In this document: piece after piece, positions 1 through 64,000 of the stretch
Position numbering within the stretch: the first letter of the stretch is position 1
Layout of the letters: every line of letters starts with the position of its first letter
From: Pyrenophora tritici-repentis
Taxonomy: Eukaryota > Ascomycota > Dothideomycetes > Pleosporales > Pleosporaceae
Assembly: GCF_003171515.1 (NCBI RefSeq)
Contig: NC_089398.1
Location: forward strand, 806,001-870,000
DNA: 64,000 nucleotides
Direction of reading: 5' to 3'
The notes under the pieces: model-generated
The model's input: only the letters and a program-made list of their open reading frames with translations
Told to the model about the DNA's origin: nothing
Databases searched by the model: none
Program-made: the position numbers and the translations under genes

Positions 1-96
1 GCTGTGTGTTGGGGTAATGGTATTGATGCAGGTGTATTTGCGGAATCTCCGGGTGATACCTATGCTTTTGCAATTGAGATGGGAAACTATATTTAA
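1..96 (+). CDS. 3' end of an unidentified gene cut by the window edge
   Basis: Frame 1 is open from the first base to a TAA at 94-96, giving a 31-residue tail that begins with a Cys-Trp-Gly-Asn-Gly segment and ends in a hydrophobic Asn-Tyr-Ile. The Cys and Gly-rich character would suit a small secreted protein, but the fragment is too short to place in a family. The frame could also be open by chance. There is no start in the window. Confidence 0.3.
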   Translation, partial: AVCWGNGIDAGVFAESPGDTYAFAIEMGNYI

Positions 97-604
97 CAAT
101 GATCTGGGATGTTAGCATGCTTATTCATTCAACGCCAATGCCGATGCCGCCCGTTCCAGGCAGAGCTTTCATAATTGTGGTTCTCGCGCCGGGTGGAGAT
201 ACGCTAATACCCCACGATCATCGATCCTTCCGCAGAGCCGCGTTCGTCACCTTCTACCTATATCTCCATCAAGGGGCAGACCATTTCCTTAGCATGCGGG
301 CACGTCTTTAGTGCAGGGTTTCATCGACGTTTATTCCCGTATCCTCTCAGGTTTCTACCACCAACTTTTCATATACACGACAATTCTTCATCCACTCAGC
401 CTTTTTAACGACCGACCAATATACTCGCAGTGATGGTACCAAAGGAAGTCATATTCCTCCGTGTCTACACCTTTCGGTGACCACGTGCTTGCCCTCGCAG
501 CCACTACCACCACCACCGTCAAAAAGGACAACCTAGGCCAATGGAATACCTTCAGCCCATCTTCTGGTTATGGAAAAAAATCATTGCGCTCTGGGCGCTA
601 CCCT
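97..604. other. Gene-free stretch
   Basis: Short overlapping frames occur on both strands, but none has family similarity, splice signals or plausible codon use. The interval separates the edge fragment from the 3' end of the decayed isopropylmalate synthase. Nothing supportable is seen in it. Confidence 0.5.
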
Positions 605-1345
605 CTAGCTTCTGCAGTGATCGAAATAAGTACCTACCGGCAGAGCAGAAAGACAAGCTAGCAGCTCAGCATCCAGCGTTGAGCCAAGCTTTGCACCCCA
701 CGACGTGAACTTCCCTTGGTTCAGGTTGCACATTGCAATCTTCATATCCTGCTCCTGCTCATTCTCCACCCATTTGTAATGGTATACCTCAAAAGAAATT
801 TGCAGGCCAGTCCTGACAGCGAGGGCATTAGACAACGCAGCCGATACCGATGGTCCCTTGCCATCAGTATAACGAAAAATCCCGTCATCGACAATCGTCG
901 CGCGAACATCAATGTCGCCATCGGTAGTGGATGTAGCGCTGTGTTTACACACATAGTCATCCCGTCCAAGCACCTTGTAATTGCGCAAGAATAGTTGTTG
1001 TAGATCTTCCGGCGTGAGAACACGGCCTAACTGGTCAGAAGCGGCTTTCATCACGACCGAGAAGTCTTGTCATAAACCAAGCGGTAAGTCGAGACCGGCA
1101 CTCGTCTCTAGTATCCACGCGGCGCCTCCCTTTCCGCTCTGCAAGTTCACCTAAATGATACTCTTGTATGTAGCACAGATGTCCTTGGGATCCAGTGGAA
1201 GATACGGGACTTTCCAGATACTCTTTCCCTTGCTTTCTGCTGTCTTCTCTCGCTGTTTGAGCCCTTTATGGGTTGCATCTTGGTGAGAACCACTGTAAGC
1301 GAGATATACCGAGTCACCCGCATATGGAGCTCGCATACCCTTGAG
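605..1345 (-). pseudogene. Decayed, 5'-truncated 2-isopropylmalate synthase
   Basis: The minus strand reads as the C-terminal half of a 2-isopropylmalate synthase (LeuA/LEU4 family, leucine pathway enzyme that condenses acetyl-CoA with 2-oxoisovalerate). Recognisable in order are the catalytic-barrel end with RAPYAG-like and SGSHQDA motifs, the VPYLPLDPKDI segment, the QSGKGGAAW block, and the C-terminal LeuA allosteric/dimerisation domain with GKGPSVSAALSNAL and FTSWG. Two stops interrupt the same frame: TAG at 1151-1153, just before the QSGKGG block, and TGA at 1070-1072. Similarity ends abruptly near 1345, where the sequence turns AT-rich, so the N-terminal half of the barrel with the HxH metal site is missing. 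Both stops lie at otherwise conserved positions and the flanking frame is intact, so decay looks recent. A housekeeping copy would have to lie elsewhere. Secondary-metabolite paralogues of this enzyme exist in Pleosporales, so an accessory origin is possible but unproven. Confidence 0.85.
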
Positions 1346-1387
1346 GAAGGGGGCTAATGTTTTATTTCGATAAAATCTTAATTTCAT

Positions 1388-2181
1388 TAAATACTTCTAG
1401 TTATATAATACTCGAAAATTTTGAGTGGAATTATATAACTAGATGAAAGCTCTAAATAAGCTATATTCGTGTGTACTACATTTATTTATAGTGGATATTC
1501 TAGCGGAAGCTATAGGAAGCGTTACTAATCATGCAATAACTATCTACTAATTCTGCACCAAAATACAGGACGACTGCTACAGTGGACTAAAAAGCGATGT
1601 AACAACTAAAGTTTGAGGTAAAGAGATATTACCTTGATTTGTATAAAGCAACTTACTAGTTAGTTCTCTAGCGAAAAAAATTATATCTGAAGTGTAACTA
1701 TTATAGATCTCTAGTGTGCTGCGACACATTCCGGTCACCACCTCCTATAGCCGCACTGTCTTGTCCCTGGATGCTGATGCGACCGACCAGCCATCCAGTC
1801 TGGATTTCATGGCAAGTGGAATTGTGTTTTGCATAAGCATGACCATGACCTTTTCTTAATAACCCTAGGACCCTCACATATGGCCTTTCTACAGTCATGA
1901 TTTCGGTTGGGATTTACTTTGAGCTTAGACTGACGCTTAACGAAGGTGTTGGGACAACATTGTGTTTAAGGTTCGTACCGTTCATCGTAACATGGTAGTG
2001 CCTACCAAGATATTTCGACGAAATTTGGAAGATCACGTGGCAGAGCAGGGTTGTGCTACGTACGTGGCTTAGTTCTCGAGCAACAAAAGCCAACCCCATT
2101 TGCCTGACGACACTCACGTCTGCTAAGGGAACGCGTGGATGACAGAACCTTCCGTCACCTCACAGGATATAAAACATCACA
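1388..2181. other. AT-rich gene-free stretch
   Basis: From about 1346 to 1720 the sequence is markedly AT-rich, rich in TA and CTAG, and contains the palindrome at 1397-1442. This is the look of a transposon remnant, possibly mutated by RIP. The 1.7-2.15 kb part has normal composition and only short, unrecognised minus-strand frames, which I do not call as genes. Confidence 0.55.
1397..1442. repeat. 46-bp near-perfect palindrome in AT-rich DNA
   Basis: The arms CTAGTTATATAAT (1397-1409) and ATTATATAACTAG (1430-1442) are exact inverted repeats. The centre, 1410-1427, is itself close to palindromic around AAAATTTT. It lies about 50 bp beyond the point where the isopropylmalate synthase similarity breaks off. 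It could be abutting terminal repeats of a transposon, a cruciform, or a small MITE remnant. No transposase is visible. Confidence 0.7.
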
Positions 2182-2797
2182 ATGTCAGAGGCAGGCAAAA
2201 TCCTGGCTGTTCTAGGAAGCCATGGTGCCGGGAAAGCGACGACTATCGGCAATCTCATCTATAAGGTATAGCGCCGCATTAGAAGATAGTTTAATTACTT
2301 ACGAAGACTTAGTGTGGAGGTATCGATATGCCAACTCTGGAGAGACTCGAGAAAGGGCGCAACAACGGATACGCCAGAGCCTTCAACGAGATCAAGGCGA
2401 GGAACGAAAAACTTTACTTCTACACACCCAATAACAAGATTACCGTAACGGGTACGTGCTTCAATCTAGGTACATTGTCTAGGCACAGAATTCCCTGCTA
2501 AATCAATAAAAGAAAATTTATCTAACGCTGACGGTCTCCTTCTCATCATTATGCCTCATGAGACAGACAAGCAGCTGCAAGAGATTGGTGATCAATTGAA
2601 CGGCATGGCGTCACACAAGATGGTGGTTCTGGTTAATAAGCTGTAGGTTTCACCAGTACTTTAGATCTAGTCTCTAATACGTGCTTAGGGACGAAGTCGA
2701 TTGGTCTGAAGATGCGTTCACAGATTCGGTCCGAGTCACCAATGCCGTGCTTCAGAGCCTTGGAGTTTCCAAAGAACAGTATGATACACGTCGCTGA
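2182..2797 (+). CDS. Miniature EF-1alpha-like protein with degenerate GTPase motifs
   Basis: Four exons, 2182-2265, 2313-2451, 2483-2642 and 2689-2797, joined at GT-AG sites give a 163-residue protein. It follows the start of elongation factor 1-alpha: a P-loop region reading GSHGAGKAT, then LIYKCGGID, and further on an NKLD motif. EF-1alpha has about 460 residues and delivers aminoacyl-tRNA to the ribosome. Here only a shrunken G domain remains. The P-loop Ser/Thr that binds magnesium is Ala, the switch I GITID segment is absent, and the DAPGH switch II box is replaced by GTEFP. The NKxD guanine-specificity box survives. Translation of EF-1alpha substrates therefore looks impossible. The start ATG is the first in frame and the stop follows directly after exon 4. 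It is either a neofunctionalised pseudo-GTPase or a pseudogene whose splice sites have survived. Intact frame across three introns favours the former. Confidence 0.72.
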
Positions 2798-4462
2798 ATC
2801 CCGAAACGAGCTTTAACGTACTGGGTGTAGGATTCTATTCGTTCCTGCTTCAGGACTGTACAGTGACAATCTTCTCGAGTTATCTTCAAGCCTCGCGTGG
2901 TATTCCAAGATAACAGAAAGTGGTAAAAAAAGAGTAGGGAAAGCCATCACAGTGGTTTCTGCCCTAGACTATATTCTTTCATAGGTGCTGTGTGTCCATG
3001 CATATGTGTGTGCACGTAGGAACGAATAGAAACGGTCGATGCCAGTCCTGTATGTAGCTGTGAACGGTCTGTAGGTACTGTATTCCAGCTACCTATTCCA
3101 GATGCTATTTACAGTCGAGATGAAGAGAAGAAGAAGAAAGTGGGCGGCCATCCAAGAACAGACGATACACTTGGCACAGCACGATGTACATCGTTTTGAG
3201 ATCCCAGAGAGGAGAAAGTACGAGTTGCTAAGTGGTGTTGACGAAATTGAAACTAGCCTTGCTTTCGAGCGAGACATTAGGTCATACGAAGACCTTAGCC
3301 GCGAGCGTTCACCATAGCTAGAGGAAGGTGTTTCTCGATGGATGTCAACGCGCGGCAGGGCTTTGAAATCACATCGGCAAATCCCCCCGAGGAGTCGCAA
3401 CGAGAAAGAAAGTCTTACATGGTAATAGAAGTGTCTGACTGCATTTATTGTATCTCAACTTAATCTCGGATAGAACAAGGCTTCTCACAAGACTGGTACT
3501 GTAGCGTATTTTCATACACAGTTTGCACCAGCCTTTTGAGCAGTATATAAGTCTTCAATGACGCACTATTCGGAATTATACCAGCATCCTATCGGAAACA
3601 ACCTGAAGTTTAGGTTTACGTGAACCTTCCTGGTATTTTCTTCAATCCTCCACTTGCTCATGCACACTTTCGAAATCGCAATCTTGGCACACATCGCACA
3701 TTTTGACACTTTATTTTGTATGATTTCGTAAAATCAGAATAGTAACAGACAGGGTAGTCATGGCAGTTCATTCCTCTTTTTTAGAGAAGATATTTTCAAG
3801 TGTGGATACCGAGTAAGCAGGCCGACAAGAGCAGGAAAAAATAATTTAGTCCGCAGTGGGCGACAATTCCCCATGCAACATCCGGATTGTTTTTTTAGGA
3901 GTACGGAAGAAGTCAATTCTCGTGTTAGAAATCAGGTTTAAATTCTGACGCCAACGATCTCATGCATAGGTAGAGTCGAACGATTTAGTATGAAACACCC
4001 ATGACTGCAGGAGCCAGTGAGAGGAAGGAAAAGACATACCACTTTTTGTTTACACTTTTGTATCCGGCCAGACGCAATTTAATACCTTTTTAGGCCAGAG
4101 GATGCCATACACGCCATAAGCTCACAGCCCACGGATTTTCCACAAGCGCAAAGATATTTTGGCTTGCGTCGACGATTTTTTAGAACATTCGGTATGTAAA
4201 GTTGTTTTTAGACAAAAGAAGGAGCAAAATCATCAGGGATGTCTGTAGGGATTCTTCAGTGTTTTGATAGTCAGAATTGTGTTGTAGAAAAGAAGGAGTA
4301 CAGAGAAATATCGACAAAATATATAATTATTTCAACCCATAGTCTCCCAGCGTCACCCGTAAGTTGATGTGTACTTTTTTAAGTCCGCACCACGGCATCC
4401 ATGGTCACGAGTACCACGGTTTTTAACCTTCTCAGACAGGCCGTTCATCATGAGCTCGGACT

Positions 4463-4481
4463 GGGATTTTCAGAAAATCCC
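4463..4481. repeat. Perfect 9-bp inverted repeat
   Basis: GGGATTTTC and GAAAATCCC are separated by a single A, forming a perfect hairpin or dyad in the non-coding tract. No role can be assigned. Confidence 0.6.
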
Positions 4482-4690
4482 CCAGGAAGAGACGGAGAGA
4501 CAGTACAAACACATATCCGTAGATCAGTTGATTTTCTGACACAAAGACCCAGTTTCCACACGAGGCCTGTTTGGGATTTTTGGGACAAACCAGCACATGC
4601 GAGTACTGCCCTCCTTTTTATAAGTTTCTAATAAGCTGAAGGAGATAATAGGAAAGATGAATATCGAGCGCGGCCCCATCCACAATATAT

Positions 4691-4710
4691 AGTCTGTTCT
4701 TCGACAGACT
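4691..4710. repeat. Hairpin with 7-bp stem and 6-nt loop
   Basis: AGTCTGT and ACAGACT flank the loop TCTTCG. The stem is perfect. It lies in the gene-free tract, with no adjacent coding frame that it could terminate or regulate. Confidence 0.55.
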
Positions 4711-5874
4711 CAGAAACACTCATAGGGCGCTGTTATTTACACTTTTATAAAGGCGCAGTCCATAGGGATGTTGGACGGTATTTTGAAGATTTATAGGCGT
4801 ATAGAAGAAGACGGAGAGAGTCATGAACCTTGACTGTTGCGCAATCTTTTCAACAAGGCCTTGTCTCACATGCAAGCGTTGTTCCGATTTTTAGAACACA
4901 CAACTACTCGACTATCCGGGTTTTCAATGTTTTCATTAGATGCAGGAAATGTGGCGGGAAAGATACATGTCTTCGACCCATATCTTTTTGTATAAACAAA
5001 TTTCAATTATGCTTAAGAAGTAAAGGAACAGCAAAAGAAGAGGTGGACTTATATACACCACCCCAGCCCTCTCGACGCAACATGCGTTCCTGACTCTTTG
5101 GTTTTCTTTTCTCGCAGAAAGAAGAGCAACATGTTTCTTGTCGTAGCAATTTTTTAGATTCTTCAAAATTCTGAACAGAAGAATAAGGCGCAAAGCAACA
5201 TCGTTGGATAAGTTCATGGGTTTTTGAAAAGCTTTCAATGAAAGAGAAGCGCTTGGAAGCTTGCAACACATGGTTATGTGCCATGGTAGTTTTTATTTAT
5301 CCATGGAAATCGCTCAGGTATGTTTATTGAGAAGGACGCAAAAGACGCCCTCATAAAAGCCTCTGCACGCTGTTTTAAGATCGTGGAGTATCGAGTGAAG
5401 GTGAATGAAGCAATATGGCGTAGCCGGTGATTTTTTGAGCGGGAAAGCAGAAGCAACGAACGCCATAATGGCATACGTTCTATCTATTTTAGAAACCGAG
5501 GGAAAGCATTTAAAGCCCGGGGTAGTTTTTTAATGTAAAATTTAAAGTTGGGAATGTAAAAAGCAGTGGATGATGAGTGTAGGACATCCGGGCAAAAGCC
5601 TTTTGTATGCCAAAAGTGCGCACGGACGCATCACTTGAGCCAAGATGGGAACAAACAAGCAGACATCCGATAGCACTCAACAAGCAAATAGTAATTGGTA
5701 TCATTACGCATTAACAGCTACGTCTCATATCCACGCCTCAACTATCGTTATCATACAACAGTCTGCTCCTTCCCCTAATTACATGGCTCATAGGCCTCAT
5801 TCACTAAATGTACAACTATTGCGACACACTACAGTAGCATGGAATCCAAGTTCTGTGCTGCGCTAGCGACAGAC

Positions 5875-7443
5875 TTAACCAGATGAGTAAAGACCAAGAG
5901 CGACAACGTGAGGGTTGATCATGCTCAAGTTGAAGGGAGTGAGGTAAGGGTTGGCGTCAGTAAGAGCAACGAACATGGTACCGTTAACGGCTGGGTCACC
6001 CTCGTAGACCTCACCGGCGGGCTGGTAGGTGAAACCAGTGTTCTCACCGGTGATCTCGAGAGGAGTGTAAGTAAGGTTTAGCTGCGAGACCCAAGCGACG
6101 AAGGCAGGGGCGCCAGCAGTGGTGTCGGTGATGTAGGAGTTATTGGGGCCGACAGCAAGACCGGGGTTCTCCCAGGTGAGGTTGACCAACTTTCCGGGGA
6201 AAGACAGAGGCTCAGAGCGGTTGCGCGCGATGGCTGGGCCGCAAGAGTAGCCGGGGTGCTCAGTGCCATTGATGTTCACACAGCTCTCATCAGCGGGGAT
6301 GGTGGAGTCGGCAGGGTCAGCGACGCGGCCACCGGCAACCTCGTGGGGCTTGGTGTCGTTGGGAGAGAAGCGGTTGGGGTTGGGCTGGTTGTCGATGAAC
6401 AAAGCGGGGAAGTTCTGCCATGCGAGACGAGTGGTGTTCTCGGGGCAGGAGCTGATGTAGGGAGCAAGGTAGGTCCATTGCCATGACTGAGGAATGCCAG
6501 TCTCGAACCAGACGGGCATGGGATGAAGACCCATCATCTGACGGAAAGAGATCTGTTGGCGGGCCTCGGTAGCGATGGACTGAGAGAGGAGAGTGGCAAC
6601 CTCGCGAGAGTCCATGTGGGCAAGGAACCCCCAAACACCAGACTCACCGAAGCGAGTGACCTTGATGTTGAAGTCGATGAACTCGCGGACAGTGCGGTAT
6701 GGGTAGTTGTAAGTGCACTGGGGAGGAGCAGTCTCGCCGAGCATGTTGGTGAGGAGAGTAGCATGGCCACTCTCCTGGGTTGCCATGAAGGCAATGTAGG
6801 CGCGGTCCTCAGCAGTCAGACCAGCGTCAAGGAAGTCCTGAGTAGAGAAGACGGCAAGACCGTTGTTAAACAAGTCGAGCTCGATCCACTCCTGGTAGAG
6901 ACCAAGGGTGATGGACTCGTAGTCGAAGTCGCTGTTGACCATGTAGCGAGGCTCGGTACCGTTGGTGCCAAGACCGCCAGCTGGTGTGTAGGGAATGGGC
7001 ATGGGGTTCTGAGGCAGGCCATTGGTGTTGTAGTAGGTAGCCGTTGGGTTCGGCGGCAGAGGAGCAATGGCGGTGCCAATGGTAGTGGGCGCCTTAGCGG
7101 CTCCAGTAGTCGTGGGTGTACCAGAGTATGGTCCATGGCTGGTGGCTCCAGTTACATCAGAGCTCCTCCGGGGAGGAGCTGAGCCAGCTTCTGTGGGAAT
7201 AGCCTTTGAGATTGTTAGTGAAGTTTTATCACAGCAATTGAGGATACTTACGGGAACCTGGGAGTCAGGACCGAAGACAGAAGCGGGAGTCGCAGCTGGC
7301 GTGAAGGTCACGGAGAAGCTGGCATCCGCGTTGGTGTAGCCTGCTGGCCCATCACCAGTCTCTTGGGGCGCGGCGCTGTACTGAGGAGCAGCGGCAGCAA
7401 AGGCTACAAGGACCGAAGTGGTGAGGAGGCTCTTGGTCAACAT
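5875..7443 (-). CDS. Secreted ferritin-like stress protein, Rds1 family
   Basis: The protein starts with a clear signal peptide (Lys-Ser-Leu-Leu then a Val/Ala-rich core ending AAAAP) and continues through a low-complexity Pro/Thr/Ala region to about residue 150. A ferritin-like helical domain follows, with the conserved DFDYESITLGLYQEWIELDLF helix, an Ala-Thr-Gln-Glu-Ser-Gly-His pair of likely metal ligands, and ATEARQQ. The C-terminal half has many Asn-X-Thr/Ser sites, fitting an extracellular glycoprotein. The family is named after fission yeast rds1, induced by stress and nutrient limitation; biochemical activity is unknown. The open frame is continuous, but positions 7204-7251 form a good 48-nt intron in frame (GTAAGT donor, ACTAAC branch, AAG acceptor); removing it gives 506 residues. 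A TATA box (minus-strand TATATAA) lies at 7505-7511, about 60 bp upstream of the ATG, fitting an inducible gene. Confidence 0.88.
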   Translation of the reverse strand: MLTKSLLTTSVLVAFAAAAPQYSAAPQETGDGPAGYTNADASFSVTFTPAATPASVFGPDSQVPVSILNCCDKTSLTISKAIPTEAGSAPPRRSSDVTGATSHGPYSGTPTTTGAAKAPTTIGTAIAPLPPNPTATYYNTNGLPQNPMPIPYTPAGGLGTNGTEPRYMVNSDFDYESITLGLYQEWIELDLFNNGLAVFSTQDFLDAGLTAEDRAYIAFMATQESGHATLLTNMLGETAPPQCTYNYPYRTVREFIDFNIKVTRFGESGVWGFLAHMDSREVATLLSQSIATEARQQISFRQMMGLHPMPVWFETGIPQSWQWTYLAPYISSCPENTTRLAWQNFPALFIDNQPNPNRFSPNDTKPHEVAGGRVADPADSTIPADESCVNINGTEHPGYSCGPAIARNRSEPLSFPGKLVNLTWENPGLAVGPNNSYITDTTAGAPAFVAWVSQLNLTYTPLEITGENTGFTYQPAGEVYEGDPAVNGTMFVALTDANPYLTPFNLSMINPHVVALGLYSSG

Positions 7444-8474
7444 CTTGAATTCGAGTTGTCGGTTCGAGTTGTTGTGCAGTAGAAAGGACGGACGCCTGCC
7501 GTGGTTATATACGACTGTTCAGCTGGTGACCGCATGGCGTATACACGCTATTGCCATTAATTTCGAGTCGATGACACCAGTCAAGCGTCCCATTAGGGCT
7601 AAGATGCTATGATTTCATGACTGAACGGATGCGGCAGTGAGGACCGCAGCCATGGTAAAGTCGGCCACGACATGGGATTCTCGGGATTTGCATCGGAACG
7701 CTGGCACGGACGAATCAGACGTATCGCTGCTGAAAATTGCTTGCTCAATGCTTTTCGATGGCACCCGATGTTGTCTCGGCGCTGCGTGAACGCGTGCTGT
7801 GCAGGGGCGTGTTTTCCATATTCGCCCCGTGCACGACGTGACGACGTGATGACATGGTGGAGTTGTTTAAGTTTTGAGCCGCTAGTGCTCCCGCCCCGCA
7901 ATCGATCGACCACTACAGTAAACAAACCGGGTTGCTTCCAAGGCTTGAGCAAGGTCTACCAGGACGGTTCGGGAGTAGTGTAACGCTTAAGCATACACCC
8001 GGTCAACTTTTGTTGCTGAGAAATCCGTCAGTTTCTCGACTACTCGCCTCCGCGGAACGGCAGTCTCGCGTGGCTGCGTGGATATGCCTGTCTTTATCCC
8101 AATTCCTACCCGCATTGTTTGCCCAGGCCTCTGCAGGTACAGAAGCAGGCACAACTCCGCTTGACTGATAACCGATGCGGCAATGGCAGCGCTGTCCAAG
8201 CCAGGCATATGTATCGCTTCCTCGGAAAAACAACAACGTGCGTCTGCAAGATGGGCAAATGAGATGAGATGGCTTTTTCCGATGGGGCTTGGGCAATCTT
8301 TGTCGCGTTAGCTAAGCACATGGTCGATGACGTTAGATGTGCGCAACTTCCGCCGAGTTTTGACGGAGAGCTGGGCGCATGGGAGATGATTATTGGAGAG
8401 ATGTGCGTCAAACAATGCATAACTGAACACATTGACGATAACATGGGAGCAAGGATGTATTGTTCATGATTCAA
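7444..8474. other. Intergenic: Rds1 promoter and TRM1 3' flank
   Basis: About 1 kb between two minus-strand genes. Apart from the TATA box, an AGGGGC core resembling a stress-response element (STRE) occurs near 7803. Short frames on both strands show no similarity. No RNA gene was recognised. Confidence 0.5.
7505..7511 (-). promoter_or_regulatory. TATA box of the Rds1-like gene
   Basis: TATATAA on the minus strand, 62 bp upstream of the start codon at 7443. Spacing fits a core promoter with a short 5' leader. The assignment rests on sequence and position only. Confidence 0.5.
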
Positions 8475-10526
8475 TCATTTGGCGCGCGACATCGGGCCCC
8501 AGTTCTCCCTTGGTGCGAGCTGGTACCGGACGTACTTGCCTCTGTCATGATCCTTGCCAAGCTTTTCGTCAAAGTTGACGTAGTATTTGGTGTTGAGATA
8601 AGCTGGCAAATCCTTTGCCGTTGCTGTCGCCGATTCCCCCGTACCTTGCGCCTCTGTCGCCGGATCGACCGGTACTTGTGCTGGTTCTGCAGCGGCAGTT
8701 GTCCTGGTGTGACCGCTCGCGCTTGCCTTTGCCATTATGGCGTGGCCCGGGCTCCCAGTCTTGAGCGCATTCTTGAGCGGCGCTCTCTGCCGCACCCATT
8801 CGAGCATAATGTGCCAGATGTCACTCCAAGAAGCGTCGGTTTTGATGGAGCCAGGCTTGCAATGGCTCATCGTTACTTTGAAGCCCGCATGTCGTAGCGC
8901 GCCACGTAGTGCTGCTAACGGTGGTGCAGAACAGTGGACCACCTTGGCTACCGAACTGGGTATGAAGAAAAATGGATGATGGTCTATCTCTGCCGGATCT
9001 GACTTGGGGATCAGGGCATCCAGTACTTGGGTCTGTTGCGCTCCGTTTGACTTCTCCAGCTTGGTGCCAAACGTAATCTCCTCCAAAGCTGTATGGAGCA
9101 TTCCTTGTATGCGATCCATTGTCGGATACGTCTCGCGGTCAACATCATTCAGTTGCGCTAGTACTCTTTCGATAAAACCAACGTTATGCAACGGGCCGCC
9201 GTACATTGGTCCTGACAGGTGGGTCTTATGACCGCAGTGCTCGCAGTGCTGGTCCGCGGACGGCCCCTGAGCAAAGCCATGTTTATACATGGGATCACCG
9301 TTCTTGTTCTTCGTAACCTTGTTGCGTGCGAGGAACTGAGTAGACCATGCGCCGCAGCCACTTTCGCAGTGGTAGACGAGCATGGTTTTGCCGGCGAGCA
9401 GTTTGACGTCGTTTGGTGCTTTTCGTACTCGTACAAAGACTCGGATGTAGTAGTCGATGGAGAGGGAGAGAAGCGGCTCTATGGCCATGCCATAGCGAGC
9501 AGCTGAAGATGCGATGGCATGTAGGATCAGGCGTAGTCCACCCTCATGGCACGGCTCACCTTTGAAAGGCAGGCCACCATACTGTGAGTATGTCTTTTCG
9601 AGGTATCCGTGCGAGGCGAAGATGGCAGAGTCGGTACAGGTTACACACAGCATCCCATCGTCGTTGATTGCTTGTATGGCCGCATCGATGAACGGGGCTG
9701 CAGTACCGTAGGGATCTAGATCGATGACGTCGTATCCTTTCTTGTCACAGAAGCTGTACATGTAAGCTATAGCATTGCCCGTGTTTGCCGTTATGGTTTC
9801 TTCGAGTTTGTTGTGCTTCACGTTGAGTTTAATGGACTCTACAGCATTCGGCGACATGTCGTTCGCTGTGACGGCAGTCGCAAACGGTATCTCTTGGGCG
9901 TACCGAAGAGCACGAAGGCCAGTCGCAGATAGCGCATCCAAGATACTGAAGGCTGGCTTCCAGGGTGTCCTTCCCCCATTTATGTCCACCTCGTCCTCTG
10001 CCTCCTTCTCGCCGTTTTCGGTGACTCGCTGCTTCTTCGGGGGAGCTGCGTCGTCCTCCATCTCGACGTCGTCCAGCTTCCTCTTCTTGGACGTCACCTC
10101 TTCCACACCTGGCACTGCAGCTGTTTGGTTCACCTCGGTCACGTCGTTCGAACCGTCTGCGACATCCTTGGCTGCGCGACTTGCCTGCATCCGCTGCTTC
10201 TTCCGCGCATTTCTCTCCTTGAACTGTTCGTGCTTCTTGGACTTCCGCTGTATTGAATCCTGACCAAATGTCTTGATCGCCAGTACGCTCAAATCGCGGT
10301 TGAATTGCTGTATCGGGTTGTAGAAGACTTGTTGCTTCTGCGTATCTTCCTTGGACAATTTGGGGTCGGTCGAGGTGGGCACGCCCTGAGGCACGAGGAT
10401 ATGCGCCAACCCTTCCTTTATGGTGGTGTATTCTTTGCCCGCATGGCTTATTTGTTGCCCGGCTTGCGGTGTTGCATCAATCGTCTTGGCGAGCGCGTCA
10501 GTCATGGGAACATCGGCGGAGGCCAT
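8475..10526 (-). CDS. TRM1: tRNA (guanine26-N2)-dimethyltransferase Trm1
   Basis: 683 residues from the ATG at 10526. Trm1 uses S-adenosylmethionine to dimethylate G26 at the D-stem/anticodon-stem hinge of cytosolic and mitochondrial tRNAs. Visible in order: the N-terminal GLAHILVP and VFYNPIQQFNRDLS blocks, a Lys/Arg-rich acidic insert with likely nuclear signals (KKRKLDD), the SAM site DALSATGLRALRYA, the VIDLDPYG motif, the TCTDSA catalytic loop, a Cys-rich zinc region (CESGCGAW and CEHCGHKT) and the C-terminal FKVTMSHCKPGSIKTDA block. Intronless. The frame stays open for 74 codons upstream of this ATG and encodes a typical mitochondrial presequence ending RAFHTSPT, but with no in-frame ATG. 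Yeast makes its mitochondrial isoform from an upstream AUG; here a near-cognate start or a missed 5' exon would be needed. Confidence 0.95.
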   Translation of the reverse strand: MASADVPMTDALAKTIDATPQAGQQISHAGKEYTTIKEGLAHILVPQGVPTSTDPKLSKEDTQKQQVFYNPIQQFNRDLSVLAIKTFGQDSIQRKSKKHEQFKERNARKKQRMQASRAAKDVADGSNDVTEVNQTAAVPGVEEVTSKKRKLDDVEMEDDAAPPKKQRVTENGEKEAEDEVDINGGRTPWKPAFSILDALSATGLRALRYAQEIPFATAVTANDMSPNAVESIKLNVKHNKLEETITANTGNAIAYMYSFCDKKGYDVIDLDPYGTAAPFIDAAIQAINDDGMLCVTCTDSAIFASHGYLEKTYSQYGGLPFKGEPCHEGGLRLILHAIASSAARYGMAIEPLLSLSIDYYIRVFVRVRKAPNDVKLLAGKTMLVYHCESGCGAWSTQFLARNKVTKNKNGDPMYKHGFAQGPSADQHCEHCGHKTHLSGPMYGGPLHNVGFIERVLAQLNDVDRETYPTMDRIQGMLHTALEEITFGTKLEKSNGAQQTQVLDALIPKSDPAEIDHHPFFFIPSSVAKVVHCSAPPLAALRGALRHAGFKVTMSHCKPGSIKTDASWSDIWHIMLEWVRQRAPLKNALKTGSPGHAIMAKASASGHTRTTAAAEPAQVPVDPATEAQGTGESATATAKDLPAYLNTKYYVNFDEKLGKDHDRGKYVRYQLAPRENWGPMSRAK

Positions 10527-11100
10527 AGTGGGTGAAGTATGGAAGGCGCGTGGGAAAGAGCTACCGAAGGCGCATGCTCTGCGGGGAAGGGTCAGAAAGA
10601 CTCGTGGTCCACATATACGGCGTACTAAGATGGTAATGGAAGCCACGGTTAGGCTTGCGACGCTATATCGTCCAAGAAGTGAAGGAGATTTCAGATCGTG
10701 CAGAGTAACGTCGCATCCACGGTCGCTAGCTGTCGCGCCGAGCTCCAAAATTTTGGGCTCGGAGTTAAGCTTAAATTTAGCGTGACAGCGCGCGGCACTG
10801 CCCCGCTCATCGACTCTCGCGCGATCTTGTGCACTCTTCAGACGCGTAGAAGGAGAAAGTCCAGCAGATATGCTGAATTAATGCAGCAATGTTCGTGGCA
10901 CTAACTTGCATGATTTCACCCATGAGTACGACGCATTTGTGCCATCCTAAATATCCACAGGCCAATAGCCAAGTGGTTGCCTGAATATGGCGTTAAGTGT
11001 CTCACCGGTCCCCTGAACGCCTGATCGCCTCTCTTTTGTTTTTCTTGTATTTCATAACTTCGTTCTCTTTCTCTCTTCTCACACATTCATCCACATCACA
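10527..11100. other. Divergent promoter region with AUG-less TRM1 extension
   Basis: Minus-strand positions 10527-10748 are open in the TRM1 frame. The proximal part reads as an Arg/Ala/Ser/Phe-rich mitochondrial presequence. A GTACGC...CTGAC...CCGCAG candidate intron of 47 nt overlaps it, but using it creates a stop in the frame needed. The rest serves as 5' flank for the plus-strand gene at 11101. Confidence 0.5.
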
Positions 11101-12327
11101 ATGGGCAGAAGTACCGACCCCCCTCCCCGCTACCGCGACGACCCCGATGCCGTATCTCTCCACACAACACCCGACGACTACGCCTACGACGATGCGCCCG
11201 AAATATCTGGTCTCCCTCCTTCGTACTCGGATAGCGAAGCACACACCGCAACACCACCCCTCATACCTATCCGCCATGTCACTCCGCCCACCACACGGAC
11301 CGACCACAACAACCCCGGCTTCAGGAACGGCAAGCCCGTGGTAGTCGAGACACTGAACGTCATCGACCCCATCTACGACACCAGTCCCGAGGCCCTCGAA
11401 TACGAAATCCGGAAGTATGCCAACACAGCGCCCATCCCGCTGATATACATAATGGGCACACACAAAGAAACCATCAAGCATGGCGATAAGAAGGAAACTA
11501 GACTCATCACCGACTTCCGCCTCGCCATCAATATGTCGCTATACCTTCGCAAGAACTTCAACGATGAAGACACATCAACAATGTCTCTCACCACGGTCGA
11601 CAACACGGAGAAAACTCACCGCGGCACGATCCTGAAAAGCAGAGCCCCGGGCTTCAAACAAGACATTGAAATCAGCGGCGGCAATAAACCCAGTTTGAAA
11701 GAATGGTGTCATAGGTACTGTGCTTCTCCGCGCATGCTGCGCATCTTTCGTCTGCGTCGCCTCGTCACTGGTTTCGATGAGACGCTGCTCAAGAACCGGC
11801 TTGAAGGACTGGTCCGTGCGACGGGTTACCGGGGACATATATGCATCACCTTCCCCATTGAGGAGAGGAACATAGACTTCTACACCTCCAACCGCATAAA
11901 CGCCTGGCGCTTGAAAAAATGGGTCTGCTGGCTGTTCTACCTGACTTTCCTGTGGATCTTCAGCTGGCCTTCCCTCTTCTTCGCTACCAGACGGTATGAG
12001 GTTGTGAAAGCAGAGTGGCCATTTTCCAGCATCGATGAGGAGGGTAATAAGACGTATACAACGATGAGTGAAGATCAGTGGTTTGAGAAGTGGCATGTGG
12101 CGGTTAGACGGTTGGTGCTGGATCGCTTTCAGGGCTTGGCGAGTGAGGAGATGATGGAGGGGGTTATGCGGAGGCCTGAAGATCCACCTATGCCGGGAAC
12201 GACGGGACATGTGGAGATTGATAATGCCATGGGGATCTTGACACAAGGGTTCCAGGTTGCGAGGGCGATTCATACTGGCTCAGGGTTGGCAAGGGGACTA
12301 CAAGGGGGGTGGGGATATGACTACTGA
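11101..12327 (+). CDS. Fungal membrane protein with two PPxY motifs, function unknown
   Basis: 408 residues, intronless. The N-terminal 90 residues are disordered and Pro/Asp-rich, with PPRY at about residues 8-11 and PPSY at about 39-42; such PPxY motifs bind the WW domains of Rsp5/Nedd4 ubiquitin ligases. A globular region of unknown family follows. A hydrophobic, Trp/Phe-rich stretch at about residues 273-297 (WVCWLFYLTFLWIFSWPSLFF), flanked by Lys and Arg, looks like one membrane segment or a re-entrant hairpin. The C-terminal 110 residues are polar and end in a Gly-rich tail. I do not recognise the family beyond a conserved fungal hypothetical. A ubiquitin-ligase adaptor role is inferred from the motifs only. 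It is divergent from TRM1 and converges on HRI1 with 162 bp between stops. Confidence 0.75.
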   Translation: MGRSTDPPPRYRDDPDAVSLHTTPDDYAYDDAPEISGLPPSYSDSEAHTATPPLIPIRHVTPPTTRTDHNNPGFRNGKPVVVETLNVIDPIYDTSPEALEYEIRKYANTAPIPLIYIMGTHKETIKHGDKKETRLITDFRLAINMSLYLRKNFNDEDTSTMSLTTVDNTEKTHRGTILKSRAPGFKQDIEISGGNKPSLKEWCHRYCASPRMLRIFRLRRLVTGFDETLLKNRLEGLVRATGYRGHICITFPIEERNIDFYTSNRINAWRLKKWVCWLFYLTFLWIFSWPSLFFATRRYEVVKAEWPFSSIDEEGNKTYTTMSEDQWFEKWHVAVRRLVLDRFQGLASEEMMEGVMRRPEDPPMPGTTGHVEIDNAMGILTQGFQVARAIHTGSGLARGLQGGWGYDY

Positions 12328-12489
12328 TGAGGTGTGTATAGACTTGGAGTACTTCGGACTGTTATCGGGTTCATTTTTTGGCGTTGGTACCGGAGTTATG
12401 TAGCGCTACCATCATCCCCAGTCATCAGGTCACATTCTACTGTACAAATCCCGTCTCATCGCCATCCACAAAGCAACATCCCCCACCCC

Positions 12490-13491
12490 CTACTTCCACT
12501 CCCACAATTCCTCCACCACCCACTCAAAATCATGAAATCGAATAACCGCACCCAAGCCCAACACCTCCGCCCGAAGGGCCACACTACACGGCAAAAACGC
12601 TCCCCCAATCCTAACTGTCCGCTGCCACTTCTCCTTCTCCGTCTCCCCAGGATGATTATCATCCCACTCCCAACGCTCCACCGTCGTACTCTCACGCTGC
12701 ATGATAATCCCCTGACAGAACTGACCCACCCTTACCACCAGACCCCTCACTCCCGCATGGTCCGCCTGGCAACGCAACACGACGCAGAGTTTCGTACCCG
12801 CTTCATTCGTCGCCACAGCATCGACATCCCTCCACATCTCCTCGTGCGTCTTGACGGCCCCCAGCGCAGGGTGGAATGCATGACCGACTTCGAGCGTGAG
12901 ATCCTTGGCAATGGGATACATGTCGCCCTCATCTACAGGAATATTCTTGTTGCCGACTGCGAAGCGGGAATCGATCCAGTGCGCCCATGTAGAATGCGTG
13001 ACGTTGGTCCAGGAGTCCTGTTCTATGCGCTTCTGGGATTTGCCATGTTGGGGGCCTGTTGATGCGAGGGTGATGGGGCGGGAGGCTGAGGTTCCACCGA
13101 ATGCCCATTCGAGACGTTGGGGTTCGCCGACGTTGGGGAGGGGCTCGAGGGCGTTGTTCATAGTGAAGGGCTTGTAGATGCGGATGTCGACGAAGATGCG
13201 TTTGGGGCTGGTTAGTACGAGCGTGGAGGTGGGCTCGAATTGGTGGGATGGCAGGTTCAGTGGGTTCTTCTGGGGTAAGTGGATTGAGTACGGGATTTCG
13301 GTGTCTGGGGGGAGGGGGTAGGGTAGGAAGTAGATGTATTCGCGCTTGCTGATGTTGGGCTCGTTGCCATCTGCGAGCACGGGGATGGCATTGTTGTTGG
13401 CGGCAGTGACAGTAACGTATGTGTCGGCTGCTGGCGGTGCACTGGGGAGAATGGGTTGAGAGGTTTCCTCGCTGTTTGATGGAGTAGCCAT
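12490..13491 (-). CDS. HRI1: HRI1-family protein
   Basis: 333 residues, intronless. The C-terminal two thirds follow budding yeast Hri1: EWAFGGT, then STWAHWIDS, a DEGDMYPI stretch, EEMWRDVD, VVLRCQADHAGVRGLVVRVG and CQGIIMQR, ending in a Trp-rich segment. Hri1 is a small cytosolic and nuclear protein with a lipocalin-like fold, reported to interact with Hrr25 and Sec72; its biochemical activity is not established. The copy here has about 90 extra N-terminal residues with a YIYFLPYPLPP block, which is usual for filamentous fungi as far as I can judge. The start ATG at 13491 gives an Asn/Ser/Pro-rich leader. An antisense 242-codon frame across the gene is judged a shadow. Confidence 0.75.
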   Translation of the reverse strand: MATPSNSEETSQPILPSAPPAADTYVTVTAANNNAIPVLADGNEPNISKREYIYFLPYPLPPDTEIPYSIHLPQKNPLNLPSHQFEPTSTLVLTSPKRIFVDIRIYKPFTMNNALEPLPNVGEPQRLEWAFGGTSASRPITLASTGPQHGKSQKRIEQDSWTNVTHSTWAHWIDSRFAVGNKNIPVDEGDMYPIAKDLTLEVGHAFHPALGAVKTHEEMWRDVDAVATNEAGTKLCVVLRCQADHAGVRGLVVRVGQFCQGIIMQRESTTVERWEWDDNHPGETEKEKWQRTVRIGGAFLPCSVALRAEVLGLGAVIRFHDFEWVVEELWEWK

Positions 13492-14368
13492 GCTGGTCGT
13501 AGGCTCGGAATCAGTTGCGGGTGGAGTGCAGATGATGTCGCCAAAGTTGGAAATTGCTTAGTCGCTCTGAGATCCAGACGTTTCCTTCGGCGGCGCTGCG
13601 ATGTGTGGCGACTGATTTTGGGATTCCTCTTGGGTGCCGATGTGGTTCTTCTGCTCATGTACCATTTTGAGTCTGGTTCTTTGAAGGGAAATAGGTGTAG
13701 TGAGACTCACAGTCACCGTGAATGAAACTAAGCAGCGTCGCTCTGCTAACTAGGTATAAAAGCTCAATGAATGTTGAGAATGGCGATGTGCTGATATTCG
13801 ATCTTGGAATAAGCGACCGTAAAGCCAAAAAAACATGACTGGAAATGGAATGATGCGATCGACAAGGAAAAGTCGCGTTGCTGTGCTTACAGCAAGCTTA
13901 TACCTGGATTGGGATGCAAAATTGATGCTCACCTTTGCTACAGGCTGCACCGATATATTACTCAAGGCTTACTAAATCAGACGTGAGGTAGATACTATAC
14001 TCAATTGTGCAGTTGGTGGTGATGCTCTTCTATGTACGCGGAGGATGAAAGCTAAAGTGGGGGCGGTCATCTAGCAACATACGTAAACCCCACCACGCTA
14101 GTGGCCGTTTGCAGGTGAAGATCACCAGGCAATATAAATCGGAACTTGAACTTTAAGGTAGCTATAAAACAAACTTCTATGATATAGAGCATAGTAAAGA
14201 CATCAACTCCTGTCGTCCGAAAAGCAGACTCCTTCCTACAACTAAAATACACGCTAATGACACAGTCTATCGCGAATCGCTCAAGGGGTATCAACATATC
14301 AAACATAAAAGTACCAGACGCCACCTTTTTTTCTCCGCAGCTTTGTACCAGTCCAAAACTCACATAAC
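13492..14368. other. Intergenic, HRI1 promoter side
   Basis: Between the HRI1 start and the 3' end of the transporter gene, both on the minus strand. Moderately AT-rich towards 14.3 kb, where the transporter 3' untranslated region should lie. Small frames lack similarity. Nothing else is recognised. Confidence 0.45.
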
Positions 14369-16255
14369 TCAGCGCACCGATCCTCGGAAACTCCAGCCTC
14401 TCTTCCTCGCCGCAGTCTCTGTCCGCGCCCTCGTCAACTGCGGCAACGGTGCACCATTGCCCCCTTCTGTAGCATAAGTATCCCTGCCAAACGTCTCCCT
14501 CCTCGGTAGTCTGCGCGCACGGCTCCAGGCTCTACCCCTCAAGCTCTCTCCGCCATCTGCCAAGTCTCTTTCTCTTTGTCGCCTCTGTTGATCTTCGGCA
14601 CTCTGTTGTTTCCAGCCACCCTCAGTCCTATCTTCCTGCTTCTCTGGCCACAGAATCTGCTTGATGATGACGGCGCGGACGTTCATGATGATGACGAAGA
14701 ACCACATCATGATGAGTGCAATCGTCATTGCGCAGCCAATGTATTCGATGGGTTTGTTGCCGTTCAGAGCGCGAGCGATGGCAAAGGTTGATGTTGTGAG
14801 GGCCGTGTTGGGGAAGACGAACGAGTACCACGTCATTGCAAAGTCCATCTTGCCGCGCCTGGCGCATGACCAATGCGCACCGACACTCACGAAGAAGAAC
14901 CAGAGGGCCAATCCCCAAAGCCACAATCCAAGGTAGTTTGCGCATATCATGCCGACCTTTCCTGCTAGCTCGCCGTTTCCTTCGCCCATGAAGTCGCTAG
15001 GCACCGTATTCGGAAGCTCTTGGCCCATCATCACCACTCCTGCGATGGTGAATCCAGAGGGACCGACGCTGATGAACATACCCGGGCGGAGAGATTCCTT
15101 CGGAAGCTTTTGTGTCATGAGGCGGTAGATAAAGGCAGCATATATCATCAGCGAAACCAGAAAGCCAATGCCTTGGATGACGTAGCCGGTCAGGATGATG
15201 GCGAGGGATATCGCTGGGTCGTTGACCTTGGGCGCGAGATTTCCTGCATGAGGGCCGATGATGAGGAGCGGGTACGCAGGGAAGATCCAAATAGGCGTCA
15301 TCTGGGAGATTGTAAACGTCGTCGTCGACCACCTATGATTGTTAGCAACCCAATCGCCGTAGAATCAGAGCAGAAGAACCTACATGAGCAAGTAGATGCC
15401 AATGGAGAAGCAAACAGCAAGCCCGCAGTCCATGTAAAACAACACAACCATACACTTCTCTAACCACTCTCCCACACCAGCCATATCAACACCATACTGG
15501 CTGACATTGATCAAGATAATGCCAAAGCTAACAAGCGCAGCCGGTATAAATAAGCTCTCAGTCGGATGCAAAAACGACGCCTTGAAGGTGCGTGGGTAAA
15601 AGTAAAACCGGCAGGATATCATGGCGACATTGAATAAAAACAGAACGATGTTGAGGATAAAGAAGATGCATCCCAACGCATAGAGGCCACGAAACCGGAT
15701 AGGCACCGAGTAGAGTACATTCGCAATGCCTCCCGTAGCCATGGTAAGACAAAACCAGGTCCAGGTGAAATGGCGTATGCGTTCTTTGAAGCTCAGCTTC
15801 TTCCTCTTCTCGTACGCGTCTGCATCCTGGCTATCGTAAGCGCTGCGTTTCGTGCTGCCTCTGCTGGCGACGGCAGTCAGGGCTCTAGGGTTGCGCGGTT
15901 GCTCAGACTTGATCGTCGAGGTTGTGTCGGCATTCTCGCTGTCGGGTCCGTGGTACTCTCTCTCTTCTTCCTCCTCTTTAATTTGCTCCTTCACGCCATT
16001 TGCTCGGGCTTCGCTGCCAGCATAGCTGAGCGGTGATGTTGCAAAGCCAAGATTGGGATCGTCAAAGGGGTTCTGGTCAGTTGATTGAGGAAGGGGGGTG
16101 GCGACGTTGGAGTGACTCCGCCATTGCAGCCTCTCCTCCGCACTCGAAATCGACTCTTCCGACGCCGGGGATTCCGGTCCCTGGATGTTAAAGGTAGGAA
16201 AACTGTCTGCGGTAGGCAGACGGCCTATCGTGAGGTTCTGATTGTTCCGGTTCAT
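14369..16255 (-). CDS. SLAC1/TehA-type transporter (malic acid or sulfite exporter family)
   Basis: Two exons, 16255-15384 and 15332-14369, around a 51-nt intron (GTAGGT donor, CTAAC branch, TAG acceptor) give 611 residues. A cytosolic N-terminus of about 165 residues rich in Ser/Glu is followed by ten expected membrane helices. The family signature HFTWTWFCLTMATGGIA opens the first helix, and FISVGPSGF lies in the middle of the channel-like core. The TDT family includes Mae1 (malate uptake), Ssu1 (sulfite efflux) and plant SLAC1 anion channels. Substrate cannot be decided from sequence here. An upstream in-frame TTG is not used; the ATG at 16255 is the first in frame. The C-terminal 90 residues are Arg-rich and probably cytosolic. 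Confidence 0.88.
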
Positions 16256-18006
16256 GGTGCCAAGGTCAGGCCAGCAGGGTACATGCAGGGCGAACAATTG
16301 GGTATTCTATCTCTTGGTGGCAGTGATGTCACAGCTTGAAAAAGAAACGCGTTAATTCCTCGCAAAAAGTACGGGACAGAAAATCTCCTTGCCGTGCTGA
16401 AGGTACAAGCAAAGAAAAAACGGGTAAACAACAAAACAATCGAACGAAAGCGATATGAAACTCGATGCCGGAGATAGGCCCACGCTATGTATGTATACTT
16501 CCATGCCCGGGCTGATGCCCACCCCCCTTCACGCCTGCTTGCAGCTTGCACCGCCCGCCGCTGCTCGGCAAACAGTTTTTCGACCAGGGCGACCGCCAAC
16601 GTCGATCTGCCGCAACTTCCAGCTCCCACCACTCACGCCTCGCCAGCCCTGCTATAGCGGCCACACCATCTCGGCTATCTATCCGGCATCCTAGGAAGTC
16701 ACCACATGTGCCTAGCGGGAACTTCGGGCTATTAAAGCTAAAAGGAAAAGAATTGGCAAAGTTTCACATGTTTCTGATCACCGTCACCGATGACGAAGCT
16801 GCTGCAACGAAGAACGTGTCCTAACAATCGCGGTGGGCGTTGGCGGGGACAAACAAACTTTCTCCCAGCTCAGTCATCAAGATGATACGTTCGTTTACTC
16901 CGAGAAAGCGTTTTTTCCCTACCAACTAACTACTGCTCTATTTGCACCATACCGTAATCCGGCATAAAGCTCGGTGCTATCATGACATGCCAACGCCTCC
17001 GACCGGTCACCGCGGCCGGATTAACCCCCTGGTCCCCCTCCTTCTCCAGGGCCCCTTCCCTTCATACCCAACGCGTATCCCAACGAGGCAAGGAGACTTC
17101 TAGAATGAGAAGAACCCGAGCTGCCTAACAATCACATCCGTACCTGCAAGCCCAACTACTGACAGCAAATTCGTAAGCTGATCCCTACCCAACGTGTCCC
17201 GAGCAACGTTGGCCGTCGTGCCCCGCTAGCGCTTCGAAGCAGCCGCAACTTGTGATGTAGCGATCCCACATCAACGGGCGCACGACATCATATGTGGGGG
17301 GCTTTTCGGTGCTTCCCAAGCGCGTGCTCATCTAGTTGCAGATCAACCGGGTATACGGCTGCGACCAAGTGTACCAAGATCTTCATGCGCCGATGGTCAT
17401 CTCTCGTCTGTCTTGTGGTTGCTGGTAAGGACGGTATTGGCAAGCCATCTGTATGTCAGCACATGCGGATCCGGAGGTCCCTGCGTCTTGGGTGGTGACC
17501 ACCATGCAGGTTCCCACACCTATTTGGGCATACACTGCAGGCGGCCGGGAAATAATTGAATCAGGTAATAAGACGGATATTAGAGACTGTGTTGGACTCG
17601 CACCTGGGTAACATGAAGTACTTGACAGCGACAGTACCGGTGAACCCCGCTATTCCATTCCTACCAAGCCTATCTGGCGCCTGCAGTAGCTTTTATATAC
17701 TAGGATGTTAAGTACTCATCTTATGTTGCCCAGGTGCTCGCCAAGTCCATTTCATCTCGGAGCAAATAAACCAGAAACACCACAGCACCTCTGCAATGCC
17801 GCTTCGTCATTTCCTAGTGTTACAAAGAACCCTGCAATTGAGCATGTTTCCAGATAAAAAGGTCAACTCCATATCATGCTACCCGATACCACCACCCAGC
17901 CCCTCCCCCTAACAAGTCCCTTTGCTAAAGTGAACACATGACTCCTCATACCAATACATGTATTACCGCCCACTGCTTCCTTGCGGCATTGCAGCACCGC
18001 TCAAGC
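16256..18006. other. 1.75-kb intergenic region containing a MITE copy
   Basis: Lies between the 5' end of the transporter gene and the 3' end of TOR, both minus strand, so the part nearest 16.3 kb holds the transporter promoter. MITE-like copy 1 occupies 17601-17736. Frames up to about 126 codons on either strand show no family similarity. No RNA gene was recognised. Confidence 0.5.
17601..17736. mobile_element. MITE-like element, copy 1
   Basis: 136 bp bounded by inverted repeats: it begins CACCTGGGTAACATGAAGTA and ends with the complement of CACCTGGGCAACATAAGATG. CTCG flanks both sides, a possible 4-bp target duplication. Interior motifs TTGACAGCGACAGT, ACCCCG-TATTC and TCTGGCGCC recur in the copies at 42656 and 56831. 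It has no coding capacity, so it would depend on a transposase encoded elsewhere. Confidence 0.85.
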
Positions 18007-21000
18007 TTACCAGAAACTACACCATCCTATGTAATGCTGGCATAGATTCTCCAAATTCGTTGCCTCTTTGATAAGCCTATCAACCTGTATCTCAGTCGGG
18101 AGATCCTCGCCCTTTCCGAAATCTCGGCCTGTGAGCTTCTCCTTGACCCTGCTCAGCACCTGCAATGCCCGCGCATTCTGCACTTCCTTGGCATCGACGT
18201 CGTTGTTCTGGGGCGGCGCGACTGAGGACCGGTGACGGGGACGACCGACGATGCTGGACATTTGATGTTCGGGCGGAACGTTCGCTGCTTCGCCCATTAT
18301 GGATTGACGGCGTTCCGATGGGTAGTTTGGTTCAACTGGGGAAGTATCACGGTGGTTGAGGCGCCACGTCAGAAGAGGATCGTGTATAAACTGTTTTTCG
18401 GTTAGCAATAGTCCATCTCATCGTGATAATGCACAACTTACAGCTTCAAGCACTGCCATGACACTCTCCTTGTTACTTCTCAGTACCCGCATGACATGTT
18501 CACAAGTTGTCCGGTAGCTGCCCTCGATGTTACTAACTTCCATGGCATACGTCAACATGCGTGTCAACCGGAACGGCACACGTTCTGGATATTTCTCTCG
18601 GTGCATGGCTACTTCGAAGCAGTCTCCGAAATCAATGTGAATGACCTTGCCGGTAATTCGGTCAAGCATCAAGTTACTGGGATGGCGATCTCCAAGACCC
18701 AGAATATAGCCCACCATTGACATGACTGCCAGCGAGCGCGTGTAATTGGTACGGCGATCAAGCCAGGCTTCCGAAGACTTGGACTTGAGCCACAAGACAC
18801 GGTAAAGATCTTGACCGGTCGTATTATCCAGCGCATACCCAAAGACTTCGACCTTTTGCATAAGGGTAAGGCAGTCATAATCGGGCGCCATCTGTAGCAT
18901 GATGCGGTGTTCGATGTTGAGAAGAATCTTCCTGCTATCGCGGTACTCGCGAATGAGAACATGGAGTGTGTCGCTGTTAGGAACAAACCCAAGAAGACCA
19001 GACTGCGTGCTAAGCGGAACGGCGGCATAGCGTTGGATGTTGAGATGACGCTTACGTGACTCCACGTCGTTGGAAAGAAGTGTGTTGCAGAGGCCAAAGA
19101 GTTGCATGACACGTTCATCTTGGCGGATATCTTCGTGTCCCTTGAGGATATGCGTATGTGCCTTGCCGTCGCTGCCGCGCATTTCCAATTTCCTGGGTCG
19201 CTGCTTAGATTGGATGACAGATGCGACTGGATCAAACGATATGATTCGAATGACTGGTTTGCCAACTTGGTACGTTCCGGGAACAGCGAGCTCAAGGTCG
19301 TGCGCGTCTTTGAGTTTTGGTGAGACATACTGCAACTCAAGCGTCATCAAGGACGGCAGTTGACGAGCGATCTTGCGGAACACCTGGTAGTAGAGATCCC
19401 ACGCCTGGTTGAGGTCGCCAATTTCGCCCGATGTCCTAAACGTATTACACCAGTCGCGAGCCTCTTGGAGTTCGCGGCCGAAAGACTGGATAAACGAGAT
19501 CTCGCGCAATGTCTCCGGTCCCTTGTCGAGCATGGCATGCAGGGGCGCGAGTGTAGCGAACATTCCGTCTATGTTATGGTCACCGAAGTAAAGTCGGCTG
19601 GCTTCCTCGAGGCCCTCGTGCCATTGTTCGTGCCATAGGACGGCGATACGAATGAGCTCGTGGCTCACAAGATCAGCTTGCTCGACTAGTTTTGGCGAAT
19701 GCTCGCGCATTGCCTCCATGAGCTCCTTTGCCGATCGCTGGCGTCGAGATACATCGGACTTCATCGAGACTGTCAACGGGAACACCAAAGCTTGAGGATG
19801 TGCCTTTCCAACTTCGATAAGCAGCTGGTGGATAGACTGTCTAACCACAGCGTTTGGCTGATTAATCCTAGCGAGGAGTTGCGGGATAACCTCGAGCCAC
19901 GTATCAATAGGTACCGATTTAGTTCCTTCTGTAATGGTACGATTGACTCCCTCCCTTCCACCATAACCAAACCACAGCGTAAGCAGTCTGAGTGTATCCT
20001 GAAGCGAGCTAGTTGAAGACAGCGCGATAGACTTGAAGAAGCCCTGAATAGCCGGGATGACGTGATCGTGGATAATGTTATTAGGCACTTCAGTAGCCTC
20101 CCGGTCAGACTTGGACGTGATCGAGTTGATGACTTCAAAGTTGGCGAGTGCCCAGGCATGCCATGCTTTATACCAGTCCTTGTTGTAACGTGTGGCTGCG
20201 GCGTAAGCGGCAAGTATCTCGTGCACATACTCGTGTTCCCATTCGCCGTCCTGAAGTTCTTGCTGCCAGTCTCCCTGCTTGAGGTAGCATTTGGCAAGTA
20301 GACGATGGCATTGGACAAGTTCGCTCGGTGAGACACCTGCTGCTGATCCATTCAACATGGCTGATCCATTAATACCATTCACGCCGTTATGCCCATTGGT
20401 GGTAGCAAATGGATTCATGTTGTTGAACATGTGCTGGCCATTGGACATGCCGTTCATTCCGTTCTGACCCATCATTGGATTTGCTGCGGCCCTAGTTCGC
20501 ATAGCCAGGTCCTCAGACAGTCGTCCGGTGAATTCCTTCATGCTATCAAGGGCCTCCTGCTTGTTGTTTTGATCTGCCCACATGTATTTGTACGTAGTAT
20601 ACGCAACCGGGTGTGAGATAGCGTGGGCATTGTTGCGTACAAACTCGACGACAGTACTGTCGCCTGTACTCTCGATATCCAGTAGTTTCTGCAAGGCCTT
20701 GTTTGCGAGGTTCATCCTATTGCTCTTGCGGCAAAGGTTGGTATACTTTATCCACATGTCGGTTCCTTCTTGTGGTGAGATGACAAGCTGTCGCACCTTG
20801 ATCATGCGCTGCCAAACTTCCGGGTTCGGTTGTAGCCCCCTGAGTCGCTTCATCCAAGTCTTTCGCATGCTCTTCTGCTTTTCATGGTTTCCCTCGTTTT
20901 GCTTGTACTGCATAATCTCCTCAAGTTCCGCCAACATCTGCACGCGGATCATTGGTAAATAAGCACGCTGGTACGACTCTCCCAAAAGTGAACTGAGCTC

Positions 21001-24000
21001 GGTGTCGAGACCCTTGCGAGCTTTAGCAATCTCTTCCACGGCGATTTCGAACCGGTTGTTGTGGATATTGAGAATCGATGCGAAGAACGCACGGTCGGGC
21101 GACTGTTCCTTCATGACACCAAGGTAATTATCCATGTCAGCAAACTTACCCAGACCCCATGCGGCCGTTGCGGCAAGCGGTGCTATCGCCTTGCGGTACT
21201 CTTGTGTCGCATTGGCCCACTTCTCCTTTGACAAGCTGGAAAGAAGATCCCATTCGCCCAGAGCGTGCAAGCAGCGCATCTTGCCCATGGTAACGTCAAA
21301 GGAGTCTGGCTCTTCAAGCTCACGCCTCTGGTACGCTGCGAGCGCTTCGTCCCACTTCTGCAACTTCTCAAACCAAGTCTCTTTCAACTCAACGTCATGG
21401 TAATTTTGCGCCTTACGCAAAATACCGAAGGCAGCATCGGTCTGCTGCAGTTGGTTGTTGATACTGATAAGGGCTTCCACAGCGCTGGAATTCTGCTCCG
21501 CGTTGAATTCGAGCTCCTTATAATGTAGTGCCTTGGCAAATGCGTGACATTTGCCGGCATACATGCCAAGTATCCGGACGTCGATTGGTAGAGCCTTGTC
21601 GTCGTGTTCCATAAATTCTGCCAGGTTCAGCAGGACTTGCAATATCTCAGGCGGGATATTGGGCGACGTGAGTGCAGTCTCGATGGAACGCACAAGCTCC
21701 TCTTGGTATTGATCATACAGCTCTGTCCAGCACGAGACAAATGCAGAGTTGAACAAAGTTCTGGCGATTGGGTTGTACACGCTACCGAGTGGTGTGCAGG
21801 CGCGCAGTGCTTGTTGTGGTGATTCTCTCAGCAATTCCACGCTGAATCGTCGCATCCACTCGATCCAATCCTCTTTGGTCGTTTTGTTCGAGGCCTCCCA
21901 TGCTTGTTTGAGATGCTGCTGGTTGACCGCTAGCTTTTTGGTGAGGATTTCCGCGGGATTCAAGTCTTCGTCATCTTCACCGTAACGCTCATCTGGGCTG
22001 AGATCTTGGGGTAAGGGTTCACCCTTCTGCAACTTCGAAACGATGCGCCCATAGTTCTCATGAGGTACCTTGTGCGCAATAAAGATCTTGTTCACAGTAG
22101 GTACAAAGTGGATGTAGTCTGGACCGAGCTGAAAGATAAGTGCACAGAGCGTCTCGAGTGCAGTCTGCTTCAGTGTTGGCTCGCTACCAGAAAGCACTCG
22201 ACAGAGAGGGTGCACGATACGTGCGGCGAACTCGGAAACATTGACTTGCTTTGAAAGACGCCCTAAAGTTTCGATAGCATGTCTCCGGATCTGTATAGGT
22301 TGGCCAGGCTTATCGAACATCTTGACCATGACTGGAATGATGAGATGCATATACTCTTCGGCGCTCGAGCCGAAGATGAGGAACGCGTGTAGTACTCTCT
22401 CTGAAGGTAAACGCTTGCCAGTCTGATCAGAGTCAAGCACACTGAGCATGAGTGGTAGTACATCCGCCAAGTAGACCTTGAATTCGCCTTCCAACGAGCG
22501 AGCAATGGCCTCGATCAGTGAAAGAATGGTGGCTTGGAGCTGTGGACTGCTACTCCAGTACTCTTTAATCGTTGCCAGGATACTTGGTAAGTAAGGGCGA
22601 ATGTGTTGGCGAACGATCCGAACGAGTTGACTGAGCTGGTTGAAGTAGCCCTCCGACCGTCCCGCTGGCGTAGATTTTATGACATGGAGGAAACCTGGCA
22701 CAACCTGGTTAAGGAAAGACACACACTTCAAGCCCATTGTTGCGTAAATGTTCATAACAGCCTCTACGATTGCCGTGTGGTACTGGACCAGTGATGGATC
22801 TTTCAACAGACCCATGAGTGTGCTGATGACGATTGTGGGGTAATACTCTTCGTTTGAGGGCGTGATGCCTTGCATGATGAGCGAGACATCGGTGATGGCC
22901 TGCGCTTCCAAGATAAGGTGCTTGTCGGGCGACTGCTCCATGATCTTTTGATACTCGTCGGGGTCTAGAGCTCCAAGGGTGCCCATGAGCCTAACAGTTT
23001 CTCTTCGGAGTTCACCTTCCTGTTCTATCTTCACAATGCTCATGAGAATGTTCATCAGCTCTGGGTAGTCTCTGTATGGCTCTATAACATAGCCAGCGTT
23101 GGTAGCTAGCTGCCCGAGAGCTTTCAGAGCAGAGAAGCGCTTAGCATCCGACGTCTGATCTTGCATGAAATCCAGGATGACGGGCATCAGATCCTTGATG
23201 TATTTGATCATGCCCTCGCCGCCGACTGTGGCGAGGTCACCAATGGCTTTGAGTGTCGTTGACGCGACTTCTGGATTTGGATCCTTACACTTGGGCAAAA
23301 GGACCTCGACGATTGGGTCGATCAGTGGCTTGATGAGACTGTCAGCAGCACCGACAAGACTACTAATTAACTTGGCACTTTCTTCCTTACTCCGCGGGCT
23401 GTTGGCATAGTTGACCTCGGTGAGTAGCTGCAAAAGGACTTTGCGGAGTGAAGGGAAGACATAAGCAGGATTCACAGCTGTGAGTCGACCAATGATGGAC
23501 ATGGCAGCTTCTCGAATACCGAATACCTCATCGTTCAGTGCAAGGAACAGAGTACGAACATTGTCCGCTTTGCCGAGATGTCGGTCGAACCGAGCATCCA
23601 GGGCTATTAGGACATCCCACCTTATGTCTGGATCAACGTCACCCACACCGACAGTCAAGAGTTTTTCGATGATGTCTCCAACTACTTTGGTCGCGTGAGT
23701 ACTTGTCTGGTGGACAATAGGATCCTTGACAAAGAGCTGGCAGCAAGTTAACGCGGCGCGTTTGCGGATCTCGGGATTATCCGCCTCTACGTATCGGATC
23801 GCAACATCGCGAACAAACTCGTTCAGAACATGGCCCGTGAAGTCGAAACTGCCGAGTGTGTGCAGGGCTAGTGCAATCTCAGCTTCTCTTGGGGCGATGG
23901 TTTGTGGGTCTTTGTGGTCACGTGTCCATATTTGCGGAGGCTGAGATACCTGATATGGGCTGCCTAGGGGTAAGAAGTGTCGGCCGGCGAGGATCTGGCT

Positions 24001-25408
24001 GAGGAGATCAAGGAGTTTTTCTTGAATCATCGGCCGCGAAGGCGGTACGTAATGCGCCATGTCTACAAGTGCTTGGAAGAGAGAATCGCTCAGCCCGCAT
24101 GAGAAAATAGGGTCCAGTAGTCGCTCAACAGACTTGGTGAGGGCTTGGCCGACCGCTGCTGATATCATACTAAGACATTGGAATATAGGCGCTTCGTTGA
24201 TACCGCTCTTATTCCGGGACTTGGCAATCAGGCCCTCCTGTATGAAGCCTAGAATCCCCTCCAGATAAGGTGAGATGGCAACTCCGACGGCATTCGCAAT
24301 CTGACCAATGGCTACGAATGCCTTGTCTCGGTCGCGGTCTTTCCTAATTAGACCCTGGAGGTGTAGCATACATTGATGCAGGTACTTTGTGGCGAATTCG
24401 GTTGGTGAATAGCCAGCGAGTATAGGTATGATAAGGACCACTTCTCTTCGAACCAGAGCATCGCGATGCTCCCGGTACTTGAGTACCTGCTCAACAGTCT
24501 CCTTGTACTTTTGGTCATTCATAAACATTGCGCTCTTGTCGAGCAGCTCCTTCATGGTAAGGAGCGAGCCATGGATCGCTTCATTGGTGTTGATGGTGAA
24601 TCCGCGGAGAATCTCGTCGTAGACCTTGCCGAACCAGAGCTGGCGCATTTGCGAGTCGCGTGGGGAGATGATCTCGAAGCATGCGCTGATTGCCTCGGCG
24701 GCAGACTCTCGAATGAGGACCTTGGGGTCCCGGAGGGCAACCCATATGACTTCAAAGATTTGTGCAATCCATTGGTACATGAGCGTGGGAGAGTTTTTCG
24801 CCAGCTCGCGTAGTATGAGGACAGCAGCGAAGCGTCTATTCTCCAGGCGCTCCAACTGCAGCCACTCCAACGCGCCCTTGACCTCTGCCTCGACCAGCTC
24901 TGCCGTGAGGGTGCCGCCGGGCTTCGCCAGTCGTCCCAGAGCCTTGGCTGCTACCACCATGGCCGTGACATCCTGGCCCCGCATCACGGCCCTCAGGTAC
25001 GAAGCAAAGCGCGTCGTCTTCTGTCCTGCATCGTCGCCGCGGAAGTCGATCAGGGCGTTGAGGGCGTGGATACCGCCGATGCGTTCGTTCGAGTCGCTGC
25101 CCGTGACAATGAGGCCGGAGATCTTGGTGTAAACTTCATTGTTGAAATTGGTAAAGACGTTGGGCGCGAGTTCTGCGCAACATCAGTTTCCTGTAGCTTG
25201 GGCGGGGGCCCTCGATCGCTCTGCTGCTCACCTCGGTGCGCCGCTTCAACCGTCTGTCGCAGTGTGTTTGCTGCTCGCTGTCGTGTTTCGTCATTTCTTT
25301 TGCCCGTCAGCTTCTCATCACGTTCATTTGGCCTTGTCGGGCTCACTTTGAGCGTAGTTCGTGGACTATGCGGTCCAGCGCGGACGAAAGGGGACCTTGC
25401 TGCGTCAT
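18007..25408 (-). CDS. TOR: Target of rapamycin (TOR) serine/threonine kinase
   Basis: Four exons, 25408-25347, 25296-25232, 25172-18442 and 18390-18007, give 2413 residues, normal for the family. TOR is the catalytic subunit of TORC1/TORC2, coupling nutrient signals to growth. The first two small exons supply the N-terminus through AAHRELAPNVFTNFNNE, which spans the splice. HEAT repeats fill roughly residues 1-1200, the FAT domain follows, then the FKBP12-rapamycin binding region near 1880-1980 (HEQWHEGLEEASRLYFG). The kinase domain has ILKGHEDIRQDERVMQ near 2040, the catalytic GLGDRHPSNLML near 2203 and HIDFGDCF near 2219. The last exon ends in the FATC sequence NLCQHYIGWCSFW. An Asn/Gly-rich low-complexity insert (around 20350-20500) interrupts the region before the FRB. 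All catalytic motifs are intact. It is apparently the only TOR in the window; most filamentous ascomycetes have one. Confidence 0.97.
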
Positions 25409-26049
25409 CTTGACTGCTTCACCTGAAGCCTGTCGCAGCAAGAGCGTATCTGCTCACTCCATCCATAGAAAGGACAGGAGAATGGTATTAGAGGGGCGTT
25501 GACGGCGAATTGGTCGTCGCCAAACTTACTGGTCCCGACGCAAGACGCATGTCACGAACCCGGCCTAGCGAGCTTGGACCGTACCACGCTAGTCGCGGGA
25601 GCTAACCCTAACCTTCACACCGGGGAGGCGCAAATGGGATGACAGCCCACTGGTGGCGCGGTCAACACATCGAGTCGGAGACGGCATACACGACTGCACC
25701 GCTGGCCCCAAGAAACAGACCACCTGACGATAGTCTCCCTTGGCTCGCACATGCCAGTCCCAATTGCGCACCCCCTCATCATATTATGTCATGCTTGTAA
25801 GACGATTATTGCCATGTCAGAGCTGGCCTACTAAGCCAATTCAAGTTTCCAAAGAGCGTTATCGGCCACTCTTAACATTAAAATCGCTCACGTATTCTCA
25901 CATGGACGTGCGCGCACCCTTATCAGAGACACTGTCCGTTCACTATGATACACAACCACTCAACGCGCGCCTTGCGTAAGGTTAGAGTTCCATATGGTAT
26001 CACCCCTGCCTGTCCGCCCTTCTAACTTGTAACGCCCGTAATCACATCT
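25409..26049. other. TOR promoter and SEC12 3' flank
   Basis: About 640 bp between the TOR start codon and the SEC12 stop codon, both genes on the minus strand. Only short frames without similarity are present. No repeat or RNA gene was recognised. Confidence 0.5.
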
Positions 26050-28103
26050 CTAGCCCGCAAGCACACCCTCGGCGACATGTCCGATTACGCCGCCAATCTG
26101 TCCAAAGAAGATGGACTTTAGGATTGTTTCCCCCTCGCCCACAGCCCACATGCCCGCCTCACTTAGCTTCTCTCTCCATATCCTCCTTTCCTTTTCACTC
26201 AATTCATCCCACTTTCTCGCCGCCACATGCTTCTTCAACACTTCCTCGTCCCCTGCGTGCACTTCTGTACTGAGTGTGCCTTCAGATTCATGGTCGTGGT
26301 GTATTACCAAAGCTTTCGGTTCAGGTGCATTGGCTGGTTCCGTGTCGGATAGGACGTGAGGGAGATGCAAGTGTAGTAGATCGGCGATGCGCTGCGATGT
26401 CTTGACGACCGGTGAATCCGCATTGTTGAGGATGGCGTTGTGGCGTTTCTCGCGGAGCGTTTCACCAAACGTCTTCTGCTGGCTTGCTGCCTTCTGCAGT
26501 CGTACCGGGAGTATACCCTTTGTTAGGTCGCCTTCCGGATCTACAAGTGACTGTATCAACAGAGCTAATACTGCAACGACCATGGCTACGGCCAGATAAG
26601 TTGCTGCCGTGAACATGTTCCTTGAACGTGCCGTCTGTAGCACATAACGTGATCCTACATGTTGGAGTGGAAACGTTTCCACGCTAATCGTATTTCCAAG
26701 GCTAGTGCTGGCTAGACGGATATACTGAGGTGGCGTCTGGCGGCCAGCAGAGACGTCGGGCTTGTAAAATGGCGAAAAGATGACTTTGGTCATTTGCACA
26801 TCATGTACCTGAACTCGATTAGTACACTTTCTTTGGACTGGTACATCCCTACTCACATTATCATACTTGTTAAACGAATGAAATGAGCTCAATGAGTCCC
26901 TAGCCGGGCCATGGTAGTCCATCGTATACACCGTCAAGGAGATATCGATCGCCCCTACAGCTATCGCAATCTGATATGCACCTTCGTCGTCTGCGTCCAG
27001 GAGGCAGACATCCATATCGGTAGCAGCTTTGACATGCTTTGGCATTGTCTTGCGCAAAACGATACTGCCTGGCCCCTGCTCGTACAAATGCAAAAGCAAC
27101 AGTTCAACGCCGGTCCGATTAGGCTTGTTTGATAGGAGTAGTAGATGCTTTGGTGAGAGCCACCGTACACATCTTAGTTTGCTCCGTGTACCTTTCTCAG
27201 CATGCGGTATCATGTAGACTTGAGTGTGCTCGCTCTTTTCTCTAGCTTTATTCTTGTCGAAATCATGGTTCACATTCTGCACAAACACCTCTTGGTTAGT
27301 CACATAGGCTACCCGGAACCGCCCTTGTTCTTGCGTGAAAATGTCCAGATCATTCGCCTCTTGCTCTTTGGTTAGCGTGATTCGCGTTATTATGTTTTGG
27401 CTTGTGGGTTTGTTGGATGTTGCGCTGAAGATGACTACTTCGTTTTCATCGCCAGCAAGACTGGAAGCAATTGCTCCAATCCGCCTGTTGGGCGTACTCG
27501 AGGCTGCACGCTGTGGTGGCGATAATCTGATGATCCGCTGGTAGCCCTCTTTCCTTGCGCCGTCCGATTGAGGAGTGGTGAAGAGCGTAGTTTGGCTAAG
27601 AAACTCTAGTTTGCCGTCTGTCTTCTCTGCTCCTGGCCCTTTGTTCTTCGGTAATTGCAGCTCAAAGGCGCGCAAATGCTCATTCCGGCCATTTAAACGG
27701 CTTTCTTCACTGCTGTTGTTACCGGCAAACAGAATCAGGCCATCTTTTGTTGAAAGGTTGTCCAGACACGTTATTGAATCGTCTTTGCTCGCTTCGATTT
27801 CCGCGATAGGTTGTACGGTGGGTGCGCGCGAGCTGAAGTCGAATGCGGTGATTTGGTTCTTTACTCCAGATCGGCCTGCCTTTAAATTGAGATGCGCGGT
27901 CAGCGTACATTTGGCGTGCGGCTCGTGTAGAAATTGCACTTACGCCTCCACCACCGCCGACTACGAGAATGCCAGGTCTGTTATTGGCGAATGTGGCTGC
28001 AAAGATGGGGTAGCTGGCTACTTCTGTCAGCCATACCAGACGTGCAGCCTTGCATATGCAGCGCAAACATACTCTGAGCCTTGGACACAGTAGGGCGTGA
28101 CAT
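26050..28103 (-). CDS. SEC12: Sec12, guanine nucleotide exchange factor for Sar1
   Basis: Five exons, 28103-28073, 28023-27944, 27879-26857, 26808-26050 by splice signals (the first intron starts GTATGT, the third has a perfect TACTAAT branch), giving 630 residues over four joined coding blocks. Sec12 sits in the ER membrane and loads Sar1 with GTP to start COPII vesicle formation. The N-terminus reads SYPIFAATF, then the hallmark VVGGGGG of the Sec12 K-loop region, followed by AGRSGVKNQITAFDFS of the first propeller blade. Further beta-propeller repeats run to about residue 430. A membrane helix lies near 444-464 (YLAVAMVVAVLALLIQ) and a lumenal tail of about 165 residues follows. The intron at 26809-26856 is 48 nt, in frame and stop-free, so unspliced reading gives a misleadingly continuous frame. 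The block count is four exons; earlier wording of five reflects no extra exon. Confidence 0.9.
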
Positions 28104-29146
28104 CGGAACAATTCGAGGTTACGTGATGCGCGTAATGCCGTCGCTGTCCAAGCGTCGCGATCAAGGTAGCCAGCTGCAATTGAAAAGACGGGACGGTTCG
28201 TGCGGGGAGATGGGTAAATTCGGTGCAAGACAGTCGCATAAATATAGGGATTCGATTGGTGAAGTCCGTAGGTGTCTGAGTGTAGGTATCGGGATGGTGT
28301 GCTTCCGCTTCTGTCCACGTTGCGCGTGGGATGCGAACAAACGTGCCGGCGCAAGCGTCATCGTCTGCCGATTCGGCTTATCGATAACGCTCCGACGTGA
28401 CGTCCTTTTGGCATTGTCAGTGCAAGAGCCATGCCCCCACAGAGGAAATCGCAGAGGACACTTGCATAACGTAATATTCTCACAGACGGGTACATATACA
28501 TAGGGTGTACGCCATCATGTGTCGATGTAAGCCTTGACGGCAGGAACATGGATGCCGTGGGGCCATCAACCAACACATGTTGAGCCAACAGAATCTGCAT
28601 GCACCTCTTCAGTAAACATGTTAAGAGAATGAACTGGCACATTGCTTTCATAATCTCAATATTCTTTAATCCTATAACAGGTAGTACTATCTATTCGGCC
28701 TTTGGCCTGGGGGACAACTTCATCCACATACGTCATCATTCCAAAAAAGCAATGGTACCTCTCATGGATATCGTCCTCCTCTTCTCGCAAGCAATAATGC
28801 CAAGGCCCAGAACAACGCCATACTACACTATCCCTGCTACCTGCTACCAGAACACACCTCCGGCTGATGTCATCTTCAGTCTAAAAGTCAAAACGCCAGG
28901 ATGCTCGCTAATGGAAATCCAACTAACTGCGTGCTCATCTTCGTTCGACACGGACATACTTGGTCCTATTTATCTGGATTTCAAGTGCCCTTTTCGTACG
29001 GATATTCGCCATGTACTTGATAACGTGTGTCATGCGGCTGCTGATCCCCATTCACATGTATTTGATCTTCTTGTTCCGGCGTGCAATCCTAGCTGAGACG
29101 CCGGGTTTGTAAGGGAAGTAGCATATGCCATGGATGAAACAAAGCT
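28104..29146. other. SEC12 promoter and karyopherin 3' flank
   Basis: About 1 kb between two minus-strand genes. A 165-codon plus-strand frame at 28599-29096 has no family similarity and odd composition, so it is not called. Nothing else stands out. Confidence 0.5.
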
Positions 29147-32100
29147 CTACTGTGGCACCACTGGTGGTAGTCCATTCGCAATAGCAGCCTGGGCTTCTGC
29201 TTGAGCTTGCGCAATGACGTCGGCTTGATGGACAGCGCTCTGGACCACCTGTTGTTCTTCTGGACTCAGGTTCTTTGTGAGATTCTCATATAGCGCAGGT
29301 TGCTCTTGCTGGAGGCCTGAGTACTGTTAGTCTGAGCTCTCACAGCATTTTCCACATACTACTTACGGAATAAAGCATGCTTAAACATGCCATATGGCTC
29401 GATCTTGTCGAGCGGGGTTTCGAGGAGACTTTCCTCTTCTAGTTCGTCGTCATCCTCGTCGTCGACGGAACTGAACTTCTGTGCCTATTCTCGATTAGCT
29501 CTTGCTTACGATTGCTCGACATGCAACACGTACCTCCTCATTAAGGAAGTCAAGGTAAGCGGCACTCTCGTCCTTGATATCCTCAGTTTCATCTGCTTCA
29601 TTGTTCCAGTCGGCCTCTTGTTCCCATTCTTCGCCTTCTTCCTCTTCGTATTCAGCAGAGTAGTCGAAAGCGTCTTCCTTCTTGGCTTCTTCACGATCTA
29701 CAGAGCCATTAGCATTAATAGGTCATGATAGCAGGACTCCTCAGACTTACTCTTGAGTGCCGCAGGAAGTGTTTGGAATAAGCGTGTGACACCTTGCAAC
29801 AGACGTGGCCAGCCTTGTTGTACGCTGACTGGGACATCCTGCGCTCTCAGTGTAAGAAGTGCGCAAATGGCGGAAATACACAGCTTCTTATCGTGGACCC
29901 TGGTGAAATTGTCGATGCTTGAGAACCAGAGGCTGAAGAACTTATTGGTCCATCCATTTGACTCGAGCACGTGTAGTGCCAGTGCGGGGTTGTAGTAGAT
30001 GGAGTTGATGACCACCTCCATAAGATGAATCCGTAGGGATTTGACTTTCGGCTCCTCGTTTGTCAACACATGCATTGTCAGCCCGATGAACTCTGGGATG
30101 TAGTCATCGACAAAGCCGCGCATGTTGAGCATGATGATCTCAGCGAGCTTGCAACCACAGATACGGTCGACACCGCCGACCTTGTCATCTTTGAAGATAG
30201 TCCTGACCATGTCGAAAATTGCGTCCAGATATGAGCGGTTTTGGATCAATGTTGGGGTACCGTAGTTGACAAAGTTCTCAAGCGCGGGGAGCATGTCTAC
30301 GACTTGTCAGCAACATTTCATTGGGGAATAAAAAAGGAAATCCGCATACCTTCAAGGTACAGTTCGGCACCGGCCTTGAATGTCCTATGTATCAGCTCGA
30401 AAGCTTGCCACATTGTGCCTGATATGCTCTTGGCTGCAAATGTGCAGCTGTCGATGATTTCGAACACCTCGTTGTACAGGTCTATGAAGACATTAGTAAT
30501 AGTTGAGATATCATTCCAAACAAGAGCTTACCATAAAGTTTATTTTCGAGTGTGATTGTAATGACAGGCATAAGAATAGTCTCCAAATGCAAGAGCACAT
30601 CGGGCGTACTCTCGAGAGTAAGAATGAGGGTGCCGATGGTTTGCAGGACACCAAGCGCGGTGATACTCTTCTCATCAAGGAAGTCGCCGTATTCGCTGTC
30701 CTCGCCCTTTTCTTGATTTCTTGAGACCAGCTCGCGCACAATTCGCAAGTAGGTGTCACGTAGCTGCTCACTGAGAGCCACGGCGAAAGGTGTCAACTCA
30801 GGGGCAAAAACTTCGACAAAGTCCTCCATGACATTCGCCAGCGCATCCACATCGACCTCGTTGGCAAGCTTCAACAGCTGCTGCATTACCTGAGGAATGT
30901 TTTGCTTCATGTTGTTTCGGATGACATCGTGGCGGATAAGGGGCTGTAGTGACAAGGCAGCGGCGACACGGACAGGGAGGGTCGGATCAGCCATGGATTC
31001 CAGAATGTTCCGGTAGATGATGATGAGGTTGTTCGGATCCTTGAAATCGAGCTGTTCGAACTTCTCTAGCGTATCGCAGGCGCGAGCACGAAGGAAACCG
31101 TGGGGACTGCGGAACTCGGGAAATACATGGCGGACGAAGAAGTACTCGACCTGGTCTGCAATGGGGCTCTTCTTGCCCAGTATAACGCCAGAGAGTGTAC
31201 CAATCATACGCAGCGCACCCTCCTTTTCTCGCGGGTTCTTCTCGTTGTCGGCGGCGGCTTCATACCTGTTGACGACTTCGTTGACAAAGCTCAGGACACT
31301 GAATGTCTGCTTACGACGGCTCTTGGTGAGGGTAACGAGGAAGTTGGTCGCGGCAACGTCAGGCGCGGTTACGTCCTCGTAAAAGTTCAACTTCCTGTGC
31401 AGGTATTCTTGCGGCTCGTCCTTGAACAACTCAATGTCCTCGTCGGACTGGCATAGTACCGGAAAAATGAGATGTGCGATGAGGTTCTCCGTGTGCGGCT
31501 TGAGCAGAGCCCACATGGTCTTGGGCTTGACGCATTCGTCGAGGAAGTTGAGCGTGTAGTACAAGCTCGCCTTTGATAGCCAAACCTGCTTTCCAACCCA
31601 TTTTTCGACCTGCTGGAGATAGACCTTGAGGATCTCGGGTGCAAAGTTGGCGATGAAATTCTTGGCGACCTCGGTATAATCGACCTCGTTGTTTTTACCC
31701 AACGCAGACGGGTTACCGTACCTAACGTAGAGCCTGTTCAGGTTTGCGTATGACCACTTCTTCGCCTTCCACCAATGGTTTACCTCGCGCTCGTCGAGAT
31801 CTTCAGGGAGGGAAGTTTCCGGCGGTTCCTTGCCAACGACCGTCAGGAATAGAGTACACCAGCCGACCATGACTTGCTGATCGCGGAGGGGCGCGGGGAG
31901 GTCGAGCTATATCCTAGTCAGTCACCTTATTCCTTGTTTTCCGGAGATTCCTTACGTAGATGGCGTGCTTGTACACCTTGAGTACTGTCCGTAATATTTC
32001 TCCGGCTTCCAGGCTCGACTCGCCTGCAAGCGAGTTGCCAATGTTGAGCAGTTGTGGGAAAGTCATTTCGACAATCCTGTCGAAATCCGCGCGGTTCTCC

Positions 32101-32706
32101 CCCGACTTGAATCTGTAGATTTTGCATATGGCCAGCAGGCACTGCACACCAGCGAAGACGGACTCTATGTTCCCAGCATTCAGCAGTTGTATGGTGATAT
32201 CGAGGAAGTCGGGCCATTTGGCCGGGAAGTCGTATGCGAGTATTTTCTGCAATGTAGGGATGAGCTGAATGCGCACTTGTGGCGGAGAAGCGACGAGGAC
32301 GGGGACCAGGCGGGTACGGAAAGCCGTCTTTTCGTCTTCGGGTATAGGCGTTGCCTGACTGTATTCTTCGGCGGGTGACCAGCCTTTTGATACGCGGTTC
32401 TTGAGGTAGACGACGGCTGTGGGCAGGCGTCAGTGATGGGGCCTTGATAGGGCAGCAGCACAGCTGCAGGCGCGTTCTTACTCGATAGGCGTTCGGCATT
32501 CTCTCCTCCCTGCTCGAGGATATTCAGCAGACCATCGAGAAAACCTGGCTTTTCTTCGGCCTATTCTTCTTGTCAGTTTCCGTCTCATATCCGCGGCTGC
32601 TGCGTCCAACACGCACATGCTTGAGGTCGAGTTCGGCTTGCTGTCTGACGGCGGCATTTGCGTCTAGGGTCGCCCGGATCCGGTCCCGCAAACCGGCAAC
32701 GTCCAT
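29147..32706 (-). CDS. Importin-7/8-like karyopherin (Nmd5/Sxm1 type)
   Basis: Nine exons (32706-32617, 32560-32482, 32416-31956, 31906-30532, 30481-30350, 30296-29751, 29697-29534, 29484-29367, 29316-29147) yield 1044 residues, the usual size for this beta-karyopherin branch. Such receptors carry cargo such as TFIIS, ribosomal proteins and stress kinases into the nucleus and are released by Ran-GTP. The N-terminus has the importin-beta N domain (DANAAVRQQAELDLKH, then a KNRVSKGW block). HEAT repeats follow, including DFPAKWPDFLD. The C-terminal part holds two strongly acidic stretches (EYEEEEGEEWEQEADWN and DDEDDDELEEE), then ETPLDKIEPYGMFKHALFR and a Gln/Glu-rich tail. Filamentous-fungal relatives are often labelled nonsense-mediated decay protein 5. 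Which yeast protein, Nmd5/Kap119 or Sxm1/Kap108, is the strict orthologue cannot be settled here. Confidence 0.92.
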
Positions 32707-34242
32707 GATGGCGACGGCGTGTCGAGGCCTGCGTGGTACTTTGGCGACACAGGCAGGAATGCTAAGGGCGGGTGCGGTGAGAGGGTAGCGGGGGTCTAGT
32801 CGAGGTTATCGCCGTTCTTGCGCCCACCAACAGCAATATTGTATAAGAATTGGCGGCAAATACAAAGGGCAGGTGCAGAGACACGCGTGTGTTTTCCCTG
32901 GAATTTGCGCCTCGTCGGGCTTGTGCAGCTTGTGCGGGACGTGATGATGGAGGGGCAGTAGTTAATTTTGTGTGGATCAGAATCGCGGCTTTCCCTCCAA
33001 GCATCGTTAGCGCACGTGGCGGTCAATGCACTCTTCCTCCGCCTTCCATGGCGAGCATTCCTGCTTCCTATACCACTCCCTTTTCACTCTCGCCATTTGC
33101 GGTCCCTTGGCGACGAACCGCCGATAGCTAACTGATCGGGGCGTGCCGACCTATCAGTATGACTTGCAAAAGAGCCGCTTGGCTGCCGGCATGTGCAGAA
33201 GCCGTACCTGCAGCCGCCGGCCGCAACACCCTCACAACTGTCACGGGATACATGATCCCGGCGCCGACATAGTCACCTGTTGGTGCCGAAACAACTATAC
33301 CTTTGTTCCCATCTTTTCAAGTATGCCAGTACATTACAAGCGCTGATTCAAATATGTGAATGGTGTCCATCACACCTGAGTCAGCATGTGCAGAATCAAA
33401 CATGCTACTGCGTGCAACATATACCCGCTATACTTTTCCGCGACAAAGTTCTGCCGCAACTGCCAGCAGACATGGCATTCTCAAGTTTCCACATTCCAGG
33501 TTCAAAATAATGTTTGGTAGCGATAAAATTCTGCCTATCAGACGCGAATGAAAAAGACGATATCCGTGGTACACGTGCACTTATCGGAATGCTACCTCAA
33601 CAAACCTTGGAACCACATCTCATTTCATTTGCTGTGCGTTTTTTATTCCGTCCGTCATGTGGACCATCTTATGTGCATTTCATGGCCTCAAAACTACCTT
33701 GAAGCACACCAGGCCCCCTTGAGGCGCCTACAAATTCCCAATCTCATAGCCCACAGGCAAATGCCATACCCCTTACCGAAGGAATCTCATGCTGTGCAAT
33801 TGGTCCTGAACCGTGGGATCAACTGTGCTGTATCAGCCTGAAGTTGATTGACATATTGCGTCCGTATACAACGGCAGTGGGTTTTCTAGACAAATTCACA
33901 GCCGATCCACTTTATTATCAATGTGGCTCATTGCTGGTTGTGTCCCAAGATCTGTCTCTCTATACGGACCCAGTCCTGTTCTGCACGCCATGACGAGTCT
34001 TGACAGTTGCAACCATGGTTGAGCTGGAGGCGCTTTCATTAATCACTGCGCTAGTAACTGTGTCTCACCAAAGACCCGTTTGCATTGTGCTCTAGCTTCA
34101 TAGCCCTCGCTGCATTGTGAACCAGGCTTTGACAAACGAAAGTCTTGTACTCTACACTACTTTGTTCGATTGTCTCATTGTACTTCTCATAACCTCCACA
34201 CTCGTAGACAGATACAATTCACGAAACAATCTAATCGACACC
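32707..34242. other. 1.5-kb divergent intergenic region
   Basis: Lies between the karyopherin start (minus) and an unknown gene (plus), so it should hold both promoters. Several frames of 60-97 codons occur on both strands without similarity or splice logic. No repeats or RNA genes were recognised. Confidence 0.45.
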
Positions 34243-35736
34243 ATGGATCGCACAACCAACATAATCAACGACGACGAGGTTGCACTCGCGATGGCAATGT
34301 CCTCTCAGGGTAAGAAGCAGGCGAAAAATCAGAAAAAGGCGACCAACAGCGGCGCATCTGGCTTCAAGGCACCCAAGAAGCCCAATGGTGTACCAACCGC
34401 GAACAACAAAGCAAAGCCAGCTGCCACTAGAATCAGGAATCAAGATACGAGAGTCAGATTCTATGAGGCAAACGGCTTGAAAATACCGCTGTACGATAAT
34501 AATGGTCAGGGAACCAAGAAGAGGCAGCACCCTCGCTTGGCAAGGTCCTTGCTCAACAGGAGCGTGGACAATTTACTCGGCATCGTGGAGCAGTATGCCG
34601 GCGCCGACAAGAAGCAAAAGTTTATAAACAAGGGAATTTCAAAGCTAAAGCTTGCGACTTGGATCGAGGAAGTGGAAACACTGGCACTGGGTCGCAATCA
34701 GAAGTCGACCTTGCCAAGTAAGTGCAGACTGTATTCACTCCATCGCCACGCGATGACACTAACAAATTTGGTCACAGATAACAGCCAAAACAAGACAGAC
34801 AAAGCTGCCGGGACCGTGAGCCCAGCTCTTACAACTCATACCCAGCAGTTCACAAGACAAGCGGTCCCGACCCCGACTGAGCCCCAAACCGTTGAAGATG
34901 ATCGTGCGCGTGGACCCCTTGGCGGTAGGAAGAGAGATGCACCCGACGAAGGACCTAGTATCCAACCGCTTCAGAAGCATCAGAAGCGTAACCACGAAAC
35001 AAATACGGGAGCGATTACTGGACAGTCCAGCGAGGAAGGTCTAGTGGGCTTGCCAGGGAGCCAATCAACTCCACAAACGCTTGCTCACATCAACATTTAT
35101 AGCAATACCGACACCGCTATAGATTACAGACATGATTTTATGGGGAGGACTGGCCTTAACCCTTCCGATCCCGACCGTTCTTCGGTTGTCCTTTGGGATC
35201 CCAAAGAGCACCACGTCATCACAGCCATATCCTATCCGAATGGTGAAATGCATCTCTTTGAGACAACAGGTAAGATTCGATACTTCTGTTTTTTTTTCAT
35301 ACATACGAAGCGCTTATAATGCTACTTGGCTTGTTGCTTCACTTCACTTTACTAACTGGTTCTAGTCCCAAGCGACGGGAGAAACGTTCCTGCTCCGCGT
35401 AGTAATCCGTTTCTCAAACCAGGAAAGCATGGTCGCCACGGCGATTTTATCGCAGATCCTGATATATGGACCGGCCGCGGCCATCAAATGGAAAGAAACG
35501 ATTCTGCGAGTTGGGAAAGATACAAAGAGTTCCAAAGGGTGTTCGAGCAAGATCGCTTCAACAACCGAACGTCCAATGATGGTGTAGCTCTCGACCAGAC
35601 ATCAAAGGATACATGGGTTGAGTGGCAAAAATGGTACAGCGGGTTTTTAGAGAAGTATCCTGGCTATGCCGTCGCTCACCTGTGGCCTTGCGGTTGCGAG
35701 GTGATGACTGATGGCACGGAGAGCGAGGAAGAGTGA
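34243..35736 (+). CDS. Unidentified protein, basic N-terminus
   Basis: Three exons, 34243-34717, 34778-35269 and 35366-35736, give 445 residues. The first ATG in a good context (ACACCATGG) is chosen; the frame is open further upstream but reads as leader. Residues 20-75 are Lys/Ala/Asn-rich, suggesting a nucleic-acid binding or nuclear protein. A middle block carries the motifs PRLARSLLNRSVDNLLG and FINKGISKLKLATWIEEVE, which look like a small helical domain. Then comes a disordered linker with KRDAPDEG. The last exon has a Trp-rich module (SWERYKEF, WVEWQKWYSGFLEKYPGYAVAHLWPCGCE) and an acidic tail. I do not recognise the family. The first intron is exactly 60 nt and free of stops. Confidence 0.72.
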
Positions 35737-36401
35737 GACAAGGAAAGTTTTAGTGACCTACGGGCAAGTAATCGCTGGCGATTGGTTACAGTTAGAAGAT
35801 TGGCAGAATGATACCAAATATAGTCTAGAAACCGATATTTTGTATTGTGGAGGCTGATAAGGCCCAAATTTACACTGCAGCGTGACAGCTTCACAATGCC
35901 ATATTTCATTGTCTCATGTAACAATCATAGTTACAAGGCTTTGTTGAATCTTTGCACTCTCAAGGGCTCTCTTGCCTTTAGCCTCGGAGTTCTAAAATGC
36001 TCCTGCCTCCAGTCTCGAAAGACCTGGTACGTGCTTATTCAGTGACTGCGCCAGGGAAGAACGACCGGTGCGGCTTGCAAACACACGCGACGGCGCTCTG
36101 ATCATGCACCCTTCTACAACCACTTTACACATCAACGCAGAAAAACTTCCACGCAACGCTCATTTACTCTATCACCGCTCTTTCTTGCGCTCTTAGGTAA
36201 AGCTATATTGCCCACAGGCTGAAGTTGAGAGCAAGACTAACGTCAATATATAAGACATCTACAGCGTGCCGGCATCTCTAAACCTCGCCATCACCACAAA
36301 ACTCACCGGCTTGCTTACGATTATAAGTGGGTACCGATAAAGACATCTCCGCATATTACAAACGCCAAGACCAATACTCACGCTTTAGTACCGCCAGAAA
36401 C
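35737..36401. other. Intergenic, promoter of the next gene
   Basis: 665 bp between two plus-strand unknown genes. It holds only short frames. In-frame GTG upstream of the following gene is not taken as its start. Confidence 0.45.
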
Positions 36402-37253
36402 ATGGACTCCCGTACCGAGTTCTACGCTTCCCGTTGGTCTACTCGTTCCACAATACGCCCAGCGTCGCGCACGACCGATACTCACACCGCTTCTCTTCTA
36501 TCGACTCCCGTTTCCATTCCCTCCTTAAAACGCAAAATCCCAGAAGCACCAACGATAGATAACATGGCGACACCAAAAACGAGTTTGGGTGCTTCAACCT
36601 CGAGCAAGAGACGAAAGCTATCACCTTCAAACGCAGATAACTCCACGAAGTCGAGCGAGATATACTATTCCACGCCTCCTATAACTCCGGACCAACCAAT
36701 CTCGATCGTGCCAACCACAACCCTCAAAGTCACCATCCCAGAACGACAAACTACTCTGGAAGAACAACGTAAGATCAAGCTACGCGTAGCCGCCGCTAGG
36801 CGATGGGTTCCAAAACTGCAGAACCCCTTTCCAAAGAACAAGGAGATCAGAGAAGCCTACCAATACAAGCTTATGCGGCACTATACCGACGGACAGCCTC
36901 AAGTGCCAGTCATCAGACCCCCAATTGCTACATCTCCCCGTGTCGATGCTCTTCGAAAGCACTTCCCGCTTCTCAAAACCCCCCAAAGCACGAACAGTGA
37001 CGAAATCGCAAGAAACCAAATGCTCCTGCATCGCAATAAGCAAATCACACGAAGCCCGATTGGTCAAAAGCTGGCATGGGAGGCTTTTTCGTCGCGAGAA
37101 CAGGACAGGATAGATCGCGGCCGCGAGGCTTTGATGCGCTCGGGGCTGTGGGACGATGACCTGGAAAAGGAGCAACGGGGTCAGGCCAACAACCTACCAG
37201 AGTGGAGGAAGGCACACACGGGTCAGTTTGCAAAGGGAAATAAGCTATCATAG
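36402..37253 (+). CDS. Unidentified small nuclear-type protein
   Basis: 283 residues from the ATG at 36402, the first ATG in frame and with A at -3. The protein is Ser/Thr/Pro-rich in its first 120 residues with two basic clusters that could be nuclear signals (LKRKIPE and SSKRRKLSPS). A more ordered C-terminal half starts with LEEQRKIKLRVAAARRWVPKLQNPFPKNKEIREAYQ-like helices and contains repeated Arg/Leu heptad-like spacing. It ends in EWRKAHTGQFAKGNKLS. No family is recognised. It is intronless, and a transposon or phage origin is not indicated. Confidence 0.7.
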   Translation: MDSRTEFYASRWSTRSTIRPASRTTDTHTASLLSTPVSIPSLKRKIPEAPTIDNMATPKTSLGASTSSKRRKLSPSNADNSTKSSEIYYSTPPITPDQPISIVPTTTLKVTIPERQTTLEEQRKIKLRVAAARRWVPKLQNPFPKNKEIREAYQYKLMRHYTDGQPQVPVIRPPIATSPRVDALRKHFPLLKTPQSTNSDEIARNQMLLHRNKQITRSPIGQKLAWEAFSSREQDRIDRGREALMRSGLWDDDLEKEQRGQANNLPEWRKAHTGQFAKGNKLS

Positions 37254-37629
37254 ATTTATTAGTCATGCTGCGGGACAGAACGACTGGGTATTGCGTTTGG
37301 TATGGCGGGGAGTTTCATGTATGGACAGACCGGGTTCGGTCACCAAGTCTTGATTATAAAAGACAATGATTTCATGAACTTAGCCAACTTTCTCTTCAAG
37401 CATTAGATCTCCTTCTGTAGTTGGGTAAGACAAAAAGTATCAGTTAGAAACTCATCCGATGTACTTCAATCGCATTATTTACCCAGCTGCTATCAGTGAT
37501 GGCTGCCTGGAAAGTTCAGTCATATCTAGCTTCACTGTGACCTATCACATGTCACCAGTTCATCGCTTACAAATGCACTAGATACGAATAGATATCCATA
37601 TCTTATACACAAATCATGGCTTCAGTTTC
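37254..37629. other. Convergent 3' intergenic region
   Basis: 376 bp between the stop codons of converging genes. It is moderately AT-rich, as expected for two 3' untranslated regions. No feature was recognised. Confidence 0.45.
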
Positions 37630-38642
37630 TTAGTAATCATAAAATCCCTTCCCGCTCTTCTTGCCCAACCAACCCGCATCAACCATCTTCTTCAACAGCA
37701 CTGCAGGTCTGTACTTTGAATCGCCAGTATCGTGATACAGCACTTGCATAATCGCCAAGCATGTATCAATACCGATGAAATCAGCCAGCTGCAGCGGACC
37801 CATAGGTACGTTGGTTCCATTCTTCATGATACTATCGATATCCTCCTTGGCGCCTACACCCGTCTCCAAGCAGATGACGGCCTCGTTGATGTAAGGCATG
37901 AGAATACGGTTGGCAAGGAAGCCAGGTGAGTCTGCAGACTTGGAGGGGATCTTGCCCATCTTTTCGCAAAAGGCGATGGCGGTATCGATGGTGGACTGGG
38001 ACGTCTGCAGGCCGGTGATGATCTCTACTCCCTTTTGGATGGGAACTGGGTTCATGAAGTGGGTGCTAATGACGCGCGACGAGGCAGAAAGATCGGTTGG
38101 GTCCGTCGTGGTGCTTGCGGCGATCTTGGTGATTGAGATTGACGATGTGTTTGTCGCGAGAATGGCATGTGAGGGGCATATCTGGGCAAGTTGCGAGAAG
38201 ATTTTGTGCTTGAGCTCGGGGATCTCGGGGACGGCTTCGATGACAAAGTCGACATCTGTCAGGTCGTCGAGGGATGTGCTGGATGTCAATCGCTCCCTTG
38301 CTGCAGCGGCGTCGTCTTTTGAGATTCTGCCTTTTCCGACATCTTTCTCGAGGAGTTTGTCGGCGAATTTTAGGCCCTTGTCGATTGATGCTTGGGAGTT
38401 GTCAATCAATCGGACTGGTACCGAGGCTTTCTGTGCTGCGACAAGAGCAATTCCAAGGCCCTACGTATGTCAGTCTGGCATGCCAAATTTTGTGCTATGT
38501 GCCAGTATACCATTTGCCCTGCGCCAATGACGCCAAGCTTCTTTACTTCAGCGGCAGCCCCAACAGAGGGTGTCGAGCTGAAGGTACGGCATTGTTGCCT
38601 TAGTGCGCATCGTGCAGCCTGTTTTGAAGCGACAGAGAACAT
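37630..38642 (-). CDS. Mitochondrial 3-hydroxyacyl-CoA (3-hydroxybutyryl-CoA) dehydrogenase
   Basis: Two exons, 38642-38511 and 38460-37630, give 320 residues. It oxidises L-3-hydroxyacyl-CoA with NAD+ in beta-oxidation. The N-terminus is a mitochondrial presequence rich in Ala, Arg and Ser ([16 protein letters not shown]). The NAD-binding site [16 protein letters not shown] is created by the splice, since the intron cuts after the GAGQM codons. Then come DFVIEAVPE, the catalytic His region [27 protein letters not shown] and the C-terminal [11 protein letters not shown] helix. It ends [11 protein letters not shown], typical of the short-chain family. The enzyme is full length. It is head to head with TOF1, with 252 bp between start codons. 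Confidence 0.93.
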
Positions 38643-38894
38643 GATGATGTTGCGTGAATGCGATTGACATGTAACAAACAGTGAAAGTTGAACAAACATG
38701 TGATGCGGAACAAACGTTCTCCAGCCGATGAGAACCGTCGCGGGTCTAGCCGAGGCATGACGTTGGCGGGCGGCGGGAAGGTACGAGATCTAGCCCTATC
38801 TTGGCGTGTTTGACGGGTTTGCTCCCGCAGGCACTTTACGCGTCGACGACGCGTCTTGCAAAGTATCGCGGCAAGTCGAAAGTCAACCACGACA

Positions 38895-41800
38895 ATGCCT
38901 CAGACTACGCTAGACGATTGGGCGCAGGATACAGTGAATCCCGAGGTTCGCGCTCACGTCTCTAGTTTAATTTCCGCCGTACGTCCCATGTCCCTGTAAC
39001 ACAACTGTGACTGACCGCACACAGCTCGGTGGTATCGGCGACGATGGCACCTACTCTCTCGGACATGATGCTCTACTATGCCTGAAGGATCTGCGCAAAT
39101 GGCTGAAGTTCGCCGACCAGCAGAACAACCGGCGCGATGTCGCACGTTGCATGGCGGAGGCAAACCTCGTCAAAGGCGATCTTTTGGAAATTCTGGCAAA
39201 GATAGCACCGGCAGCAATGGAGAGTGCATGGAAACATAAAATTGCTGTTGCAACCTGTGCGTCTTGGTTGTTCCCACCATGGTGCCTTGCTAACGTTGCA
39301 AGTGGAACTGCTTGTGCCTCTTACATGGCCTTTCGAAATCGACCCCACCGAAGCGACTGTCAATCACCACCGACATGGACCCTACATTCAGCTCGCACAA
39401 ATCGGCTACAAGCGCGCGATTCTGCAGTTCGATCGAGATAGAATTCTCCAGACGGCTGTCAAGATTGCGCTCCCCTCCATGGCAGTGCCCCTCCGAGAAA
39501 GATCGCCGCGCGACGAAGGCATAATCCGAATCGCTCTATACTTCATACGCAACATTGCAATGCTCTCTCCCCCGAACAGTGCACCCATGGATATCGACGA
39601 AGCAGAGGTGTCCCGATCCGCAACGATTGATGCCTTCCAAGAGCAGGACATATTCCAGGTTCTTCTGAGCATTGCATCTAGCATTGGGGAGGATTTTGTT
39701 AGTCAGGATGTCATTGTTCTTGAGATTTTATTCTTTCTGCTCAAGGGCATTGACGCTGAGAAGTTGTTCATGGAAGACAAGAAGCTCAACACGAAGAATG
39801 CGGATGAACTGAAGAGCCTGATACAAAAAGAGAAGGCTATGCTAGCAGGCCATGCTCGTAATGCGCCGACGCGGCACAATCGATTCGGTACCATGATCTG
39901 GGTCAAGCGGGATGACGAAAAGGTCACAACTATATCTGGTCAGGATGTGCTGGGTAAGGCTCAGGCCAGTATGGAAAAGATGGACGCGACAAAGAAGTGG
40001 AATAAGCCCAGGCGACCTGGACGCAAGCAAGATGGCAATGAGGAAAGAGAAGAGTTTGACCTGCCCGTATCACTGAGTACCTCAGCACGAAAGCATATCA
40101 AGGCCTTTGTTGAGGAATTTCTTGACTCATCGTTCAATCCACTTTTCCTCCATCTTCGCAAAGCGATCGAACGCGAAACCGAACGTGTGGAGACACGGCA
40201 TTCCAGGCAATTTTTCTACCTTGTATCATGGTTCCTAAAAGCAGAGTGTGCACGACGGCGGACAATGAAGGAGAGGGCCGCAGATCCGAAAAGCCCTGAA
40301 GTTCTCTCCGCGGAGGACGAAAGCTACGGACTGGTAGCTGAAGTGATGAATCAGGAGACGTTTATCTTGCTCAATCGCTTCATGCAAACAAGTCAAGATG
40401 AGAAGGCGTGGCGAGATCTCAACGCTGGATTGAAGTGTTTTACGCAAATCCTACTCACTGTACATGAAATGTCCGAGTCGGTACTCGAGGACGACCAAGA
40501 AATTGCAGAAAACATCCAGAATCGTATATTTTACGAAGAGTCGACACACGATCGCATAGTAACGATCCTGCGATCATACAAGGATCAAGGTTTCGGTTAT
40601 CTGGATGCAGTCACGGAGCTCTCACACGTCTTTTTGCGGATGCTAGAGCGCTATGCCAAGCAAAACGTCGATATGCAGATTCGATCGAAGCGAAGGGCAC
40701 GAAACATCAAGAAGAAGAAGGCAGATAAACAGGGCGAGGAGGGAGAGGAAGAGGGTCATGTCTCCGAGACGGAAGACATCCAACAAGCTCAGAAGACCGT
40801 CTCGGAGCGCAAGTTCGACTTCACGAGATTCTCAGCCAAGTTTGTGAACCAGAGCAGTGTTGACACATTCGTGGCCTTTGCAAAGTACTTCAATGACCTC
40901 AACACAGAACAACTGAAACGAGCTCACCGCTTCTTCCATCGTGTCGCTTTCAAGATGGAGTTGGGTGTTTTGTTGTGCCGAGTCGATATCTTGCAGTTGT
41001 TCAACAAAATGATAAAGGGCCCAGGAGGTCTTGACCCCGAGTCTCCTGCCTATAGGGAGTGGGACGACTTCGTGAGGCACTTCTTCAGACACGTGGTCAA
41101 GCGAGTACAGGAAAGACCGGAGCTGGTGGTGGAGATGCTGTTCAGCAAGATCCCAGCGACGATTTTCTTTCTTGAGCACGGATACGACCGCGAGGTCACT
41201 GTCAAAGCACCACGAGCGCCCGCGGAGCTGGAAGTTAAGCCTGGCATAGAATTGCCCGAACAGATTGGTGTTGCTGTCAGTGTGCTTGTGAACCAATCAA
41301 AGTCCGATGCTATCCGATGGGTACGGGAAGTTCTCACCTCAGCAGCCGAAGAGCGTAAAGCATGGGAAGAAGCAGGGGAGGCACAGAAGATGTTGACTGC
41401 AGATGTACAACCTCCCGAGGGCGAAATGACAGCTGAAAACACAGAGGCCGAGACAACCAAGCCTCCCTCAATCCGTAAGTTGGGTCTTCTATGTATGTGA
41501 AAGTATGCTAATGAGGGCTAGTAATCAAGCACGACACCGAAGAACGGCGTATAGCTATGTTCAAAGACAACAAACTACGACTACTCATGACCCTAGTGGG
41601 TTTCGAAAGGCTGGGAGAACATCACGACCCAGACGCTACATGGATCGTTCCATCATCCCTCACATCTGCACAATTGCAAGAGGCTATTGATCTCATTCGC
41701 AAGTTTGAATTCGACCCGCCAACGTACGAGGATGGCAAAGCACCGGAAGATATGCTTCGCAGCAAGACAACAGTGGCGCAACCCTCGACTCGTCGTGCAG

Positions 41801-42543
41801 AATTTGACGATGATTCCGATGGCATAGATCATCAGTCAGAGGAGGACCATGGAGAATATGCACAAGGTGGGGCTACCACACGGGAGGCGGATGGTCCCCG
41901 GAAGAAACTGAAGCGCCGTCGCCGGGAACGGACACCGCGCGAGCTCGATGATGATGAGAAGGAGCGTAGGGCTGAGGCTCGCCGCAAGAAAGAACTCGAA
42001 AAGCAAGCCGCAGCTCTAAGTACTACATATGTGCACGACTCCGATGATGAGGATTGGGATGCTGAAAAGGACGCTGCCTTCTTCGCACGAGAGGAGGCGC
42101 TCCGGCAAGAGAACCTCAAGGCTTACAAGAAGTCACACATACTTGGAACAGTGGAGCCTATTGCTTCAAAGAAAAGGAAAGCCGATGCTCCAGCAAAGAA
42201 GACCAAGAGACGGAAGGCACCATTTGATGACAGTGACGAAGACATGGGAGATGCTGAGAGCAGTAGGGCTCAGTCCGAGGCTGCTGGTGACATTCTAGAT
42301 GATGACGACGAAAATGAGGAAGAGACCACAGACACGCCGCTTTCGTCACAGAACGCTGTCGCTGCAGCAGTTAGTGAAGCCAGTACACCAAGGAAACTGT
42401 CGGAAAACGCATCCAAGACCACAGATGTTGCCATGGTGAATGCGGATACGGACGATGATGAAGAGGATGAAATGCCTGTTGCTCGAAGGCCAGCGGCGCG
42501 GAATATGAGAGCAGGATTTGTTATTGATAGCGATTCGGAGTAG
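38895..42543 (+). CDS. TOF1: Tof1/Swi1 (Timeless family) replication fork protection protein
   Basis: Four exons, 38895-38978, 39025-39256, 39303-41473 and 41521-42543, give 1169 residues. Tof1 with Csm3 travels with the replisome, pauses forks at barriers and mediates the S-phase checkpoint. The N-terminal TIMELESS domain is clear from LGGIGDDGTYSLGHDALLCLKDLRKWLKFAD through LLVPLTWPFEI, HHRHGPYIQLAQIGYKRAILQ and DEGIIRIALYFIRNIAML. The second block around RHSRQFFYLVSWFLKAE and the FMQTSQDEKAWRDLNAGLKCFTQIL region match the family. The last 250 residues are charged and disordered, with Lys/Arg clusters (KKLKRRRRERTPRE, KKTKRRKAPF) that should act as nuclear signals, and end in SDSE. It is long but within range for filamentous fungi. 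Confidence 0.94.
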
Positions 42544-43005
42544 GCCTCTGGTATAGGCTGCATAGAAGGTATCCCAGGTTTGTTGTTTCTAGCGTTGAAT
42601 ACCCATCGTCCTTATGCCACTTAACGAGGTCATTCCATGTGCAGTATCAGTCGGGCATCTGGGTGACACGGAATACTTGACAGTATGGGTAAGCACCTAG
42701 TTGGCGTGTCTGGCGCCTACAGTGACTTTTGTACACTAGTATGTCAAGTGGTTTATGTCGCCCGGGTGCATCATACACCTGTAACAGCTATCGCTTTCAT
42801 GATTCAGAACCAGTACATGGTTCCACTGTCTTTCATCTTACAAATTCGTGTTTCTGTCACATGACGTTGTAATTGCGCCGTTGTGCTGCTGCGAACGACC
42901 GGCTCCTTCGTGCTTTCCTTGTTTACCTCTAAACACCAATCTCAACACTACCCCCGAAAAAGTGAGTACTTCTTCTCCACGCACGCCTCGCATCACACTA
43001 CAGCC
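42544..43005. other. Intergenic region carrying a MITE copy
   Basis: 462 bp between TOF1 and the next plus-strand gene. MITE-like copy 2 occupies 42656-42768, about 240 bp upstream of the following start codon. The rest is TOF1 3' flank and promoter. Confidence 0.55.
42656..42768. mobile_element. MITE-like element, copy 2 (internally deleted)
   Basis: 113 bp. It starts CATCTGGGTGACACGGAATA and ends in the complement of CACCCGGGCGACATAAACCA. It shares ACTTGACAGT, TGTCTGGCGCCTACAGT and TACACTAG with the copy at 17601, but lacks about 20 bp of the interior. Target duplication is unclear. Confidence 0.78.
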
Positions 43006-45330
43006 ATGCTAACTTACCCAGATCGACAGAAGTTCGAGCAGATCCGAGCTCGGTGGGAGGCGGTGCGGCTAGGTGAGGATACACCAGCAGAAATGGTGGG
43101 CTGGAGAGAGAAGTCGGTGCCTCAGCAGCCAGTGAGCAGCGAACCTCAAGAGAACGGCAGCAGTCGGTTCCGAAGGAAGCTCAGCCATGGACTCGCTTTC
43201 ATTTCCAACCCTCTCTCGCAGCGAAAGACGACTCCCGGACGTCACCAGGCGAATGTGCCCTTACTAGCTACCACTGAACCGTCCACAACCGACCTCACAA
43301 CTGCGACCCCTTCGTGCGAGACTTTGCACTCATCAACGCATGAATCTACGACACCCGCCCGCTCCAACGACTCACCAACGGAGCCTACCACGCTCGCCGC
43401 CAACGACACATCATCCAAGAGTGTTGATGCCGACGCGACTCCTAAGCCACTCCCGCGATCGCGCACACTGAGCTTTATTCCACTTCCGGTTAGGACAGAA
43501 CAAGAATCGTTCTCAGCAGACGTCGAGGGCGCTGTCAAGTCCCAGTCGTTCACCGCAATGCCTCAGCCAAAACCCGACTGCGCACCTTCGAAGATTCCCA
43601 CTCCCAGTCCACCGTTGCCTGAAAGACGCCAGTCCAGCCCCCGTCAGTACCTTCATCATCATGCATCCTATCATGCTGCACAACAGATCAAACAAATTGC
43701 AGCAGCTCATGCCGCTGCCGCCAGCAATGGCTCTCCTGTGAGACCCCAGCAGCCGCTGCGATCACGCACGACACCGAATTTTGTCAATGGACCCCAAGTG
43801 TCACAGCCAGCTAGGTATATGGCCCCGAGACGGCCAGGACCGAAGAGACCCGCCCCGTCCCCAATGGCACAAAAGCCATTCCTGCAAGAGAATTTCCCAA
43901 TCGACAAACGCGTTACACATAGAAGGTCACAGATCCAGGAGGTAACATTGAAGCGGGAATCACTTGCAGTACCTGGAGCATTGAATGGCAGAAGGTCTTT
44001 TGGACCAAGTTCTTCGCTTGCACAGAATAGAAGTCATAGCTTCGCGACTCCGCCAACTACAAGACGATTGACCTCTCACCTCGTGCAGCGGACGCCAGTC
44101 ACTGTGAAGCGAATCCAGCCTCAGGGACAGTATAAAACGCAGGGACCAGACATATCTCCGAAGACAAACCGTAGCCCTATGGTGCAGCCTCGCCGTACAG
44201 GCCCTCCTGCGGCGTCAACTCCCCCGACAGTTGATGTCCCAATGCCGCCTACTTTACCTCGATCACATACGGATAGAGACCTACAAAGGAAGACCCTGGG
44301 AACACCGAATGGTCTGGGTGGTGTTTGGCGGTCTTCTCGCGCACTGGCAATGACAACACATGAGGTGAGCAGGCTCCCACGCTCCCATACCTTCCACAGT
44401 TTGGAGACTCAGCGGGAACTCGCTCCGCCTGTACCTCGCATACCAGATCGGTACAGAACTCCATCTTTGTCGGACATGACCCAGCGACTGCGCATTCGTT
44501 CAGATATGCCCATCAAGCCTCGCCATACTAGGATCGTATCAGATGCAACCTCATGCGCATCAATTCCTGAGACCGATGAAGAAGCACATAATATGCACAA
44601 ACCCCATGTAACTGGTCAAATGCCGACGTCCATGGACCCTGCTGAATCCACGATCAGCCTCACAGCATTCCCTCCGGTACCAATTTCGCTCCCATCATTC
44701 ACTTCTCCATGCGCTGTAGGAAATGGCCATTTCTGCATGGAGCATTCAATTCCAGGACTACGGAGTTTAGACCGTGCTGACATTAGTGTTTTCCAGGTCA
44801 AGGATTACATGCCGCCGCTCTACTGGGCAGGTCGATTCACGTCACGCTACGATCAATGGCGTACTGATGCAATGATAAGAGAACTGGACTTGAATTCGGA
44901 TCACCAGACATCAGGCCCTCTGAGTGAGTGCAAGCTGAGCGAGGAGAAGCTTGCTAAGTGCTACATCTTCGGCCAACTGCGCGATCTGTGCACTTCGGAT
45001 CAAGCAGCAGACAGTCTTTGGGTATGTGATACCTCGTCCTTGTGAATACCTTTGCTGACTTGTGATGTATAGGAGTTTGAGTACAAATATCGGAAGGACC
45101 ACAGGATGCTCGGCAACCATCTCGATCTTCTACCTCTGCCATCTCGTAAGCAAGACGACAATACGACTTCCATGGGAGTTGGGGCGTTTGGACGTGCTAT
45201 GAGGAAACTGACTCCGCGCAAGGCTAGCCTTGTAAACCTAATAAAGGGTAAAGGCTGGAACAAATCCGATGAGACAAAGAACACCAATCTATCCGACCAC
45301 GACCAAGAGACGTCTTCGGAAGAGTCATAG
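43006..45330 (+). CDS. Unidentified disordered Pro/Ser-rich protein
   Basis: Two exons, 43006-45021 and 45073-45330, give 757 residues. The start is the ATG at 43006; the frame is open upstream but has no better start. The first 25 residues form a helix (YPDRQKFEQIRARWEAVR). About 550 residues of low-complexity Pro/Ser/Thr sequence follow, with many PxxP and RSHTF/RSRT motifs that look like phosphorylation or SH3-binding sites. A conserved-looking C-terminal module of about 130 residues begins at DRADISVFQVKDYMPPLYWAGRF and runs over the splice to EFEYKYRKDHRML, followed by a basic KLTPRKASLVNLIKGKGW stretch. No family is recognised. A cell-polarity or cytoskeletal scaffold is conceivable from composition alone. 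Confidence 0.72.
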
Positions 45331-45578
45331 AAGTATATGGATGCCAATGGCATTTTGGGATGAGGTTTTACCCAACACTGTACTGTTATACAGTCTGCAT
45401 CGTCTGGCACAGCAGTTGATGCGAGATTATCCGGATTTGCTTGAAGGGGTGCTATTTGTAATACTAAAAGGGCGGGCGGGTGGCTGAAAGTGGGATGGCC
45501 GTGATGGATGCGTGCGTGTCAACGACACATTATCAGAAAAATCGTATTAGTCCATGATCTATACAGACTCAATCCTGT

Positions 45579-46383
45579 CTAATCTTTTTTCTCGCTTGAC
45601 TTGGGTGACAGCTCTTCGACAATATTGTTAGGATCTTTCCAGGCCAAAGCAACATACTTTGTGTGGCTTCCCCGAGCAAATATCTCGCCTTTACTATTGC
45701 TAAAGTTGATAGATGTAAAGGCCAAAGTTTTCCCGACTGCGCATAGTTGTCAGCGAAAAGGTGTCAGTGTTTTGGATAGAGTACATACACTTGTCGCACG
45801 TCACCTCAGCCTTGATCATATCGCCAATCTTGCCACCTGAAGAAAGATAAGTTACGTTTAGGTCGGTTGATACGCCGGTAGCGAAGAGGCCACGCGAAGC
45901 TACAGCCAATGAACCACCGAGGTCGACTGTAGATGGTTAGTACGAGCGGATCGGCAGTCAAGGCTGGGCGATTCTCATACCCATGCTTGCTATGGTTCCT
46001 CCATGAAGGATGTTGAGTCGGTTCTTTGATTGGGTTAGTAGACGCAAAGCCGACGAGAGAGGGGCTTGCCGTATGCTCCTTTTGTATATCCAGTTCAAAC
46101 TTGACGCGGCCGGGCACCACCGAAGTGACTCGAAGCTGTTTTGGTGTCAATGAGAGGAAGATATTGATATGGCTCCGAGATGATGGTTACCCCATTTAGA
46201 AGTCTTCGCAAGTGTCAAATCAGTATTGTTTTCGTTGCTATTCACAAGTGCAATGTACCTTGGCTCTAGACCCGAGTTGGCCCGGAACGACTCCCAAACC
46301 TTTGTAGGTGATCAGCATATCAATCTTATACTCCTTATGTACGTCTCATTGCTTACAGATCTCACAAACTTCAAGGCTGGCAT
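45579..46383 (-). CDS. Hotdog-fold (4HBT/PaaI-like) acyl-CoA thioesterase
   Basis: Seven exons (46383-46357, 46299-46259, 46203-46191, 46135-46070, 46023-45981, 45926-45789, 45736-45579) build 161 residues. The family hydrolyses acyl-CoA to acid and CoA; mammalian THEM2 is a mitochondrial relative. The hotdog signature NRLNILHGGTIASMVDLGGSLA holds the HGG motif and catalytic-side Asp, followed by STDLNVTYLSSGGKIGD and GKTLAFTSINFSNSKGEIFARGSHTKYV. Exon 3 is a 13-nt micro-exon. The intron at 46024-46069 is of the rare GC-AG type (GCAAGC donor, ACTAAC branch, AAG acceptor); the other donors are GT. A family-typical protein appears only with exactly this joining, which supports it. Six introns in 486 coding bases is dense for this genome. 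It is head to head with TFB2, 276 bp apart. Confidence 0.88.
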
Positions 46384-46659
46384 GATTCAAAGTCTTTTTG
46401 TCGATATGCGTAGAGTGATGTAGTTGTTCCGCTCGGTAGTTGCTCACGCATCTCGGAAGCTAGACCGGGGTGGAGCGGAATTTGTGGGGGAGCTTTCCGC
46501 CTGCTCGGCGCGTCACCTACTTTCTTTGAGAACTCGCAACTTTGCTTTCACCAACTTTGGGCGCGACAGACGTACGCCTCTTATCTCGTTGTTCAAGTGC
46601 CTTTTACGAACATGATAATACGGCGGTAAAGGAACTCACTCTTTCCCACATCCGCCACG

Positions 46660-48242
46660 ATGTCGGCCTCATCTTCCACCCAGGCGCTGGAATACCTCGA
46701 AGGCCTGCCTTTGGCGACACATAAGAAGCTGTATGAGCAACCCTCAACGGTGCTGGCGGTTTTCCGCTGCATGCTTCCGCATCTTGGTGCGTTCATGCCT
46801 CGGACAAAGTCGCGCCATAGCTAATAATTGCAGCCAAATCCATTGTTATGGCGATGCTCTACATGCCCTCGCCCTTCCCCGCCGCCGACCTCGACGCTTG
46901 GTTTAAGCCCTCTGCGCGCAAAGAGAAGGAACGTGCAACCTTCACGCTCGACCGTCTACACATCATCACCTCGTCGCGACAAGACAACGGCACATTATCA
47001 TGGACCCTCAGCCCAGGCTTCCAGCGCAGCTTGCGAAATGCAATTGAAGGATCCGGTACTCATCGCTCCTTTGGTGTACCAGCAACCAAGGAAGAGAGCG
47101 GAAAGCGAGTGAGCGTGGAATTCTTGGATGAATACTCGAGGGCACAATGGGAGGGCATCTTGTACTACCTTGTGAGCGGTGCAGCGGGACTTGGAAAGGA
47201 CAATATCTCGCGAGCGGAGGTTAGCCCGAGCACCAAGACGCTGCTGAATACGGGCGACCTTGTGCGGACGATACATGGGAGTCCGAGGATCACCAAGGAT
47301 GGCTTTTCTTTTGTGCTGCAAGAGACAAATGCGCAGGTTTGGAGTCTGCTTATCATTTATCTCAAGGTGACCAATGAAGTAAGTAACGTATCTCGTCAAC
47401 TCGCTCTTTCAGGTCCACCTATCTTGTCCATTGTTTTCTCGCAACGACGCTGACAATAAATCTAGCTCGGCATGTCCGAAACTGAAGTCCTGGCCTTTCT
47501 CTTCATGCTTGGTTCCCTTGAACTAGGCCAAGACTACTCAACCTCCACCCTCTCTCCCACACAATTACGGATGCTAGACGACCTCTCTTCAATGGGTCTC
47601 ATCTACCGTTCTGACAAGAACGCGCGAACCTTTTACCCAACCCGTCTTGCTACGACCCTGACCTCGGATTCTGGCAGCGCCATGTCCGCATCCTCAAACG
47701 ACATTGCACAAGCCGGCCAAGGCAATGCCGGACCGTCTGCAACAGCAAACAAGGGTTTCATCATCATCGAAACAAACTACAGACTCTACGCCTACACGAA
47801 CAGCCTCATCCAAATCGCCATCCTCAGTCTCTTCACCAAACTTCAACATCGTTTCCCTAACCTCGTCTCCGGCAAACTAACAAAAGAATCCGTCCACAAA
47901 GCGGTCCAATCTGGCATCACATCCGCCCAAATCATCTCCTACCTCACCACCTACGCCCATCCACAGATGCAAAAAACCGTACCGTACATCCCGCCTACCG
48001 TCATGGACCAAATACGCCTCTGGGAATATGAGGGCGAGCGTGTGGAAACCACGCCGGGCTACTTGATGCGCGAGTTCAGTTCCGATGCAGAGTATAGGGA
48101 CGTTATGGGCTATGCGAGTGCGCTGGGCGTGCTGGTGTGGCAGAATGATGGGGCCAGGTGCTTTTTTGTGAGCCAGGTGGAGCAGATTAGTGCGTATCTT
48201 AAGAAGAAGAAGGAGAATAGGGAGAGTGCTAGGGGCCGGTGA
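46660..48242 (+). CDS. TFB2: TFIIH core subunit Tfb2 (p52)
   Basis: Three exons, 46660-46786, 46834-47378 and 47466-48242, give 482 residues. Tfb2 anchors and stimulates the XPB/Ssl2 translocase in TFIIH for promoter opening and nucleotide excision repair. The N-terminus matches the family from LEYLEGLPLATHKKLYEQPSTVLAVFRCMLP. Next come AMLYMPSPFPAADLDAWF, FLDEYSRAQWEGILYYLVSG, and after the second splice ETEVLAFLFMLGSLELGQDYS with LDDLSSMGLIYR. The C-terminal region GFIIIETNYRLYAYTNSLIQIAILSLFTKL is highly typical, and the end (DAEYRDVMGYASALGVLVWQND) forms the Tfb5-binding domain. The second intron, 87 nt, is longer than most here. Confidence 0.93.
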
Positions 48243-48651
48243 TGATGGGGAAATCATCAAAGGCTGCATAGATTGGCGTTTTGTGTTCAGGGTGTAGAGA
48301 TAGGTTGGCGTTAGCGGGACATTATTGATATCTGTAATTCGTAGTTCGGACGATTCCTAGATTTGTGTTTGTATATCGATTTTCGTGAAAGTATTTGTGC
48401 GGGCGGAACCCCGTATTAAATATAATAAGTCATCTTGTCTCCTGCTGCGTGTACACATCATGCAGCATGCCGTCATCGTACCACCGCTCTGCCCCTTTCC
48501 GCCCCGGAACAACTCCTAGCTGCTAATTTGAAGCCCAAAGATCTATCATCCAAGAAAACGCGCCCAATGTCCAGAATGCAGCCGCTAATAGCAACCCTCC
48601 CAAAGGTGGATATGAGATCTGGCGAAGTGAAGAAGATAGCCTCGAGATGGC
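48243..48651. other. Convergent 3' intergenic region
   Basis: 409 bp between the TFB2 and RER1 stop codons. It is AT-rich near 48410 and contains small frames only. No feature was recognised. Confidence 0.45.
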
Positions 48652-49476
48652 TTAGTTGGAAGCGCCTGGGTAACGCGTCTTGCCGACGGTAAAGGGGACG
48701 TAACGGTATTTGATCATGTGCTGAATTTGACGTCGCACTGGGATTAGTTAGTAATGTACCCAAACATCTTTCTCCACCCCTTGTGTGACCAAACTTACTC
48801 GTCAGGCCAAACAGAATCAACCAGTATACAACCAACACGGGCCAGAAGACTGGCAGGTTGAAAATTTCGAACCAACTGCAGAAAAAGCCAATAGTAATCG
48901 CCCTGGTAGCAGAGTACCAAAACTTGAACTCCGGCAGTCTCCGGACAAAGGGTCGGAACTCCTGGTCTTCTTTTGTGGGGAGCCCGGAGGCGTTTCCATC
49001 TTCCATACCCTCATCTTGTTCTAGCGCGGGATCGAATTTTGGGGAAAGAAAGGCGAGGAAGAGATTCAGGAGGTAGATGCCAAGCGTGTATGCGACTGTT
49101 ACAATGGGTTAGTGTCGTTGTTTATGTCGTTGCCTGGGATTCCTCAAAATTCCGTAGGATGCGTAGGTTCCGAATAGGAGAGAGATAGGAGACATACCAA
49201 TGTACCATCCTTGCGCGACGAATATACGTATGCCGAAGAGGAAGAAGATGGCTGCTGAACCCCCCCATCGGTAACCCTTGTATGGTGTCGCCTTGTCGAG
49301 ATATGTTTGGAACAACTACTGCGCATTAGCAGCCGTCATCGTTTCAAAGAAGACATATCCGTCTCCATCTCTTCCAGACTGGAGCTGAATTGCGCGAGGC
49401 TCCAACTCACAGCGCCGTATTTTGTTGTTTGCGCAGTCACTGCGGCGAAAGGGGTATCGGGCTCCGGAGAATCCAT
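48652..49476 (-). CDS. RER1: Rer1, retrieval receptor of ER membrane proteins
   Basis: Four exons, 49476-49411, 49315-49198, 49095-48799 and 48737-48652, give 188 residues, the usual Rer1 length. Rer1 cycles between Golgi and ER in COPI vesicles and returns escaped ER membrane proteins by their transmembrane segments. The family core is evident: LFQTYLDKATPYKGYRW, then four hydrophobic segments, the loop FLSPKFDP followed by an acidic stretch, EFRPFVRRLPEFKFWYSATRAI, and after the last splice RRQIQHMIKYRYVPFTVGK. The first two introns are 95 and 102 nt, longer than the window average. The first acceptor is the TAG of a CAGTAG tandem; using it preserves the LFQTYL block. It is divergent from the hydratase gene by 347 bp. 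Confidence 0.95.
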
Positions 49477-49823
49477 CTTTGTGGCGTTTTGTAGATTGTG
49501 TGTGTGAATATGGGAGGTGCGGTGCAAATAGCGACGGGGTTGGGTGTTGTATGGGGGAAATGTCGTGTTCGCGCAATGGCGAGTCCTAATGGTGATCGTG
49601 TCAGAAAGTTGAGGTCGCAAGGCTGGGCTTACATGGCGCTAGCACAAAGACGGTTGGGTGAGGCGAACTGTTGATGCGGGACGGGAAGCTTTTGGCGGGA
49701 CCCAGGACCGAGGTTAGCCGTTGAGTGGGCTGCAACTTTGAATCTTTAACTTCTGTCCTCATGTAAATATACGTTGTAAGAGCCGTGGTCAAAAAGAAAA
49801 AGGCTCAATTCACCAAACTCAAA
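49477..49823. promoter_or_regulatory. Bidirectional promoter between RER1 and the hydratase gene
   Basis: 347 bp separate the two divergent start codons, so both promoters must lie here. No TATA box or known factor site could be supported. Confidence 0.5.
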
Positions 49824-50747
49824 ATGCATGCATTTCGATCAGCTCCGAGGGTTGCCTCGCAGTTTCGATCCAGCGGTTGGCCCAGATTTGTGAGGGGAAT
49901 TGCTACTGAGAGATCCTATGAGCACCTGCTTGTGTCTGTGCCAAAGCCTGGTGTAGGTTTGCGTAAGTCATACTGGATTCCTTCGGTCGTTGTATGCTGT
50001 GACTAACAACGCCTAGTCCAGCTCAACCGCCCAAAAGCCCTGAACGCGCTGTGTACACCCCTCATTCTCGAGATCAATCAAGCTTTACGCGACTTCCAAA
50101 ATGACAAGTCTATCGGCGCCATTGTTCTTACTGGCTCGGAGAGAGCCTTCGCGGCAGGCGCGGACATCAAGGAGATGAAAGACCTCACATTCAGCGACGC
50201 ATACGGCAACGACTTCATAGAGTCATGGTCAGACCTGGTCACATTCCTCAAGAAACCACTCATCACTGCTGTTAACGGATACGCGCTGGGTGGAGGTTGT
50301 GAACTCGCCATGATGGGTGACATCATGTACGCAGGACCCAAGGCTAATTTCGGCCAGCCAGAGATCAAGCTGGGTGTCATACCTGGTGCTGGCGGCTCGC
50401 AGCGTCTTACCAAGGCGATCGGAAAGTCAAGAGCCATGGAGGTCATTCTTACTGGCGACAACATTACTGCGCAGCAAGCTGGCGAGTGGGGACTTGTCGC
50501 CAAGGTTTTCGAGACACCCGAGGAGTGCGTCAACGGTGCTATTGCGACGGCAGAGAAGATCGCATCCTATAGCCAGATTGCCGTCAAGGCTGCCAAGGAG
50601 GTTGTGAACAAGAGCCAGGACCTCGGTATCCGGGAGGGTGTTGAGTATGAAAGGAGGGTCTTCCATGGACTGTTCGGGAGTGAGGATCAGAAGATTGGAA
50701 TGACTGCTTTTGCAGCCAAAGAGAAGGCCAAGTGGATGCACAAGTGA
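49824..50747 (+). CDS. Mitochondrial short-chain enoyl-CoA hydratase
   Basis: Two exons, 49824-49962 and 50017-50747, give 289 residues. The enzyme hydrates trans-2-enoyl-CoA to 3-hydroxyacyl-CoA in beta-oxidation and branched-chain amino acid breakdown. An Arg/Ser-rich presequence ends near RFVRGIATE. The crotonase fold follows with LNRPKALNAL, the oxyanion-hole segment AFAAGADIKEM, AVNGYALGGGCELAMMGDI, and the catalytic region with FGQPEIKLGVIPGAGGSQRL, holding both glutamates expected in ECHS1-type hydratases. The C-terminal helices end in FAAKEKAKW. Length and motifs match ECHS1. Its substrate product is what the dehydrogenase at 37.6-38.6 kb would oxidise, but the genes are not adjacent. 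Confidence 0.93.
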
Positions 50748-51106
50748 GCATGAAAAGGTAGAAGAACACCCAGGAGTCATAAAATACTTAACATACTAGT
50801 GTACGAAGACCACTGCAATCGCCCGATACGCCTATTAGGTGTTTATCTACACTATTAATTGCTTGACACCCAGGTAGGAAGTAGGACACAACCTAAAATA
50901 TGCACGTCGTGATGCGCAACGGTAAACTGCAAATCCCATGCCGTCCAGATCGAGCGACGCGTGCCTCGGTACGCTAAGCCGATAAGCTTATCGCGGGGAT
51001 GACACGAACATTTGTGGGGAAACTCTGAGACAGACACTATCTCTCCTGACATGCCGCTACTTCATCACATGCATGCATCCTTTCTCCTCCATCACCATCT
51101 CCCACC
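50748..51106. other. Ferric reductase promoter region
   Basis: 359 bp between the hydratase stop and the ferric reductase start, both plus strand. It contains the palindromic GATA element at 50981-50992 and otherwise short frames only. Confidence 0.5.
50981..50992. promoter_or_regulatory. Palindromic double GATA site
   Basis: GATAAGCTTATC is a perfect dyad of two GATAA cores, 115-126 bp upstream of the ferric reductase ATG. Iron-responsive GATA repressors of the SreA/Sre1/Urbs1 type bind GATAA-containing sites in fungal iron-uptake promoters. Nitrogen regulators of the AreA type also prefer paired GATA sites, so the binder cannot be named from sequence. Confidence 0.5.
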
Positions 51107-53035
51107 ATGAATGCAACGCCTCCATGGCTGCGCGACGCTCTCCGTTTCGCTTTGACAGCGACTGCATCCACAGAAACCCCGTGGCATGCGCATGATTACG
51201 ATGCTTACAAGGCCGCGGACGGAGGTGACCTCGTAGACCCGGATGACCCCGGAAAAGACCCCCGATTTAGAAAATTAGTGGAAGCGATTCTGTATGGTCG
51301 AAAGTTTGTCGCAACTTACAACTATGTGCTGGTGGGTGTGTTGCTTGTCTTCACACTATGGCACTGGAGCGAGAAGTTGGCCCTGCATATGAGGAAACGG
51401 AGTGCTGGCACGAGGAAGAAGGACGATGATACTAGCAGTGCTGAAGAGGCCTGGAGTAGCTCGAGTAGTACCATCGAAGGAAGCTCTACGCCGCCGAATA
51501 CTGCCGCGAAAAAAGTAGACACCAACGAATCGAGCCCTCTACTCCCTCCTGCCCAACGAGCATCACGCAACGGACCGGGAATCTGGCGACCGTATTGTGA
51601 AGTCAAAGCTCTTCTGCAGTATCAACCGCCTCGTATACCCGTCATCAACAAGACTCTCCCAACCAACGCTGTCTCGTTACTCGTCCTCGCTTGGCTCGGC
51701 CTGATCATCTTCTACAACTTCCACAACATGTCGATGACCTTTATGTCCTTATTCGTTTTTGCCGACCGATGCGGCATCATCTTCATCGCAAACCTACCAC
51801 TGCTCTACATCCTTGCTGCCAAGAACCAACCTATCAAGATGTTGACAGGCTACTCGTATGAAAGCTTAAACATCTTTCATCGAAGAGTTGGAGAGATCAT
51901 GTGTCTGGAAGCATTTCTTCACTGCGTGGGCATGTGGCTTGTGTGGTTTGGCTTGTTACGACACCTCGGATTTACGCTGGCAAAATTCCTGTTCAACCGC
52001 GTCGTACTGCTTGGTATGGCAGCTTTCATCGCGTACGAGTTGATTTACTTTACGAGCTTGGGCAGCTTCCGGCAACGGTGGTATGAGATATTCCTGGGGC
52101 TACATATTGTACTTCAGTTTGCCGGTCTCATTTTCTTGTGGTTCCACCACCATTCTTCGAGACCCTACGTCGGCATCTCGATGGCCATCTTCCTCGTCGA
52201 TCGCCTGGTGTATAGACTGTGGCTGAAATCAAGCACACACCCCGCAACGCTTACTGTATTAGAAGACGACGAGACGGTTCTGCTTTCTGCAAACTGGGAA
52301 GTCAATGACCGCAAGAACCCTCTACTGCCGAAGAACATGACACAAGGCTGGAAGCCCAACGACCACATCTTCATTTCTGTACCGTCGCTTTCCCGCAAGC
52401 ACGGCATACAATCCCACCCATTTACCATATTTTCTGCAGCACCCAAAACAACAGAAGATGAGCAGGGGAAACATGCATGGCTCACTCTACTCATCCGCCC
52501 CCAATCCGAATCGGGCTTCTCATATAAACTCCTCGAGCACGCACGCGAAACGACCCAAGCGCGCGTTCGCCTCGACGGTCCTTATGGCTCTTCGCGGGCG
52601 CTTGATCTTTTAGAATCCTCCGAAACGGCTATCCTCATCGCAGGCGGTTCCGGCATCGCTGTCGCGTACCCGCTTCTCTACGCACTTCTTTGCCCCGCGA
52701 CTGCCGACCCTGAATCCGCGTTGAGCAAGTCCGGGAGAAAAGTAAAGTTGTTGTGGATCACACATTCGCCGAACCACCGGCTCTGGATCCCAGAAGACAA
52801 GCTCAAGGAGTTGGAAGACTGGGGCCTGGATGTCGTCATCTCGCCACCGACAGCATTGGCGGGGAGGCCTGATGCCGGGGCTTTTGTAGGGGAATGGGTG
52901 AGTATGGAGGACGGGCGGGCTGGCGTTGTAGTCAGTGGCCCGGATGGTTTGGTAAGAGATGTTAGAAACACGTGTGCGGGTTTGATGCGCAAGGGGCGCG
53001 ATGTTGATATACAAGTTGAGAAGTTTGGGTGGTAG
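51107..53035 (+). CDS. Ferric/cupric reductase, NOX-like transmembrane component
   Basis: 642 residues, intronless. These plasma-membrane flavocytochromes pass electrons from NADPH through FAD and two haems to extracellular Fe3+ or Cu2+ before uptake. After a polar N-terminus and a first membrane helix (YVLVGVLLVFTLWHW) comes a Ser-rich loop, then the ferric reductase domain with paired His in the helices (HRRVGEIMCLEAFLHCVGMW and LHIVLQFAGLIFLWFHHHS). The FAD-binding region has HPFTIFSAAP and LDGPYGSS. The NADPH site is GGSGIAVAYPLLYAL, and a C-terminal VVSGPDGLVRDVRNTCAGLM matches the family. The protein is complete. Paired GATA cores upstream suggest regulation by iron or nitrogen status. 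It converges on BTA1. Confidence 0.93.
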   Translation: MNATPPWLRDALRFALTATASTETPWHAHDYDAYKAADGGDLVDPDDPGKDPRFRKLVEAILYGRKFVATYNYVLVGVLLVFTLWHWSEKLALHMRKRSAGTRKKDDDTSSAEEAWSSSSSTIEGSSTPPNTAAKKVDTNESSPLLPPAQRASRNGPGIWRPYCEVKALLQYQPPRIPVINKTLPTNAVSLLVLAWLGLIIFYNFHNMSMTFMSLFVFADRCGIIFIANLPLLYILAAKNQPIKMLTGYSYESLNIFHRRVGEIMCLEAFLHCVGMWLVWFGLLRHLGFTLAKFLFNRVVLLGMAAFIAYELIYFTSLGSFRQRWYEIFLGLHIVLQFAGLIFLWFHHHSSRPYVGISMAIFLVDRLVYRLWLKSSTHPATLTVLEDDETVLLSANWEVNDRKNPLLPKNMTQGWKPNDHIFISVPSLSRKHGIQSHPFTIFSAAPKTTEDEQGKHAWLTLLIRPQSESGFSYKLLEHARETTQARVRLDGPYGSSRALDLLESSETAILIAGGSGIAVAYPLLYALLCPATADPESALSKSGRKVKLLWITHSPNHRLWIPEDKLKELEDWGLDVVISPPTALAGRPDAGAFVGEWVSMEDGRAGVVVSGPDGLVRDVRNTCAGLMRKGRDVDIQVEKFGW

Positions 53036-53371
53036 AACTGAACCTTTTCTTTAAACTATGGAACACGAATATGGATCTTTCGGGTATAGACAAATATGTA
53101 AATAGAATCGCTTCTCTCTCAACCCTACCATACTAGAGTCATGTTGAGGTGTGTACTCGCCAAGAGGCGAGCATACTATGCTTCATCTGGTGATAAGGTG
53201 TAAATAGCAACAATGTACACTGAAACAACAGAAACTTTGCGCGGCATAAAGCTACTTCTTAAGAGCAATTTGGTATCTAACAGCAACGACTAGCATCAAA
53301 AGAAACGACCTGGGGGTGCTAAAGACAAGAAACAAAAGACAACCACCAACATGCTACAAAAGAGAGCAGCC
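53036..53371. other. Convergent 3' intergenic region with a hairpin
   Basis: 336 bp between converging stop codons. A perfect 6-bp hairpin (CTCGCC, loop AAGA, GGCGAG) lies at 53156-53171. Its meaning in a fungal genome is doubtful. Confidence 0.45.
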
Positions 53372-56257
53372 CTAATCCATACGCATAGCAGGTCCCTCAA
53401 GCTTCAGCTCCGCCAGCGATGTCTTCCTCAAATGCGTCTTGGCATCCTCCGACTCAATACCCACCTCCTTTGTACAAATCCACGTCGAAGCATACATATT
53501 AACCCTGCGTTTAACATTAGAATCAACGCCATCATCATACGCAGGGTAAGGTGGACGAGGAAGCAATTTCAACATACCGATCAATGCAGCTCCCAGGTAC
53601 CCTTACAGCAACTCTCTTAACACTAAACCCGCATTCGCCAAACACGCGGATATACCACGGTTCCAAACCCGCACTCCGCAGCATAACTCTTCCTTTTACC
53701 TTGAGCGCGTGGTTCAATGCGCGGATCTGTTTAAGCGCCTGTGTCCCCGTTGGCGGGAACCAATCCATAGAGTCCATGACGACGACGATGGTAAGCGTGC
53801 CTGGCCGCATGCGCGCAATGACTTCTGAGATTTCATCTGTGTGGATACGTAGACCGTTGAAGGCGTTGGGCTTGGAGAGCTTGAGGTGTGATTTGGGAGA
53901 CAAATAGGTTGGATGCGAGGTAGGTGTGTAGTGGCCGAGGAGGGTGAGGAGGTAATAGTGGTTTGAGGTGCTGAGGAGTGTAGTGTTGATGACGGGCTCG
54001 AAGGTGTTCAGGACGTATTCGTAGATTGCGTTTCCGCTGGTGGATTTGAGGGCGTCGTCAGAGGGCTCCTCGTGGAAGGCCATGTAGTCTGCGGCAGCGT
54101 CGGGCTTAGGGGCTTTGGTGTCGTCGTAGTCAGATGTCTTTTGGAAGTCGACTTCTATGACGGCGCGTTGCGTGGGGGGTACGCCGAGGGCTTTCCAGAG
54201 CCACTTTTCGTTGCCGAGAATGGCCCAGGTGAGGATCTTGGAGTGCAGGACTGTCTTGATGGAACGTTGCCAGATCTCGCGTTGCTCGTTGAGGGTCTGG
54301 GCTGTACAGAGTCTCTTGACGTCTTCGGTCATGCCGAGGATGCGGAAGAGCCAGCCTGCGATTGCGAGGGCGTTGCCAGAGCCACCGGAGTAGTAGAGAC
54401 CTTTTGATGAGGGAGAAGCGAAGACAGCAGGGCCATTGTGTAGCCAGAACTGGAAGGCTTCGGATGAGAGATGAGGGCTGAGTTTCTGGATTAGGATGTT
54501 GTGGAAGTCGGCGTGTCTGCCTTCGCCAAAGAGCTTCCAAACATCTTGGTAGCCGAGAGCAGTGAATGATGCGACTTTGAGTTCGAGAAGGTGATTCTGC
54601 GAGGGGTTAAGATCAACAGCATGCACTCGGCGGCAGTTCTGCAAACAGAAAGCCAAAATGTTATCGCCAGCTGAACCAATCGCGAGAACGACATCGTTTG
54701 AAGTAGGTTTGAGGAGGCGCATGTCGGCCACATCGTCTTCCCATGTGAAAGCATAAATGTAGGAGTCGTTGAAACGAGTGTGCTTGGGAAGAGTGGAGTC
54801 GTAGTGAATTCGCCAGTGGTGGTTCTGATACCAGGTAGCCGGGAGAGGGAGACTAGACTGTAGGTTGACGACAGCAGACTCGTATGCTTTCGAATGGATT
54901 CCGACATCGTTCTGGGTAGCCCCTGTCTGGAGATCGAGAGCAGAGAGGTAGGGAGATTCAGTGGCGGCGGCATCAATTTCAGCGAGCTTCTGTGTAGATG
55001 CACCGTACTCTTTCGAGCAACCAACCCAGATGTAGTAGGGGAGTTTGATGCCGAAGAAGCTGTTTCTGGCGTTGATGCTGAGAACAGTTCCGAAGCGATA
55101 CTCGAGGTAGTCCTACAACAGGTAAGTGGCTATCCGATCGCGAAGAAGACTCAACGTACTCGTCGTGCAGGCTCAAGATTGACACGGTCAATTTCAAACC
55201 ATGTCCGCCAAAATACACGTGAGAGCCACATGCAATGACGATCGATAGCACCGCCCATGTAGTTCCTGCCCTTGAAATCGACCTGATTCTGGACGTAGAA
55301 GTCGACCACACCAACAACACCGTTGGGACTCATGAGACTATCGATGGAATCAATGACTGGGTAGAACTCGGGTATCATGCTCAACGCATAGCTCATGGTG
55401 ACAAGTTCGGCACCTCCAGCATCAGCATTCTCATCCAGATCACGAACTGTCTGCCCTTGAGAAACCATCTCCTTGCGTTCGTGTGCTTGTGATTCATGTT
55501 CGTGCAGGCGGAAGGCGCGAGCATCTTGGCATATGACCTTGACGTTCGTCCACCCGAGACGGGCGAAACGCTTTCGCGCGATATCACAAAGACTGGGGGA
55601 AAGATCCACGACATCTGTGACTGTCAACATAAATACACTCCGAAGTTTGTTTTACTTACAGACTGCGTGGAAGAAGCTCGGTACAGGAACGTACGCGTTC
55701 ATCTGTTCGACACTACGATTCTGTTAGAAAATATACTTTGAGATCTTCATACATGCAGCTACTTGTGGCCGGTGCCTCCACCGATCTGCCCATCGTTAGC
55801 AAAAACGATATGTGTAGGGATTCCTTTCGCGTACATCAACCCAGACTGGGCGTTGTGAGATCAGTCCGGCATCAGTCCGATACTTCAGTTGTGCTGCTAC
55901 CAGTCCCAGCATGTCTTCGCGGCCTCGGAGAAGCTTCAGGCGTGTGGCATCGTAGACTTCGGCCTGTGCCTTGTAGAAGCTTTCCTAGAAATCAGTCAGC
56001 AAATTCACATCTTCGTCCAAGTCTACTTGACGTACAAGAGCATCTTGCTGGCTTCCAGATCCGTCTCCAGTGTGAGGTTTCAGGAAACAACCATAGACAA
56101 ACTTTAGGTAGGCTTCAACTGTGCCGGGCGCTTGTCCTTTGCTCTTTGGTCTAAGAGCGACTGCAAAGACTGCGGCAAGGAAGAGGCCCACGATGCATAG
56201 AGTAACAGTAAGCTGATGGAATGGATCACGGGGAACAAAAGTCGAAAAGTTCAACAT
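53372..56257 (-). CDS. BTA1: Betaine lipid synthase Bta1
   Basis: Seven exons (56257-56036, 55984-55835, 55785-55763, 55712-55660, 55614-55160, 55112-53578, 53504-53372) give 856 residues. Bta1 makes diacylglyceryl-trimethylhomoserine, the phosphorus-free lipid that replaces phosphatidylcholine under phosphate starvation. An N-terminal membrane helix (LTVTLCIVGLFLAAVFAVAL) is followed by the BtaB-like methyltransferase half with the SAM motif IGGGTGHN, assembled from a 23-nt exon and its neighbour, then VDLSPSLCDIA. The C-terminal BtaA-like half (aminocarboxypropyl transferase) shows the DSYIYAFTWEDDVADMRLL block, AIGSAGDNILAFCLQNCRRVHAVDLNPSQNHLLELK, YYSGGSGNALA and VVVMDSMDWF. The fusion order, methyltransferase then transferase, is the fungal one. 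No CACGTG Pho4-type site was noticed directly upstream. Confidence 0.93.
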
Positions 56258-57532
56258 GACTGCGACTTTACAACGAAACAAAGGCAATCAGATAAGCGAG
56301 TAAGTACAGAGAATTCAACCAGACATCGTAACAACAGCCATGGAGGGGTTATATGAGAACCATTCCGAACATTGATTCCGAGTTCGGTTCGTCACAATGC
56401 ATACCCACATGATACTAACCAAACCATCCGCTGCGTAAGACGTCGTCCTACTTGTCTCAGAACTTGCCAGCCAATACATCTCGCCACATGTTCTGAAGAT
56501 CAGTAAACGGAGCGGGGCTAGCTTTCACAGAGAGCAGAGTGGGATGCTCGTATACTGCGGAACTGCCCCTCGTAGACAACCGCCAGAGGCGAATATGCAG
56601 GGTCTAATAGAACCGAGTGTTTCTCCAGATATCTTGCGAAGCTATGGAGAAGGAATATGTCAGTCAGCCTATCATATCGAGGTATTTTGCGCGTGGGTTT
56701 GAGATGCTTAGTGTTGAGGTTGGACGGTGGAAGTCCGTTGTGGGGCAGCCGGCCAATAGGAAAGAGGCGAGGCACAGCGTGCAAGAATGGCTGACAGGAA
56801 CGGCTACACACTCCGTAGTCGTGGAGATACCATCTGGGTGACATTATTTAATTGACAGCGACAGTGTAGGTAAACCCCGTTATTCTATTCCTAATGGGCA
56901 TGTCTGGCGCCTTCATTGTATCTTTTCTGATACGACAGTGTCACGTATTTCATGTCACACAGGTGTACTGTAAAGGGTAGGGGTTCTCCTCGGTCGCGAA
57001 TTTGCTGCGTCGATATAATCTTTTGAAGTCTTTTGGGTGCGGTAGTTTGGGGTGCCTCGGGTCGACTGTAACATGGTACCAGAGTCGCTACTATATTTTG
57101 AGCGCATAATATAAGTTACCAGGGAGTACATCTTTGTCTGCTCTGTGATGTCAAACAATAAATACTATGTATCGTGCAACAGTCAGACACGTGGTAACCG
57201 CCACACAGTTAGCGTTGAACAGCAGACTTGAATTTGCAACGCTCGTAAAGTACCGGTAAGCAAAGTATGACTGCATCTGAACTTGAAGCAGTCTTTATGT
57301 CTCTAGGATTCGTAAGTAGAGGTGCGCCAAGCCATGATCAGAGCCTCGATAGCAGCATGGCCCCGAAAAGTGTGAGCGTACCTCAATACATGAAATACAT
57401 CGTTGGTGGCTTTCCTCCTTGTTGTTCATAATCGTCATTCCTCTATAGTACTATGCTGAAGTGGAAGTATTATTACAAGCCCGGCATGAAGCGCACGCAT
57501 GCAAGCAGCCAAGCCACCCACCCAACTAACCC
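56258..57532. other. 1.3-kb intergenic region containing a MITE copy
   Basis: Lies upstream of BTA1 and downstream of RPT5, both minus strand. MITE-like copy 3 occupies 56831-56965. Frames of up to about 108 codons on either strand show no similarity. No RNA gene was recognised. Confidence 0.5.
56831..56965. mobile_element. MITE-like element, copy 3
   Basis: 135 bp, beginning CATCTGGGTGACATTATTTA and ending in the complement of CACCTGTGTGACATGAAATA. The interior shares TTGACAGCGACAGT, AAACCCCGTTATTC and TGTCTGGCGCCT with copy 1 at almost identical spacing. TAC occurs directly on both sides, a possible 3-bp target duplication. Confidence 0.82.
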
Positions 57533-59028
57533 TTAGGCATAGAAGTTGACCGTGTCCTTCTTCTTTGCTTGTACCTCCGCAATGGCATCAACGTAGTGCT
57601 CATGGCTAATCTTTTGATGACCTGTTCGTAGAGCAATCATACCAGCCTCAACGCACACAGCCTTCAGCTGCGCGCCACCAAACTCGTCAGTGCTACGTGC
57701 CAGCTCTTGCCAGTTGACAGCATCGTCAACAGTCATTTTCCTGGAGTGAATACGCATGATTTGAGCGCGGGCTTCTTCATTTGGTAGCGGAAACTCAATC
57801 TTCCTGTCCAGACGTCCAGAACGGAGCAAAGCAGGATCCAAGACATCGACTCGGTTCGTCGCAGCGAGAACCTTGACGCGGTCATCTGATGCGAAACCGT
57901 CTAGCTGGTTAAGGAGCTCCAACATAGTTCGCTGAACTTCCCTGTCTCCAGACTTTTCGGAATCGAATCGCTTTGTACCGACGGCATCCAACTCATCGAT
58001 GAAGATGATTGACGGAGCCTTTTCTTTTGCCAGGGCAAAGCAATCTCGGACTAGCTTCGCACCATCACCTATAAACATCTGTACGAGTTGTGGACCGGCA
58101 AGCTTGAGGAAAGTCGCGTCGGTTTGTGCAGCGCAGGCTCGTGCCAGAAGAGTCTTTCCGGTACCGGGGGGGCCGTACATTAGCGCACCTTGATTCTGTC
58201 AGTAAAGTGTATGGGGCGACAGCTCATGATGCTTACCCTTGGGCGCCTTGATGCCGATCTTCTTGAACCGTTCAGCCTCCTTCATAGGCCACACGACAGC
58301 CTCAACAAGCTCCTCAATCTGCTTGTCCAGACCTCCGACATCGGTGTACTTTTCCGTTGGCTTCTCGTCGACTTCCATAGCCTTGACTCGACTGTCGTAC
58401 TCTGCGGGTAGTGTGTCGAGAACGAGATATGAATCCTTATTGACACCAATGAGGTCACCGGGCTTGAGCTTCTCGTGGTCTACTAGACCAATGAGGGGCA
58501 AGAATATCGTCTGTCTCGTCGATGTCTTGATGACGGCAGACTTGCCGACACGGGTGGCGTCTAGGTCGATGTTTGCACCTTCCTCTGCCGCCTCTGCTGT
58601 GACGTCCAGATCGAGGATTTCGACAACGTTACCGACGAGATACGGTAGTTGCCTGCAAAATGTTAGATGTTGTTTACATACCGTTGTTTGTCAACGTGCT
58701 GCAAGAAGAAGCTGTACCTGTTGTTCTCAATCTTATCAAGGTTGTCCTTGATCTTCTCGTTCATCGACGCTTTCTCGTGGGTAAGCCGTTGATACTCGCT
58801 CTTCATGATGCGCATGTCGTTGTCCAACAACCGCCTCCGCGCGATGATGTCTCGTGTGCTTGAGTTGAGAATCTCCTCGTCGAGCTGCTCCTCCTCTGGT
58901 TCTGCATCCTTCATGTCTGCATCTCCATCGGCCTTCTTTCCGTCCTTGCCTCCGTCTTTCTTGTCATCGTCCTTCTTCTCTTCCTTCTCGTGGCGCTCAA
59001 GGTCGTCGAGATCTTCGAGCGTAGACAT
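57533..59028 (-). CDS. RPT5: 26S proteasome ATPase subunit Rpt5
   Basis: Three exons, 59028-58718, 58652-58237 and 58188-57533, give 460 residues. Rpt5 is one of six AAA+ ATPases in the base that unfolds ubiquitylated substrates and opens the 20S gate. A Lys/Asp-rich disordered N-terminus is followed by a coiled coil ([27 protein letters not shown]) and the OB domain with [13 protein letters not shown]. The second splice joins KAPKG to [12 protein letters not shown], the Walker A motif. Walker B is [12 protein letters not shown], followed by the sensor NRVD and the arginine finger region [19 protein letters not shown]. The last three residues, Phe-Tyr-Ala, are the HbYX-type tail (here preceded by Asn) that docks into the alpha ring, which identifies Rpt5 rather than other Rpt subunits. 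Confidence 0.96.
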
Positions 59029-59517
59029 GGTGGCGGTGTGGGGTGAGCGAATTCGTGTAGTGTGTAGTGGTCGGAGACGAGCAGGTAGATGCAGTAGCGA
59101 TTGTGGAGATAATGGCCGACAAAAAGGTCGTGGTGATGCGGCGTTGCTGTGGAGCTGTCCAGAGGCAGCTATGGATTACGGAAGAAGGTGACTGAGGCCT
59201 TAGCTCCGGTCGGGTCTTGGCGCATCTGGATACGCCGATCAGTCGCGTTACCGTTAGTCACGATATCATGGGCTTTATATGTAGATATTATGAGCTATTG
59301 TATGAAGTGTGCATATGTGGGATGCGTGTGGTTTTCATGAGTATGATTATACGGCCCACGTATAGTGTGGATGGTGAGGAAGGAGGGGACCTTGATGAGG
59401 GCATCGCGGGGCAGGCACACAACCATGACCCGCAGTTTCTGAAAGCTGTTTTTATCTTTACTATCTATACATCTTACCTCTCAAATTTTCTATCCAATTC
59501 CTCTGAATACACAAGCA
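59029..59517. other. RPT5 promoter and tRNA upstream region
   Basis: 489 bp between the RPT5 start (minus) and the tRNA gene (plus). It contains short frames without similarity. No upstream Pol III element beyond the tRNA's own boxes could be supported. Confidence 0.45.
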
Positions 59518-59657
59518 GGCACCATGGCCTAATGGTAAGGCGTTGCTTTCCGGTTTTCGGTATATGGCAAAGATTGTGGGTACGTATCTTCAATCACCTC
59601 TTTATGATCTGGACATTGTGCTAATATCAGTATCAGGTTCGAGTCCCACTGGTGTCG
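59518..59657 (+). tRNA. tRNA-Arg(CCG) with an anticodon-loop intron and a spliceosomal-type intron in the T arm
   Basis: All tRNA stems can be read once two insertions are removed. Acceptor GGCACCA (59518-59524) pairs with TGGTGTC (59650-59656) with one G-T pair; the discriminator is G59657. The D stem GCCT/AGGC is perfect. The anticodon stem TTGCT pairs with GGCAA (59566-59570), and the loop TTCCGG plus T65 gives anticodon CCG at 59550-59552. A canonical tRNA intron, about 59554-59564, follows position 37, and its CGG (59558-59560) can pair with the anticodon. A second insertion, 59580-59636, splits the T stem: it starts GTACGT, has GCTAAT at 59620-59625 and ends CAG. Excising exactly GT to AG joins GTGG to G and restores GTGGG/TTCGAGT/CCCAC and a 72-nt tRNA. 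A box (TGGCCTAATGG, 59525-59535) and B box (GGTTCGAGTCC, 59636-59646) are intact. Confidence 0.85.
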
Positions 59658-59661
59658 TTTC

Positions 59662-59693
59662 TTTTTGCCTTTCTTTTATGCTTCTGTTTTTTT
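59662..59693 (+). terminator. Pol III terminator T-runs after the tRNA gene
   Basis: T5 at 59662-59666 and T7 at 59687-59693 follow the discriminator base within 40 bp. Fungal Pol III normally stops at such runs. Within the gene the longest run is T4 in the small intron, which should not terminate efficiently. Confidence 0.65.
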
Positions 59694-59889
59694 GAGTGGC
59701 TATCCTCGGCATATTTTTGGTGTTGCATGAAGCGGTCCGTCGTTGCCCGACAACTACATCGGATCCTGACACCCTCCGAAGTCGTTCCGTTACGACATCC
59801 AGACAAAGACAAAGAGAGCGCTTTTGCTGGGCACGTTATATGATTTTAGCCCATACTATCTCGACACAGGTCTTTTTTTGGCATCCGCT

Positions 59890-61378
59890 ATGTTCAGGGC
59901 AAGAACGTTTCGGTGCGCGGCTAGGACGCCAAAAGTCACGCAGCCGTATGCAGTAGGCGCATGGTCAATATCTCAGGTTTGTCAAGTCTCGTCCTTTGGC
60001 TACGGGCTATGATGAATAATTGACTTGTCAGAACACTTTTCACTATTTCAGACCAAGCGGCACGACAAAACAGCAGAAAGTCTCCATGCGCAAGGATATG
60101 CGAGTTTATTGCTCGGGCGACAACTGGAAAAAGGCTAGAGGATCATTAACAGATGAATTGACCCATATCTCCGAGGGACCATTGAAGGGCCCGTATGGAA
60201 CTAACACAAACCACGTTAACAGAGTGCCCTTTAGCGAGACTGTTACCAACTTCCAGAACGCCAGCGTCAAAGTATCAGAAGGAAAGACGAGGGTGACGGG
60301 CAGAGTAGTACCGAATATCTGGCTCCGGGATAACTGCCAGTGCGATAAGTGTAAGCATAGTGCTACTAAACAACGGCTCATCGATACATTCTCCATCCCA
60401 GAGGATATCTCGATCAAGTCGCATATTTGGGTGGAAGACGACATGATAGTCAAGATTGAATGGAGTGACGGGCACTGGAGTACATATTCGCGTGACTTCC
60501 TGCACCGGGCGACTGCACATCCAGCGTCAAAGGCTCTCGTTAGCCGTGGTCTACGCAACGTCGTTCTCTGGGACTCGACAATTGGAAAAAGACCCCCCAT
60601 GATCAATTACGACGACATGGACAGGAGAATCAGACCTTTTACCAATTTATTGCGCGAGTACGGATTCTGCTATGTCGATGATACGCCTTATCGAGACCCC
60701 TACATGACGAAGGAGTTACTGGAGAAGATTGCGTTTATACGCCAGACTCATTACGGCGGCTTCTATGACTTTACGTCCGACTTGGCGAGCAAGGACACTG
60801 CATATACCAACATTGCTCTTGAAGCACATACGGATACCACGTACTTTTCCGATCCCGCAGGCTTGCAAGCTTTCCACTTGCTCTCACACACGGATGGTGA
60901 AGGTGGCGCCAGCCTGCTTGTCGACGGTTTCAAAGTGGCCGCTGAGCTCCTTGAAACCGACCCGGAAGCATACAAAATTCTCTCCACGGTAAAAGTTCAT
61001 GCACACGCTTCCGGGAATGAGGGGATATCTATTCAACCCTACCGCAGCTTTCCGGTGCTCGAACATGACCCGACAATTGGCGATCTCGTCCGCGTACGAT
61101 GGAACTCTTCAGACCGTGCCTGGATTGATCTCCCGATAGAGCAAGTCGAGACGTGGTATCGCGCTGCGCGCAAGTTCGATGCGCTCCTCAAGAAAAAAGA
61201 GAATGAGTATTGGGAGCAACTCAGGCCGGGGAGGGTGTTGATCTTCGATAATTGGAGGGTGTTGCATGGACGAAGTAGCTTCACGGGAAAGAGGAGGATC
61301 TGCGGCGCTTACATCAACAGGGACGACTGGATTAGCAAGTACAGAGAGGCGAGTGGGGCTGAAATGATGGCCTGTTAG
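59890..61378 (+). CDS. Trimethyllysine dioxygenase, first enzyme of carnitine synthesis
   Basis: Two exons, 59890-59976 and 60032-61378, give 477 residues. The enzyme, Fe(II)- and 2-oxoglutarate-dependent, hydroxylates N6-trimethyllysine in mitochondria. The first exon, outside the long open frame, supplies MFRARTFRCAARTPK, a convincing presequence, through a GTTTGT donor and TTGAC branch. The zinc-binding N-terminal domain has PNIWLRDNCQCDKCKH. The catalytic jelly-roll holds the His-x-Asp iron ligands in EAHTDTTYF, the LQAFHLLSHTDGEGGASLLVDGF segment, a distal His in the LRPGRVLIFDNWRVLHGRSSF block, and the Arg of GKRRICGAYINRDDW. The gene is close to the family's usual length. The gamma-butyrobetaine dioxygenase paralogue is an alternative, but the QAFHLL and GYHI-like details favour the trimethyllysine enzyme. 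Confidence 0.87.
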
Positions 61379-61488
61379 TTAGAGACTGAGCAAGGCGAAT
61401 GCAAATAAGACTGCAAGATAAATCTTCCCGACTTGGCTTCTTGAAGTTATATACAGCCACACAAGTCAATTCTCCCATCTTCCTGTCT

Positions 61489-62246
61489 CTACCGACCCTC
61501 CCTAGCAACTCTCTCCTGCTCGAGCTCCAATTCAGCCTGTCGGTAGTACTTGGCAGTGTCGACTCCATGGTACGGATGGTTTACGAAGTTTGGCCATGCG
61601 AGGACATGTGAGAATGTAGCAGCATAGCGTGAGTTTCTGTGCGCAACTCCCTGCATGTACTCGGTCATCTCAGTGGTTCCGTACAGGGACTCCCCCTTCT
61701 TGACCTTGTCGACCATTTCGCGCATGTCCATCTCGACCTCGCGACGGTTCTCGCGGGCGCCGTAGAATCGCACTGGCTAGTATTAGCAGGGTGCATGTCT
61801 CCAGCCTCGGCTGCGGGGGGTCTGGGCCATGTCGGACGTACTGCATGATCGAGAGTAGGCGAATATGAAGCACCCAGAAAGTCCAATAGCGCCGCTGAGT
61901 CGCATAATGGGTGCGAAGCCGCCCTTGCCAACCATGGAGGGCGAAACCTTCTCCCAGTAGAGCATCAGTCCAGGGCTCAAGGCTCCAAGGGCGGCACCCT
62001 GGGCCCAGTCAGAGGGGCGGGTGTACCGCATCACTCGGGTGAAGTGTCTTGACTAGAATCAGTATCCGCGAGCATTCCAAGGCGCAGGGAGAGCGTACGG
62101 GTCATTGTCGATGAGCTGTCGAGTGTTAGTCGCTGTGACGCATTGCAGGCCCGCCTTAGGCGCAATTGACTCACGGGATACTCTCCAGTGGGAATCTTGT
62201 CCGGCACAACCGCCTGGTGCCTGACTGCGGCGTCCTGCGAAGACAT
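61489..62246 (-). CDS. Complex I 21-kDa accessory subunit (fungal NUXM type)
   Basis: Four exons, 62246-62175, 62115-62099, 62047-61842 and 61772-61489, give 192 residues. This subunit belongs to the mitochondrial NADH:ubiquinone oxidoreductase membrane arm in fungi. LIDNDPHFTRVMRYTRPSDW is assembled across a 17-nt micro-exon. A membrane segment near GAALGALSPGLMLYWEKV and GFAPIMRLSGAIGLSGCFIFAYSRS follows. After the last splice comes RFYGARENRREVEMDMREMVDKVKKGESLYG, YMQGVAHRNSRYA and FVNHPYHGVDTAKYY, all family features. The second and third introns end in AAG and CAG chosen because they keep these blocks in frame. It is head to head with the Aquarius gene, 219 bp between start codons. Confidence 0.88.
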
Positions 62247-62465
62247 GATGGTGTTGCTTGTCGCTGCGGGCGTGGGTGCTATGGGCGGGCTCTTGGGTGA
62301 GGTTCCATGTCTTGGCACATGGGTCCCTCGCAGCTTGGTTGCGCGACGCAATGTCCCCAGAACTTTTGTTTCTTAGCGCGTCACGACCTCGATCGAAACC
62401 TGTGCGTGTGAACCATGCGCGCCGAGATTTTCACGTGCGCCCCAATACGATAACGACTTGTGAAC

Positions 62466-64000
62466 ATGGCTATGAAGGTCGACGACATGGAGGACGTCAA
62501 GCCGACGGGGCTAAACATGTCGAGCGCCATGGATGGCGCGTCCACTGCGCATGCGACCGATGCTGGAAACGCCCACCAACGCCCAACTGTCGCCGACTTG
62601 CACGGGGAAAACCATTTCGCCCAGGTAGCGAGGAAGAACTGGCTGGCTGCCAAGAAGACGCCCAAGGTGCGACCCGACGTGGTCAAGAAAGAGCTATGGG
62701 ACGAACTGGAAAAGGTCGACTTTGCCTATTCGTCGCTGTTGATTCTGGAGAACCTGCAGCTGCTGGAGCGATATCTGTGGCCTGGATTCACCGAGGATGC
62801 ATCAAACTACCATCATCTGCTGCTGGCGCTCATGGTCAATGTCAAGAGGAGGGAGAATCTGTCGTCATGGGGTAGGTTGCTTTATTGCTGCACGTATAGG
62901 GGCATTGTGCTAACGACTGTGCAGAACATTTTGCTAGCAAGCCTGCCGAGTTCTCATCCTTCTTTCGCCGCATCCTTTCCATGACCGTAGATCCCTCGCA
63001 GCCCAGCAAGATCCGGACACAGCTCATATCCTTTGTCATCGGCGCCTTCCAATCGCTCGATAGCGGCCTTGTGCGAAAGGAGTGCGCCCCTTTGGTCGGA
63101 ATCTCGATATGGCAGAACTTGCACTCGGATGCTGTGCGCGAGCAGTACTTTGAGGAACACAGCATGCTGCGCAAGGCATGGAGGGCTTCATCAAAGCGCT
63201 TCGATGCTGGAGATGATGCGCTGCAAACAAGGCTACGATTCGAGCGTTCGTGGATCTACACACTTCTCCTCGACTTTATAGGCCGACTGTACAACAGCAA
63301 TTCTAGGGAAGAGATGAGGGACAACATATCCTATTGCGAGCGCTTCATGGAGCTCCTGGTCGACTTGCAGAGCCAGCTGCCAACACGACGATATATCAAC
63401 ACCCTTCTCCAGGATCTGAACATGCTTCCAGCGATTCGACTGTCGCCAATGTACACCGACGAGGACAATGGCCTTTTCCGCGACATGTTTGACCTACTGA
63501 GCCACTTTACAAATTTCCCCATCGAGGATCAGACTGGCCGGCAATTATCCAAGCTGGAGTACGACCAGCAGCACTACGACATTTTGGCGAAACTGCAACG
63601 GACTGGCTATGCTGCGTTTCAAGACAAGCTTCAGCTTATGGCTCTGGCAAACTACAGCAGTATTGGTAACAGGGAAGAACTGGATGGTCATCTTCGCACC
63701 TTGAGCGATAGTGAACTCGTCGAGCTTTGCTCTCTCATGGGCCTACGGACCGAGTACCCGAACACAACATACTTGGTACGAGATCGGGCCTTTTACATGG
63801 AGACTTTGGTCACACTCGTCGAGCAACGCCCTACATTCAAGGACAATGTTCGCGATATGCCAGTACTCCCGACAGAAAAGGTGCTTTACGAGACGACATT
63901 TCTGCGAAATGAGTCCTACGACGGATCAAGACCCCTTGCCATCCCGAAGTTGAACCTCCAATATCTCACCATGGGCGATTTCCTGTGGAGGTCGTTCATC
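62466..64000 (+). CDS. Aquarius/Cwf11, intron-binding spliceosomal helicase (5' part)
   Basis: Exons 62466-62871 and 62925 onward are open to the window end, giving the first 494 or so residues of a protein normally near 1400. Aquarius is an SF1 RNA helicase that binds the intron upstream of the branch site and links splicing to snoRNA and exon junction processing. The visible part is its N-terminal alpha-helical scaffold: LWDELEKVDFAYSSLLILENLQLLERYLWPGF, HYDILAKLQRTGYAAF, LCSLMGLRTEYPNTTYLVRDRAFYMETLVTLVEQRP and the strongly conserved PTEKVLYETTFLRNESYDG followed by LAIPKLNLQYLTMGDFLWRSF. The helicase domain lies beyond the window. An upstream in-frame GTG is not needed; the ATG at 62466 is the first in frame. 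Confidence 0.9.

What the first reader, a model, noticed from the sequence alone, without database searches (positions are those of the whole stretch)
59518..59657. tRNA-Arg(CCG) gene interrupted in the T arm by a spliceosomal-type intron
Seen: after removing an 11-nt anticodon-loop intron, a 57-nt insertion (59580-59636) still splits the T stem. It begins GTACGT, has GCTAAT 11 nt before its final AG, ends CAG, and is as long as the mRNA introns of neighbouring genes. Precise GT-to-AG removal restores all four stems, the TTCGAGT loop and a 72-nt tRNA. The B box survives because the intron's last G supplies its first base, and no T-run in the insert would stop Pol III. Two AGs sit 6 nt apart (TATCAGTATCAG); only the distal one gives a correct tRNA. 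Known: U6 snRNA genes in some fungi carry mRNA-type introns, so Pol III transcripts can be spliced by the spliceosome. I know of no such intron in a tRNA gene. Inference: this tRNA needs both tRNA endonuclease and spliceosome to mature, and standard tRNA finders would miss it.
Basis: partly seen in the sequence, partly recalled or inferred. Interest (0 to 1): 0.94.

Follow-up and report, generated by a model that had tools for sequence, protein, structure and literature searches.

The report
Spliceosome-type introns inside tRNA genes
In this fungus a set of transfer-RNA genes, including some the cell almost certainly needs, is cut in the T arm by what look like ordinary messenger-RNA introns, so the mRNA-splicing machine may be needed to make tRNA; no RNA has yet been examined to prove it.

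Summary
It is not alone. Targeted searches of the same genome (a Pleosporales fungus, probably Pyrenophora tritici-repentis) gave 13 more tRNA genes with 51-68-nt GT-AG inserts in the T arm, at 52/53, 54/55, 55/56 or 57/58: Leu-UAA, Leu-UAG, Leu-AAG (2), Lys-CUU (1 of 5 copies), Pro-UGG (2), Gly-CCC, Arg-ACG (4 of 4 found), Gly-GCC. Both Pro-UGG genes also have a GT-AG insert within the anticodon. In each of the 14 genes exactly one tried excision restores the tRNA. The four Arg-ACG genes keep identical exons while their introns share little beyond GTAAGT, TTCGA, ACTAAC and AG. Inserts that split the Pol III B box often carry their own TTCGA (7 of 11). Best reading: spliceosomal introns in Pol III tRNA transcripts, some carrying the promoter. 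Not shown: any RNA, any sister genome, a full tRNA census.

The parts
59518..59553 (+). tRNA-Arg(CCG) exon 1: acceptor 5' strand, D arm, anticodon 5' half up to position 37; holds the A box
   Evidence: cmscan; ARAGORN on the spliced gene
59554..59564 (+). 11-nt conventional tRNA intron after position 37 (contains TTTT 59554-59557)
   Evidence: ARAGORN i(36,11) on the gene without its T-arm insert
59565..59579 (+). exon 2: anticodon 3' half, variable loop, T-stem positions 49-52 (GTGG)
59580..59636 (+). 57-nt GT-AG insert between tRNA positions 52 and 53; 5' splice site GTACGT 59580-59585
59620..59625 (+). branch-site-like GCTAAT, branch A at 59624, 12 nt from the 3' end of the insert
59634..59636 (+). 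distal CAG, the 3' splice site that restores the tRNA (proximal CAG 59628-59630 does not)
59636..59646 (+). B box GGTTCGAGTCC, its first G being the last base of the insert
   Evidence: sequence; B-box consensus recalled
59637..59657 (+). exon 3: T loop, T-stem 3' strand, acceptor 3' strand, discriminator
59662..59666 (+). T5 run, likely Pol III terminator

Best explanation
The insert at 59580-59636 is a spliceosomal (U2-type) intron in a nuclear tRNA gene transcribed by Pol III, one of at least 14 such genes in this genome. Pol III makes a pre-tRNA with both introns. The spliceosome removes the GT-AG intron and so creates the T arm; the tRNA splicing endonuclease and ligase remove the anticodon-loop intron. 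RNase P and tRNase Z, which need the folded elbow (recalled), probably act after the spliceosome. At 52/53 the last G of the intron rebuilds the B box. At 54/55 and 55/56 the exonic B box is damaged, and in several of these genes a TTCGA element inside the intron probably stands in for it. Shown from sequence: anatomy, splice signals, unique restoring excision, paralogue empty sites, conservation of the signals in diverged introns. Inferred: removal by the spliceosome, the order of steps, the promoter role of the intronic element.
For: Exactly one GT..AG excision per gene restores T arm and acceptor: 13 of 412 tried over 13 genes, one each, and 1 of 54 for Gly-GCC. ARAGORN of 14 genes unspliced (Leu-UAA as a stop tRNA, Lys-CUU with a 92-nt intron) and 14 of 14 with the T-arm insert removed. 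GTANG[AT] and CTAAY in 16 of 16 inserts, YAG in 15 of 16, branch A 10-13 nt from the end in 15 of 16 (18 in one); 11 of the 16 were found without a search that asked for GT or a branch site. Shuffled inserts show all signals 0 to 4 times per 100,000 (10 inserts). 5' splice-site scores lie within the range of 20 mRNA introns of the window. Four Lys-CUU paralogues lack the insert. Arg-ACG: 4 of 4 genes interrupted, exons identical, introns diverged except the signals and TTCGA. No TTTT in 16 inserts and T-run terminators behind 13 of 13 genes. Interrupted isoacceptors read codons that are in use.
Against: No RNA evidence and no relatives. Rfam reaches its gathering score for only 3 of the 9 interrupted genes scanned (Arg-CCG, Leu-UAA, Leu-UAG), with Leu-AAG_a just under it; the other 5 gave nothing at E 0.5 or better. 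ARAGORN puts the anticodon as I read it in 8 of 14 genes with only the T-arm insert removed. Gly-GCC uses AAAAG as its 3' site. One branch site (Pro_TGG_a) scores below the 20 mRNA introns and three 3' sites, Arg-CCG among them, sit at their minimum. The mRNA reference set is rough: the reversed control gave 4 against 21. Arg-CCG comes close to a bulge-helix-bulge at one slid cut (3 of 4 central, 3 of 4 outer, 4 of 4 inner pairs).
Confidence: 0.92

Rival explanations
1. The T-arm inserts are non-canonical tRNA introns removed by the tRNA splicing endonuclease through a bulge-helix-bulge (BHB) fold, as in some archaea, Cyanidioschyzon and nucleomorphs.
For: T-arm tRNA introns removed this way are known (PMC4090602, passages). 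Arg-CCG has 3 of 4 central, 3 of 4 outer and 4 of 4 inner pairs at one slid cut, and Leu-UAA and Lys-CUU 3 of 4 central pairs. Many ectopic introns of Guillardia lack a defined BHB (PMC3978253, passages), so its absence is not final.
Against: None of 15 junctions has all 4 central pairs; the four Arg-ACG genes have 0 of 4. The model does not explain GTANG[AT], CTAAY and AG in 16 of 16 inserts, nor why only these are kept in Arg-ACG introns.
Confidence: 0.03
2. The interrupted genes are dead or the inserts stay in; other, intact genes supply the tRNAs.
For: Lys-CUU has four uninterrupted copies, and one Leu-UAG relative is a truncated fragment. The genome could not be searched exhaustively.
Against: No uninterrupted copy of Arg-CCG, Arg-ACG, Leu-UAA, Leu-UAG or Pro-UGG was found within the limits of the searches. 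Exons of four Arg-ACG genes are identical while introns drift but keep their signals. Acceptor and T-stem pairing is intact in 14 of 14.
Confidence: 0.03
3. Chance resemblance or an assembly artefact.
For: No reads were available. Some patterns also hit when read backwards: 2 against 7, 3 against 4, 3 against 3.
Against: 14 genes on 8 contigs with different insert sequences; the hits counted were accepted on their tRNA bodies, not on the pattern. A scan of 349,613 held bases for T arms restored by a GT-AG excision, with acceptor and A box, listed 8 inserts, all in genes already known, and none on the reversed sequence.
Confidence: 0.01

Closest known systems
Spliceosomal introns in fungal U6 snRNA and U3 snoRNA genes
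   Same: mRNA-type introns in small structured RNA genes described as Pol III products; widespread in Pezizomycotina U3 (PMC5832005, passages); spliced in fission yeast U6 (PMC10484740, passages)
   Different: Those are not tRNAs; here the intron splits the T arm or the anticodon, the transcript also carries a conventional tRNA intron, and some introns seem to carry the B box
Non-canonical tRNA introns of archaea, Cyanidioschyzon and nucleomorphs
   Same: tRNA genes cut in the T arm, often with a second intron (PMC4090602, PMC3978253, passages)
   Different: Those are removed by the tRNA splicing endonuclease; here BHB pairing is missing and mRNA splice signals are present
Conventional eukaryotic tRNA introns after position 37
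   Same: Present in the same genes, for example 59554-59564
   Different: Different place and no GT-AG or branch site needed
Spliceosomal introns in ascomycete 18S rRNA genes
   Same: mRNA-type introns in a non-coding RNA not made by Pol II; reported in ascomycetes (PMC11889510, passages citing Cubero 2000 and Bhattacharya 2000)
   Different: rRNA, not tRNA; no internal promoter at stake
Introner-like elements of Dothideomycetes
   Same: Spread of new spliceosomal introns in related fungi (van der Burgt 2012, seen only as a reference title)
   Different: No high-copy family seen for these inserts

Membership tests
Spliceosomal (U2-type) intron | GT at the 5' end and AG at the 3' end with the genome's 5' splice-site consensus | tested here: met
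   GTANG[AT] 16 of 16, AG 16 of 16 (YAG 15); unique boundary in the 54/55 and 55/56 genes
Spliceosomal (U2-type) intron | branch-site consensus at a normal distance from the 3' end | tested here: met
   CTAAY 16 of 16, branch A 10-13 nt from the end in 15, 18 in one; one site scores slightly below the 20 mRNA introns
Spliceosomal (U2-type) intron | length like that of the genome's mRNA introns | tested here: met
   51-68 nt against a median of 60, range 47-100, in 20 window introns
Spliceosomal (U2-type) intron | removal as a lariat by the spliceosome | not testable with these tools
   no RNA data
BHB tRNA intron | two 3-nt bulges separated by a 4-bp helix at the junctions | tested here: not met
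   0 of 15 junctions with 4 of 4 central pairs; best 3 of 4 in four of them
Conventional tRNA intron | position 37/38 | tested here: not met
   T-arm inserts at 52/53, 54/55, 55/56, 57/58
tRNA gene transcribed by Pol III | cloverleaf after excision, internal promoter, T-run terminator | tested here: inconclusive
   T arm and acceptor restored 14 of 14, T4 or longer behind 13 of 13; B box intact at 52/53 but damaged elsewhere; transcription not tested
Introner-like element | many near-identical intron copies in the genome | tested here: inconclusive
   shared 5' end: 16 places against 10 for the reversed pattern; Arg and Leu-UAA inserts alike, the other 5 of 6 pairs not clearly; no genome-wide clustering of introns

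The most novel reading that the evidence does not exclude
In this fungus the spliceosome is an obligatory tRNA-maturation machine for a good part of the tRNA set. Its introns have become part of the gene's promoter: in several genes the Pol III B box sits inside the intron and is thrown away with it. In tRNA-Pro(UGG) the anticodon itself exists only after spliceosomal splicing joins U34 to G35.
Probability: 0.72. Interest if true: 0.97.

Novelty: categorically new. Interest (0 to 1): 0.94.

Why it matters
tRNA introns and mRNA introns have been treated as two separate splicing worlds. If confirmed, translation in this fungus depends on the spliceosome directly through tRNA supply; spliceosomal introns can enter tRNA genes and stay; a Pol III promoter element can move into an intron; and tRNA finders can miss needed tRNA genes. 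It gives a natural test of how a Pol III transcript is handed to the spliceosome and of how introns spread among non-coding genes.

Tried and rejected
Alga hypothesis from the 183-kb contig C41 (note, my reading): dropped once the window proteins looked fungal and one matched Pyrenophora. The whole-genome RF00005 search listed none of the 14 T-arm-interrupted genes, so its 63 matches are no census. BHB folding: not met. Introner family by shared 5' end: 16 places against 10 reversed; Rfam scans of the 14 other loci showed a tRNA in one, L040, about 1.1 kb from the match. Pattern hits: 71 rows (control 6), mostly one repeat AGGTTCGATTCCCAACA whose copies I did not read one by one (those held as loci were in the scan); three single hits (L057, L068, L081) were read by eye only and not taken as tRNAs; L050 gave no Rfam match. 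One of 7 hits (C2:3256633, GTCCGT) has no tRNA body and no Rfam match. Relatives: the tool holds none for this genome; two viral-contig scans gave 0. Two U6 loci read as uninterrupted. Literature: 10 searches of the open PMC library; in the listings I saw no paper on spliceosomal introns in nuclear tRNA genes. Three lists were capped (66: 20 of 61; 67: 20 of 38; 69: 16 of 18); preprints and most subscription papers are not held; PMC4829304 on U6 introns could not be opened.

Full report
What is at the place. The window lies in contig C9 of a 40.9-Mb genome of 41 contigs. The gene next to the tRNA, a trimethyllysine dioxygenase, has its best named match (79% identity) in Pyrenophora teres. [quoted passage not shown] the one copy that I read was called Arg(tct), not Ser, by ARAGORN. 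The species is therefore likely, not proven. At 59518-59657 lies a tRNA-Arg(CCG) gene with two inserts. Without 59580-59636 ARAGORN calls tRNA-Arg(ccg) with an 11-nt intron; with it, nothing.

More genes of the kind. A DNA search with the gene found one other place, a tRNA-Leu(UAA) with a T-arm insert at the same site. Two patterns for the 52/53 site gave Lys-CUU as a third; the second pattern asked for AG and the T loop but not for GT or a branch site. A Leu A-box pattern gave three places: Leu-UAA, a truncated Leu-UAG fragment, and a complete Leu-UAG with an insert at 54/55. A pattern for 54/55, which asked for GTNNGT and CTNAY, gave seven places: six tRNA genes (Leu-UAG again, Pro-UGG twice, Leu-AAG twice, Gly-CCC) and one that is not. 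An Arg pattern gave the window gene, four Arg-ACG genes and an uninterrupted Thr-CGU; 4 of 4 Arg-ACG genes have an insert at 55/56. Twelve bases behind one of them starts a Gly-GCC gene with an insert at 57/58. That makes 14 genes on 8 contigs. It is a lower bound: 55/56, 57/58 and other sites were not searched genome-wide. For comparison, 28 uninterrupted nuclear tRNA genes were read and called by ARAGORN; this is no census either.

Anticodon inserts. Both Pro-UGG genes carry, after CCTGCTTT, 56 or 58 nt beginning GTAAG, with CTAAC, ending TTATTAG, followed by GGG. Three Pro-AGG genes read CTTAGGG without it and have a conventional intron. Excision would give the loop TTTGGG, anticodon UGG, with a conventional intron left over. 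ARAGORN called the doubly spliced genes tRNAs but with other anticodons (Pro ggg; Ser tga), so the anticodon rests on the comparison with Pro-AGG and on the splice signals. No other Pro-UGG gene came up with up to 3 mismatches.

Excision test. For 13 genes I tried every GT..AG excision of 30-109 nt that starts 40 nt or more into the gene: 412 in all. Thirteen restore a 5-bp T stem with its loop and at least 6 of 7 acceptor pairs: one per gene, each with the splice signals. None passes unspliced. Gly-GCC: 1 of 54. ARAGORN called 2 of 14 genes unspliced, both with a wrong build, and 14 of 14 with the T-arm insert removed; its anticodon agrees with mine in 8 of 14, the misses being both Pro genes, Gly-CCC (called tcc) and three Arg-ACG genes. 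Rfam is less helpful: of 9 interrupted genes scanned, 3 reach the gathering score, one falls just short and 5 give nothing at E 0.5 or better.

Splice signals. GTANG[AT] and CTAAY stand in 16 of 16 inserts, YAG in 15 of 16 (Gly-GCC ends AAAAG), branch A 10-13 nt from the end in 15 and 18 in one. Five of the 16 were found only by a pattern that asked for such signals; 11 were not. Shuffled inserts show all signals 0 to 4 times per 100,000 (10 of the 16 inserts). The reference set is 20 ORF-bridging mRNA introns of the window (21 found, the tRNA insert itself dropped; reversed control 4). The 15 inserts scored lie within its range for the 5' site; Pro_TGG_a lies below it at the branch site (5.5 against 5.8); Arg-CCG, Leu-UAA and Leu_AAG_a equal its minimum at the 3' site.

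Against endonuclease excision. With the junction slid wherever the product stays the same, 0 of 15 junctions have all 4 central BHB pairs. Arg-CCG, Leu-UAA, Lys-CUU and one Pro anticodon insert reach 3; the Arg-ACG genes 0. Arg-CCG alone comes near a full motif. Some known ectopic introns lack a defined BHB too (PMC3978253, passages), so this counts against that rival without closing it.

History. One of five Lys-CUU genes has the insert. It is 87-97% identical to the other four over about 90 nt and identical over the last 22 nt; the others read GTGGGTTCGA straight through. In Arg-ACG the four exon sets are the same except in the conventional intron, while the T-arm introns have drifted and keep GTAAGT, TTCGA, ACTAA(C) and AG. 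That looks like long use, not decay. Arg-CCG and Leu-UAA inserts resemble each other beyond the fixed signals (0 of 2000 shuffles), Arg-CCG and Lys-CUU weakly (69 of 2000), the other four pairs not. Some introns may have passed between tRNA genes.

Promoter. At 52/53 the last G of the insert takes the place of G52, so the B box stays whole. At 54/55 and 55/56 it is damaged. Of the 10 such inserts tested 7 contain TTCGA, against 0.45 in shuffles with the signals fixed and 0 of 5000 shuffles reaching 7; 1 of 20 mRNA introns and 0 of 3 inserts at 52/53 contain it, though Arg-CCG has TTCAA. Gly-GCC, found later, has none, which makes 7 of 11. The genes are not independent: by isoacceptor it is Arg-ACG, Pro-UGG and Gly-CCC with, Leu-UAG, Leu-AAG and Gly-GCC without. 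I read this as the B box moving into the intron; that is inference. No insert of 16 has TTTT, while 3 of 20 mRNA introns do, and 13 of 13 trailers tested have T4 or longer, 12 of 13 T5 or longer.

Need for splicing. DNA searches with Arg-CCG and Leu-UAA add little, since one search also missed the related Leu-UAG. For Leu-AAG, Gly-CCC and Gly-GCC no such search was made. The codons are used: in nine window ORFs taken as they stand, 6626 codons, CGT+CGC+CGA 242, CGG 48, TTA 28. By usual decoding rules (recalled) TTA needs Leu-UAA, and CGT and CGC need Arg-ACG. Such tRNAs must be matured somehow.

Known and not known. Fungal U3 and U6 genes carry spliceosomal introns, and PMC5832005 (passages) calls them the only small structured RNAs known to be often interrupted. 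T-arm tRNA introns are known in archaea, Cyanidioschyzon and nucleomorphs (PMC4090602, passages). tRNAscan-SE 2.0 models non-canonical introns for archaea (PMC8450103, passages). In the listings of ten searches I saw no paper on spliceosomal introns in nuclear tRNA genes. I call this categorically new as a class of tRNA intron, while the machine that would remove it is an old one.

Limits. No RNA, no relatives, no complete tRNA census, no reads; species inferred; several isoacceptors rest on my own reading of the loop.

Noticed in passing
L102 and L103 (G000:C2:1481800-1482080 and C2:1489670-1489950, minus strand): Both Pro-UGG genes have a GT-AG insert of 56 or 58 nt within the anticodon (34/35), a leftover conventional intron and a T-arm GT-AG insert: three introns each.
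   Followed up: partly
L115, L118, L124 (G000:C4:2537050-2537400): Arg-ACG and Gly-GCC genes lie 12 nt apart with only TTTT between them; both carry T-arm GT-AG inserts, so they may form one two-tRNA transcript.
   Followed up: partly
L104 and L106 (Leu-AAG genes, G000:C8 and C9): The trailers of the two Leu-AAG genes share about 45 bases, with what may be a small hairpin and CCCAGGTTC before the T run.
   Followed up: no
G000, e.g. C10:2352100, 2357600, 2363100; C1:5482035, 5487535: A repeat ending AGGTTCGATTCCCAACA, which looks like a B box, occurs many times and often in steps of about 5.5 kb; perhaps LTR ends of a retrotransposon.
   Followed up: no
G000:C1:1869000-1869420 (L101, minus strand): A truncated 5' half of tRNA-Leu(UAG) followed by unrelated sequence.
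   Followed up: partly
G000:C2:1204566-1204631 (minus strand): A 66-nt match spanning the U6 model (53.3 bits) near a full U6 gene on the other strand at C2:1204189; perhaps a deleted copy.
   Followed up: no
G000:C41 (183 kb): tRNA hits on this contig, probably mitochondrial, mirror each other, for example 4639/58122 and 5474/57286, which suggests an inverted duplication or an assembly fold-back.
   Followed up: no
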